64,000 bases of DNA, from NCBI GenBank assembly GCA_031763025.1, contig JASSKH010000020.1, forward strand, positions 12,351,547 to 12,415,546, read 5' to 3'. A program made the translations under genes and the position numbers. This DNA is from Macrocystis pyrifera (taxonomy: Eukaryota > Sar > Phaeophyceae > Laminariales > Laminariaceae). A model generated the notes under the pieces. The model saw only the letters and a program-made list of their open reading frames with translations, had not been told where the DNA came from and did no database searches. Numbering within the stretch: the stretch's first letter is position 1; the number at the start of each line of letters is the position of its first letter. This document shows, in pieces, positions 1-64,000 of this stretch.

Positions 1-1046
1 TTAGAATGTACGACGACAACATAGAGGTGATAGACTTGGCTAAAAACCCACCGAGTTCGCCAAAATGAAAGCACATCGATGGCAAGCGTCATCTCGGACG
101 GGGCCAGTGCAATAGTAATAGCGTGCTGGTACCAGGGTGTACTGGGATGCTGGTGACAGTCCGGATCAGCCCTAACCGCAGGGTTTATTGCGTAGGCCGA
201 TTTCGACCTGTCGGTAGGGCCTCTGCCGCACCCATAGGAAGGACTGTCCCCGATGGAGCAATCCAAACTTTACGACGTGAAACCCCTTTCAAAGAATCTG
301 TTTTTGGCCTGGTATGTGTCGATACCATCTCGTCGTGAGAAAGTAAATATGTGCCAAACGACCAGTATACGTGTCGTGTGTCGTCGATTATTCACATAAA
401 TCTTATTGCACGTCATGACAACTGCCGTTGTGCAATTCGAAGACGAATTTGTTTTATGCCGATGTGGACCAACACTCGCCGGAGCAGACACGACGCCTCC
501 TTTCCGCGTAACTCAAAGACAGCAGGCGAGGGCGAGTTTCGTCCGCAGCGTTCTAGGAACGCCGTACTGCGAACGTTCAAACTGCTGCAACAATTGGATA
601 GCATCATTGATAGCCCACCCTCAATAGTCGCTGGCGTGGAACGATTGAAGCTCGGGGACGACCGCTTCCGCAAAATGCTAAATATTACCAGGTATGTGTT
701 GTCGAAGATGAGTTTCTTCACATTGCCGACTACTCCCGCAATGCTATGTCCTGCGAATCTGCACAAACCACTTGAAACAAGCTATAAACGGAACACAATA
801 AAAAAAAAGCTACTGGCAAGGGATTCGAAGTAACGTACCATGCTACAATTGAAGAATATTCCATGAAGCGGGAAGATCTTCGTTCGTGATTGATTTCGAC
901 TTCGAGGGGTTGGCTGCTTTCGCCCTGCTGTCTCCTAGCCATCTTTTCCCCCAAGGTTATATTTGTATGCCTCTCTGTATATAAACTACTTTTACTCGCA
1001 CATACCCGGTACTAAAATAACGTACCGTGATGGAGAAAGGATAGCA
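1..1046. other. Anonymous DNA, no gene recognised
   Basis: Open frames on both strands (largest about 160 codons at 351-833) have no recognisable motifs, no membrane or signal segment and overlap each other in several frames. I treat the stretch as non-coding. Nothing repetitive was noticed before the foldback element begins. Confidence 0.4.
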
Positions 1047-1313
1047 CTGTGGTGCGTTAGTGGATCACCATGCTTAGCGGATCACATCACTAAAAACGAG
1101 CAGTGGATTACCGGGCCAGTAGATCACATTAAGAGAAATGAGTGGTGGGACACCGTGCTAGTGGATCACAAATTTCTAAAACAGCTGGTGGTTGACCCAA
1201 AACACAGGATGCTGACGAAAATTCAACATCGAACACCTGGCGAGAAACCCCATGACTTTGTTCTGGTTTCCTTCCAAGTCGTAGTTCCTGGAATTGGGCG
1301 TGAGTTATGACAG
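1047..1313 (+). repeat. Left terminal inverted repeat of the foldback element
   Basis: This arm pairs with 1644-1909 on the other strand. The outer roughly 130 bp are built from irregular copies of a GTGGATCAC motif (near 1060, 1077, 1103, 1124 and 1160). The inner half is unique sequence conserved between the arms. Confidence 0.8.
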
Positions 1314-1643
1314 GTCACGTCGGCGTGCGTTGGTGAGATGGAGTAGGAAATATGAATCTAACCAAGGGTTGCATTCTTTTCGACGAAGTATTTCGGGTCT
1401 AGACAGGCGGGATGATTTTGTAATCGTAGGGATCACCCTTGCTTAGAAGAGGTTTGTGTGTGTTTTTTTTTTCTTGTAGGAAGCCAATACGTTTTTGTAC
1501 TCACAGGGGCAACCATTTTTCCATGGATTCGGTCTTGAGCACAGCTCGTTTTGGATTGTTTCGGAATGGCATGAGTGTGACACAGATATATACCGTAGCT
1601 TGCTATGTGGAGGCATGAAAAAAAAACAAAACAGTAGCAAAAT

Positions 1644-1909
1644 CTGTCACTACTCACTCCCACTTTCGGGGACTACGACTTGGAAGGAAACCGGAACTAA
1701 ATTATAGGTTTTCTCGCTAGGTGCTCGATGTTTATTTTTCGTCAGCGCCCTGTGTTTGGGGTCATCCACCAGCTTTTTTTGAAATTATGATCCACGAGCC
1801 CGGTGATCCACCACTCATTTATCTTAATGTGATACACTCGCCCCGTGATCCACTACTTATTTCCCCTGGTGTGATCCACTAAGCATGACGATCCACTAAC
1901 GCACCACAG
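1644..1909 (-). repeat. Right terminal inverted repeat of the foldback element
   Basis: Reverse complement of 1047-1313. GTGATCCAC motifs recur in it at several points between 1785 and 1905. Beyond 1909 and before 1644 the similarity to the other arm stops. Confidence 0.8.
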
Positions 1910-4224
1910 GCCCCCTTGACCACGGCTTGTCTACATAGCCGCTAAGGGCAGACCTCTTGCTGCTTGGACTGGAATGTATGAGCGGTTATAGAACGAGTAT
2001 TACGCGCGGTGCATCTCCCTTGGCTCCTGACGCACTACGCTTAGCGAACGTAGGAACTTGTATTTTGTCGTCCTTTGTTCCGAGTCCTCTTTCTACAGCT
2101 TTGAAACTGCTTTTCACACTCCTTGGTCCGACCTGTGCAGTGCCCAGCGAAAATCTGACTCCAGCCAATGGTTTTCACGATTTTTTTTTCCTTTCTTCGT
2201 CAACCTCTGTTAGACCAGCATGACCATAATGGTAAACGAAAATACAGCAATTGAAATTATCATCAAACGTATACCTGGTACTACAGTAGTATCAATATAT
2301 ACTACGCTATACCAAAATGGCGTTCATAAATCATGGGGCACGATACTACTGTATATCAAACCGCGGCTTTGCAACGGATTGTCAGCTATGTCTTACACCC
2401 ATCGCCGTGGACGAACTCATTATTACTGATATATGCCGCGGGCGTATATCTCGCATCACAAGAAAACGCACTACCATGAAAAAACACGCAGAGAGAACAA
2501 CAGCACGTCGGCTGATTTGAGAAATGCTGGTTGAGTTTACTTCTTCATTCGAGATATGTGTGTGTCACGGGGGTACGTTGAACATCACACCTTTTCAGAG
2601 GTGTGTCCATAAACGTATCAATCGCCTGAACTATCACACAGGGTGGGCATCATTCAACGACAGCACGCGTGTGCTTTACCACAGCATGTACCTTGTATGA
2701 ACACCAGCATACGGTCAAATGCGTCCCGCTACATGGTAACACACATTGCCACCCGCCCACACCCCTCTTTCGACACCCACTCCGTCTGATGCAACCAGGC
2801 CTCGAGCAACGATCACATGTATTATTTCTCAATCCAACTAGCATAACGCAGCTAATATATACGTACCGCACATCATTACTCCCCGACTGCAGCGTCTACG
2901 TCTCCGGAGGCGGCGATTTGACCGTCAGACACAGCGCACGAAGGTCGGACAGGAGGGTACAGTGTGCCATTCACAGCGCTTCAGGTGCCTGCACCTCCCT
3001 TACTATCGTTACCACTTGCTGACGGTAACGCTCGCAAACGTGTGATTCTTAGTAAGACTTGAGAGGGAAAACATGACAAAACAACATGGCCATGACGGAC
3101 ACATGTACCAGCGCGGACGTGAAACAACCATGCACGATGTCGAATAATGTCAGCAGCAAATTATAGCTCTCACTGCTGCGCAACTACCCTACACAATACA
3201 CACGACCGAGCTCAAACATAAACGAAGCGCCATTCCAGGGAACCACGCGGGTTGACACATTAGAATATTCCTTTTAATCAAGCCCGAGGAAACCGGCTCT
3301 AGGTCTGTCTACACCCGTTAGGACGCAAACGAGGTTTCACAGGCTTGGCCACAACACACTCTGTAACCGCACGCCCTGATTTACGACACTCTCGTGCAGA
3401 CTGAGGATACGGTGGGGGGGGATCTTCACTGACATATTTGGGTATTTGGGATGCGTGACTCTGTACTTCACCTGTTCTGAAAAATAACGAAACAAATTGT
3501 TGGCGGAAGGTATACACCAATGCCTTGGCGGCGGTTATCGCGAAACCACAAAGCGTGAGTAAATGCTTATAATTGCACAATACTAAGGTGGGCTAAGGTA
3601 GACACTCGGCCAAGTCGCGCTGAGCGGCTGAACATAATACTTATCACGAACTCTCCTACAGTAGCAGGACTCAGCATGCTGTAGATTACCCGAGGTAAGT
3701 TCGATAACACCCCCTTCCACAACCGCACACCCGGTGACGGGTACGTTAGTTTCACTGATAGAGGTTTCTCCCCGGCGTGTGGTATCTCGTGTGGAATTTG
3801 CCTTGTTCATTCATATCTGTCGCGCTGAAGTAGCACCTGTGAATGTTGACTCTAATCCTGCAACGGAATCAGCAGCACCATCCCCGTGTACTAGTCTCTG
3901 AGGAGATACCTCTGTCGAGACAAACCGGCCACCCACTCACCCAAACTGTTGAACCGTGCGACGGAGGAATTCCGGACGGAATCCCTCAACAACGGAGCTA
4001 CACAATATATAGCCCAGATTGATATGGACCGAACAGTCTGGCAAATGCTTAGCCTGTGTGATAGTGTATCGAGATTAGCTTACGTTTTTACTTACTGATA
4101 GTTGTTGAATTAATGTTAAAGCTCGGCAAGTCACGAGCCGATGACATATCTGGTGGTCACCCTACCGTAGCACACATCGGTTAGATTCAAACTCGGATCC
4201 AAGCTAGTTCGTAAGGGTTATATG
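1910..4224. other. Intergenic DNA, no gene recognised
   Basis: Only short overlapping frames with no family signature. A phrase GGGGGTACGT-GAACA-CACACCT near 2570 recurs in diverged form near 8996, hinting at an old dispersed repeat. A CCCTACCGTAGCAC motif at about 4158 belongs to a short motif that recurs through the window. Confidence 0.4.
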
Positions 4225-4690
4225 CCCCGAGTTTCGACGGTACAACACCGAATATCGGCAGTGGCACAATGCGGTTTGGCGGTGCTAACGCTGGTTTCGG
4301 CGGTGCTACTGCGTGGTGCGGCGGTGCTACTGTCCTTTCCACCGGACGTATATCATGTTTCGGCGATACTGCCAATTGTAGCTCTGTCACTGCTACGCCT
4401 GGTGGTACCGCTGCGGGTTGCGGCATTTCTATTGCAAGGCGTGCGGTGCTAATTCCGATTGAGACTGGGTTTCAGCCAGCCGAGGTATGACTACGTCAAG
4501 CTGCCGTGGTGCTACTTCTCTCTGCGGTGGTGTGTCTCCGACGTTCAGCGATGTTACTCCTACATGCCGCGGTGCTGCTCCTAGTGGTCGCAAAGGTGCG
4601 CTTAGCTGCCGTGGTGTTAATGCCAGCTGTGGCGCTGCTTCTGCGAGTGTATGCGGCGCTACGCCAAGCTGCTCGAGAAGCACTGGCGGT
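4225..4690 (-). repeat. 21-bp coding minisatellite (heptad-encoding)
   Basis: On the plus strand a unit of the form GCGGTGCTACTNNNNNNTGCC repeats with a 21-bp step, diverged between copies, from about 4262 to 4690, with weaker units to about 4225. Read on the minus strand, each unit gives seven residues of the type A-P-x-x-L/V-x-x. The part from 4690 to 4432 is in frame with the sulfotransferase and forms its tail. The rest (4426-4187) keeps the heptad pattern but in another frame, after the stop at 4431-4429. Unit length divisible by three lets copy number change without disturbing the frame. Confidence 0.8.
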
Positions 4691-7600
4691 AACCACACAC
4701 GAAGAACTTCGTCAGCAGTATTGACTACTGCCGCACTAACCTGATCCTCAAATCGGCGAGAACCTACGTCGGTCTTGGTCTTTTCACCCGGATGCTCGTC
4801 GATGTGCTTCCTGTTAAAATTGAAATCGTAGTTAACCGCCCCATTTGCGGTGTCGTTGACAATAGTAAACGGGAGCTGCAAGCCCACCATGTCAAACCAA
4901 GTGTGGTGCCAACCCAAGGGATTTGCGAGGGCTTTCCGGTACCAAAACTCCGTAGACTGATGGGAGAGAGAGCCAGAGAAGAGGGTATAGCGCACCGCCA
5001 GCCATTGGCACATGATCGGCAATTTCTTGGCGACAAACTCTTCTAGCGAAGGAAGGTTCGTTCTGGCAAGGCGTTTCAGGTGAAAGTACGAGCTCACGAC
5101 GGCTGGTCTCGGGTCTCTGAACACGGCCATCTGGAGCCAATCGTCGACGATCTCGCAGTCCGCTTGGTGCATGCATTGCCACAGGTCATCCTGAGAAGTA
5201 AGGCGGCGACCATCCCTAAACTTGCAAGCATTTTTTACTCTTTGCGCACCACTTTCGATGGGGCCGAAGTCAATGCCACGCCCGTGGCTGTAGGCACAGT
5301 CACGGCTTACTGGAAGTGTATGTTTGTCGAAGTCGGATAATTCGATGGAGACTCTGGGGGTAAACACAAACCACAACCGAAACCGAGCACAGGCACAGAG
5401 CGAGTAGGAAACAAATTCAGAAACGTTGCACGCGATATCGCTCACCATGTAGACGCCGTGGTGATGCCGAAGCGTTCTACGGTAGGGTTGAACACATTCG
5501 TTACTGGGGCGTTTCAATTGAAGAGCTATATGTTTCGTTTAAAAAACTTTGGGCCAGACTAATTAACAACTTTGTGAACAGACTTGTACCCTACGTATAC
5601 CGCGCATATTGTAGTAAACATGTCTCCGTCTTGTAACGATAGTCAGTAGTACCTCCGTCAAGGTGCCTAGTCGGCCAGATCTATATACACTGACCTGTGC
5701 TAGGCCTATCGTTTCACGCATCTGGCGTTGCATCGTACAGATGAGCTGCGCTATTGTTCCACGTAGGGTGTGTGCGTTTCCACACAAAAAAATCTCACTA
5801 GTCAAATATCAAATTCTTCATCCGAGGGGAGGCGAAACATCTGGAATATTTGCGTCCGATCTGAACCATTCAGGGATATTCGATAGATCTCTACGAATAT
5901 AGGCGGCGCCATCATACATCTGTTGTTGATTTACAAGAGGCGAGCCTCAGAACACCCAGGTGCTAACCCTACCCTAACGCGCGTCTGACAGGTAAACGGC
6001 CTTGCGTGGGCATAAAATTGCCCACACTCGTACAATGGAAAGCATGATACATTTGTGCAAGTATCTGTCTGATGCTGCAAATGGATGGTCGAGGACCAGA
6101 TCGAAGAGTGGTGGTACCCTCACCATCGGGTGTCCCTGTACTGTAGTACATGGCACGAGGTGTCCCGCTTACTTCCACGCCGCTCTACGTCAATGTTTTC
6201 AGTTTTATATTTCTGTTTTGACTTCCCACAAAGTATCTTCCGTGCATATTCCAGCGCTATACATGTACATGTCGAACATTTTCACTTACACCCTTACATC
6301 TTCTAGCAGTGTCAAAGTGAATAGTTGTTCACCTTCCCCTCTCGAACCCACCTGTTTGTACCCCCCCCCCCTTTCATGCAAAGCCCTTGTTTATTGCACT
6401 TATCCTGAACCGTTCATCCCCACGACATTCCCAGCATTTATCCGAGCAGGCCATTCCGCAAACATGGTACGACCATAGAAATAATCGGTCCATATCCTAG
6501 ATATTCAATCTTCACATGGTTTTAGTGTTTAGCGCATTTATAGTTGCGTTGGGGGCGATATATCTCGTAGCAGTCACAGGATCAATCCCATAGCTGTGCT
6601 ACGGCAACTGTTGGGGTTATAATGTTGAGCTCCAACGTTTCTCCCTACTAGATCTCCTCCACTATCAACTGGTAGATATGTGATACTGTGCATCGGGATT
6701 TCTCACTATATTTATCTCAAAATCGTTCGTAGATTGGAGTATAGATATGTCAAAGGAACAGGGTTAGGGTTAACCCTAACCCTAACCCTAAGTCTCTTGA
6801 ACAAAAATAGTTGATATTTCTATCGTAGCGCATGCCCCTTAGGGATAATAAACAGATAAGGTACACCGCTAGAAAGCGTTTTTCCCGCAGGACAACAGAG
6901 AAAGCAACAAGAAGGGCTCGCCGTCAACCAAACCTTGGTCGCGAATTGAGACGCGCACGCACTGGGATCTACTTCATTGAATCACTTGGTTTATGCGCGG
7001 CGCTTTGTATCGGGCACGTTTTCCAACTGCTCGAGGTCACGCGGTGTTTCACCTGGACCGGTCAACGTCTAACATGAGAGGCTCTAAACCGCACATGCAA
7101 ACTACGGTTTAAAGATGCTGCAAGCACTACCCGGGGGGCTGAATGTTGAACGAACAATGACGCAAGGCAATAATTGCGTTCCAACGTCTTTGGGCAGTTC
7201 TTGCGAAGAGAAGCCTCCTCTGTCAGAGAGGTTTACACTTTATACTACTGTATCCCTTTTGTCATTGACGTCGCAAATACTTAAAATGCTATGGCTCTCG
7301 CGATTCTATATCAACTCTCGATCGTTATCCAGGACCACCTCTTCTACGGGGTCAAACCACTTACAAGCTTGGGTTGCACGCTTGCAACGATATGGGTACC
7401 ACGTTTTAGCCTAAAAGGTTCTGACTAACTGGGCTCCTGCTCCGACCAACTACCCAATATCTTTCATGTACCAATGGGTGCTATCATTAGGTTTTCGTGG
7501 CACATCTACCTCTCTCGTAGGCGACGGCCGATTTCGCTTTGGTTTCTGTCGAAATAGATCCTTGCAGCTAGGAGCCTCAGAACATTTAGATGTTAAGCTA

Positions 7601-9786
7601 TTTCGTCATAGTTGCAGTCTCATAGTAAAGAGACGATCGCCGAAGCCTCAAATGGGTATGTGTGGCAGTGATATCAATGCAAGGTGTGGGACTGATTCAA
7701 CTATAGACTTGATACGGTAGGCGACCCTTCTCAGCAGGGAAGCACATGTTCTGGTCACCATGTTTACCGCAAGGCGTCTTACGCCCCATCGTTCCATTTT
7801 CTGCAACAACATCACCATCAACTCTCTCCGCTGTCTTTTGCTAACGTCGAGCAGATATACCGAAACTCAGTGAAGTTCATTTGTTTCGTTGTAACCTATT
7901 ATTGTATGATTCGTTCTACTCCTTGCTACATCAAGCGACTCATCGTGCCGAGCAAGGCCTCCATACACAGCGTGCTCGCCCTGGCGTATTACCTTTCGAT
8001 AGTTTCACATGGACATCTCGAGTTGTGGCCACCTAGCATCGGCTGGAAAACTAATCTTCGATTAGCAGCCCGCCCCAGTTGCTGCTCGCCGTGCACTGTT
8101 TTCTTGAACTCGATCCGACAACTCTCTTCACCTGGGTGTCGTAGCATATGTACCAGTAGCAGCAACGCAGGACGCAACAGGATGAAGCATATCGACTACA
8201 GCTGTTGCACGCGATTCTAAAGACTGCAAGCATTTATCTGACTTGTATAATAACAGGTGGGTAAGAACTGCAGAGCGGGCAAAGGGCGAATCACCGAAAC
8301 CTGTGTTCCTGACAAAGTGTATCTCCATTCTGTGTGTGTGTTTGTTATTAGCGTCACTTACGCCTTCTACCCCAATTCGTGATATAATTAGGACAATGGC
8401 ACGGTAGGGGTGGTTCGTTTGGTTTGGAACTTACCACACGGAATAGTCCATATCTGACGCAATACGTGATCTCGAAGAATTTCTTTGCGCAGCGGGCCGA
8501 CATGCTTATGTGTAAATCCTGTTAGCAACTATGGTACTGTCATTAAGTACATACTACACTAACCGGTATACCAATACTTGCTCACTTGAATAACTCAACT
8601 GGTCAGGAAATATTGCGGGACAACATGCAATCCCTACCGCGGCAGGAGTCATCAGTGAGGGAGATTTACCCGCGGCGGTATCGTCGACTACAGCACAACG
8701 GTATTACCTGTCGTGAAGTGTGTTTTTCTTGTCCCCCGCCGCCGCAGTTGCCTTCACTATTATCAGGTACATACGTTTGTCTTGATAACATATGTCATTA
8801 TTCCACGTATTCATAGTCACTGATACCACAACGTTTGAGACTATGAACGTTCGTCCACTGGGCGTGCACTGCGGGCATGCACCCCGCCAAAGGAGTCGTC
8901 TCGTATAGCACGGATGCTAGCGTACTATCTTAAAAAACACCCTATCACACATTATCACACCCGGTGGCATACATGTTTGCGTCAAGTTAGCATCGGGGGG
9001 TACGTGGAACAACACCTCCCTACGGAGTAATGCATGAAATAACACAGTTGTACCAGCACGGTGGGCGAACGGACTACATACATAATACACATATTTTTAT
9101 TCCCAGACTCGGAGTCTTGGCCAGCCTACTGACCGTCCTACACCTATGATACGCTACATTGACTCCAGTGAAACATATGATTTTCACAATTTTCGTAACA
9201 TGCTCAGTTTTTTCTTTCTCAAGTGCTGTCTGCAACTCTGTATTAGACTTCGCAGAGCACGGTGTAAAAGTTGATTTATCGATAGGTACGCGTGACATAG
9301 AGTAATTAATACAAAGCGTCATAATTATTGTCTCCACCTGGTGCCTCGGAAACTAACCACACTAGATATATTCGCACCGAACAAATATTTCAGGTAGTCG
9401 CACGTCCGTAGCAGAGTTGCTGTTGCCCAGTCGTACATGAAGCTGGTGCCACTCTTAGGCTCTCCGCGTTGCTGCACTTTCACCTCTTGGACCAGCTTCC
9501 CGTTTTCCCCGGTGCTCTCCAGCTTCCGGAAAAAGAGTTCACACGGCGGACATTTCTCTTGCGAACGCTCTATCAGCACGGCCGGTATGTCGTGGTTGTC
9601 GGGAAGCTTCTGCCTTGTCGAAGCGATCCAGTTCATAACCAGACAAAGGATCACCATTGTTATCAGCATCACGAACTGCAGATGGCGGAACCTCATAGTT
9701 GTTCCGGTTGCTTCACAGTCGCACCCTGTGTTGTGGTTCGGGCGGATAGGATTTCGGGTGGGCATGGTAGTGAACTCGCACGACAT
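4429..9786 (-). CDS. Type II membrane sulfotransferase (PAPS-dependent), two exons
   Basis: Predicted to transfer sulfate from PAPS to a carbohydrate or similar acceptor in the Golgi lumen. Exon 1 is 9786-9338 and exon 2 is 5353-4429; joined they give 457 residues. Residues about 37-55 are a single hydrophobic anchor after a short N-terminus, the layout of a type II Golgi enzyme. PKSGTSF at 110-116 is the 5'-phosphosulfate-binding loop. RDPRPAVVSSYFH at about 229-241 is the 3'-phosphate-binding motif. The intron is phase 2: donor CAG|GTGGAG at 9337, acceptor TTTACCCCCAG|A at 5354, and the split codon AG+A restores Arg150. Neither exon alone has both PAPS motifs, which supports the joining. 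The tail from about residue 375 is a run of roughly ten heptads (A-P-x-x-L type) encoded by a 21-bp minisatellite, unusual for the family. The heptad pattern continues past the stop in another frame, so the 3' end may be altered or annotated short. Acceptor substrate is unknown. The start ATG at 9786 is the first before the anchor; an extra 5' exon is possible. Confidence 0.75.
6761..6791. repeat. Interstitial telomeric repeats, head-to-head
   Basis: Two plus-strand GGGTTA units run straight into about four CCCTAA units, giving an inverted junction at TTAA. Arrays of TTAGGG type cap chromosomes in many eukaryotes, including several algae. An inverted block of this kind is what an end-to-end fusion or a filled-in double-strand break would leave. 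At about 31 bp, chance cannot be wholly excluded. Confidence 0.75.
8040..8150 (-). repeat. Dispersed sequence family, copy 1 (shares a peptide with 44015-44115)
   Basis: On the minus strand about 90 bp align with 44015-44115 on the plus strand. The shared parts are CCCAGGTGAAG, GTTGTCGGATCGA, CAGCAAC and CGGGCTGCTAATC. In one frame both give Pro-Gly-Glu-x-Ser-Cys-Arg-Ile-Glu/Asp-Phe-Lys, and further on, in another frame, Gly-Leu-Leu-Ile. It may be a decayed exon or a transposon fragment; I do not recognise the family. Confidence 0.5.
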
Positions 9787-10952
9787 ATAGTACGAGAAGG
9801 AAGAGTTACGTGTTAATGTCTGGAGTCAACCACGCGTTGCCGTGCCTGTTGCATGTACACCTGTAGAGATCAGTCAACACCTCTAGGTATCTCGGCAAAC
9901 GAACAGCGTACTTCACTAAGCCAATATACGCAAAAAAGGAGCAACATAATAGGATTCGTGGCATTGTGCAACGCGCATTGCAGTTACTATACAATTTCTT
10001 GCAGCTGGCCGTGTGCTGTGTGGTAGGCTGTGTGATGCCCTCCAGCCTCCAGGGGGAAGAAACGACGGTGGTGAGGCTCAATGCAGAGGCCCTATTCGGG
10101 CGGGGACTATCGTAGAATGAGATCGATATCGCGATGTTTGCGAGATCGATGCGGACGTTTCTCGGTCTTCGATCCAGACCATCGGGGTGATGATAAATCT
10201 TTGCGAAGGAAGACTATTTTCATGTCGATCTGAAGCTCCATCACTGATTATTAAGATGGCCGAAGTAATTTTTCACATGAGTAAAACACTGCTGTATTCC
10301 GCAGCGCAATATCCTAAACGCATCTTCCCGAAAGCAATCTCCCAGAAACCAGTTCTGGATCGTGGTGCGGAGCATTGTCGGTGCGGAAAACGCTTGTAGT
10401 ATTCGGCGCGCTGCGACCACAGCAATCCGCACAGCAGCAGAGGCGAGCGACACGACGCTGAGTCAGGATGGCGGGGTTATCTATACTGCAGTACAGACAG
10501 CACCATAGCCACGGATCATGCCGAGAGCACCCTGTGTCGGGAATACGAACACTGCTGGGCTCCTTGGAATGTACAAGTGGGTTGCGTATACGTGCATAAG
10601 CTCCAGCCAGCGACGCCTTCCTACGGCAGCAGCAGGATTGCTGAAGCTAGCTGTAGTGCAACAGGCTGCATTCTTAGACGGAGGGTAGCCGTTTATTTCT
10701 TTCTCTCAGCTACTGCACAGAGCACACCCTGTAGCATTTCGAAAGGCCAAAACGACTCTAACTTAGAGGCTCGTGGCCGGCGCCACAAGATCGGAGCCGG
10801 TATTTATTTGTGAACGCCCTTTGTCACGCCATGCTGCCTGATGACCATGCGACACCTGACATGTCTACCGTCTGGAATTTATGTTCGTTTCATATAAAGG
10901 TCCCCCCTATATATTCGCTCAAAAACTGAAACACAAACGTCTGCACGATTTA

Positions 10953-10996
10953 CACACCCCGCCGATCGGATTTGCACACCCCGCCGATCGGATTTA
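10953..10996. repeat. 22-bp unit, two tandem copies
   Basis: Two nearly identical copies of CACACCCCGCCGATCGGATT with a 22-bp step. Function unknown. Confidence 0.7.
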
Positions 10997-11204
10997 AACG
11001 CCCGCTGTTCCTTGCTCGTCGCAAGCCCCCCCCAAATCAAGCTAAGGAAGAGATACACTAGTGCGCGAGACGTTCATATCGATGTGGTTTCCAACGCACC
11101 AAGTTGCCTAGAACACGATACATAAGTGAAGATAATCCCTACCCGCTCGATACAGAGGCGACAGGAGCAGTATATAACGTAACCCCATCGAGGATGCCAT
11201 TATA

Positions 11205-11640
11205 GCTTTCCTCGTCGCGCCCCACCGTGCTCCACTGCCTCGACTGCTGTGCCGTAGGTGGCTTCGGGTGTGCGTGATGTGCTGCTGCTACTGCTACTGC
11301 TTCTACCGCTACTCTGCTGCTGCTCTGATGTTGCTGCTGCCTTCGGCTGCTGTGTTGTCCTTCGTTTGCTGCTGGTGCTCACACAGGCCCCCTCACGGAG
11401 TAGGTCGGCCTGAGATATATTATTATGTTTTTCCCCCTTGTGTGCCACTGGCTCCCTCGCGCCGACTGTTGGGCCAGGGCCAGCCTCGGGCATGCAAGAT
11501 TTGATACTGCTGCTGCTTCTGCTGCCCTGGTGCTACAGCTATGTATGTCCTGCTGTTGTTCTGTTCTGTTGTTGGTGCTGCTGCTTTGTCTGCGATATGT
11601 TTTGGCTACTGACCCCCGTGTGAGCATTGTTATTGTGCAA
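11205..11640. repeat. CTG/GCT-rich low-complexity DNA
   Basis: Imperfect CTG, CTA and GTT triplets dominate, especially 11270-11360 and 11500-11600. Frames on both strands stay open only because of the triplet bias (Ser/Gln-rich on minus, Leu/Cys-rich on plus). Confidence 0.6.
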
Positions 11641-11641
11641 G

Positions 11642-12136
11642 TCAACTCCTCTCAGTGATATATCTCAGCATCTCAAAGCTGAAAGACGGACCCATCTGCT
11701 TCGCAAGCTGTATGAGTACCGTCTCGCGATTGACATTTGTATGGCGTCTGGGCGGAGGTCTCGTGCCAGCGTAATGTTCGTATGATACGTTGCTGCTGCT
11801 GAACGTCCTGCACCAACGTAATCGCCGCCGCTTCGTACTGTCGATTGACTCGATTGACTGCTCCTCAACTATTTGTTGAGTATCTGTCTGCGCAGGAAGT
11901 ATACAGTACGGACGCCGAGAATCTCGTACATAGTACTTTATAGTGCTGCTTGCTGCTGTATACGAACGAGTAATGCATTGTTGGGCCGGATGGCGGTCGA
12001 CAATGTTTGTTTTCTCGTGTTTACAATGTTTTCTTTCTCTTCGCTCAATTTTATTTTTTTTATTCACCCCTTTCCAGTACTGTCGCACTAGCAGCCCCGA
12101 GTTGCACATCGGTAGGCTCTTTGCCATTACGGGCAT
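11642..12136 (-). CDS. Open frame of 164 codons, unknown
   Basis: Not recognised. The predicted product is basic in its first third (Lys/Arg-rich), with a C-terminal segment that looks more protein-like. No signal peptide, membrane segment or known motif is visible. It overlaps a second minus-strand frame and starts in AT-rich DNA, so it could well be a chance frame beside the triplet-rich block. Listed because it is the longest uninterrupted frame between the sulfotransferase and the first LTR element. Confidence 0.12.
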   Translation of the reverse strand: MPVMAKSLPMCNSGLLVRQYWKGVNKKNKIERRERKHCKHEKTNIVDRHPAQQCITRSYTAASSTIKYYVRDSRRPYCILPAQTDTQQIVEEQSIESIDSTKRRRLRWCRTFSSSNVSYEHYAGTRPPPRRHTNVNRETVLIQLAKQMGPSFSFEMLRYITERS

Positions 12137-12902
12137 GCGCGGAGCCGCAGGCGGGCGTCAGCCCGTCGCGGTGAAGCCCCCTTTGTACATATGATAAAAG
12201 GATGCAAAAACTTTGTTTTCCACGAAGGTAGTACATGCCGATGTATACATTGTTTTTCTTTATCTTAACGTATGTATGTTTTAGGTTGATTACGCGTAAG
12301 ATCATGGCATGCTCTTACTATATGTGTTCGTGAATTGTTATGTTTTAGATGTTGTCATGTTCGTGCGACACCATACACCGAGCGAGACCAGAAAAGTAGA
12401 GAGCTGAAACCCCACATGCTGTGGACCATATTTTTAACTTCAGGTTGTTCTTGGTGTGGGTGTACATCATCCCCAGGCTAATGCTTTCGCCAATTTGATA
12501 GGTACTCCCGTGTACCTATGGATAGTGTTTGGTACTACTAATTGGTTTTGGACCAACTTCGTATTTCGCCTTTCGTTCCGGATTTTGAGTTTAACGTTTT
12601 GGTTGTCGGCGCTTAGTTTCTTTGGTTTCTTTTTCTCGGTTTATTTTCGATGCTCGTTCAATTGTTCTGTCAATATTCGAACCGGAACATATGCAGACAG
12701 CAATATGGCCTGATACTTCTCCCAACCTGAGTATCTTGCGACGTGTACACTGCAAATCCGGGGATGTTGTGACGTTTACGTAGGCCAATGACCGACCTTG
12801 AGCTTTTGTGGCTCAAGGCTCAAAGGGGTTTTTACCAGGTCAACACCCAGAGTAATTTTTATTAGATTATGTATTTTAACATGCGTTTGCTTTCCTGTCT
12901 AA

Positions 12903-13166
12903 CTCGTAGGAGGTTTCACCCTCAGCGACCTTCCGGATAAGCCGTGGTCTCAGGTCTCGTCCCTTCTCTTCCCCCCGGTACGTCCTTTTTTGTTCGCGCA
13001 TAGGGTTCAGCATTCCCACCGCTCGTCGATTTTCATGAAATGTAGCTAACTCACGTTCTCGCGCTTTCCGCTATCCAATGTGTACGCAAGATGCACTCGG
13101 TGAGACTCGAACCCACGAAATTGATCTTGATCGGCACGCTAACAACCTACCAAGCCACCGGGGACG
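12903..13166 (-). mobile_element. tRNA-derived SINE, copy 1
   Basis: A SINE is a short non-autonomous retroposon transcribed by RNA polymerase III and moved by LINE proteins. Reading on the minus strand from 13166, the head has a Pol III A box (TGGCTTGGTAGG, 13157-13146) and a B box (GGGTTCGAGTCTC, 13114-13102) in the spacing of a tRNA gene. A unique body follows and ends near CCTCCTACGAG at 12903. A second copy lies at 56015-56300 in the same orientation and shares head and body. The acceptor-stem ends no longer pair well, so the parent tRNA is not obvious. No target-site duplication was identified. Confidence 0.8.
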
Positions 13167-13492
13167 CCGGTATGCTCTCAAGATACCCCAGTGGCCACCT
13201 GTGTAAGCATATCAGATAATACCAACGAATGTTGTCGTACTGCACGCGACAGGCACGACATACACATTCTGCAAAAAAGAAAAGCTAAAGACACGAAAAT
13301 TAGCAAGCAAATATATAGTAAAAGGTAGAAGTGTCGTGCCCCCTAGTAGATGTGGCAGGAACTACAGAGCGAGCTATAGAAACAGTAAAACCACTTCACA
13401 TCAACAGGGAAAGCGTGAGAACGAAGAAAAATAATAGGCAAATCGAACCACAACTACGAAAGCACCTCCCAGGCTATTTGGGTGTGGTGATT
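13167..13492. other. Spacer between SINE and LTR element
   Basis: No gene seen. A GACAGGCACGACATACACATT phrase at about 13249-13269 recurs in modified form near 19565-19598, suggesting a small dispersed repeat. Confidence 0.4.
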
Positions 13493-14432
13493 GGCGTGTA
13501 TTCCAGTTCGTAGCTGACGTGCACGTCCAGACTCGATGGACGATGACATGTCATTACACACTCGATGTTTAAGGTAAACCCGCGGTCACTATCAGGTGAC
13601 TTGTACGAGGAGATCAATAGAAGAGAATAACGACCAGGTGGTGTAGTATGGCGGTTGGCGTGTGTACCAGCTGGCAGCTGATGTGTACGATTAGACTCGA
13701 TTGACGATAACCGGTGAAACTACAGCCGCAGTTTGAGCTGTACATGCATTCACTGTCAGGTTTCAGGTGACTTGTGCGAGAAGGTTCATTATTAGAAAAT
13801 AACGACGAGATGGAAGTGATCCAAGCCACAATGTTGATTGATGTGCTCAGCTGTAACCTGATGGCGAGCAAACGTAGAGTGAGCTCAAACGCGAGTGATG
13901 CGTGTGTGCGCTCCCGGCTCGAAAAAAATGACAACCTAAAAAAAACAACAGCGAGTTTCACTGGAACGACCGATATCTCTTAGGATACGCACTCATGACC
14001 TCGTGTAGCCTATGTTGTTATATCAACTACTACCTGGTATTATGCTACTGGTCCCGGAGAGATACTGAAGATGCCTTCTCTAGGATTTACCAGTGTGCAC
14101 GTATTACATGCGCTGCTGTAGACTCTGTCGATACTAAATATATACTTCGTATTCTCCATGCTTACCAGTACAAACGTACGTCATGTGGTGCTGTGTATAT
14201 CTACGATACTACTGCTATTGAAACTTAATTCGCTATCTGTACATACACAGAAGAGTGTAATACCTGCTGTTGCGTACTGATTATGTATCGCATGAAAACC
14301 ATCATACGGAACAGATCACTACTCCTACATGGGCACTGCCCACATACGGTAGAATGAGCTTCGTTATACTAGGTAACCCTGTGTTATGCAGTAGCGACTA
14401 AATGTTTCTGGCTAGTGCTGTAATAGGTGTCA
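13493..14432 (-). repeat. 3' LTR of the minus-strand copia-like element
   Basis: Matches 18352-19144 over about 0.8 kb with moderate divergence. On the minus strand it begins TGACACCTATTAC. Its far end carries a 149-bp tandem duplication (units starting near 13493 and 13642) that the other LTR lacks; this accounts for the greater length. Confidence 0.8.
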
Positions 14433-14739
14433 TCCCTAATACTACCCCTTGATGCGTTAACACATGTTATTGAACTGAACTTTTAATTCAACTCTGTACG
14501 AAGGTACTCGTTACTTTTGCATTACATGCCATACTTCCAAACATGCACACAACAAGGTGATAATTGTTGCGAGGAAGGTATTCAACACAAACTGTTGAGA
14601 GCTAAGTCATTGTGCTAGGATACCCGGGAGGTTAGACAAAGCAAGCGTGTGCAAAATATCCTGCTATGCCACTATACACGTATCTGCAAGTCTTATGCAA
14701 GTTTAGCTATCAGTCCACACTACTAGAATCATGCTGCTC

Positions 14740-15390
14740 AGGGGAATGAGTGGCACTGTAGTGTGTAGTTGGGGATTTGGATCACCGAGTTTTCTTCCTC
14801 CGAGATCCGAAATAGTTCTCTATTGGTGTAGGCAAGATCCACATACGTGGCCGGGGGCTCTTCGCCCGATGTTTGTTTCTTGGCGTGTGTGCTGTTGAAA
14901 GTCTCCTCTACGCTTGGATTGTCTGCCGTACCGGCGGTCTCGTGATGCGGTGCATCCGGTGAAACACCAGCCGAAGTGGAAGATTCGACCCCGGGCGAAG
15001 CAGCAGATGCATCTCTGGGTGAAATACAATATGTTACTCCTGATGATTCTAACGACACCCCAGTCTGTTGTAATAGTGTTGCAGTCTCGGGTGATGACGT
15101 TCCGGCCCCTGATGAGGAATCGCTGGTCCTTCGTGTTGGACTTCCGTCCCCTTGTAAGGACACTCCAGCTCCCGTTGACGACACTCCGGCTGTTGTTGCC
15201 GTTGGCTTGTACTCTTCCACAAGGTTGCTTGAGCATGACTGTGGTCTGTCTTGAATGGTACGCTTGTCGGCGTTTCACATCTGCAACCGTTTCTTCCTCA
15301 GACAAGCTGTACTGGATTTGCGCTCGATGTCGTTTCGTCTCAGCGACAGTGGTCTTCTCAGGCGTGTTGATATCGTGCCTTGGCATGCAC
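14740..15390 (-). other. Ser/Thr/Pro-rich pol linker-like region of the copia-like element
   Basis: The minus strand encodes a low-complexity segment rich in Ser, Thr, Gly, Val and Pro, like the variable region between integrase and reverse transcriptase in copia polyproteins. Assigned by position and composition only. Confidence 0.4.
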
Positions 15391-15779
15391 CTGTTCTTCG
15401 GCGCAGGCGTTCGTCGATCATGTTTGGATACCCCGTTCTGTTTGGGCGTTGTTGATGTCGCTTTATTCGTACCTCACAGGGCTTGAAGAAATACGTTGTA
15501 CGAGCACAAACCCTTGTCCTCAGGGCGCTGGTGCAGCGGAAGCGAAGTTCTATTGCGGAACTAAGGGTGGGAATTCTCGGTCTCGAGGGTGATGCTTGCT
15601 CCCGAGTTCATTGCTTTGATGAAAGAGCAAATTTTGCGTCCTACGCTAGGTGCGATCATGATGGAGATTCGAACCGGGATACGCAGTTCAGCCTGGTCGA
15701 TGACGCATCCCCAGGAAGTACCAGTTGCCGTCGCGAACACTTTCTCGTTACCGGCGGTGACGATGGTCGTCGACTCCTT

Positions 15780-15914
15780 TAGCTTATTGAAATTCTTCAT
15801 GCTGTCCTGCAGTCTTGGTATTATCTCGTCGTCCAGGAAGTGGTCTGACGCGCCGCTGTCCACAATAGTCGTGAGGCTGTTAGGGCGAAAGCCCTTTTCG
15901 CTGTTGCCTTCCAC
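15780..15914 (-). other. Aspartic protease segment of the copia-like element
   Basis: Contains the hallmark VDSGASDHFL of copia proteases. It would cleave the element's own polyprotein. Fossil sequence, not a host gene. Confidence 0.8.
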
Positions 15915-16182
15915 CAGTCCCGTAAACGCAAACCCCTTGTCTATATCGGACGGTCTCGTCGTCGTTGACGGGAGATGATATCGCCCTCAGAGGCGACATG
16001 AGGGTGGTTATTCTGCGGCGGGAAACGTTTCGAGTCTTCGTCAGAGGTGGTCGTCTGTACACCTCACTTCTAGTCAGTTCCATTGTTGGATCCTGCTTCG
16101 ATCTTGGAAGATTCCTTGTTCTTCGGCTTCTCGTGGGCTCCAGTAGACTCGCTGTTGTTACTATCCTTGCTGTACTTTTTAA

Positions 16183-16460
16183 TCAGTTCTTGAACAGCCT
16201 GCTGGCCATACCTGCACGTACCAGTCGAGTCTTCGTTCGCCCTGTCATAGTCAGCGATTGCCCTGTCGAGAGAAGCCTGACTTCCCGTGGGGGTCGTTTT
16301 TTTTGGTTGGCTGGGGTTTTCCTCAGATCAAACTTGAAATGTCTCTTATGCCAACCGCGAATATCGCCTGGATTGCCATCATCGAACTTCGTCAGTCCTT
16401 CGATAGCATTGGCGAGGGTGCCGCTGTTGTCGAAAGCCGAGTCTCCCATCCTGGTGGGTA
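16183..16460 (-). other. Gag-like segment of the copia-like element
   Basis: The minus strand encodes a basic region with GWHKRHFKFDLRK and other Lys/Arg-rich stretches upstream of the protease, the expected place for the end of gag. Assigned by position. Confidence 0.45.
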
Positions 16461-16582
16461 ATACTTGGCCAGGCGGTCTTGCATGAACTACACCAGTAGT
16501 TGTATGAACTACACCAGTACTTCCATATATGCAGCAGTACCTCTTGAAGTAGCGGCCAGTACTTCCATATATGCAGCACGAC

Positions 16583-16600
16583 GCTCGGGGATCCCCGAGC
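16583..16600. repeat. Perfect 18-bp palindrome
   Basis: GCTCGGGGATCCCCGAGC reads the same on both strands. It lies inside the leader/gag part of the LTR element next to a short direct repeat (ACTTCCATATATGCAGCA twice, about 16512-16572). Confidence 0.7.
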
Positions 16601-16779
16601 TTTCCATTCGCTGTGTGTATGATACAGCTGTGATATGCGTACCAGGTGCCAGGTATATGATATAATACTGCAGTAGTACTATTGTTCAAGCAGGATGCTC
16701 GGCACGATACTATCGAGATATTGAGTTATCCCCAGGGGCTTGTGCCCCGCCGGGAATTGCTTCTATACAACTCCAGCGC

Positions 16780-17970
16780 TGGATGTATGTCCGATGTCAA
16801 GGGTCCTTCAGCAGACGGTGGTACGCCGGGGAATTTTGATTTTTTTCCGCTGTGGTTCTGATTGTCCGACGCCAGGGTTCCTTTAACAGACGGTGGTACC
16901 GCCTGGAGATTTTTCTGCACAACTGCAGCTGAGATGGTGCGAGGTTGACGATCCACGATATGGACTACACTATTTATAGGTAGCGCTCCTCAACCTCAGC
17001 AGTGCTGTGGGCTCTAGTTCAATAGTCGTCGACAGCGTACAGCAGATACTCCACGTTTTGATCGATACTTAATCTCCTAGGCTCCTCCTCGATTAATGGT
17101 CCTGTCAGAAGATGGTAAAGTCAGGCACTTCTTTGACAGACAGCTATCACGTTCATCGGGAGTTTGCTTCTACGCCGCTGTTGCTTGGGGATTCCAAGGC
17201 TTACGGTTCACGTTGTATGAACTTCGCCTAGCAGAGTTCATATCCTCAGCGTGCTGGGTTGTATTGAAACTGCCTTTGACTGCGTACAACTGAATAATAC
17301 TCGACTTTGGATCGAGATATTTGGAATCAACACTTCCTAAGAGAAATATGGCAAGAGGCGAAATGTGCACACACCTCCAACAATGCAGTGATCCTCGCTG
17401 GGTATTTCACACTGATGGCACGTTTCTGAATACAGTACTCTAGCGCAGCAGTTGATAACCGACGCCCATCTATGCGGGACCCTCTGGATGCACGCAGATT
17501 AACTGATACCGCTCACTTTTACGTTTGGCGTTGGTGTCGTACTTGAATGACTCTGCAGCATTACAAGTAGTAGCATCCAGGTACAGTAGGTAGCGGTACT
17601 GCAGTGTGATCAAGGTATGGTATCTTCCTCGGAGAAACTATTCGAAACAGTTTCGTTTCAACAGATGTCCACGTAGGGTCTGGTGACTATTGTCGACAGC
17701 ACAAATATCTTTGTAATAGATGGTCTTCTTGCAAAATCTATCGAAGTTCAGCCCTCCTTAGACAGACAGCAGAGTGCCTATCGGGAATTAACTGCTGTAC
17801 CGCTGTAGCTCAGAGTTATGAAGGCTTACGATCCACGAAATGGACTACGCTCAGCCGAGCTCCTAACCTTCAGGCGGGCTGGGTTGTGATGTAGAGTTGC
17901 TTTGAAACAGTGTTCAACAATTGTAATCGAGTATTTGGTAAGATTGTTAGTCCTCGTCGATGATGAACAG
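16780..17970. repeat. Internal duplications in the leader of the copia-like element
   Basis: A segment with CAGACGGTGGTAC occurs near 16815 and 16900. A longer block beginning with GACAGACAG, then GTGGATCGTAAGCC-type sequence (plus strand: GGCTTACG followed by TCCACG or TTCACG, then ATGGACTACGCTC or relatives) and ending at GCTGGGTTGT-TTGAAAC, occurs near 17140-17285 and again near 17760-17920. Untranslated leader duplications of this sort are common in LTR elements. Confidence 0.5.
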
Positions 17971-18351
17971 ACAAATCGGAGGTGACATTTCGAAGCTCCT
18001 TACGTGGTCGTGCTCTCCGTCGCACTTACAGCAAGTAGACTGCAGCGACTGCAGCAGTCGTAAACGACAGCAGGATCCCCTACGCAGGACCCTCTTAGAA
18101 GCACGCGGTATCCGTGCCACGCGTCACTTACGTTTCAACGAAGTACGTAAACCGTCGATGTTTGGTTCCTCTCGTCGTAGTAGAAGCTCCCATTTCGTAC
18201 GTCGTACTTAGTTGCAGGTTTCTTGATGGAGAAAAATCCACTCTTCTCCCTGCTGTAGCAAGCCAGTAGCGTTTTAGGGGGGGGTCTTGAGTCGCCGTGC
18301 TAGCAGCTTGCCGCGTTTAGGCGTCGCGACTCTAATGACCACTATAGGTTA

Positions 18352-19144
18352 TGTAGATTGGCGTGTGTTCCCGCTCGTAGCTGATCTGTACGCCTACACA
18401 CGATTGCCGAGGTGGCCGGTGAATACACAGTCGTTGTTTGAGGCAAACATGTAGTCACTGCCAGGCGACTTACACGAGAAACTTCAGTAGAAACGAAGAA
18501 CGACGACATGGTGTGGTAACCCCAAGCCACGATGTTGATTGATTTGCTCAGCTGGAACCTGATGTCGAGCGAACGTAACGTGAACTCGAAGGGGAGCGGT
18601 GCGTATGTGCGCTCACGGTTCGAAACAAAGGACGACCAATACAAATCGCTGAAACAAAAAACAACAGAAATACCCCAAGTTTACTGGAACAACCGATATC
18701 TCTTGGGATACGTACTCATGACCCCCCGTGTAGCCGGTGTTGTTATTTCAACTAATACCTGGTATTATGCTACTGGTCCCGGAAAGATACTAAATATATC
18801 TTCTCGATTATTTACCAGTGTGCACGTACTACATGTGCTGCCGTAGACTCTGTCAATTCTAAAAATATTCTTCGTGTTCTCCATGCTTACCAGTACATAC
18901 GTACTACATGTGATTGATGCTGTGTATCTCCACGACTCTACTGCTATTGAAACTTATTTTGCTATCCGCACGAGTACACAGAAGAGCGTGATACCTGCTG
19001 TTGCGTACAGGTTATGTATCACATGAAAACTGTTTGTCATGCGGAACGATCACTACTCCTACATGGGTCCTGCCTACATTACGTGCGGTAGTACATGCTA
19101 CGTTGTACCAGGTAACCCTGTGTTATGCAGCGTAATAGGTGTCA
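18352..19144 (-). repeat. 5' LTR of the minus-strand copia-like element
   Basis: Direct repeat partner of 13493-14432. Shares long exact blocks such as ACTACTCCTACATGGG and CTGGTATTATGCTACTGGTC. Ends on the plus strand at GGTGTCA (19144), as does the partner at 14432. Confidence 0.8.
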
Positions 19145-19199
19145 CCGAAAATACAAGCAGTCGCAGCAGTTTGTGGTAAGGGCGGCACGTTGACATGTT

Positions 19200-19620
19200 C
19201 TTCATCGTTCTAGTCGGTCTTGTACCTTGCTACCCTGTTTGCCATCTCCTGCCTGCTTTCGTCAACCATGCCACGCCAGCGGAGAGGAAGCGTCAGACCA
19301 TACACAACAAAAACAGGCTCGTACTCTACCCACGAAACTAAACCAGGCTTTATTTCATTATTCAGGACAAGAAATAAGACTGATACAAAAGTGTGTTTTT
19401 CTTCACATCGTATAGGTTTTTCACCCGTCCACATCTCGCACAACCCGTGTCGGTGCCGATTGTTCAGCCCTTGATAGATACAAGCTCTGCGGCCACAAAG
19501 CTATGCCACAGAGATACATCATGGTTATGCAGCAAGCACAAAAGACAATGCGAGGGCATGGATTGTACTGGGCACGACAGGCACGACGGCACGACATACA
19601 CATTTTATTTAAACGAGTAA
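19200..19620. repeat. Dispersed repeat fragments shared with 31840-32490
   Basis: CTTGTACCTTGCTACCCTG-type sequence at about 19208-19265 resembles 32435-32490. TAGATACAAGCTCTGCGGCCAC with its flanks (about 19430-19530) resembles 31845-31950. The order of the two blocks is opposite in the two places, so one copy has been rearranged. Confidence 0.5.
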
Positions 19621-19917
19621 AGGAAATGTACAGCAATTTAGCAGCACGCGTAGTATCGGATAGTTGTTGTCACATTAACTCTGAAATCATGGAGTCCGCG
19701 GTGAAACAAAAATGCCGGAGCTCTTGAGAAAATCTCAAAAAACAAAAAAGCGATGTTTCGGCTGGTAGCACGACGTTTCCCTCCTAAGAATACACCACGT
19801 AGACGAAGAAGGCGCACTAATGAAATGTACTCAATGTGCAGACTGAACGAACATGACCGCCGGTATCGACTCAACAGCTGCAGCATAGAGTTCCCCCCGT
19901 TGACACAAGCAACCTGT

Positions 19918-20165
19918 TCGTTTGGATCGTTCCAGCGGCGACGGTGTTACAAGTTGTAGAGGGTTGCGTATATCTTCGCAGGCGATATTATGAATCATGC
20001 TGTGTGTTGATGAAGAGAGTTTGAGCACTCCGTTCTCTGTTCCGAGCTACGAGCTAGGCTCCGCTCTCTCGCTCCTCCTCTGTCCTCTAATACAACGTCT
20101 ATATATAATCTCATCAGACGACGTGGTGGTCAGGGCATCCAGGCTTGGACTCTACGAACACACTA
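19918..20165 (+). repeat. 5' LTR (partial) of the plus-strand copia element
   Basis: About 250 bp nearly identical to 25218-25463, ending at GGACTCTACGAACACA. Upstream of 19918 the match to the 3' LTR stops, so the outer part is missing here. Confidence 0.85.
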
Positions 20166-20186
20166 GTGTCTTGAAAGTTTGAGGTC

Positions 20187-20201
20187 TGGTACCAGAAGCC
20201 C
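20187..20201 (+). other. Probable primer-binding site of the copia element
   Basis: CTGGTACCAGAAGCC resembles the TGGTATCAGAGC site that copia elements use to pair with initiator-Met tRNA. It lies some 20 bp beyond the end of the shared LTR sequence. Confidence 0.5.
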
Positions 20202-21660
20202 ACGATGCCTTCGAAGGCATCTGGTCAAGAAAAGCACGATTTTCCTAGTGAAGTTGAACAGCTGAGACGCCAGATCAAGTTGGCGATGGAGACCAGCGAG
20301 GCGTCGATGCTGAACGCCATGAGGGACTGATGGCCGAGTTCACGAGGAACAACGGCCGATCGGAGTCCGGCAGCGCTGAGGGTAGCGCTGCTGTAGGAGA
20401 GAGCTCATAAGGGGCAGTACCCACTGCTGCTGCTGTAAGAGACATTGTAGCAGAACAATAGATAAATTTGCGTAAGGGCGACTCGCCAGATTTCGGAGCA
20501 ACTGGATGCAAAGGAGCTGCGTTGCCTGTCGAGGTTGGCCCATCGAGGGGTCAGCCAGACCAGCATGGAAGGACAGGAGGATGGGGTGCATACCCTGGCG
20601 GTGAGTTGAGTGGTGGATTTGATGCCTCTATCGCGCCATTTGGCTTCCAACCACACTCCTGTGCCATCGTTTAGTGGATTAAAATCTGAGCAAGAGACGC
20701 TCGGTATTACGCCAAAAGAGTTGGTTTCCTGTCTGCTTTCGTGTCGGATCCACCGCAGTACATTCCCGCAGGGGAATTAGACACCGAAAACTCGATGCTT
20801 GTCGCTAGGGAGTTTGGCCGCGAAAGTGTGCACAAACATGCGCTGGCGTGGAATTTCCTGTCAGCAGCCCTCAAAAACAAAAGCGATGAAAGTATTTTGC
20901 ACCGGTGTACCTCACCGAGGACAGCGTGGGACGCTCTCCTTGGGTGGTACGGCCCTCAGACGACGGGGGCCAAATCGGACCTCTCTAGACGCCTTAACAG
21001 TTTCAAGATGGCACCGGGGAGCAACCCGCTCGAGGAGATGGGCAGGATCCAGGATCTTGCCATGAAAATTCGCACAACAGGAATGTCAGTGGACGACCAC
21101 ATGCTGTACACCATCGTTATTAAACGCTCTGCCTGCCGGATACGAGGTGGTGGCTTGGGACCTGGCATCACGTGACAGCATCGGCCGAGATGACATCATC
21201 AAGGCTGTTCGAGAACGGTATCACCGACTTTCTGGAAACAGGAAGAAGGGGTCCAACCCTGGCCACGCAGGCCATGCTATGTACGCCGGCGGCGGCGGCT
21301 GTGGCGGTAGTCACGGGAAAGATGGAGGAAATAGCAGAGAAAAAGGTGGACGACGGGGTTACGGACGAGGCGGTAGAGGCACCGCCGAGGACGGTGGTGG
21401 CTCGGCCGCGGCTTCTGGTGGCAATGGCAGCAGCGCCAAAGCCGCCAGCGGAAGTACTCCAGTGGGCAAGTGTCATAGGTGTGGCAAGAAGGGCCATCGG
21501 AGGAGCGAGTGCACGGCGAAGCTGTGCAGCCGACGCCAGGGACGCGGGCACTCTGCCGATGCCTGTCCCACGTCCACGGATCGATACAGTCGATGCAACG
21601 GGCGGGAGCACGCTGCTGATGTTTGCCCCTCATCGAAAGAAGAAGCTGTCATGCCGGTGA
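20200..21660 (+). other. Gag region of the copia element (capsid-like and zinc knuckles)
   Basis: Contains the UBN2/gag-polypeptide pattern of copia Gag (a W-x-x-L, then GAKSDLSRRLNSFKM-like helix, about 20.85-21.1 kb), a Gly-rich stretch (about 21.28-21.45 kb), and CHRCGKKGHRRSEC, a CCHC knuckle that binds nucleic acid (about 21.47-21.51 kb), with a second knuckle-like segment after it. Fossil sequence. Confidence 0.8.
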
Positions 21661-21779
21661 CGAGCCCGGATGGGGCAAGGGACGACGACCAAGAAAAAGG
21701 TACGGTCCAGGCCTCAGCTTTCAAGGCCGAAGAGACAGGAAAGTGCAGCGATTGTTCGGGGGAAGGGGAGTCTGCTTGG

Positions 21780-22960
21780 CAGGTAGGAAACGAGGCCTGG
21801 ATATGCGATAGTGTTGCGTCTACTCACATGATGCCCTCCCCGGACTGCATGATAAACTGTAGAGAATGTAACTTGACTCTACGAATTGCTAACGCATCCA
21901 CTCGAGCGATCGAAGGTTACGGTGACGTGAGCGTTGTCTTTCGGTCCGGAAACGGTCCTGTGCAAGTGTTGCTTACGAACGTTGCGCACGTGCCGGATCT
22001 CCGCTACAACTTATTTTCCCTGCCCACTCTCGTCAGAAACGGCCATACTTTCGAAGGGCGCCCCCCGGGGGTTGTTGTCAGGCTCACGTCAGAGCGTTCG
22101 ATCGTGTTTCCGTTCAGTGGGACCCTCTACAGCCTGTACGGCTACCAGGTCGACCGCAGTTGTGGGGAAAATGCCTGTGAAATACTCGCCCCGGGGCAAC
22201 TGCCCACCAACTCTGCGATAAACATCATCGATTTCCATTGCGCTGCTGGACACTCCCACGAGGTACGACTTCGCAAGACCGTGGAGCAACAAGGGATTGT
22301 CCTCGAGGGAGAGCTGCTGGAGTGCAAAGGGTGTTCCATGGCAAAGGGTCTCCGCAAAGGTATCACGCAGTCCACACACACACGAGCAGATAAGAAGTTC
22401 GGGGAGATTTTTGTGGATTTGAGTGGACCAAAGGTAATAGAATCTCTCGGGCGGAAGCGGTATACTCTCATCGTGTGCGACGACTTTTCGCGGTTTACGT
22501 GGGTGTACTTTATGCGCCGCAAGTCGGACGCCCGGAAAAGTTCGAGCAGTTCCTTGCGGGTTCTCGTGCAGACGTTGTTCCTTCTACGGTGGTAATCGTC
22601 CGATCTGATGGGGGTGGTAAATTTCGCGCGGGAAAGTTTGCCAACCTGTGTAGATCACGAGGGTTCAAGCAGGAATTCACGATGGCCGACAGTCCCCAAT
22701 TCAGTGGAGTAGCAGAGCGCGCGCTAGGTTTGATGGAGACGGCCGCAATGGCGGGCCGAATCCTGGCTCAAGGGCTTTATCCTGGCGCGAAACGCCCGGC
22801 CACTACGTCGTTGTGGGCGGAAGCGTCCCACTGGGCGTGTGACGCCTTGAACCGGACAGCAAGAACAGCCAACCCACAGAGCAAGTCGCCACATGAGATG
22901 TGGCATGGTAGCCCCCCCCAGGTAGTACTACTGCCCTTCCTCAGGCCTGGCGATTGCAAG
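21780..22960 (+). other. Protease and integrase region of the copia element
   Basis: A protease-like stretch starts after WICDS near 21.8 kb. GAG-pre-integrase follows, with the His/Cys site (AAGHSHEVRLR, then CKGCSMAKG) at about 22.24-22.35 kb. The catalytic core includes DDFSRFTWVYFM near 22.48 kb and RSDGGGKF near 22.6 kb, then SPQFSGVAERA near 22.7 kb. All are copia signatures. Confidence 0.85.
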
Positions 22961-23344
22961 GTGAAGAGGGAAAACAAGTCATAGGCGAAAGCACCAGAGC
23001 GCTTTTACCTTGGCCCTGCACCAAACTACCCCCGAGACTCAGCACGAATATTGACAAAGAATCGCACTGTGCCAATCACGCGCAACGTCATCTGGCAACG
23101 CGTGTCGCCTGCACCACCTGTACCTGCCGAGGCGAATGACTCCCTGTCTACGGAAAAGGGGGGGTCAGAGGCAGGCGACGTGAGCACGTCGGATCGAGGT
23201 GGTGGGGGGGCGGTGGATGAGCTGGATGACGGTCTGGCTCACTTGAACGACCACGACGTGACGTGGGGTTTTGGCCTGGACGCGTTTATGTAGGAGCGCG
23301 CGCAGCAGGCACCTGCCGCCGACGAGGCCGGCGGCAAAACATTC

Positions 23345-23490
23345 GAGAGGATAGGTTCGTCTCAAGGGGGCGCCGTGGACGCCTCCTCGGTCCCGTCAGG
23401 GAGGGCCGAAACAGCCGAGAGGATAGATTCGTCTGAAGGGGGCGCCGCGGACGCCTCCTCGGTCCCGGCAGGGAGGACCAGAAGCGACTC
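23345..23490 (+). repeat. 72-bp tandem duplication in the pol linker
   Basis: Two copies of a GC-rich unit beginning GAGAGGATA (23345 and 23417), including GGGGGCGCCG and GGACGCCTCCTCGGTCCC. It lies in the variable region between integrase and reverse transcriptase. Confidence 0.8.
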
Positions 23491-23889
23491 GGGCGCAGCA
23501 TCAGCCTCCGACACCGGCCAAGGGGACGGTGAGGATCCCCTCGCGGTCCTGTCGGGGAGGCTAGCACACGAGCGCAGCAGCTGGGGCCGGCTCCCCCCGA
23601 CAGTACGGGGCCAGACCCGGGGTTAGAACCAACGCCTGGAGGGTGAACCTGCCGTGCACCAGGAAAGGATGGATGAAGGAGCCGCAGACGCGCTGCTTGC
23701 GGCAGCGTACGAGTCGTGGACGAAACCTGGGAGTATGCTGAATCGTACGTCATGGACGATGGAACACGCAGTGGCTTTGATGGCCGGAGGACCTGCTGTG
23801 AAGAACAATGTGGAGGTGAGCGTGCGCATGCCGAGTGGTTCCCCGGAAGACGTAGAACCGCCCCCACAGTCCGTAGCAGTGTAGGTCTG

Positions 23890-24910
23890 ACCCGTGTGTG
23901 TTTCGCATGGTTGTGGACGGCAAGGTAGAACTGATCATGGCCGTTCATGTAGATGACATCGTCATCGCAGGATCGGATGAGACACGCAGGGATTTCTATG
24001 CCGCGCTAGCTATGAAATTGCCCACGAATAACCTTGGCGAACTGACTTGGTACACTGGTTGTGCTTTCAAACGCGACTGGGAACCGGGGACATCGGCGAT
24101 TACGCAGAACGCGTTCATTGAGAGCATGCTGAATCGTTTTGGTGTCAACGCATCCTCTGACACCCCCGCGACTACCGGTGTCGAATTAGGGCCAAGAGAG
24201 GAGGGCGAACTTGGAGGAGACTGGCCGTACAGGGAGGATGTGGGCAGCTTGATGTGGCTGTCGACCATGACGAGGCCGGACATCTCGAACGCTGTGCGTG
24301 CTGTGGCGCGCCACTCCCACAACCCAACGGAGAGGCGCTGGAAGGCAGCTTTGAATATTATGGCTTACCTCCACGGGACCAGGTTTATGGAATCGACTTT
24401 TGTGCGGTGCTCGGGATTGGATTCGACTGCGTATAGTGATGCTGTTTATGCGGATAAGTCGAACGATATGCGCTCGGTATCGGGGACAGTAATTATCCTA
24501 GGGGGTGCGGCCGTCAGTTGGGCAAGTAGTACGCAGAGGTGTGTTACGTTGTCGACAGTAGAAGCAGAATATGTCGCCCTGGGTGAATGAGTGATGGAAC
24601 CTTTGTTTACGGGCGCGGTGTTGTCGTTTATCTGTCCAGAGCTAGGCGGATCATGTGTCTCGGTTTTTGAGGATAACCAGGGGGGCATAGCGTTGGCTGA
24701 CAACTGTCTTAGTTCTGCTCGGCGTAAGCATATCGACGTGCATTTTCATTTTGTCAGAGAGCTACATCGTGCTAAGAAGATCGACATTCTGTTCGTAGCT
24801 TCGAAAGAGCAGAACGCGGATATGTTGAAGAAATCCCTTGTTGCGACCCCTTTTAAGTCTCACCGTAGGTTCTTGTTGAATCTGCCCTTGGAGGGTAGTA
24901 GGGGGGTATG
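23890..24910 (+). other. Reverse transcriptase and RNase H region of the copia element
   Basis: HVDDIVIAG (about 23.95 kb) is the copia RT catalytic motif. SLMWLSTMTRPDISNAV (about 24.25 kb) is the usual RT C-terminal block. VSWASSTQRCVTLSTVEAEY (about 24.51-24.57 kb) and the HIDVHFHFVRE segment (about 24.74 kb) are RNase H. The N-terminal part of RT was not clearly seen. Confidence 0.85.
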
Positions 24911-25463
24911 AGCATTGTTCGATGAGTACCATGTTTGAGCGATGAGAGGAATAATTTGTCATGTCGCCAACCCCGTGCTACTTTGAAGGGCATGGGGGAG
25001 TAGGGCATCGCTTGGCATTTTATTTTCTGGCCGTGGTCATCGTTTGCAATGCGGCCGTTGTTTCAATTGCAATGGTTTGGAGTATATGTGTTATACAGGG
25101 GGTTTCGGCCCGGTGGCCGGGCTTACTCCTGCGGGACTGTCGTTAGCTGTTCTTAGGTCCTAGCAAGTCTTGAATACCTTTTCGGTCTCGTCTCTGCTGT
25201 GAAGAGCCAGGGAGGGCGTTCGTTTGGATCGTTCCAGCAGCGACGGTTAACATTGTAGAGGGTTGCGTATATCTTCGCAGGCGTTATTATGAATTATGCT
25301 GTGTGTTCATGAGGAGAGTTTGAGCACTCCATTCTCTGATCCGAGCTACGAGCTAGGCACCGCTCTCTCTCCCCTTCTCTGTACTCTAATCCAACGACTA
25401 TAAAGAATCTCATCAGACCACGTGGTGGTCAGGGCATCCAGGTTTGGACTCTACGAACACAAC
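24909..25463 (+). repeat. 3' LTR of the plus-strand copia element
   Basis: Starts TGAGCATTG directly after the purine tract and ends at ACGAACACA. Its last about 245 bp match the 5' LTR. The start is set by the purine tract and the TG end rule, since the 5' copy is incomplete there. Confidence 0.65.
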
Positions 25464-26143
25464 CAACTCGTGGCTGCTGACTACAGCGGTTAATTTGACG
25501 AGCCTAAGATGGTTTAGGTGCGCGTCTATCATGGCAGCAGCCGGAGCAAAGGGAAAAACAAGATCAGAATCAAGAAAGAAAGTAAAGCATAAAAGGAAAG
25601 GAAAACGAAGCAAACATGCGCTCAGGGTACAGGCCGAGTCTGGAAGACATTTACTGTCCGCTAATCCTTTCGGCCCTATAATATGTCCAGCTAGTGGACC
25701 AATATACTGACGTCACAATACGACCATACGGAAGACAAGGCTAAGTCAAGAAGACAATAGAGTGTTTGCGATAGAGGTAAAAAAAGAAAAACTTTACTTC
25801 CGCTAAAAAGAGTGAATTTCCTTCCCTTCCTGATTTCGGTGTGTTTGCGAGTGAGGTAAACCAAATCCTGCAGGCGAGGCCTCCAAAAATAAGAAGGGGA
25901 GTGGGGAGCTGAGGCAAAGCGGCAAACAAACAAAAGAAGAACGGGAAAAACAAAAAAGCGGCAGCCCGACCACGTTTCGGCGGCAGAGTTGACTGCGAAG
26001 CCACCATTGCCATCCCACGACTACAAGCAGCAGCACAGCAAGCGGCAGCTAGCTGGCGATAGCCGCAGCTAGGGGCAGCTTGAGCAACGAAAATAAACAG
26101 CGTCAGCACCAGCACCAACACCAACCAGCTTCCGTTTTTGGAT
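25464..26143. other. Anonymous DNA after the copia element
   Basis: No gene recognised. A short basic open frame (about 25530-25710) and Phe/Leu-rich minus-strand frames have no motif. The right part leads into a CTG repeat. Confidence 0.4.
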
Positions 26144-26151
26144 TGCTGTTG

Positions 26152-26200
<49 letters not shown>

Positions 26201-26202
26201 AG
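26144..26202 (+). repeat. (CTG)n microsatellite
   Basis: About 19 CTG/TTG triplets in a row, nearly pure after the first few. Minus strand reads CAG and gives a poly-Gln run in one frame, but no surrounding gene was recognised. Confidence 0.95.
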
Positions 26203-27099
26203 TATGGTGAAATCGAAATTATACACGAGCTGTCATGCTGTCGCGCTCTGTACGAGCACGGATCGAGTACGAGTGAGTAGGAGTCCTTTTTTGGGACGAC
26301 ACAACCTCCACGTCGTCACCAAGCGGGCGAAAGTGTGTACCGTAGCAGCGGCGGCGGCCCGCTGGCACAACCCGACGCCGCTCGTGCGCGCTATACTCAA
26401 GCTACACCTCTCGAGCCTCTGTGCTCCCAGCGGTTGTTGTGATGCGTACAGCAAGCAGCATGGTGGCATGGAAGATGCTCGGTGTTTTGATCCTTCGAGA
26501 TTTGAGTTGCGGTCTGCGTCGGGATAATGCTCGGTGCGTGAAGGCCAATGAAACAGAGAGCCAAAAGTTACCGTAACTTTCGCCGAAATCCTTACTTCGC
26601 TAAAGTACTTTCGGCCGTTTTTTTTTTTCAGAAATTTACTTCAAAAAATTACCTCGGGAGATTTTTTCGAGAAAGTAAAAGTAAAAAACAAAAAATCCCC
26701 AACACTCTAATAACAAGATAGAGACAAAGAGCTATATACACCAAACAATCGTGTGTCCAGCTGATAGGTCAAGGACTACACAACAGACACAAAAGTCGCA
26801 AAGGCAAACGGACCAAGGGGGCCCGCAAAGAACGTACCAGCGAACCGAATCAGACCACAATAAAAAATAGCAAAGGGTGACACAGATATAAAAAAGTGGC
26901 TCGACATAAGGTGACGCAGCCGACGCGGAATGGCAGAGTGAGGGGGGAAGGATGGGGGAGAGGGGGGGGGTACCATCGACGTGGCAGGGAAAACAGGACA
27001 AAAAAAATAAACAGGGAATGCAACAGAGAAAAATTGGCCAGCATAGTCTCTGGGTGTCTGAACTTGAACCACGGCCACGCTTCGATTAGGCAGTAGTTA
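26203..27099. other. AT-rich anonymous DNA
   Basis: Overlapping low-complexity frames on both strands and a homopolymer-rich section near 26610-26700. No feature supported. Confidence 0.4.
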
Positions 27100-27366
27100 A
27101 TGGACGACGCAGACGAAGACGGCCGCGTTTCGGAGGATCCCTTCGCTTTCTTAACCGGCCTAGCTGGTGATGCGATGCCCCCTGCAGCGCGGCTCCCTCC
27201 CCCTCTTCCTCGAGCCTTGGGCCCAACGAGGTCCAAACATGATGTGCATTTCTTATCTCAGGTTCGTCGTTTTCTAAAAAACCAGCGCTCCATGTACGGT
27301 CTGCCGTTTTCTCAACAACGACACCAGCATATCGTTCTCTCAAAGAGCTTGGTTGGGACGACCTAG
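27100..27366 (+). CDS. Possible first exon of an unknown gene
   Basis: An ATG at 27100 opens an acidic start (MDDADEDG) followed by a Pro/Ala-rich segment. The first about 130 bp are clearly more GC-rich than their AT-rich surroundings and use GC-ending codons, which hints at true coding sequence. ACGAG|GTCCAAA near 27229 could be a splice donor. No downstream exon was found and no family recognised. The opposite strand is also open here, so strand is uncertain. Confidence 0.25.
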   Translation: MDDADEDGRVSEDPFAFLTGLAGDAMPPAARLPPPLPRALGPTRSKHDVHFLSQVRRFLKNQRSMYGLPFSQQRHQHIVLSKSLVGTT

Positions 27367-28095
27367 TATCCCCTACCTGACGTGTGCTATGGTAGAGGTA
27401 GCGCATTTTCGCTCCAAAGTACTTTCTTGTTGACGGAGCTCCTTAACTCAATATTTTCCGAACATTATCCTTTTTTAAACCAAACTTGTTGTTTACCTAC
27501 AGTAGGCCGTCGGAATATTCAACGGGTTGATCTTCCGGCTTTTGCCCAACTTCTGTTATGGTGTCCGGTGAAGAGTTCCATGAGTGAGGAGCCTCAGAAA
27601 CAAAAGGTGCACCCCTATCGTAGCATGCATCACCTTGTATATGTAAGATTTAACATTTATCATTGGGATATCGGAATTTGTGTGTCCTCGACTTAGCTTT
27701 CATCTAGAAATCTACATGGCCACGTACCGCCTATCTACATGGTTTATATAGGATTTACTATTTTTTTCTGTAGAACAATTTGTATGTCCTATTAATAGTA
27801 CCCCGTACGTACCTGGTTTGTATTCGTAAGATTCAGTGTCAAAACATTATACCTGGCATATTGAAATTAGTATGGCTTCGTACCCCCTAGTTTATATATG
27901 GTATATGGTACAAGTTTCTCCTTCGGGATGTGGGCAACGTGAAATCCCTGGGGCGTCGCAAGGCGAAAAGGGAGTCAGATAACACCCGTGTAGGTGTTCT
28001 TGGCGGAAACGGGAGCCACGGGATAGCGTATTGCTCGAAGGAAAGAGTAATTATTAATAGTAGTCGTCAGGAACTGAGAACTACTCTTTTTTGTG
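27367..28095. other. Intergenic, no gene recognised
   Basis: AT-rich DNA. Contains one instance (about 27587-27635) of a short dispersed motif: GAGGAGCCTCAGAA, then GTGCACCCCTATCGTAGCATGC. Confidence 0.4.
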
Positions 28096-28099
28096 GTGG

Positions 28100-29000
28100 A
28101 CTCTACACTACTACATGCACGCAATACCATCGGTTGACTACTATACCGGCACTATACACCACTACCACTACCACGCAGATGTTGTACAGGTAGAAACAAC
28201 ATGCACTCTACAAAATACTACCTGGTACACTACAGCGACTACTAACCATACTGCTCCAAAGTACTACTGCAGACAAAACCCTCATACATTCTACAGACAA
28301 CCTCAAACAGAGAGGTCATTCAACCACGCTGTACCATGGATGGGGGCATGACTGCTATTATAAAACACTGTTACTACACACCACCCGTAATATGTAAATA
28401 TATGCAGTACAGGTAGAAGTAGCATGAATAAATACTGCACCACACCTACTACTACAGTACTGTTTGTGCTTGTAATAACACTAAATGAAGCCTCCATACA
28501 ACGGCGACGTAGCATGCAAGCGGTACCATGAGTTGGGGGCATGACTACTGTATATACTGCTACCCTTCATCATGTATACCGATACAACTCCTACGCAGAT
28601 AGATGTATACTGCTGTATTAAAAAAAGGTAGAAGCAGCATGCACGCTACAAACTACCTGGTACTATAATACTACTACGACTACTCTTCCTATAAAGATGA
28701 TCTTGTAAATGTACAGGCTACCTATTATATACGGTTGATGGCATCTACTGCTATTGGCCACAGCGGTACTCCGAGTTGGGGGCATGACTAATAATTACGA
28801 CACTGCTGTTACGCTTAATGTAAATCACTACTACTACGCAGACAGATGTACTGTAGTAAAGGTAGAAACAGCATGCACGCTACAAACTACCTGGTATTAT
28901 ACTACTACGATTACTCTGTAATATTTTGATGATTTTGCCCATGTACAGGCTACCTGCCTGTTCTACACGATTGAGGGCATCTACTGCAGCATGCTATCAG
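28100..29000 (+). repeat. Diverged tandem array, unit about 200-240 bp
   Basis: Four diverged units, each with GTACAGGTAGAA-CAGCATGCACGCTACAAA, then a CTACCTGGTA, then ACTAC triplets, then GGGGGCATGACTACTG. The markers recur near 28186, 28415, 28630 and 28860 (first) and near 28340, 28536, 28777 and 28976 (last). Short ACT/ACC triplet runs enrich the array. Parts recur in the opposite orientation at about 61000-61400. Confidence 0.7.
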
Positions 29001-29139
29001 CCAGGTTGCAGCAGCAAGCAGAGGTAGACGGGCCAGGTAGCCAGTTTTATGTTCGTGTATGTGCTCGATGTGACGTGTGTGGTGTACGTCAAAAGGCTAT
29101 TAATAGGTGAAACATATACGACGCTCGACAGACGTGTAT

Positions 29140-29195
29140 TGCTGCTGCTGTTTGCTGTATCTGCTGCTGTATCTGCTGCTGCTTGCTGCTGAGGT
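29140..29195 (+). repeat. CTG-rich simple repeat
   Basis: Interrupted CTG triplets with CTGTAT insertions. Confidence 0.8.
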
Positions 29196-31835
29196 TGCTA
29201 AAAAACGGGCGATTTCAAAATTATTATTGAGATTTTCAACTCAGAGAAAACTCTCGTGCTCGCGCGGGATTGTATATTATTTTTGACTGCTGCGAGCTCA
29301 CGGGGAGTTTCCAAGCCTATTGCACGGAAAAAAAAAGAGCACGAGACCACGATCACTCGATTGCTCCATCTGGTGAACAGTGCACACACATACTATGCGA
29401 ACACTGCTGTTGTACTGATGCTGCTGTTGTAGTGCGCACCGTGGCTACACGTTGCTTTTGAAATACAGAGAAAGTGTGAGTTCGTACGAATCGTCGTCCC
29501 TGCCCCTGCGCAGCACACCTTTCTCGAGATTGTGTTTGTATGCATGTGTTCGTTCCTACTTCCTAAGTTTGACAGGAATCACGGCTCACACATGCACACA
29601 CAAAAACAATGCGCTGTCCGTGGCCGTCACCAAAGGGAGAGCTTGATGAACGCCTGTTGCTGTGCCGTGGCTGCCTCTGAGGGACGGTGTGATCAGACAT
29701 GATATAGCAGTAGTAGCCAGTAGCAGACAGAAACGCTTGAAGCTGTGGAGTGTCCAATGTCCTGCTTGGCTCTAACAACAGGTCGCAATGATTCCCCGTA
29801 GTAAAATGCCGGAAATCGTGACTTCAGAGGCCCAGCGCACGCGTCACGGACCTCGGCCGGGGCTCGCATTAGCACCGCGGTGTACACGCGGGCTCCCTGT
29901 GTGCCACGCAGTTTATAGTAGAGCGCGAGAAGAGACCCGCGACCGGACGAGAGAAGTAAAGTATCCCGGACAAAAAGTCCATTTGGTACTATAAGTAATA
30001 ATATGCCGCTTGACGCCATCTAATCATGGCCAGGGAGAACTCTATGCTGTAGTTGAGTGGATATCCGCGGCCATGTTGGTTTCAGTCTGCACTTTTATTT
30101 TGTTTCATTTGTGCGCCTTCTTCGTGTTGTGGTAGGCGGGACGCGCTGTGCGTCCTAGCTGTTTTTTCTATTATTATTTCTCGGACCATGCTATTAATAT
30201 AAGGCTCTAGGACCTGTCAGTGTGACCACGGACCCCTTGATTCCAGACTTAATGTGAGTAGAATAGCAACAACAGATATGCCGGTAGATTTGATACCTAA
30301 CACACATGCACACTGTTACCTTTGAATGTTGATTTTCTAGTTGGTTTCACAGATAAATCGACCTAAAAAATAACCGAGTAACCGACAGAAAAATGTTCGG
30401 TTTCTGTTCCGCGTTTTTCTCTCTTTTTTTTCAGACTGGTCGAAACCGACCAAAATTTTGGGGAAAATCGAAAAACAGACAGAGTCATTCTTAACCATCT
30501 GGTCATATAGCCCTGCCCGTGGCTTACTTCATCTAAATTATTAATATCGATTCATTTTCCTTTCGTAAAATTGCAAGAAAAATGGTCATTCCGGTTAGTC
30601 GTTGCAGTGATATGTCGGTTTTCATTTTCGTACGAGTAGCACTCATAAGTTTCATTCGCTGCTGTTTCGATTTTATTTATAATCAGCGTGCGTACTTCAG
30701 ATCAGTAATCATAGTTTGGGCTTACGTTATATGTATACGTATATTAGTCAATTTTTCGTAATTTTGCCAACTTTTCTCTTCGCACGAGCACTTTTAGGCA
30801 AAACAGTAAGTAAGTACACGGACACGGGAAGCCCTGCCGGACACATTGGTCTAGATCTCGGCGCGATCCGTGCACTCTGAAGCGCGCTTAAATTTTTTTT
30901 TCCGGCGGGAGTGGATAAGACGATTTCCCCGGTTTCGGTGAAGAGGCCTTATTTTGTACGTACGTATCGGTATACACTGTCATGCTCTCTGTTTTCTCCC
31001 CCCGGCTCTCGTGAGCTGTGAGCACACAGCTCAGGCATATGCCAGGAACACAACAGACAACATGCACAGATCCCATCGTTCCAACGCTGCCGCCCACACG
31101 CGGTGTGTGTTCGACACGCTCATATGCGCAGTGTTGCTGTGGTTGGTTGTGTCTGTCGGAGCCTGTCGTCCGCATTCCATCGTCTGCCATATATTTTTTA
31201 TCCGTATGTATGTACCCAGGATGACGTATAAAAATATCCCGTACACACATTTTTTTTTGGCTGTTGCACGGAGCACGGACCACCGCCTAGAGAACGATGC
31301 CCACAGCAGTGCACAGAGCGTGCTTACCTCTAGCTTCCTACAGCACCACAACCAACCCTGCTGCCCAGCAGCAGCAGTGAGCACACCTTGCGCGTATGAA
31401 GGATCGTGCTGCGGCTCATTCGTACGGCAGCGTTCGTAATATACTCACAGCAGTACAGTAGTTATGATTGTAGTGTGTCCTACATTGCTGACCGATAGAT
31501 CCTAGAGCCAGCTGAAAGGGGATCAGTACACGTACGTTCCTCGCGTTGCATTTTACAGAAGTACTGCTGAATATGCAATCGTACCTGTACAAGCTACTCT
31601 ACTGCTGCAGGAGGTCGTGCAAAGTGTTTTAGATTGCGTAAAAAACACGTACGACATGCCAGTTGTACGAGCACTACTGTTCTAGCGTATACGTTTAAAC
31701 TGCGCTGGATACAATTTTCGTTTCCGAGGTTCGACTCGCACCTTCTTTTCTTAATTTCACTTTTGATTAATTTTGTACCAGAACTACAACAGAGTACTAC
31801 AGTAATAATAATGTGTGTGTGTTCTTCACACTTAA
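29196..31835. other. Intergenic, no gene recognised
   Basis: Frames up to about 160 codons (30954-31439 plus strand) lack motifs, are His/Cys-rich by composition and are mirrored by open frames on the other strand. AT-rich, T-tract-rich DNA at 30330-30800. Confidence 0.4.
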
Positions 31836-31839
31836 CCGT

Positions 31840-32490
31840 TCTTCTACTCGTCGACATCCAGCAAGCCCAGTGTCCGTGCTGATTCTTCACCCTAGAAAGA
31901 TACGAGCTCTGTGGTCACAGACTACGACACAGAGATAACACACCGCAATGCATTAACAGCCTACGCAATACCATGCCTTCGCACTAGGTGCGGCCGACAC
32001 AACATACATACATACGCCAGCAACCAAAATACACCATAAAGAAAGTGAAGCAACGAAGAAACCAAACCGAAATAGAAAAAAAAAAAAGAAAATGAAGAGG
32101 AGAAGAATCCCAAATAAATAAATAAAATGGGAAGCCAAAGCTCAGACACATACATACTTACCCCGAGCATGAGCCAAAAGGGACGTGCAAGGGGAAATAT
32201 ACGAGAAGGAAAAAGGGGACTATGAATCCCGGTGAACACTTAACTAAGTAAAAAGAGCAATAATGAGTGGGCCAAAATACGCTCGTCACCCACCCACTAT
32301 GTAGTACTTCTTTCGTAAGGATAAGAAGCGAAAAAATATAGGAAAAAGTTAAGTCATGGAAAAAATCAAAACACATACCGAACGGCCGCAGCAGTTGGCG
32401 GTACGAGTAGCTAAGAAAAGTCCAACCTATTAGTCGGCCTGGTACCTTGCTACCCTATCTGCGGTCTCTCTGCTACTCTCTTCTACCGCG
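31840..32490. repeat. Dispersed repeat fragments shared with 19200-19620
   Basis: 31845-31950 (with GATACGAGCTCTGTGGTCAC) matches 19430-19530. 32435-32490 (GGTACCTTGCTACCCTATCTG) matches 19213-19265. A purine-rich stretch on the plus strand separates them. The family is unknown. Confidence 0.5.
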
Positions 32491-32749
32491 GTTTCCCTTC
32501 TACTCCTCCTGTTCCCCCCCCCTGCCCCCATACACTTGTACGGTGTTCCTTCTACCCCTCCTGCTGTTACCCCTCCCCCCATTCCTTCTAACACTACCCG
32601 CAGCGGATGCACGGCGCTGTCTACTCAGCTACATTCATCCGCACCTTGCTTTTCTGAAATATGATAGAGTGCATGTCACTTGTGTGTTTTAGCCCAAATT
32701 AAAGAGTTTGGGCGCGCTTGCATGTGGCGTGCGTTCATACCTCAAGATT

Positions 32750-33560
32750 TCACAGCTACTCTACTCCGAATACCTGGGAGTGAAGCAAAGTATGTCAAGA
32801 AAATACTGCTGCTATTACCGTAGGTACTTCGTACACTCGGAGTATTTTGGTGGTTTAGTACTCGAGATACTGCGAGTACTCGCAGTATTTTGAGGTTCTG
32901 TAGATACTACTGCGTATACTTTCTTCGGGCTCGCACTAATGCGGTGTTCGCTACTGCTGCTGGCATGGATACCGTCTGTTGTGCTTCAAGTATCTCGGGG
33001 TTTTCTACAGCGGGTACTACAAGTATATATACCAGTAAGTACTATTAATAGTCTATAGCATTCGTCCATTGGTAGTGTTCGTGCTGCTGCTTCTTCTGCG
33101 AGACTCAGTACTCGCAGTAATGAAATACCCTCAATATGCCCAGTATACTTCGAGTATGAAGTATACTTCAACCGTTTGTGCACCGTGTCGACAAGTCTCA
33201 GGCCCAGCGTTCGGCACAAAACACACCCGGATAGTCCCACACGAGTGGGAGTTGGAGCAAACTACTTTCGCTGGAGACAACTTGAGCACTCAAAGCAGTC
33301 TGCCAGTACGAATTTCGATGTAATATTATGCATGACTGCGAATGCTCTCAGTATCTCGAGGTTCTGTACTGCGCATATATTGCCTTTACCCCAAGTATTT
33401 ATGTCGTGTTTCGATACTACTGCGGGTACATACTTTAAGTAACCTGTATTCTCGGGGTTCGGTACTGCTCACACTCTCATTACTCTCAGTATTTGGGCCT
33501 TCTCAGTACTCGCAGTAGTTTTGCCGCCAGTACTCCAATACTCTCAGTACTCGGACTACG
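32750..33560. repeat. Degenerate AGTACTCG simple-sequence region
   Basis: GAGTACT, CTCAGTA and CGAGATACTG words recur dozens of times with no fixed period. It looks like an old, scrambled short-unit satellite. Confidence 0.6.
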
Positions 33561-34340
33561 ATTTGTTCTCGAGCATTTACCTGTGAAACCTTGATATTAT
33601 ACCCTGAGCACCAAGAAATATTTATTTAAGGGGAACACATATATTGTAGTACCAGTATGTATGTATGTATGTGCTGCACCTTCTTATTACCCAGCCGGTC
33701 ACAAAGTATTATGGCGCAACCTCGACCTCGCGCAACTTTTGTGTACTTACGAATTAATCGCCGCGAGTCAGCTGGATCAATACATCTCAACTTACCGATA
33801 TCCTATTATATATTATTGTAGTAATGATCCCACACTAATTCCGCGAACATCAGTATAATATAGTCTGTCCTCAAAAGTATGCTGCGTGTGTTCTTCACGT
33901 TACAATGATGGGTGGGTGCGGGTGCTACTTCTAAAAAAGTGTGCAGGGTTTCATACGAGAATTGTTATTTCGCTCTTACGCCACTCCTCTATTAATACGG
34001 CACCTCTCGGAGGGGAACCTTGTATTTTTTACTGTCGTCCTCCTTTCGTTTGTTCGCTGGTACCGGTACCGACAGATCGGTGATCAGCCAACAGGTGAGA
34101 ATTCGCCTCTAGTTATTTGCGATCTGACTGATACTACTGCTGTGTGTAGTATATTTGTCATTGGGCACCAAGAGGAGCAATCAGCAAGAACAACAGAACA
34201 GTGGGCTTCAAACACACCAATCAGCTTCAAAGACATAATTAATAAGTATGACATAATCTAAATGCAATAATTTGACAGGATTGGGGTCGGTGTCACTTGC
34301 CCGCTCCTCGGTTCTTACAACATTCGGTCGGCACGACAAG
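33561..34340. other. Intergenic, no gene recognised
   Basis: Includes a GTAT microsatellite of about five units near 33656. Nothing else noticed. Confidence 0.4.
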
Positions 34341-34344
34341 CCCA

Positions 34345-34490
34345 AGCGGGCTGGCTTTTAGCGCCAGCAGCTGACAGCGGGCGACGATGCAGACCACGAC
34401 TAGCCTGCAGAAGACGGGTTTTCAGAATCACCACCTGATGTAACGTACGCACGGCCCGACTATAGAACTGCTTGTAGATATCTCGATCTC
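34345..34490 (-). repeat. Dispersed repeat family, copy matching 50140-50345
   Basis: On the minus strand the stretch with CGTGCGTACGTTACATC, then TTCTGAAAACCCG, TCTGCAGGCTAGTC, then GCATCGTCGCC and GTCAGCTG aligns in order with 50175-50325 on the plus strand. Both reach it from DNA that also carries members of the three-copy family (34620, 50930, 51855). Confidence 0.6.
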
Positions 34491-34619
34491 TGGGCGTGGT
34501 CGGTTGGTACATTCCTGGCCTCTCAGAGCTCCCACTTGGAATCGCCTCCTTTTATTACTTGACGGACCTTTCCAGCGGGTGTTTGTTTTCTCCATATCTC
34601 GTCGTACTTTCAGTCCTTC

Positions 34620-35320
34620 TTTCCTTTTTTCTCCTTTCGTTTCGTGTGCGTGCGTGTACTCCGAGCACGGTTCCGCGGGCGAACCCGGCACCGTCGCGGG
34701 TGTCAGCGGGTGCTGGCGGGTAGAGGGGGAGTTGCAAGGAGCGCGATTGTCGCTTTCATGCCTAGGCGTCGCGTGTGCTTCGAGACACGAGGGATGCATC
34801 AATAGGCTCTGTCTGGCCTCCATTCGTGATTTTGATAGAGTACGTGCGATTTTTTAAGGGTCGTTTGGGATTCTAAGATAACATTCAAGCTGTACCTATT
34901 TTCGCAACCGGGCTGAAATCACAAGTGGGAGGTACCCCCCGCCGGAGCGCCAACATTGTCGAGCTGGCGAACGAGGTCCACGGTGAGCACCGGGCTTCAC
35001 GCGAGGCGGGCGACGGGGCTCACTGTGGAAGAGAGGGAGGAAAGCTTTACCCGGACCGAATCGGTGGCGACATGGTCGCGAAAGGGGCGGGCGGCGTACG
35101 AGGCTGAGAGAGAAGCTCTGCTGTTAGATTTTTCCTTTTTTCATTTTTTTTTTTTTTTACTGGTGCAAGCAAGGTGTTCCAATCAGGTAGTTAATTATTT
35201 TACGGCAGGGGGCGGGGATTTTTTTTTCTTTCAGAGTTTTTTTCGGTTTCATTTTTCATTGTTTTTGCTGTGTTGTTGCTGTGCCGTGCTGTACTTGATC
35301 TTTCGTACATACGAGTACAG
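34620..35320 (+). repeat. Three-copy dispersed family with a shared open frame, copy A
   Basis: Aligns with copy B (50930-51530, plus) and copy C (52500-51855, minus) over some 600 bp. Landmarks are GAGCACGG, GCGGGTGTCAGCGGGT, GAGACACGAG, then GGTGAGCACCGGGCTTCACG and GACGGGGCTCACTG, then a TGGTCGCGA block and GTTCCAATCAGG. One frame stays open through the conserved core in all three copies and gives similar peptides with T-G-L-T-V-x-E-R-x-E-x-F-T-R-T and AYEAER. I do not recognise it as a known transposase, gag or host domain. The high GC core between AT-rich flanks is distinctive. Confidence 0.75.
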
Positions 35321-35864
35321 ACAGAACCTAGCCCTAGCCCCAACGTTATCAACGAAAGACCATATATCCGTCTATTCGTGCCAACCAGCCTTAGTTCTGA
35401 TTGCTAAAACAAGTTCACATAACGACACAGTCGAGACTGCACTCATGTTTTAGGGGTAAAATACTTGGCATTTGAGTCATATGTTTAATACATTATTTGA
35501 AAATATATTTCCTGAAATACAGTGCAATAGCAGTAGAGTAAGGTGCAAGAGGAAAAAAATGCCTTTGGTCAGAGAAAAAAATATCTCAGACTGTGCACTG
35601 CACACAGATTTGACATAATGGCTCCACAATTACTTTCCTTTTCTCGGGCCTCACACTGACATAATGCATTGCTGGTGCTTGATATATCCGCCCTGTGCTG
35701 GACGCCCGGGTGGCAAATATCTGCCAAACGAAATCATGTGCCCTAGAAGAACCAGTGGTAAATAATCCCTCAGTGTAGGATACAGAGCTGAACGTAGACT
35801 ATTCTCCTGGCCGGGAAGGTGAGGACGTTCGATATCATGTAAAGTATGCATCGACGTTTCTCTT
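35321..35864. other. Intergenic, no gene recognised
   Basis: AT-rich, no motif or repeat noticed. Confidence 0.4.
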
Positions 35865-36420
35865 CACTCACATTTTTTATGGTATCGACAGTGAAGCATG
35901 TTGAATCACCAGTTGAGCGGTCCAACCCGGAGAACATGACATAAATTGGTACGGGTGAGGAGTAGAGACCGACTCCGGCCGACGAAACAGTCGGTGGGTT
36001 TACCCTTTATTATACCTGCGCTCGTTATTTTCGACATAATCCACTTCGAATTCGACTAGTTGATTATATCATCACTAAAATACAGGCCTACCAACACGAA
36101 ACACCTCACCTGAGCATGAATTAGAACCTTATTGTGAAAATCACCTGTTCACTTACATCATTGATGGTATTCATAGAGAAGAATGTCCAATAACCGATTG
36201 GGCGGTCCAAACCGGAGAAAGTGATATATACTTGTATCGGTGAGGGGTAAAGACCGATTCCGCTTGACAAAACAGTCGGTAGGTTTGCACCCAAAATGTT
36301 CGGCATTCACCACTTCGAATTGGAGTTGCCGATGTTGTTTCCACTAAAGTATGGGTCCGCGAAAATGAAACACCTTACCTAAGCATGCCTCATAACTCTA
36401 TTGTGAAAGTCACCCTAGAA
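35865..36420 (-). repeat. Tandem duplication of an exon-like module, unit about 265 bp
   Basis: Two units (about 35865-36140 and 36130-36420) share most of their length. On the minus strand each has an open stretch giving G-V/I-G-L-Y-x-S-P-x-x-x-Y-x-x-F-S-G-L-D-R, then D/N-T-I-x-x. Each ends in a good splice-donor consensus, GTGAGTGAA (near 35890) and GTAAGTGAA (near 36157). That is what a duplicated host exon would look like. Differences between units are not concentrated at third codon positions, so the coding reading is unproven. The product family is not recognised. Confidence 0.4.
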
Positions 36421-37855
36421 CAACCTTGTGCATGGGATATTGTATAGAGCGTTTGGTAGCGTTCACCCCTGAGCACAATTTCTATATACAAATTCTCAGC
36501 GTCCTCAATAAGGCGATATTTAGGGGACGCTGGCACCCAAGCGTCGCCTGGTCCCCGGGTTCCCGGTTACTCTAATCTCCACATGTTTTATCGAAGCAGA
36601 ACAAAAAATCGCTGTCTTAACAAGCTGCGTTTAGAACTTCGGCTTGTTCGTGCTCACCGGTGAGCGATGTTGACTTGTTAGAGGTACACCACAGCAGCTT
36701 GTGTTTCTCTCGAGATTGATCGAACGCAGGCTCTCAACAGAGGCCTACATCTCGACTACGAGGTGCTCCAGTGGTCGAAGTTGGCCGACGTTTGGCGTTC
36801 ACAAAATGAGACAAACAACAAACCCCATCTGAACGGTTGCGCTACACTTGCGGACAGCTACAGCTCGTCACAGGAAACTGCAGCCCGCGAAATTGAGGGA
36901 TGCTCATGATGGGGTCTGTGAGGGCATCGGTTGCGCCAGACGGCAGTCGTGGGCAGCGAGAAACGACGCACGAAGAGTTTTCGTGTATTCGAAGTTGCGC
37001 GCCAGTAGCACGAAATGCTCGCAAAAACGCTGAAAAGTTTTATTTCACGCAAGGGAGCAGAACGCAATGGCTACACCACCGATGAAGAAAGATCCTTCAC
37101 TAGAAAATTGCTGTTCTCCTGGTGGACGATATATCTTTTACGGAGTCGTAGTCGAAGATGCTGCTGGGCTTACAGATACGTTTCCATGATACGTAATAAG
37201 TAATGGGGTCACAACCAATGATCAAAATTGGGTATAAAGCTCCGGATTCGCGTATATTTTGCGTCTCCGTTCTACAACCAACCACGAAATACGAATGTTG
37301 GTTGCGAATCCCTAGCTCAAATTCCAAGTCGTATGTATATGTTGCCGAAAAGCCTACGCGTGGGTGCTTGACGACGTACTCCTGAGCGTGCACACGTCCC
37401 CTTACGTTTTTCTTATTTACTATATGTTTGTGGGCTGCATTGTGTTGCAAACGTTCAAATAAATTAACGGAAACGCGGGTGGTAACACAAACCCCTTGAA
37501 TATCACCACTAACACACGACTAGTGGTATATATTTTACTTGATTTCGACCGTCACCGCCTTCGGACGTACGCCTGAAATCGTTTCAAACTTCACATTATC
37601 ACAGCTGTTGAACACCAGTCCCCCATACCACGCATGCACCGGTATGGATACCCGTATCGGTCTGAATCAGAGTTGAATGTTTTTTCCTTTTTGGTGTTTC
37701 ATACAGGGAACCGATACGGGTAGGGTACGGTGGCTTCGTGACCTCTCTCGGAATTTGTCGCCACTAAAATATCGCGAACTACGACGGTACCGGTATTCTT
37801 TGCCGGCATTGTTTCTGCGTGGTGTGAGCTAAAAAAACAAAGTTTCATATCAATG
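36421..37855. other. Intergenic, no gene recognised
   Basis: Short frames only. The GGTACCGG and CCGATACGGG words at 37620-37940 recur weakly. No firm feature. Confidence 0.4.
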
Positions 37856-37859
37856 TGTC

Positions 37860-38049
37860 AAACATCAGGATTGTAGGAGGACAAGACCTCCAAGGTGTAA
37901 CCCTCGCGAATTTCGGCCTCGAATGTGGTACCGGTACAGGTAAACCGTCTCCAAGATCGCAGGAAGGCGGGATTTCGTGCTGCTATCCCTGGGGAATTTG
38001 TTGAAGCGTGGGAATTGAATGCAAATGATCTCAGGCCCAAACATCTCAT
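37860..38049 (-). CDS. Possible exon of an unknown gene
   Basis: The minus strand gives a protein-like stretch (CTGTTFEAEIREGYTLEV) with plausible beta-strand alternation. A pyrimidine-rich tract followed by AG (near 37950) could be a splice acceptor. It lies upstream, in the same orientation, of the duplicated exon-like module at 36420-35865, so the three could belong to one gene. No family recognised and no junctions proven. Confidence 0.15.
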
Positions 38050-38460
38050 GCGTTAGCACACCCCTTGTTATCACGCCCCATGATTACTCCACCTCCTGTA
38101 GCGTCCCCGTCCGCTATCACACCCCCCGCAGGGTCCTGCAGTCTGCCGGGGTTCGTTGACAAAGTAGAGCAATCAAACCTACCGCTAGCACACCTGCTCC
38201 TCATCACACCCTCTGTCATCTGGCAGATTTGTTTGCAATCGTCAGCAACCGACGTACCGTTATAACATCCTGTTGTGATGACTCCCCATTGCTACCACAC
38301 TCCCCAGCTGCGGGGATCCCGTGGATTGCCACCGAGGGTACAATAGATATCACCCCTCCCTTGATCAAAGCACCCCCGGTGATGATATTCTGAGGTCAAC
38401 CAGTATCACCAGGGCGATATTACATCCGTGCTATACGGTACAGTACCTCTTCAATATTGC
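38050..38460 (+). repeat. C-rich degenerate short repeats
   Basis: ATCACACCCCC-like words (TATCACGCCCC, TATCACACCCC, CATCACACCCT, CTACCACACTCCCC) recur every 30-60 bp. An irregular minisatellite or composition effect. Confidence 0.4.
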
Positions 38461-41400
38461 ACCTTCCGCTATGGAAAATAGATAAAGATTCGAACAATGT
38501 CTAGAATAGGGAAATAGTTAACTCCTTCACAACGGCCATGACGCTTTCTAGGAAACCATTCTTAGACTAGGGCTTGGACCATAGTTCCAGTTGGAAAAAG
38601 GATAACCTCATTCAAGCTCTCCGCAAGCGTTGGGCAAAAGATTGTTGGACAACTTCTTTACGAATTGGAACAACACCGACGAGCGGGGGGACAGCTACTA
38701 CTCCTTGCGGTATTGACGGGCTGCACATTTTGCTATACATTTGTTCATGGTAGTGGCTGAGCCGTCACAGCAATCGGAAACGCAAGCCCCTGGTAGTGTT
38801 ATTGCAGTGCGAACACATCCTGTGGAAGCCCACGGCACTGCCCGTGGTTTTGCCAATGGCACTGGTATGGAAGCAAAATACTATCAAGTGCATCACTGAG
38901 GATCATTGCAGCATCCATGCACGACACACACCAAGCCCAATGAATAATGCCGTGATGGGAAACATGCTATGCTACGCTGGGCAAAGTGCGGACCTGGCGA
39001 TGTTAAAGCACCCGTCCGTGTGATGCTCTATGCGTTATTATTGTGCTTTGAGAGAGGAAAAGTCCAGAACGAGGTGCACAAATTTTGAGACGGCCACTGC
39101 GATCGGGGGAGCACCTCATGAGACTCATTAATAGGCTCCCTAGACTTAACCCTGAGGCTGCTTCCTTCGTTGGAAATCTCTATATCTGACCTCTAAGAAA
39201 GCTTGTAAACTAATAAGTATCTACCAAACTATCTACCTGGAACAAAAAAAGATCATAACGCGTTGGGCAGCGTCTCGGCCGAGGAACCCTGTGCGTACTA
39301 AATATTTAGGCTGAAACTTGCAACCCCCATAACTACCGTCACATGTGTCTGGTCTGATCACGTTTCATACATACATGAAGAAACACTTTCGATGAGAGCC
39401 GGCGGAATTTCACCATACGTACAACCAAACCTTGGCCACCTTGACAAACGGTCTACCGTTCACCACGCAATACATTAGTGCATCGCCTCGTAGGTTTCTC
39501 GAAACTGGATTTGTCGACCACGTGGAGGGTGTAAACGCGTAGCAATGCGTCCACAAAGAGAGCTCGACTACACTATTGCCTCGCCAACACATTGGTTGTA
39601 AGAGTATGAGGAACAAATCACCCGAGACCTTTTAAATGTTCGGCTATATTCTGTGCCGTATTACGTCCGATAAACCGGGCCAGTCATACCGCAGTGCTTA
39701 CGCGGATTCTGGCCCTGGTCAGAAAACATCGTGTCCTCTTATTGTAATAGAGAGCTCAAAAGCTGAACTTCAAATTTATCGTTGAAGAGTATCAAGCATC
39801 CGAACTAGCATTGAGATGCGTTAGCTCGTGGTTCTACACCTCTGTATACCATGTACGGGCCGGGAGATACGTTATTGGGGACAAACACGCCCGTTGCAGA
39901 ATTTAGGTCCGTGCGAGACTGATATTCACCACATGCCGTGTGACAATACCGCCCGGATTACAGTATACGCATCTACTACTACTCTCGAAGGCTTGATGGT
40001 GTTCCAAGCTACAAGAAACTTGCCCAGATCACGTACCATATGCATGGGTTCGCACTTTTGATAGTAGCAGTGTACATAGAGTGTCTTTCGGTACATATCA
40101 CATGGGTTAGGGTTAGTCGAACACCTCATTGTGGGGAAACGATGTTGTGCTCATACTAATAGCATTTTACTGGTGCCATACGGTAGATGGTAGGATATTA
40201 TCATCAGGGTATACTAAATACACATTTTAATTTTTGGGAGACGAAATATATTGATGTTTCACCTCAGCCCATTCTTTCAAGTGTACCAATACGGCACTCA
40301 ATGAACAATTATTCAAATGTTCAAGTCCTGCTGGGTACGGGTACTTTCTTACGAGTAGGGCAGGCTGGGTTCACCGTCTACTGCGAGGCACTCACTCGAA
40401 AATATCGTTGCTGTTGCACACGCTGTGCAACTCCCCAGGGCCGAACGTTCGATCGAGAGGCCAGACCTATGATGTATCCTGCGACAAGTCGTTGCCAGAC
40501 GAGATGTCCGGGAAAGCCCCCTGTCGCTCGTCAAATTTAATTTTTTCCCCAGGGGTATATCAAACCCATTCGCTTTGCAGGACGCGCAGAAAATTGACAA
40601 TTTGTCAACGTGGTGTTACAGTAGCATTATGTGCTGTGCGACCCTCTTATTCTCGAAATGATAGCAACACGTTAATGGTCAAAAATATGTGCCAGCGAAA
40701 AGGACGGATTGGTTTAGAACCCGTTATCACATCACAGGCTCAACCAATCCCATTGTTCTGGAAAAGAGACCGAAACCTCCGCGTTTTAAGCCTAGGCCAG
40801 GGCAAAGTAGAATCAATACACAATCGACGCACATTCGGCAGTGCAGACACGCATGGAACATGTACTATATACTTTCCCAGATACGATATTACGAAGTATA
40901 TACTGGTACGCCCGGAACATGGGCATTCATCTGACAGCTGAGGTGTCATTAATCGTTGAAAAAGTCATACCTGGTAATTCATAATTATTGAGCGAGAGAA
41001 ATGCATGCAGTTACTGGAGTACGAGCGAAACAATGAAGCGCAAACCTGAGTACAAATAAACGAAACGGAACGAACACGAAAAACGAAAAATATGCTAGGT
41101 AGATAGAACACCATAGTCAACTACAAAAATGAGACGGGGCGACCACATAGCATGGGTAGCCTCTTTTAATACTATATATTGGAACATTTTCCAACCTAGT
41201 TGTGCATCATGACACGTTGAGGGAGCTTCCAAGGCCACCCATTGCCGCAGGGGTTTCGTTACGATGCACGTGAGAAACATTTTTGACAGACAGCGATACC
41301 GTCACCAACAATAACCATGCCCCAGTCCCCCATCGAATCAACCAATGTCCACCCTAGCCCTGTTCGTCTCGTGACTCGTTCTACGGTAGGGGTAACAACT

Positions 41401-43519
41401 ACATGTTTTTAGGTTCCTCACTTAGCTATAATGCATTATAAGAGCAGATCTGAACCTTACTCACAAAATTGGTTTTGAGAAAACCGAAACGTCCGATCCT
41501 ATGAGACATCACAAAACCTAGCTAGGTACATGACAAACGCTATTGTATCAAACAAGTTTTTCAATACCGATATTACTGTAGGTCAAAATCTTGACCCCTG
41601 TCAGGCAAGCTTACTTCTGCTCAAAAGTGCTACCCCTATCGTAGAACGCCTTTCGCGCAAACTGTGTTTCAACCACCTCATCGAATATGTGGTAAACGGT
41701 TTTAGATTAAGAACCATATGCAAACCCCATTTCACGCCCTTCAACCTTATGACACTTCATTCCGTCTCAAAGCAAATGAATATTGCAAGCTCGTGATCCT
41801 GAATAACCCTTATGAGACTTCTTGATGGCACTTTCTGACAGCCCTATGGGACTTCACGGACCCCATTATGTTTTGTGGCATGTCATATTAAAACCTCGTG
41901 CCTTAATCATCATCTCGTGCAACCCCACTGACCTTTAAGACGATTCATCAATGAAACCTCCTGGCCTGTTATCATTATTTCTAAAAGCATCAGGGAACTT
42001 CGTGAAACGGAACATTTGCCGATGACACGTCACAATAAAGCTTATGGTACATCCTGTCATTTGATTGACACCCTACGTCGAACTACGGTAGGGGTTCGAC
42101 TTCAGAACCCGAAGACTTCCCGACAACGGAGTTGGTCAACTAAGGGACTACGAACAAACTATGAATCCCATATGTTCTGGGGCCAAGAATACTTAGATGC
42201 TAGTACATATATTGGGAATGTGTACCGGGGTTACCTCGTAGTGTATCGTTTGATTCCCAACGTCGGCTGTTGGGTGAAGCATGGAACTCCTCTAGGGGAA
42301 AGGTTATTGTCTTTAGATGCTAATCTCAGCTACCATAGTATACATCTCTAGTGATTGTCAATTAAATGTCATTGCACCTCGTGAAACTCCATGATACTTA
42401 CCCGGTATGAGAAATTGCTCAACTTCATGTTTGTCGGAGGGTCATGGTGTTTCCGTGAATTTCAAAGCAACCTCATAGGGACTCCATAACACATTCTGAA
42501 ACCATATATCATACCAGGTGTGGTGATACTGCACAATGTAGACATGGAAACCATATCACATATGGCGATACTGCACAGTGTAGGCATGGAGGAGTTCGAG
42601 ACGTCTGACCTTTCCTGGCGACAAATAAGCCTATCGCCACCGGAGCGAATCGAGTTGAGCTGAAAAACCAAGAGCGACGGGTAGTTTCGTTGTGCGGTAT
42701 TGAAATCTCTTTCGTATCTCAATATACCCATGCAAATAAAACAGGTAAATGGCAGATATCTCTGATCATCACCCAAAAGACGCGTCTGACGGGCTACGAA
42801 CCACTCGTCCCCGAGCCTACACAACTCTCATCATAGCAGGAACACCTGTGATCCGGTTCGGAGGCCTATACTGATCGCTTTCCGCCTGAACTCTGCTTGT
42901 CCCGGTGGCCATTGGCTTCAGCCGTCAACGTCTGGGGTCGAAACTTGACCATATATTGGATGAATTCCCATAGACGTGGGGACTGTATATTGTTCTCGTC
43001 ATTCTGCCACACAACCCTGAGGTTCCTCGACACAGACAAACATCATAACTGTTCGAATATTTGGTTTAAATATTTCTGCTGCAGGATTACACAGCAGCTG
43101 CAGCTGTACTAAGAACGTTATTCTATGTACCCGCAGTTATTGCTTTCGACACTAGCGTTCTCCGATGTGTGTACGATATATTTACGCCGGAGGAACGGTT
43201 CAGCGTAATTGGCGCCTGTGCTTAGTTGAAAGTTCGGACACGTCTGGTGCTACATATGTAATGTAGAGGTTGGATTTTCGAGCCCGGAAATGACCACTGA
43301 CGGAAATGTTCAGACCCGTGCTACGACGCAGGTAGTCATTTCAGGGCAAACGTTGTATGACGGACGGGGTTTCTCAGCTTTGAAACTACAGTACGTACCC
43401 ACTATCGTTGGATTGCCAGTCGTGTTTTTCATTTGTTTTCGTTGAGTAACTACAGTAGGCAATAACATTGTTCCCATCCTGTCTTCTTTGATTTTAGTTT
43501 GTCTGGGCGAGTCGGAGAA
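38461..43519. other. Long stretch with no gene recognised
   Basis: About 5 kb with only short frames (the best near 38796, 40408 and 42016, all without motifs). GGGTTAGGGTTAG at about 40105-40117 is a two-unit telomere-like word. CCCCTACCGTAG-type motifs in both orientations occur near 41384, 41630 and 42080. Confidence 0.4.
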
Positions 43520-43575
43520 CTCTTCGAACGAGGAGCCTCACAATTTTTCGAGCTGCCTCTATCGTAGCATGCGGC
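43520..43575 (+). repeat. Short dispersed motif, representative copy
   Basis: GAACGAGGAGCCTCACAA, a short gap, then CTGCCTCTATCGTAGCATGC. The same pair of blocks recurs near 27590-27635 and, more diverged, at 5938-5985. The second block alone (CTACCCCTATCGTAGAACGC or its complement) occurs near 4158, 5472, 41384, 41630, 42080 and 55710. Length about 50-60 bp; origin unknown. Confidence 0.5.
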
Positions 43576-43849
43576 TTCAATCGAACAACGTTCGTACCCT
43601 GTCTAATTGATGCGTTGCAACATACTGGATATGTGGTGTGTATAGCTCGTGAAAAAATGTATCGGCCGTAGCTTAGCGTTCAGGTAATCAAGTTCATTGG
43701 GTGGGTGTGGTTTTGAGCTTCACCAATGAACACCCTTACTAGAAAAATGCGATACCCCTACCATACCGTGCGTCAGAAATGCTACCCCTATGGTAACATG
43801 CGTGAAGAACACACAATCGGCGTTCGTGACCATTGTTACGTGGTGATTG

Positions 43850-44010
43850 CATGATGACGATGACTATCCCTCAAGAAGATGATGCGGATGATGATGCTGA
43901 TGACGATAGAGTTGATGATGACGATGAAGGTGATGACGACGGGGATGCTGTAATTTATGATGATTACCTGATGATGATGACGATACTGATGACGGTGCTG
44001 ATGGTGATGT
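43850..44010 (+). repeat. GAT/GAC-rich simple repeat
   Basis: Mostly GATGAT and GATGAC triplets. One plus frame gives an Asp-rich run, but this follows from the triplet. It leads directly into the family member at 44015. Confidence 0.85.
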
Positions 44011-44014
44011 GTGA

Positions 44015-44115
44015 TGATACGTGCCCAGGAGAAGGCAGTTGTCGGATCGATTTTAAACAAACGAGGGCAACGGCCAGCAACAACATATGGGTCGGGCTGC
44101 TAATCACATACACAA
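44015..44115 (+). repeat. Dispersed sequence family, copy 2 (matches 8040-8150)
   Basis: Plus-strand counterpart of the minus-strand block at 8040-8150: CCCAGGAGAAG, GTTGTCGGATCGATTTTAAA, CAGCAAC, GGGCTGCTAATCA. The shared peptide is PGExSCRI[E/D]FK. Confidence 0.5.
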
Positions 44116-45554
44116 TGACCATTGAGACCACGCTAGGCGAGAGCGGCAGGAGGTGCCTACGCGAAGTGGTGGAGAGGTAAGACGCCGCACAATCCCATCT
44201 ATTTAGAGACCTTGCCCAGTACGAAGCCTTTACCTCAGTGGATAAGGATTAAGACAGTACATTCACCCGTCGACTTGATATGGCTGCCGCCCAAAGTACT
44301 TATGATAGCTTGGCCCCAACTTCGATTGGATTAGCACTGTTGCGAAAATGATAATAGTTCAAGTGCGTAACAAATTCCTGGTGGTTGGTCACAAAACGCT
44401 GGATTGCGGTCGCTTGTTATCAGCCTTGTTCGCCCTGAATGTATCTGTCCGGATGTTCGATACCTGAACGGCAAGTTGCTGGGTATGTTGTAGTCGTCCG
44501 GGGAATCACCTGTTCGCGCAGGGAGTACGTAAGCGTTTGGATATCTCCGTAAGTAAAGGTTTTTCGAACTACTGTGGTTGAGAAGCCTAGCCCAATGCAA
44601 ACTTTATACTAAATTTCTCGATGACAGAGCTCAATATTTCTACAGGACTATTAGAGGTTACGTGGTCGCTCCGATTACCGTTACTTTGCGCACGTGTACG
44701 TACGTAACGCTTACATAACGTAGCTATTGCTTATCTCCGCTGGTGCGCGTATCGGCAATGCATTCACCCCCACTCCTTCAGTATCGGATGTCGTTTGTAC
44801 ACTTGTCTGCCGTGTTAGCTTTCTGTATGTTTCGACGGAAGGGTGGGGTGAACATCGGGTATGTATTCCCTGCAACAATGTATGGTAGACAGTCGTAAGG
44901 CCATCCAGAGGGATGGATACCACCATTCGAGTTGCTCGAGAAACACTATGGCAGCTCAAATCACGCGGGGAGCTTCTTCTCGACCACATAGTAGTGGGTG
45001 TGTTCAGCGCAATGACACGGTAGCGGTTGTAGCATATATTGTCTGAGATCTTACGTGACGACTCAATAACCGTCATAAAAGAAAATTTTGAAGACACTTG
45101 TTCGTGAAACCAAACCTTCAGTTCTATGGGTAGTATCAACCCATTACACTATAACAAGATCATCGAACTTGTTTGTTCTTTTCCAAGATGGTATTAGGCT
45201 GTACGTGAAAACCCCGCAACCTCTGCAGTGGTACGAGTCCTACACGCCAAGTGCGATCTTTCCCGGTCCGTAGAACGAAAAAGCATCGCCCATGTTTCTT
45301 GATATTTATAGCCCATGCTGTTTCACACATCCTTTTTTGATGCACGCGCTCTGGGCTTTCACGCCTGGTCTCGCCTATGTTAACCCATAGAGTCTAGTGA
45401 TATTTTCAGGCGCTGACAACCATACACGTCCTGTAGACACAGTCTGGGTCTACAGCCACGGGCGTGTGATCGGTTTCACGACCACGAAAACGGGTTTCGT
45501 CACGCCACTTCTGGGTGCAAGTTCGTGAATGGGCGGCAGACTCGCACTCAGAAC
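44116..45554. other. Intergenic, no gene recognised
   Basis: Frames of up to about 140 codons (45139-44711 minus) carry no motif. Nothing repetitive noticed. Confidence 0.4.
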
Positions 45555-46200
45555 GATATGAGCTATTGTTATAAGGATTAACCTGGACTGGGTAGTCGAT
45601 CTGTCTTTTACGCCTATAGCTCAGTAGGTAACACCTTCACACTTAGCATCGTGGGCAGGAGACAGGTTAAGAAAAACTCGCTTCGAACGTTAGTTTTACA
45701 TAACCGCTTGCGTGTTCGTCCCTAAAATGACATCGTGTTGTTTCCCTGGGTATTGAAACGAAGCGCGTAGGCCAGCGTACGGCCGTATACGGTTTCGATG
45801 CCCCAAATATCCCACCGTTCAGAAAGGGCGATATTGATATAAGCAATACCCTCGACTGGGTAGTCGATCGATCCTTTACCGCTATAGCTCAGCTCACCAG
45901 GTAAGACCTTCACATTTGATTCCGTCGAGGACACGGATTCGAATCTAACTTCGAACTTTTCTTCCATAGAAACGCTTGCGCGTGCGTCCCTGAAAACATA
46001 TCTCCCTGGTTCCCCTGGTATTGAAACGAAGCGATTAGGTCAGCGTGCGGCTGTACACCGTACCGGTTCCCCAAAGATCCCGTCGTTCGGGTGGGGGGAG
46101 AGTGTTCTAAGGATTACCCTGGGCAACCGGTCGGTCTTGTACCCCCATCGCTCAGTAGGTAATATTTTCTCACTTTGGAACAAACAAGTTGTTTCAATAC
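45555..46200 (+). repeat. Tandem array of about 270-bp units carrying tRNA-like promoters
   Basis: Three units (the third cut short) with a 268-270 bp step. Each carries GTAGTCGATC-like sequence, then TATAGCTCAGTAGG, which fits the Pol III A box (45617-45628, about 45885, about 46148). Unit 2 also has GGATTCGAATCT (45935-45946), a good B box, about 50 bp after its A box, as in a tRNA gene. The rest of each unit includes GCTTGCG-GT-CGTCCCT and GGTATTGAAACGAAGCG and GGTCAGCGT-CGG. Clover-leaf arms do not pair cleanly, so I read these as tRNA-derived SINE-like units in tandem rather than functional tRNAs. Confidence 0.65.
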
Positions 46201-48007
46201 AACAAGCGACAGATCGTATTAATATGACCGACGATCCGAACGTTATCCCCTGTACTCCACCTGTACGTCACTCCTAGGTCAACCCGTGAGCGCACTTGAC
46301 GGACAAGAATATATTTAGTCTATGGTCGTAAATTTAGAGTCTCAGTGCAAGTCGGGGCCTTTCTTCAGGTACTTAGATTTGATGTTTATAGTGCAGATTT
46401 AGACAGATCCGTCATTTGCTTGTCTGCATCATCCCTAGTACTCGTAGCTTCGAGCTGGGTCTAGACATCACCAATGAAAGCAGTGTAGCCCAAACCAACA
46501 AATCGCTGTACGAGCTGGTTCAAGCATAAAAAACAAAAACATTGCACCTTCGGGCTTGTAAAAAACTTCTACTCTCAACCGGTCGGCGCCTCGTATTTTA
46601 TATCGTCGTGTCGTGCGAGTCGTACTTTGCGAGAGAAACAATTGTTCGTACCGGGATAAGCGTTGTTGCATACCTCGTACAGATATAGGGATCAGCTGTG
46701 TGCACAATTCAATGCGAACTACACACTACTTGTCATTTGGCACTAGGAGTGCTGCCATAATTTGTAATAAAAAGAAGATTATGACGACTATGACGCTTGC
46801 GTTATTTTGTAAACCGTGAGGGTGTATTGCAAGAAGCGCCTCCAAAAGTACATGAACACTGTATTGAACAATTTGAAAAAGGTAAGGAGCAAACGTACTA
46901 GTATTAGTTTTCAGGAAAACTATCTTTGTTCTCCACGATTTTTCAGAGTTGGGAACCAAAGCTCGGAACGGTTTGTAGTCATGACAATATAAATATCGGC
47001 AATGCTGGCTCTCATTTTTGCTTGTCGTTTCTTGCGTATGTCACCGTCAAAGTTGCCGAAACATCACAAACATCACTGAATGCGCCTTACCAGGTACAAA
47101 CGAGTACAACTGAATTATAATTATTAGATATCGCGTCTTCACGTTGCTATGATACAACCATGTCCAATCTAGTTCCCAGGCTCTCAAAAACATAGCGTAA
47201 AGAATCAAATGGAAAAAAGTTACGCTTGTCGTTGAAACCAGCACGCACTATAGTGCGAATAAATTTGACATACGAAAGTAAGGGGGCCAAAGAGGTACTT
47301 TGAGAAAATACAGAAGACGGAACAGTGTTGAACGGGGTGAGTGAAAGCGACGAGTAATTTATTTGGGTTTAATGTTTGTTCAAGCCTGTCGTTTTGTGTG
47401 TTGTGGGTGATTGTTTGGGGGAGGCTGTTTTCACACATAAAGCCGTTCTTTCTATCTTGATCCATCAATGCACGCAGAGTTCATCCTGAATACTTGTCCT
47501 AGAGACACAATTGTTTAGTAATATGCTGTGTCACGGAGGAAACACCACAAAAAAAAAGCATCGTAATGATTCATGGGTAATGCAAGTGACATATCAGCTT
47601 CACGAGTACGAGAATACAACGACACAAGCAAATTCACGGGATAAGACCAAAACCAACATTCACTCTGAAATGAAAAGCGATACTCAAGACACAAAGAGAT
47701 CAGAAAGGCGGCTAGAAGAAAGGCAGACGTGGTCGGGACGGACCCGTAGCTTGCTTCACGCGCCATGACGCACGAAGCAGATGAAGATATAGGCATAAGG
47801 ACGGCGGGGAGGTGAATCAAAATCAGAACAAAATAAGAAACAAGGTCAAAAGAAAGAAGGATAACGGAAGCGAAAAAAGAACATCATACTACAGGTGGTG
47901 GTATCATGGGTGCCCGTCTCAGCTAGAAACTCGATTAGTGAACCTAACTGGATCCTTCGCCATCCTTTGGCTACTCTCTTTTTGTTAGCACTACTCATTA
48001 CAACAGG
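46201..48007. other. Intergenic, no gene recognised
   Basis: AT-rich; frames have no motif. Confidence 0.4.
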
Positions 48008-48104
48008 TGTCGCCAGAACCCGGTTTGGACCCGGTGTGTGATGAATAACTAGGTTGCGCCGGAATACGGTTTAAGCCCGGACTTTAAGGTATAAGTAGGC
48101 GGCG
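48008..48104 (+). repeat. Diverged 48-bp duplication
   Basis: GCGCCGGAA-CGGTTT-A-CCCGG-type unit starts near 48008 and 48056 and a third start (GGCGCCATAAGG) is at about 48102. Confidence 0.45.
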
Positions 48105-48911
48105 CCATAAGGTGGTTGGTTCCCACGAGGTTAGGGCTAGATAGCAGTCAGTAACTTTGGAAAAAGGGTGGAATACTCTATGCCATGTAGATAATATAGG
48201 GCGTTTAGTTAGGTTGTTATTGGCCGGAAGACTCAGGACAGCAGCGAGAAGACAGCATGGGCAACCACGACGTTGATGGTAATAGGATATATTTGTTGGG
48301 CGGCTGCAATTCGATGTAGTCAGAGCGTAGGAGTTTGGATGAGAACTGATGTCCATGTAGTCTTGTAGGTTGTTGTGTTGAACGCGATAACAGATCCACC
48401 CACCCACAACTCTCTGCCCATGAACTGCTCAATGTCAGATAAAATGAGAAATATTCAAACGGATACAACTATTGTGACCACAACGAAAGAGAAGTAGCAA
48501 CAAAAAACATATACCAAGGTAATATGCACCCACCCCTGAAAAGAAATCGCGATAAATGTGCAGGTGTGATTATTATTCGTGTGTCTGCGCTCGTCAGTTG
48601 AGTGCCCTGCCGCGTAACTACAGTACCTGGTACACGACGACATTATTTTGCAGCTAGATTAATGTTTATTAGTTTACGTTTTTTCGTGTTTTGGAACTCT
48701 TTATTATCTTGGAATTAGTCTAGGAGCGGCGATCTTGCTCAGTTTTGAGTGCTTTTCCGATTCTGACTCGAAGTGTGGGGATCCAATTGTTTACTTTGGT
48801 TCTATTTTTGCTAAAATGTATTTTGATATTAGTGTGAAAAAAGGTCTCGGAATTTGTGTGAATTGATGGCTTGAAAAGAATGGGGCAATAGTGTCTTCAA
48901 ATTAGTGTGGA
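48105..48911. other. Intergenic, no gene recognised
   Basis: No feature noticed. Confidence 0.4.
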
Positions 48912-49334
48912 TTGGTTTGTCACAATCCAGTATCGAAGGGTTCCACCACCCAGATGAGGGTGCGATCAGTCCCCAGAGAACGTCTCTCCGCGCCCCCCGC
49001 TCGCCGAGTTCGTCATCGGCGCCGGTCTTTCGTCGGTGTCACCGAGGGTGTTGTTACAGGCAGACCATTGGAGGAGCAAATATGTCATCATATGTGTCAA
49101 GCAAGGCAAACCGTGCGCTGCCACAGGCCCGAGCGTTCCACACGAGAAATAACACCTGGTAGTTTGGTGTCAGCCAGTCAAGGCAAAGTTGCTGTCTATC
49201 AACGGGTGAAAGTACTGTCTCCTGACATATTTGCTGCGGAGAGATACAACAGCAACCAGTCCGTGACGAGCGCAAAAAGCACGCACGATATTATTTCGTC
49301 TCCCCGAATTCGGAAAATAAATAATTATCTCTAA
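48912..49334 (+). CDS. Open frame of 140 codons, unknown
   Basis: Not recognised. The product is strongly basic (Arg-rich N-terminal half, with a PPARRVRHRRR stretch) and has no signal peptide, membrane segment or Cys pattern. The stretch 48950-49210 is more GC-rich than its flanks, which is the only sign of coding sequence. A second frame is open over part of it. It could be an exon or a relic. Confidence 0.2.
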   Translation: MVCHNPVSKGSTTQMRVRSVPRERLSAPPARRVRHRRRSFVGVTEGVVTGRPLEEQICHHMCQARQTVRCHRPERSTREITPGSLVSASQGKVAVYQRVKVLSPDIFAAERYNSNQSVTSAKSTHDIISSPRIRKINNYL

Positions 49335-50139
49335 TTCCCGTACGATTTTATTTAATTACATTGACCACTTTTGTCGTCGATCTTGATGGTGAAGCTTTTA
49401 TTGGCGACTCTCGTACGGCCAGACATTATGATATTGGCAAATAGTACGAAAATTAACGTTGCAGGTACGTTTTATTGGACAAACATCACAAAATGATTCA
49501 GAAAAATAACCACAATCTACAGATGCGAGTCAGCAACGGCTTCCCAAGAGATTGTCTGGGCGGTCGCAGAAAAGCCCCCAGCAACAAGGCTTTGCGGCAG
49601 CAGCGGCAGCAGTAGCATCACACAGAGAAGAGCAGAGCCTGTCCCCTTCCGGTGATGCTCTGTCTTCTTCACATTGTCGCGTCTCGAGAAGAACGATGTG
49701 AGTTTGCTTGGTGAATCGTGGATGGTTCGTATGCTCTCATATATAGCTGTCAAGTCAGGAGTTGCAGTGGTGACGGAACGCGCGCGAATACACCGAACAC
49801 GAAACCAAAACAGAAATGAACTGGACAACAGCAAGCAGAATCACAGACACACCAGTACCTAATCAACAGACCAGCAGCAGTAGCCGCATGCAGAACAGAG
49901 CAGGACCCTCAACTATTTATTACTTCTCCTTTCTCCACAAGTTTTTACTTTCCTGAAACATACAACAGCAGTTGTTTCGCTCTGTCATGTCGTGTAAAAA
50001 CAAAAAAAAAACTGACTTTGCTCGATTTAATAGGGTAGATACATAATATACAGCTGTAGTATTAAATACCAAGAGTACGTACTGTAACGTTTGTTTGCTG
50101 CCACGGCTATCAAGACAGGGCAGCTGTCCGTAGTGACGG
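49335..50139. other. Intergenic, no gene recognised
   Basis: A minus-strand frame (49834-49517) has a hydrophobic start but no motif. A phrase like GCTGTCAAG-CAG--GTGACGGAA occurs near 49746 and 50105, a weak duplication. Confidence 0.35.
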
Positions 50140-50345
50140 AATGTGGGCAAATCGTGACGTTGCTGATTCGGGAGTACATACGGGGTAGTCGCGCCATGCG
50201 TACGTCACCCGAGGTGCTGATGCTGAAAGCCCGCCTGCTGCAAGCCCACCTTCTGCAAGCCTGCCTGCTCCAGGCTAGTCATGCTGTGCACATCGTCGCC
50301 TGTTGTCAGCTGATGACCCTGAAAGCATCAGGAACTTGTCGATTT
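50140..50345 (+). repeat. Dispersed repeat family with CTGCAAGCC expansion
   Basis: Plus-strand partner of the minus-strand copy at 34345-34490. Here the central CTGCAGGCTAG part is expanded into a short minisatellite (GCCTGCTGCAAGCCCACCT, three units, about 50228-50275). Confidence 0.6.
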
Positions 50346-50469
50346 TTGTGAAATTGTCCGGACGAGTGATGTCAGATATTGTTAAATAAGAGGAGTTGAA
50401 ATTGGTTGCCTAGTTGATCTTTCTGGTAGAAGTTTTATTATTCCCTAAGTTGAGGTTTATCTAGTGTAT

Positions 50470-50820
50470 CTAGAAGCAAAAAATACAAGATGGTCCAAAC
50501 GGAAAAAAAAAAAAAACGACAAAAAAACGGTACAACAGTGACGTTTTTTTTAACTCTTTACGATACAAAATATGAACAACAGGAAATCGGGGTACACCAA
50601 ACCCAAGATAAATTAAGTTTTCTGTCAAGGTATGCCGTTTTATGGCAAAAAATCAATATCCATATGTCTAAGTCGAAAAAAATGACAAAAATGGGTACAC
50701 CAATTTCTTTTTGCCAGTTTACGGTACGAACAAAAAGACGAGGTGATCAAGGCACACTAAACCCAAGTTAGATGACGTTTCTGTCAACGAATACCGTTTT
50801 CTGGTAAAAAACAATGTCCT
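50470..50820 (+). repeat. About 160-bp tandem duplication
   Basis: TACACCAAACCCAAG, TTTTCTGTCAA, TACCGTTTT-TGG at 50592-50655 recur at about 50753-50815. A-rich tracts separate the units. Confidence 0.6.
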
Positions 50821-50929
50821 GTGTAGCGCGAACAAAAACCGCGTTCGTGAATTCGAGCTCCTTCTTGTTCACGTATTGATTCGAACATACCCCAGGTACC
50901 AGTCAAGAGTAGCTTGAACTTCTGAAGGA

Positions 50930-51530
50930 ATTTATTTCGTTTCCTGCGCGTGTGTGTTCTCAGAGCACGGCGGGCGAGCCCGGCGCTGTCGCGGGTGTCA
51001 GCGGGTCTTGGCGGGGGTAGAGGGGAGGTTGCAAGGAGCGCGGTCCACGTCTTCGTGGCTAGACGTTGCATGTGCCCCGAGACACGAGTGAAGCACGGTC
51101 GGCCTCTTTGTGGCCTCCTTGTGAGGCTCTGCTTATACCGTGTACGAGTATTTAAGGGTCGTCTAGATATGCAAACTATTATTCAAGCGGTGCTTATTTT
51201 TGTGACCAAAATAAAGTTCAAAGAGAGGGCGACGCAATCTGACCACCAACTTTGTCGAGCTGGCAAACAAGGGCCACGGTGAGCACCGGGCTTCACGCAA
51301 CGCGGGCGACGGGGCTCACTGTTTCAGAGAGGGAAGAAAATTTTACTCGGACCGAATCGGTTTTGAGGTGGTCGCGAGACGTGCGGGTGGCGGGCGAGGC
51401 TAAGAGAGAAGCTCAGCTGTTCGATTTGTTTTTGGCTGGCGCAAGATGCTCCAATCAGGCAGAAACTTATTACATGAGAGGTGACGGGGATTATTTTTCG
51501 GTCCGCGCTTTTTCGTACGTGTTCATACGA
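50930..51530 (+). repeat. Three-copy dispersed family with a shared open frame, copy B
   Basis: Same landmarks and the same open frame as copy A (34620). It faces copy C across about 320 bp, making an inverted pair. The words CATACGAATAGTCAAGC at its right end recur at about 53068, in the A-rich tandem array. Confidence 0.75.
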
Positions 51531-51854
51531 ATAGTCAAGCATAGCTTTTACAAGGCGCTTCGCTCCGGTAGGCCGCTACGCTCGCTCAGGAAGGAAAAGT
51601 AGATCAAATTTTGCGAAGCGGACAAAAGGTTGAATATCGAATATATACATTTTTTTACGGTGGTTGTAGTTGCAAACTGGCGACTTGACAATGCCAAGAG
51701 TCTCAACGCCATGTGCATCAGGGGAAAAGAGCTCGGAAGCCACAAACGCTTCGCGTCGCGGGCGGTTCCGCCCGCTACACTCGCCCACATGCCGTACGTG
51801 CGTACACACCCAAGGTGGGTTACTAATTTTCTTCTTTTGATATGCTGTATGTAC
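51531..51854. other. Spacer between inverted copies B and C
   Basis: Short direct and inverted words (GCGCTTCGCTCCGG, CGCTACGCTCGCTC, GGCGGTTCCGCCCGC) but no gene. Confidence 0.4.
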
Positions 51855-52500
51855 CTGGTGTGTACGAAACTAAAAGCATAGCGCGGCACAGCAGCAGCAC
51901 CGCAAAAAAAAAATGAAAATTACAGCGATAATTTCGGAAAGTACAATAACTCCCCGTCCCCCTCGCATGTAACATTTTTCTAACCGATTGGAACACCTTG
52001 CACCGGTCAAAAAACAAAAAATCAATCAGCAGAGATTTTCTCTCAGCCTCGTACGCCGGCCGCCCCTCTCGCGACCACCTGGCCACCAATTTGGTCCAGG
52101 TAAAGTTTTCCTGCCTCTCCGTCACAGTGAGCCCCGTCGCCCGCCCCGCGTGAAGCCCGGTGCTCACCGTGACCCTCGTTCGCCAGATCGACTATGTTGG
52201 TAAGTAAAATTAAGCACCGCTTAAATCTTATTGTGCAATCCCGAACGAACCTTATGGAACCGTACATACTCAATCTAAATTTCAGACGGAAGCCAGACAG
52301 AGCCCATTCATGCTTCCCTCGTGTCTCGAGGCACACACGACGCCTAGCCACGAAAACGGCGACCACGCTCTTTGCAGCCCCCTCTGCACCCGCCAGCATC
52401 CGCTGACGCCCGCGACAGTGGCGGGCTCGCCCGCGGTGCAGTGTTCCGAGTACACGCACGCACATGAAACGAATGAAAAAATAGGGAAAAATAACTGAGA
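51855..52500 (-). repeat. Three-copy dispersed family with a shared open frame, copy C
   Basis: Reverse orientation to A and B. On the minus strand it shows the same order of landmarks and the T-G-L-T-V-x-E-R and AYEAER peptides, with differences from A at many sites yet no loss of the open frame in the core. Confidence 0.75.
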
Positions 52501-52739
52501 GTGCAAAAGAAATCTCAACGACCCGGTGAAAAAAGCAAACGAGAGCCTGCCAATTCCCTGAAAATACAAAATCGACTTCTTCTTTATCCGAGTCATCTAT
52601 TTTTTTTCGCCGGGAAAAAAATGCGGCACGATAAGCAAGCACGCCAAGAAACCAAAGAACTCGAATAAAGGAAAGATTCTACAAGCGACAAAAAGTCATG
52701 GTAAACTTGCTGAGTGCGAGGCAGGTTCTTATAATCGAG
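52501..52739. other. Flank of copy C
   Basis: AT-rich; nothing recognised. Confidence 0.35.
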
Positions 52740-53640
52740 TAATTTACGAAATAGGATCGACGAAACGTTAGTTTATTTCTGAACAAATCCTCACGAATGA
52801 GAAAAAAATTAATTTTACCAAAAAAGACGAAACCGAGGGAAAACTCCGAGAATTGGCAATGATACTTGAATGAAAAAAGAATCGAACAATCGAAAAGATT
52901 GATCGACTAAAACTCCAAAACAAAATTGAAAAAGATCAAAACTGAGCGAGAAAATTGCGAAAAAACGGATAAAAACCATGAAATAATCGCAAAAAAAGGG
53001 TGAAGATCGTAAATTCTCTGAAAGCGAACATGCAAGCGTTGCTTTGGGTGCGTACCCTTCTACAACTCATACGAATAGTCAAGCGTAGCTCATTTTCTGA
53101 ACGAGTACCTCACCAATGACATAAATACCCAAAATAGACGAACCGATGAAAACGTTAAGAATCGGCAAAAAAAAGGACAACGAAAAAAAAAGCCAAAAAA
53201 TTGAAAAAATTGATCGACCAAAACTCCCTAAAAAAATGAATAAATATACAAAACTGAACGAGATAATCGCCATAACCGGATCAAAACGATAAAACGTCGC
53301 AAAAATGGGGTAAACATCGTGAACTCTTCGAAACCGAACGTGCAAGCGGTGCTTTACGTGCGTCTCCTTCTACAATCCCGATCATACCCGCGTACTGCGA
53401 GCTCGCATACAAACAATCTAGGAAGCAGGACGAAACTCTACGGAATATCATTAGGAATCTTCTAAAATGCGAAATATACGAAAACGAAAAACAGCGAAAT
53501 AATGAAGACATTCGATCCATCAAAACTTGTAAAAAATGGGACATAATCCAAGTTGAGCGCGATAATCGAAAAATAATGGTGAAAAACGATGAAAAAATGC
53601 AAAAAGCGTGAAAACATCGTGACTACGACTATTGCTGTAC
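52740..53640 (+). repeat. A-rich tandem array, unit about 308 bp
   Basis: Three diverged units. ATTGATCGACTAAAACTCC recurs at about 52898, 53208 and 53512. GCAAGCGTTGCTTTGGGTGCG with CCTTCTACAA recurs at about 53030 and 53338. GCGAGATAATCGC and CGCAAAAA words recur in each unit. No coding potential. Confidence 0.75.
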
Positions 53641-53693
53641 ATGTAAGTGGATGTCCTACGTGCACACACACGTGTATGTATGTATGTATGTTT

Positions 53694-53850
53694 CGTGTAG
53701 GGTGTTGTACGTGTGTAGTGCTGTCTTGTGTTGAGACAACAGAATAGGTGGAAAAAGTTCACACACGCTTGTGTGTATGTGTGTATTTTTCGTGTAGGGT
53801 GTTGTACGTGCAGTGCTGTCTTGTGTTGAGATAACAGGTAGAAAAATAGA
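53694..53850 (+). repeat. 97-bp tandem duplication with GT microsatellites
   Basis: CGTGTAGGGTGTTGTACGTG then GTGCTGTCTTGTGTTGAGA occurs at 53694 and 53791. (GTAT)n and (GTGT)n tracts lie before each. Confidence 0.8.
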
Positions 53851-54174
53851 GCAATTACGTGTCCATAGTGTCCATATAGTGAGGTCAGCAATTTTGTCCG
53901 ACAATATGCGGCATGAAGAAAGGGTTTCGTCGTCCATCGCTCATAAAAGTCCCCATGAAGAAAGGCTGAAGGAAAACAAGAATTACTCCCAAGGGAAATG
54001 CGACCGACTGCGTCTAAAGAGTTCAACGGCCCACGACAACAACGACCTACAGCTGCAAAGGACGACAGACAACCTACCCTTCTACACCAGGTCTAAAGAC
54101 AACGGTGATACTATCTTCTCCATGCCTACAACCCGCCGTATTTTTTTGCATCCAAGCATAGGTCACCCCATAGC

Positions 54175-54198
54175 GTTCGGGTTCGGGTTCGGGTTCGG
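54175..54198 (+). repeat. Four GTTCGG hexamers
   Basis: Exact four-unit hexamer array. It is telomere-like in form (TTCGGG) but not the TTAGGG motif seen elsewhere. Confidence 0.85.
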
Positions 54199-54429
54199 GC
54201 CGGGTAGCCAGCGCATATTGTATAAGCATGCCTGGTATCTACTGCTTCTTTCAGTTCTTCTCAAAACCCACGCAAAGAACAATAAATAGCGGCAACAGCA
54301 GCATCTTCAAACGAGAAAAACCAATCCTGGTCAATATCTATGTCGAGAGAGAATTTCCATACCTCCGTCCAACTTTATATATAAACGGTAACACCAAGGA
54401 ACAGCAAAGCAAGCCTTACCCTGCCCTAC

Positions 54430-55000
54430 AATTTGAAAATGTTGAGACATCTGACTTGGGAGAGACTGTCTATAAATTGGAATGGTCTTAATAGTTGATG
54501 TCTGGTGTTTCCTACCCATAGGATTGTCGGGAGACATTATTTTGGATACCCTATGCACTGGGATTATCCTGGCAATTGCTTTGAGAGTGCATTATGTCGA
54601 ATTGTCTAAACAATTGATTTCTCGTACCTGATAATAATTGGAATTCTCCCAACAATTCGTTAGAGACAATCTACTAATTAGAAAAGTCCTGGAAATTGAT
54701 GTCAGAGGTTGTTCATAAATCGGAAGTATCTGAGCTATTCGTGTTTCTGCTTTTTAAAAGTCTGAATGGTGCAGGCAGATGATTTCGGAGACTATCTATT
54801 TGTTGGGATTGTCACGACAACTGATTTCACACGCTGTTTGTTAGTTGTAACTGCCTTAACAATTGATTTCGGGTAATATACGTTAGTTGTAATCGTCGGG
54901 ACAACTGCTTGCGGAAACCGCTCTTCAACTCGAAATGTCTGGACAAGTTCCGGAAGCGATCTACAAATTATGATCGTCGTGCTGACAATCAACGTTTAGA
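54430..55000 (+). repeat. Short-period array (about 57 bp), forward orientation
   Basis: About ten diverged units containing GACAATTGATTTC, then GAGAC-ATCTAT, then AATTGGGATTGTC. Spacing varies around 55-60 bp. The same words occur reversed at 55230-55860. Confidence 0.6.
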
Positions 55001-55229
55001 CGGTTCTGTTGCTTAAAATCAGGCAGCGACATGCAGAGCGACAAACGATTTGGTCAGAGAACACAACGATTCACCACGCCATTATTGCTCCTTTAACAGG
55101 ATCGGAAAATTCCCTGTTTTCCCTATCGTTTGCCAGGTACTGTAGTGATAATATTGATGGGTTTGTCGATTAATAGTGTACAAGAAATACTCACAAAATC
55201 AAAACATTTATTTCTTGAGCAATTAATTG

Positions 55230-55860
55230 ATATCTTGGATTGTCTCTGAAACGGTGAAGACAAATTCCACAAATTTCCAATCGCCGAACCCAATTGCTTG
55301 AATAATTCCATTCGATAGGCAACACTCGAAGTCTTCATGAATCCAACTTACAGAGAAAATCACCGAAATCATTTGATTGGACAATTCCACTCAATTTTTC
55401 ACAGCACCCGAACTCGATTGTTTGAACAATTCCATTTAGTAGGCAGCACCCGAAACTTTGACAAATACAGTCTTCAGACAGCAGCCGAGAAGCGTTCTAC
55501 GACACAGGTCCACCCTAATTTTCGGAAGATCCTCACTTGAGGAACTCCATATCTGAAAACTGATTTCAGCAAAAAATCAAATTGCACGCCGAATAATTAT
55601 CCCATGGACGAAGTACCGCTACGTCATTTTTGGAAACAAGATTGACATTCCGACAATTCTGGGTTAAGGAGCGCCGTCATTCAGAAAACGTTTTGGCGGC
55701 AATAAGCTACCTCTATCGCAGAACGCGTCCCGCAAGCAATTGTTTGAACAAATTCAATTCATTGACAATCGCCGAAATGCATTGTCTGGACAATTCCAAA
55801 CTTTGGACAATTGCCGAAATCGGTGCCCGGGCAAATACAATTAACAGATGGTCTTCGAAC
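55230..55860 (-). repeat. Short-period array, reverse orientation
   Basis: GAAATCGATTGTTTGAACAATTCC and GACAATTGCCGAAATC words, which are reverse complements of the array at 54430-55000. One CTACCTCTATCGCAGAACGC motif is embedded near 55710. Confidence 0.6.
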
Positions 55861-56014
55861 CCAACGGTCCGGACAGTTAAAATTAAGCAAGATGGAAAAT
55901 CTAATGGAGACAGAACCGACTATTGAGATAGAAATAGTTCAAGATATGGTCATATGGGCACTTTTTTTTTCTTTCTTCTATTTTTTTTCATCATCACTTT
56001 TACTTTCCAGCCCA

Positions 56015-56300
56015 CTCGTAGGAGGTTTTACCCTCGACGATCTTCTGGACAAGCCGTGGTCACAGGTGTCGTCCCTTCTCCCCCCCGGTACGTGCTTTTA
56101 TTTTTGTCGCACATAGGGTTCAGCATTCCCACTGCTCGTCGATTTTCATCGAATCGAGCTAACTCACGCTCTCGCGCTTTCCGCTTATCATTTTTTTTAT
56201 TGCAAGAAAAAGTCCCTACGAGCATGCACTCGGTGAGATTTGAACCCACAATATTGATCGTCATAGGCACGCGGACCACCTACCAAGCCACCGGGGACGT
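56015..56300 (-). mobile_element. tRNA-derived SINE, copy 2
   Basis: Aligns with copy 1 (12903-13166) from end to end, with a 20-bp larger T-rich insert between head and body. On the minus strand from 56300 the A box (TGGCTTGGTAGG) is exact and the B box reads GGGTTCAAATCTC. The T arm can pair (GTGGG with CTCAC). The T-rich plus-strand DNA left of 56015 gives an A-rich tail on the minus strand, as expected for a retroposon. Confidence 0.85.
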
Positions 56301-57513
56301 ATTCTTTCAAAATTAAAGAAGGACGTTCGTAATAATGTCCGTCTCCGGATCGACAGATTGGTCACTAACCTACGAATAGACGCCTAAATATGTATGGGTT
56401 GACACTATTTACAAGTATGCCAACCCATTAGTTAGTCTACACCCCCCAGGCACTGTATACATTGGAGTAAGCAACTTCGTGTGCTTTTGTCCATGGGATG
56501 GATACGGCGCGTAGTAAGTGCGATAAACTCAAGAAAATAAGACATAGAGGAGCTTCAGCTTGAGTAGTAGCAGATATTATGTCCATGAGCAGCCCTGGGG
56601 TTTGTTCATGTAGGGCGTTGATACCAAATATCATAATTATACTGTCAAATGTCGTATAGAGCTCATGTCGTATAAAGCTCCTTATGTGACGATGTCGAAA
56701 AAAAGCATGCGAGGGTTTTATTCGTCCGCACCACGACTCGCAAGCTCGCGAATATGATGTTGAGGCCGACACACGATGTGCATACACGTGCGATTGGGCA
56801 CACGTTTGTTCTTACGATCAGCGTATGATATTCGGAATGACGTTCGTGACGATTGTAACGGGTCGGAAATTTTTATGGTACGTTTTGCTAACCATTCCTA
56901 AATGTCTCTGACCTTGAAATTGTGTGCACGCCAATGCCTAGCCGAAACAACATTATTGGTGGGGATTGTCTTCCAGGTGTGGCGGATATTACTCTGACGT
57001 CACCGAGAGCACTGCTAGGAAATGTATCGGCGCGTATGTTACAATAGAGGTACCACTGTCTGGCCAAAATACGTACCGCTGATGATGCGTGGTTCACCAA
57101 CGGAGGAACTACCTAACTTCGTCGGACTCACACCGCGGTTTACAGTATCCATGGGATTGGTCACGGAGTGAGGTGTATCATCGTCGCAAAAGTCAAATTT
57201 AGTGAGTTATATCGATTTCCGTACGTGAGGGACCTCACAAAACGTCAGTGACACCCAGACCGTAGAATGCGCTCTCATGCACAACATTGCCACAGAATAT
57301 AATATCGGCAAACCGTAGACGCCGTTCTGAGAAGAATATCGATTACCACGTATCTGTGTACACACTTTCTCGAGGTAGACATAGGGCTGGAGAATACGAT
57401 TTTTTGTACTCATGGTGGTCCGTCAGATGCTCGGTTGTCGTCGTCTTCCAATGTCATTGACCGTACCTACCACACGCGCTTATTACCTTGTTGCTACCGC
57501 AGGTGTGCTCCGC
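56301..57513. other. Intergenic, no gene recognised
   Basis: Frames on the minus strand (to about 116 codons) lack motifs. Nothing repetitive noticed. Confidence 0.4.
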
Positions 57514-57760
57514 AATGCCGTCGGACAAAACATTTTTCGTTACTTTCTGGATATTATCGGTGATGTATACTGTGGAAAGCCGCTTTGAACAGCATCCTCT
57601 TTGTCGCACACTGGAGAATAGGGGGCATCAGCAACCGAACCATTTCCCGTCGGTATACACATGCCCTGTCGACGATAATGGGGCCATGTGCACGTCGCTG
57701 ACGGTGAACCCACCCGAGAACAGCGGCAGAAAGGTCAGAGTTCAGAATGTGGTCATGTAA
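57514..57760 (+). CDS. Possible exon of a secreted protein, unknown family
   Basis: From the ATG at 57514 the frame opens with MPSDKTFF and a hydrophobic core (VTFWILSVMYTV), which looks like a signal peptide. A small Cys-containing domain follows, with three Cys within about 45 residues, and ends VRVQNVVM. Translation could stop at the TAA at 57758-57760, or GTAACA near 57757 could be a weak donor. Further protein-like stretches lie downstream on the same strand (about 58440-58500, 58760-58818 and 58830-58980), two next to good splice signals: donor TTG|GTGAGTAC at about 58509 and acceptor CTCACCCGAGCAG at about 58760. A multi-exon extracellular protein is possible; no family recognised. Confidence 0.3.
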
Positions 57761-59939
57761 CAAAAGACGTACCTCGGGTGCTACGTAGTGGATATAAAAA
57801 TCTGTGGTCGACTATGCATGTGTACATTTTAATGGTACTTGTCAGCGAATACAGGAAAAAGCGTTCTCTACGCAAAAGGTGCGATCGTTTTTCAGCGCTC
57901 GTTTTGTCGACAATGATATGGCCGCTAAAGTCCAACGCTGTCTTCTCGGAAGTCTGTCGGATATATATTTACGAAACCCCTTGTTTATATTATTGGCGAG
58001 CTACCCTTTCATGGAACATCGAGCAAATTAACACCATGTAAACCCTGTGCGTATTGAACTGTCTGTACGTTATCGAGCGGAGAGCGTACTATGCAGACGC
58101 TGTCTACAACGCTCTTCGCTCGTGACGATCACCGGTACCGTTTGCCATATACCTGGTCTTCATAAATGTTCACTCAGCATTTACTAGCTTTGGTCTCCTG
58201 TTGGGATTGCCTACGTGTTGACGCTGACGTAAAACCACGAACTCACGGCACGGTGTACATGTTATCCACGGCTTATCGTGTCGCCTTATCAGGGATGAAC
58301 CTAGCATTCGTTTTAAAGACAGCATCATTTGCATACCTGCTTTTCCACAACCGTATACACGATCAGGACTCCACGGGCGACGCTGGCGGTGAAACATGGT
58401 GGGTGTTCGGAGGTCGACGCCAACATGATTCAGGGCAACCCGAAGACATCGTCGACGAATCATGGATTGACTGTGCTGACTGTGAGTGTTGATGGCAAAT
58501 CCCTGTTGGTGAGTACTATGGTTCAGGATGGCCCCCTCCGTCCCATGGTCGACGGGGCCCAAAGGTGGAGAAGAGAGGCCGTACAAGACGTTGGATCGGA
58601 GGGTTGGTTCGGAAATTAGAGATACGGACAGGGATGTAGCCGTGACCCTGTTTTGCTTGAGCTTCACATTGGGATTCACGCACCTAAATCTTACAACCTC
58701 TGAACAAACGATTGGCCAACGCGTTCAACATTTGTTGATAACTCTGCTCACCCGAGCAGATTCTGTCGCGGAAACTACAGTAGAGTGTAGGGTCGTGTAC
58801 ATGGATATAGTTTGCTGAAAAGGTACTGCGTAATGATAAATGGCGGACCGTTGCTATTACCAGATGGAAGTTTGACTGATGAGAAAAAAAATGGGACCAT
58901 ACCCGTTCTGCCCCCCCCCGGAGCAGATTATGCTCGCCGCGGCCGCCTGACGGTCCAAGGAAATGATGTAGGAGCATCTCGAAATCGAAGGTATGCAAAC
59001 ACGAGCAATACTGTTTCAAGCACTCAGTGGATGTCCAGAGAGCCGACACCAAAGGAAGGTGAGCATGCCGGAGCCCAAGAAAGAGCCGCTACACCTCTAT
59101 GTTTCTAGGGCTACAGGAGCATCTACAGCAGTAGTCTCATTTTTCACAGCAGTGGTGGCACATGTTGTGTTACGGGTGCACTCACATGTTGTGGATATGC
59201 TCAGCCAACTGCGTTCGTATATGTGCAGCTGTCTAGCGTTTGCTGTCGTATGCGACCCGTCGCTAAGTAGACAAAAACACAACATAAAAGGAGTCGTACA
59301 TGGTTGTCGCAGAAACAACAGACAACTACCATAGGAGCGAGCCGGGTCTTTTTGTTACAGACTCCACCCACGCATACAGTATATACGGGCCTCATCGTAA
59401 TATTTACATCTTCATCGGTTAACCCCGGCGTTCATGATACATCTATGCCGAGCAATCGTCCGCAGAATACCCCAGTGTCCCGACAACCCTTTACTAATTT
59501 AGTGCGACATACGACAGGTTCCGATCAACGTAACACGAAAAGTATGGTACGACGGTGCATAGTAAATTCATTCATACATAATCGCCAAGGTACAACGGCG
59601 AAACCAACAACGTTTATCGCAAACCTTCCCCAACATAAAACGGCTACCCCGGTATCGAATATGTCTATCTCACGTTTCGCATATCAAGACAACCGGCTAC
59701 CCCAGTATCAAGTCCACCCATCTCTGTTGCAATATGAGCCTCCCAAACTAATCGAGACAGCAGTATATATTACCAGAAGGTTGATATTCCAACAAACAAA
59801 AGTATTCTTGTAAAAACTTCCGAAAAAGTCCATGATACTGTCTCCACATATACATCGTACCGCCCGATAATGTTGCCCGCCCAGTTACCTACGGTACAGA
59901 GAGCAGACCAACAGTTCGGCCCTAATATATGCATATGAG
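57761..59939 (+). other. Region with possible downstream exons, otherwise anonymous
   Basis: Plus-strand protein-like pieces: LTVLTVSVDGKSLL ending at a GTGAGTAC donor (about 58509), TVECRVVYMD after a pyrimidine-AG acceptor (about 58760), and RRGRLTVQGNDVG (about 58935-58975). They may belong with the frame at 57514. I could not prove junctions. The rest shows nothing. Confidence 0.2.
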
Positions 59940-60135
59940 TAATATGAATTTACTTTTAAGGCATCCAGCTCTCCGGCGACCGAGGATTCCCGATCTCGAT
60001 CCCGGCCGAGCACCGTGGCGGTGCTCGGTGCATTGAACGTCACTGAGTTGGCCCGAATAAGCAAGGGATTGCTTTCCGCCTCGCCGAGCCGAATAGATGA
60101 CATGGAAAACCCCACATGTTTTTTATTTGTTTTAT
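59940..60135 (+). CDS. Possible short exon, unknown
   Basis: The plus frame from about 59952 gives a Ser/Arg-rich start followed by VAVLGALNVTELARISKGLL and ends with a stop near 60133. Its GC content is well above the flanks and codons end mostly in G or C. A strong hairpin (CGAGCACCG, TGG, CGGTGCTCG at 60007-60027) lies inside it. No family recognised; a minus-strand frame is also open. Confidence 0.2.
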
Positions 60136-60213
60136 CTTATTTTTAAATAGCCACCCACCTCGAACACATTTTCAGCCGCCTTTATATATGTTGCACCAAG
60201 CCCTTTGACGGGT

Positions 60214-60925
60214 GGTGTTTTCTTTTTTATTAACCTGAGCGACAGCAGCAGCAGGTACAGTAGTCATTTGTTGAGAGTCATTTATGTTTCAGCTAGCCGC
60301 TTGACGTACACCACACACCTTACACCGAGCACGTACGTGACCACACAAGCCTGCCTCCTTCTCGGACTGTCTACCTACGTACGAGCGACAGGCAACTGTG
60401 TGCACTTTAAACAACATTTATTTTTTCAGCAGAATTGCCACCTACGTACGACCTGCACGACAGGCAGCTCTGTGCTCTTTTAAAACCGAAAAAACAATCT
60501 CCGCCGAATTTGCGCTTCGTTGAAAAATTTCGTAGCAAATATCGGCGCATAGTTTGGCGTTCGAATTAAACCTGATTTGTTTTGGGATGAAAATGTCATT
60601 AATTTTCGGATACTTTTAAAATTGACCGCTTTTTTTCGGTTTGGTTTTTGATCAACCTCAGCGGCAGCAGCAACAGGTATTGCAGTACCAGAACACGCCT
60701 GTCGAGAGTCATATATGTTTCACCTAGCCTTTTGACGTACGCCACACACCTTATACCGAGCACGCACGTGCCCACACGCCTCACACGGAGCACGTATGTG
60801 ACCACAAAAGTGCATCCCTCGGTCCGTCTACCTACGCACGACACGAATTTGCGCTGCGTTTAAAAGCGGCGTAGCAAATATCGGCGGAATTATTTGAGTT
60901 CGTATCGAACATGAAATTTGCCAAG
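60214..60925 (+). repeat. Tandem duplication, unit about 430 bp
   Basis: The series CAGCAGCAGCAGGTA, GAGAGTCAT-TATGTTTCA, GACGTACACCACACACCTTA, CCGAGCACGTACGTG, GTCTACCTACGTACGA, AATTTGCGCTTCGTT, GTAGCAAATATCGGCG runs from about 60214 to 60560 and again from about 60648 to 60910. An extra CACACGGAGCACGTATGTG subunit lies in the second copy. Confidence 0.75.
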
Positions 60926-60999
60926 TGCATATTGTTACGTGATTATGTCGTCTGTTTGCCACCACGAGAATGTATTGTATGCGCGTTTGGTCATGCTCC

Positions 61000-61400
61000 A
61001 GCAGTACTACTGAGCTGTAGGATTGTTAGTGGTCGTAGTACTACATGTTTTGTATGATACCTCTATACCTGTACTACTCCGTACTATCTGTACTTCTGTA
61101 CTACTGTGTAGTAGTGGTATTGGTGTACATCAACAGCATACGAAGTACTAGTCAACCCATGGTAGCGCGTGCATGTTTTTAGGCACTAATATTCCTACAT
61201 CTTCTACCTCAACTACGTATGTAGCATTAATAGTAGTGTTGTAAAGGTTAAGTACATTATGAGTGGCTGTGGGGTAAAGTAACAGTATTGCAATCATGCT
61301 ACTTCTACCTGTACTACTTCAGCGTCGTGGCGTATATTGTAAAAGAATAGTACTCAACCCATGATGCCGAGTGTATGTTGTAGTGCACCATTTATTAGTG
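61000..61400 (-). repeat. Inverted relatives of the 28100-29000 array
   Basis: CATGCTACTTCTACCTGTAC at about 61297-61316 is the reverse complement of a marker of the array near 28410. TCAACCCATGGTAGCGCGTGCATG-like words (about 61150 and 61350) match the reversed GCATGCAAGCGGTACCATGA marker. Two diverged units are visible. Confidence 0.55.
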
Positions 61401-61413
61401 CTACTTCTGTAAT

Positions 61414-61518
61414 ATTACGGGGTCCATAGTTAACAGGACCTATGGTATACATAAATCCTATATATTTGACTATTTTTATTACCAATATTTGGTCCTATTT
61501 ACTATGATCCCCCGTAAT
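61414..61518. mobile_element. 105-bp inverted-repeat element (miniature foldback)
   Basis: The first about 28 bp (ATTACGGGGTCCATAGTTAA, then CAGGACC) are a near reverse complement of the last about 28 bp. The 49-bp centre is AT-rich. It interrupts the 28 kb-type repeat unit, which is what an insertion would do. No target-site duplication could be fixed. Confidence 0.7.
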
Positions 61519-61618
61519 AGTAGTAATGCTGCATGTAAATGTAGTGATAGTACTGCACAGCGCCCCCGCACCCCCATTTTGAGAAGGATTTAAGGTACAA
61601 CTCTCACTTGACTTCACA

Positions 61619-63266
61619 GTGACGATCTCTGCCACTGCTAGCTCAGACGTCGTTCTCAATCATGTTGACCTCATGCTCAACAACCATGGCCGTTCCACAA
61701 ACCAATTTGGCCTTCCAAGTGTCCACCATGATAACACGGAGGTTGACCGCCTCATCACCAACTTCAACAAGACACAACAGAATGTACTTGCTGAGTCACT
61801 CATACCCCAGCTGACGCCAGAACAACAGAACATTTTCGACACCGTTACGAACCATGCTATTCAAGACTTGGGTGGCCTTTACGTGATAGATGCACCTGCT
61901 TAAACCGGGAAACATTTCACAGAATACACCATCACAGCCTACTTATGTTTTCAAGGAAAATTAGAGCCTTGTGCAGGCTCCACGGGCATTGCGGCCATCA
62001 TACTGCCTGGTGGTCTCACCCGCTCATTCCACTGCTGTAGAGCTGCTGTTTAGTGATGACGCTGTTGACGGAAGTGTCTGCAACGTCAAACTGGGTCCGA
62101 GCGTGCCGATGTCCTCAGGCGAGCATCGCTCATTTTCTGGGATGAGGTCGGTATGTCCTCAAAGTTTGAGGCTGAAGCCCTGAACTTAACACTTCAAGAC
62201 CTTTGCAAGAGTGACTTGCCATTCGCCGGCAAAACTATTTTTTTGTTTAGCGGAGACTGGAGGCAAGATGGTCTTATCCTCAATTTTGGCACTGAATCTG
62301 AAATCGTGGAACATGCTTTTCTTTCTTCTGGTCTATGGCAACATGTTCAACGCTTCCGTCTAAGTGTATCAACGAGAGACAAAGATGACATCCCATTCGG
62401 AACAACAGTGCTGACCGTCGGCGAGGGCTAGATAGAGCCTGTTTTTTTTTACCAGACGGTACTCCTGTGATCCCCTTGCAACACAGCCTGACAAACGAAG
62501 ACGGTTATTCAACCACATGCTCTATCGAAAGCACCACAGATTTCAAACAACTCATCGACATTGTGTACCCAGTAGAAGCAAACCACAACACCTACAATGA
62601 CTCCAGGATTTCGGCTCGTACGAATGTCAACATCGACCACATCAACAATTTTGTATCCTCGAACAAAATCCAGAACGAGGTCATCACCTGCGAAGTACAG
62701 ACAAAATCATAACCGACGACGAAAACATGCCAGACGTCGTTTCGGTCGAGTACGTAAACAGTGTACAAGTGCCTGGCACTCCTCCGCATTCCCTACACCT
62801 CAGGATTGGAGCTTTGTATTTTTTTTATTCACAATATAAATTTCGACTATGTGGTCTCTTCAACAGAAGGAAAGGAATAACCAGAGGCACTTTACGGTGG
62901 GATATTGATGTCGGGGTCATATCGGAATAATATTGTATTGCCAAAATACCACGGATATGTTTCGAAATTCAAGTTGGAGCCCGTGGTATTACTTTCCACC
63001 GATTTCAATTCCTTGTGCGTGTATGCTACGCTATGGTCATTAATAAATCACGAGGGCAAACTATGAAAAGAGTAGGGCTCGACCTCAGAGGCGAGGTGTT
63101 TCGTCATGGGCAACTGCATGTCGCGTTGAGTAGAAACACCTGTCGGGACAACCTCCTATGCCTCGGTAAACCCGAACCGCTTATCAACGGAGTGCGCGAC
63201 GTTCACAACGTCGTCTATTCCGAGTTCATCGTTGACGCTACAGGACATGCTCCCCGAATTATTTAA
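61619..63266 (+). pseudogene. Helitron-type PIF1-like helicase, decayed
   Basis: An ancestral member would unwind DNA during rolling-circle transposition. Visible in order: an N-terminal Helitron block (LNHVDLMLNNHGRS), LTPEQQNIFDTVT and DAPA just before the Walker A position (about 61880-61915), where a TAA at 61901-61903 replaces the loop's first glycine before TGK; STGIAA (about 61979-61995); WDEVG plus FSGDWRQ, helicase motifs II and III (about 62140-62270); and the C-terminal block CYAMVINKSRGQT followed by HGQLHVALSR (about 63020-63130), which is typical of Helitron helicases. The segments lie in at least three frames, with in-frame stops at 61901 and 62429. No Rep (HUH) domain was found upstream, where tandem repeats begin, so the element is truncated at its 5' side. 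No 3' hairpin and CTRR end was found. Confidence 0.85.
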
Positions 63267-64000
63267 ATCTATCTATAACACGTGCCACTTCCAGCACTAA
63301 CAACAGGCCAAACGGTAGCACCTCAGGCGTCGAAAACAATAGCAGCAGTACTAACAATCACAACCAAAGTCATGGCGCTTGGTCCATCGTCAACGAAACT
63401 GGACATTGAGCTTGCTTGCTGAGATGTATCGCCCGTCATGCGTTCAACGAACTTGAATTACATACCATAGTGCGACACCAACAAATACGATGGCCAAAGT
63501 CTACCATACGATTCACCAGAACAATCGCCTACTACCCGACTCACGATTCAACCTTGCTCGACGCATGGGTACCTTCCAACACTTTTTTGTGTACGACGAG
63601 CTGTCGGACGCGTCCACGAGTTGCACGCGTGATCTACACCATTGTCGTCGAGGAACAGCGGTGCATATATATTACATCCACCACACCCAAGTACACCCAC
63701 ACACGGAAGCACAGTAGCTGATTGTCAAAGGCTCAAATATATACCAGGCGGTCCAATGCCTTCACGTCAGAGATCTCGCCATAGAAACGATACAGGAGCC
63801 AGCCGTACATTTTGGTCAAGCTCTACCCTCTCATGTATAATATGGAGTATATTGGCATCAAACCCCGCGTCGTATCTTAGCATAACGATTCCCTCGCAAG
63901 GCGAGCATACCCACAACCCAGAACACTCAGGCATACCAATTGATTCCTAGACTCATACTGCGAAACCGCAGAATATACATGAAACCGTCAGATATCCCCA
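63267..64000. other. Downstream DNA, no gene recognised
   Basis: Overlapping frames of about 75-102 codons with no motif. It may include the rest of the Helitron, but its terminus was not identified. Confidence 0.35.

Follow-up and report, generated by a model that had tools for sequence, protein, structure and literature searches.

A predicted C-terminal extension of a giant-kelp sulfotransferase, best explained as built from the gene's own last codons and now decaying

The 64,000-nucleotide stretch of Macrocystis pyrifera DNA analysed here (the window) harbors a three-exon sulfotransferase gene on its minus strand (9696-9378, 8131-7993, and 5353-4429), predicted from homology. The spliced exons amount to 460 codons and a stop, and their borders are GT-AG. 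Exon 1 (9378-9696) carries the start codon, an N-terminal hydrophobic stretch, a P-loop-like 5′-PSB motif, and a GT donor, and shares 84% protein identity with the corresponding exon of a paralogue. Exon 2 (7993-8131) has AG/GT borders, and a matching segment is present in all five paralogue loci L041-L045. Exon 3 (4429-5353) follows an AG acceptor, is homologous to the terminal exons of the family, and encodes the remaining catalytic domain and a predicted tail, closing with a stop codon at 4431-4429. The first-pass annotation had placed a sulfotransferase with a repeat-built C-terminus at 4225-5353, which is right to within a few bases (last-exon start, 5353; end of the fitted array, 4228); the two upstream exons and the minus strand are to be added to its description of the gene.

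Two motifs of the sulfotransferase type are present in the window protein, both on the minus strand and each conserved in one alignment of relatives. The first, RGEPKSGTSFMYDW (9427-9468, exon 1, read from the spliced translation), is of the 5′-phosphosulfate-binding type, and its residues 77-84 and 90 are invariant in alignment A2 (five sequences). The second, FRDPRPAVVSSYFH (5080-5121, exon 3), is of the 3′-phosphate-binding type, with F79, R80, D81, P82, R83, V87, and S88 invariant in alignment A1 (11 sequences). They correspond to the 5′-PSB and 3′-PB motifs, respectively.

The window protein matches no Pfam family at E ≤ 5, and the sulfotransferase label is assigned by homology to relatives that pass the curated cut-off of Sulfotransfer_1 (PF00685, 22 bits). 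Three of the seven paralogues given do so, i.e., L029, L030, and L032 (24.6, 23.1, and 22.4 bits, respectively), with matches spanning positions 95-251 or 95-249 of the profile. L036, L021, and L028 match the same profile below the cut-off, and L031 matches only PF13469, weakly. A PF00685 search of the genome returns two family members over the cut-off, at the places of L029 and L030. Among the five A2 sequences, one has a PF13469 match at E 0.19 and one an unrelated weak NCBIfam match (E 0.068). By sequence, the PDB yields no match for the single window protein and none for the A2 alignment; with A1 the best match is a weak one to an aryl sulfotransferase (E 0.22), and nothing is significant.

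The core of the protein comprises residues 1-386. It aligns without gaps over 386 codons with that of paralogue L041, which lies 141 kb from the window gene on the same strand and has the same three exons. The two cores are 80% identical in amino acids, with a dN of 0.11 and a dS of 0.67; therefore, the core is taken to be under purifying selection. The hydropathy of the N-terminal stretch peaks at 2.34 (19-residue window) at residue 8, and nothing reaches 1.6 past residue 30. This stretch is most likely the membrane anchor of a Golgi-type enzyme, in which case a C-terminal tail would sit at the far end of the protein, a position that does not suit the "stalk" proposed in the first-pass annotation.

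Downstream of the catalytic domain, the last exon runs into a 21-bp array of 21 units (4235-4671, minus strand, with a partial 22nd unit reaching 4228), delimited by cyclic-consensus alignment and periodicity. The consensus unit, CAACTCGCAGTAGCACCGCCG, translates as Q L A V A P P. Identity at lag 21 is 0.48 over 470 nt, a value reached by none of 1000 dinucleotide shuffles (maximum 0.33; 0.34 across all lags from 10 to 60 in 300 shuffles). Tandem Repeats Finder, the check suggested at the outset, detects the array at 4278-4332 (85% matches) and reports nothing else within it because the rest is too diverged for that program. Mean unit identity is 66% to the consensus and 48% between pairs; adjacent units average 0.50, and the best pair reaches 0.75. 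The array is thus old by its sequence, and its homogenisation appears to have ceased.

In-frame tandem units in the last exon form the C-terminal tail of the gene prediction, bearing out the proposal that a minisatellite builds the C-terminus. The predicted translated tail (4429-4653, minus strand) has 74 codons and a stop and is composed of 15% Leu, 15% Ala, and 14% Pro. A 1-bp deletion in unit 11 (4443-4444, placed by counting units) splits the array into 11 units before and 10 after. Because it shifts the frame, translation would end within unit 12, about 10-12 bases in, at the TAG of 4431-4429. Past this stop, what is left of unit 12 (8 nt) and units 13-21 (4235-4428) continue in another frame, as had been noted, and stay in register apart from 3 bp deleted from unit 15.

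The distribution of the array was read across the gene family. A search of the genome (537,376,219 bases in 223 contigs) places at least 55 matches to the last exon and at least 45 to exon 1, both counts being lower bounds. Loci were cut for 30 of the last-exon places, and the terminal exons of these 30 were read. Twenty-eight of them stop 0-14 codons past an LGV-type motif, in agreement with the expectation that sulfotransferases end soon after the fold. The other two, the window gene and the paralogue L012/L041, carry the array and group together with 100/100 support in the tree built from all 30. L012/L041 matches the window gene at 81%, and its array has 11 units with two in-register stops, the TAA in unit 4 leaving a predicted tail of 15 residues.

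The 28 array-less paralogues were checked for array remnants in 126-nt windows covering the last 60 bases ahead of the stop and the 1000 that follow it, and none convincing was found: lag-21 identity never exceeds 0.44, against 0.57 and 0.52 for the genes with an array. Isolated unit-like matches are present in some of these flanks (L028, score 15.2 at +326; L013, 13.1 at +350). Unit-by-unit orthology between the two arrays gives no signal (mean 0.527 at offset 0; 0.47-0.56 at other offsets). Because unit order cannot be matched, a single shared origin of the two arrays rests on parsimony, and separate growth in each gene may have occurred instead.

Several terminal exons have features of their own. 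Among the array-less paralogues, L039 has the longest C-terminus past the LGV-type motif; it is aberrant and, having an internal TAA, is probably a pseudogene. The last exons of L031 and L040 add eight residues after LGV (QSSGEQAV and KSAEEEAL, respectively). The L031 extension resembles the second unit of L012 (GEQAV) and is possibly an early single duplication, with the spacing off by one codon. On the coding strand, the last unit of the L041 array closes with GCACCTTGG. Paralogues L013 and L014 end in GCACCTTGA, a single base away, and it looks as though the former stop had been located at the far end of the array. A stretch of about 300 bp at window 13170-12886 recurs at L044 3885-4188 (77% identity) and, on the opposite strand, at L041 about 1774-2090. 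Of the five paralogue loci compared, two contain it, in opposite orientations; it is probably a dispersed repeat.

The sequence of the unit itself points to its source. The consensus unit Q-L-A-V-A-P-P resembles the consensus of the family's last codons, K-L-G-V-A-P, and the first 18 nt of unit 1 (4654-4671, minus strand) read Q-L-G-V-A-P, aligning with the terminal codons of the paralogues; these codons are the proposed ancestral C-terminus and seed of the array. A position matrix built from units 2-21 was scored on the 126,966 window 18-mers outside the array, and only two of them reach the score of the window gene's own terminus. The consensus terminus KLGVAP of the 28 array-less paralogues scores 12.6, reached by three of the 18-mers, and is positive in phase 0 only, the other 20 phases being negative. 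With a matrix from units 12-21 alone, 35 of the same 126,966 reach the consensus terminus.

When all in-frame 18-mers of each array-less exon are ranked, the terminal codons come first in 14 of 28 cases and within the top three in 19, falling outside the top three in nine. Several array-less termini score at least as high, i.e., L024 (14.7), L020 (13.3), L033 (12.9), and L013 (12.5). Seven score below 0 (L016, L029, L032, L035, L036, L037, and L039), and most of these are shorter or diverged at that point. The paralogues are not independent tests of the match because LGVxP is shared by descent. Two genome searches of limited sensitivity returned no second copy of the array; together with the in-phase match to the terminal codons, this makes growth out of the end of the gene itself, in frame and upstream of the stop, the most likely origin.

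On these grounds, we propose with good confidence the following account. The two neighboring sulfotransferase genes of giant kelp would go back to a common ancestor in which the final seven codons (x-Q-L-G-V-A-P) underwent tandem duplication in frame; further rounds of duplication would have placed a 21-bp minisatellite behind the catalytic domain, ahead of the stop. Divergence of the units and an end to turnover would have followed. Most of the tail would later have been lost in each gene independently, through the 1-bp deletion in unit 11 in the window copy (leaving 74 residues) and through the in-register TAA in unit 4 in L012/L041 (leaving 15). The present tail would be a flexible appendage rich in Pro, Ala, and Leu, under loose constraint and more tolerated than essential, on a Golgi-type enzyme anchored in the membrane. 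In short, the locus is best explained as a predicted C-terminal extension built from the gene's last codons and now decaying.

A functional role is the alternative that fares best, though we consider it doubtful. Here, the tail would be a flexible repeat whose frame is held by selection, for example because it keeps partner enzymes in place or serves as a carrier of sugars in the Golgi. Indel rates were calibrated on the noncoding flanks and introns of paralogue pairs, using 10 long blocks of 21 and dropping 11. The blocks used give 0.067 frame-breaking indels per substitution (89/1328), and a hand count in the dropped blocks gives a similar rate (22 per 394 mismatches). At this rate, the window array, with 151 differences from the consensus, should hold 10.1 frame-breaking indels, and one is observed (P 0.0005). 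Units 1-10 hold none against 5.2 expected (P 0.006), and units 12-21 none against 4.6 (P 0.01); the array of L012/L041 holds three against 4.6. With the unit 11 deletion set aside, none of the 21 window units has an in-register stop (neutral P 0.044), although the lack of stops is unremarkable for units 1-11 alone (neutral P 0.19).

Differences by codon position are 0.25/0.34/0.40 in units 1-11 versus 0.33/0.32/0.33 in units 12-21, with unit 12 scored as untranslated although the shifted frame extends over its first 13 bases. In the window alone, however, this trend is not significant (Fisher 0.10; column permutation 0.14; unit-label permutation 0.07), and it becomes marginal once the units of the paralogue are added (0.050 and 0.034). 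At half the indel rate, the indel P values become 0.04-0.10 (0.04 for the whole array). The unit counts are, moreover, not independent because units share mutations by descent, and this shared ancestry weakens the tests, as does the choice of indel rate. L012/L041 has itself lost most of its tail. The comparisons are suggestive only, and what they suggest is that the reading frame, more than the amino acids, was preserved through much of the life of the array.

A fuller version of the history that brings in such selection is best treated as tentative. In it, the tail was invented by duplicating the codons beside the stop, which was pushed outward seven codons at a time. Selection on the frame would then have maintained an open stretch of at most about 147 extra residues in a Golgi-type sulfotransferase, before a 1-bp deletion late on cut the tail of one gene by half and a nonsense change truncated that of the other.

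That the array never entered a protein, with the transcript ending or splicing earlier or the gene being dead, is unlikely. The splice borders and frame are intact, the frame is open straight into the array, and the core has a dN of 0.11 versus a dS of 0.67.

Very unlikely, in turn, is an origin outside the gene, in which a minisatellite was inserted from elsewhere or the loss of an ancestral stop let the frame run into pre-existing repeat DNA, as the "recent read-in of repeat DNA" of the first-pass annotation would have it. The array does start where the array-less paralogues end, and part of it is untranslated, which speaks for such an origin. Against this stand the in-phase match of the unit to the gene's own terminal codons and the pairwise identity of about 48%, which does not suit a recent event. 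Read-in of a dispersed repeat is disfavored by the same match and by the absence of a second copy in both searches of the genome, one by DNA, which skips common words, and one by pattern. Both searches also missed the diverged array of L012/L041; therefore, their sensitivity is limited, and diverged copies elsewhere could be missed.

An active VNTR with copy number and tail length varying between individuals, the "variable" half of the stalk proposal, is very unlikely because the units are only 48% alike (mean pairwise identity 0.48, rather than the near identity of an active C-terminal VNTR) and so presumably too diverged for much slippage or unequal exchange. The greater similarity of the units near 4278-4332 would favor it, but these lie past the stop.

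Among minisatellite periods in the sequence examined, 21 is the most frequent, occurring in 11 of 72 repeat arrays across 321,792 bases, some of them duplicates of one another. After removal of repeated 30-mers, it accounts for four of 35 exact runs of at least 12, so that the general excess of 21-bp tandem duplications is weak without duplicates. Elsewhere in the window, tandem duplications of 21 and 20 bp overlap at 16479-16578, their units being unrelated, and about two copies of a GC-rich 72-bp unit (91% matches) lie at 23337-23476.

The case is of interest because many array-less paralogues show the ancestral terminus, so that the birth of a coding minisatellite from a gene's last codons is almost open to view. 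As an instance of protein lengthening it is clear but fairly ordinary, the match between unit and terminus being the new point, and it lends itself well to the questions of how protein tails arise and whether they are retained or just tolerated. In a limited survey of titles and abstract openings, neither a repeat tail seeded by terminal codons nor a brown-algal sulfotransferase with such a tail was encountered. The kelp sulfotransferase family is thought to sulfate fucoidan (PMC7291590), a role stated at the level of the family. In another kelp, Saccharina japonica, 44 sulfotransferase genes are described, with five tandem-duplicated clusters and groups carrying Sulfotransfer_1 and Sulfotransfer_3 domains; the passages available from that paper mention no repeat tail (PMC7291590).

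Three known systems offer partial parallels. In Nematostella, tandem-repeat proteins are likewise encoded by repeats open in more than one frame and are discussed as a source of new coding sequence. Unlike the kelp tail, they are proteome-wide predictions and are not seeded by a gene's last codons (PMC2805694). The nearest analogue of the array as it now works is the C-terminal VNTR of carboxyl ester lipase (CEL), which likewise lies in the last exon, at the end of a gene for an enzyme, and has a period divisible by three. There, single-base deletions in units give rise to altered tails (PMC8692231). The CEL segments are 33 bp long, near-identical, and number three to 23 in people (PMC8692231), whereas the kelp units are 21 bp long, about 48% alike, and known from one genome; no homology is claimed. 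In origin, the nearest analogue is provided by the "mirage" minisatellites of amphioxus globin genes, for which the Adh3 case is also cited (PMC3087553). These minisatellite-like arrays, like the one proposed here, arise when sequence at a boundary of the gene itself is duplicated in tandem. The boundaries duplicated in amphioxus are exon-intron borders, reportedly without disturbing normal splicing (PMC3087553), whereas in the kelp gene it is the coding end that would have been duplicated, and the product is predicted to be translated.
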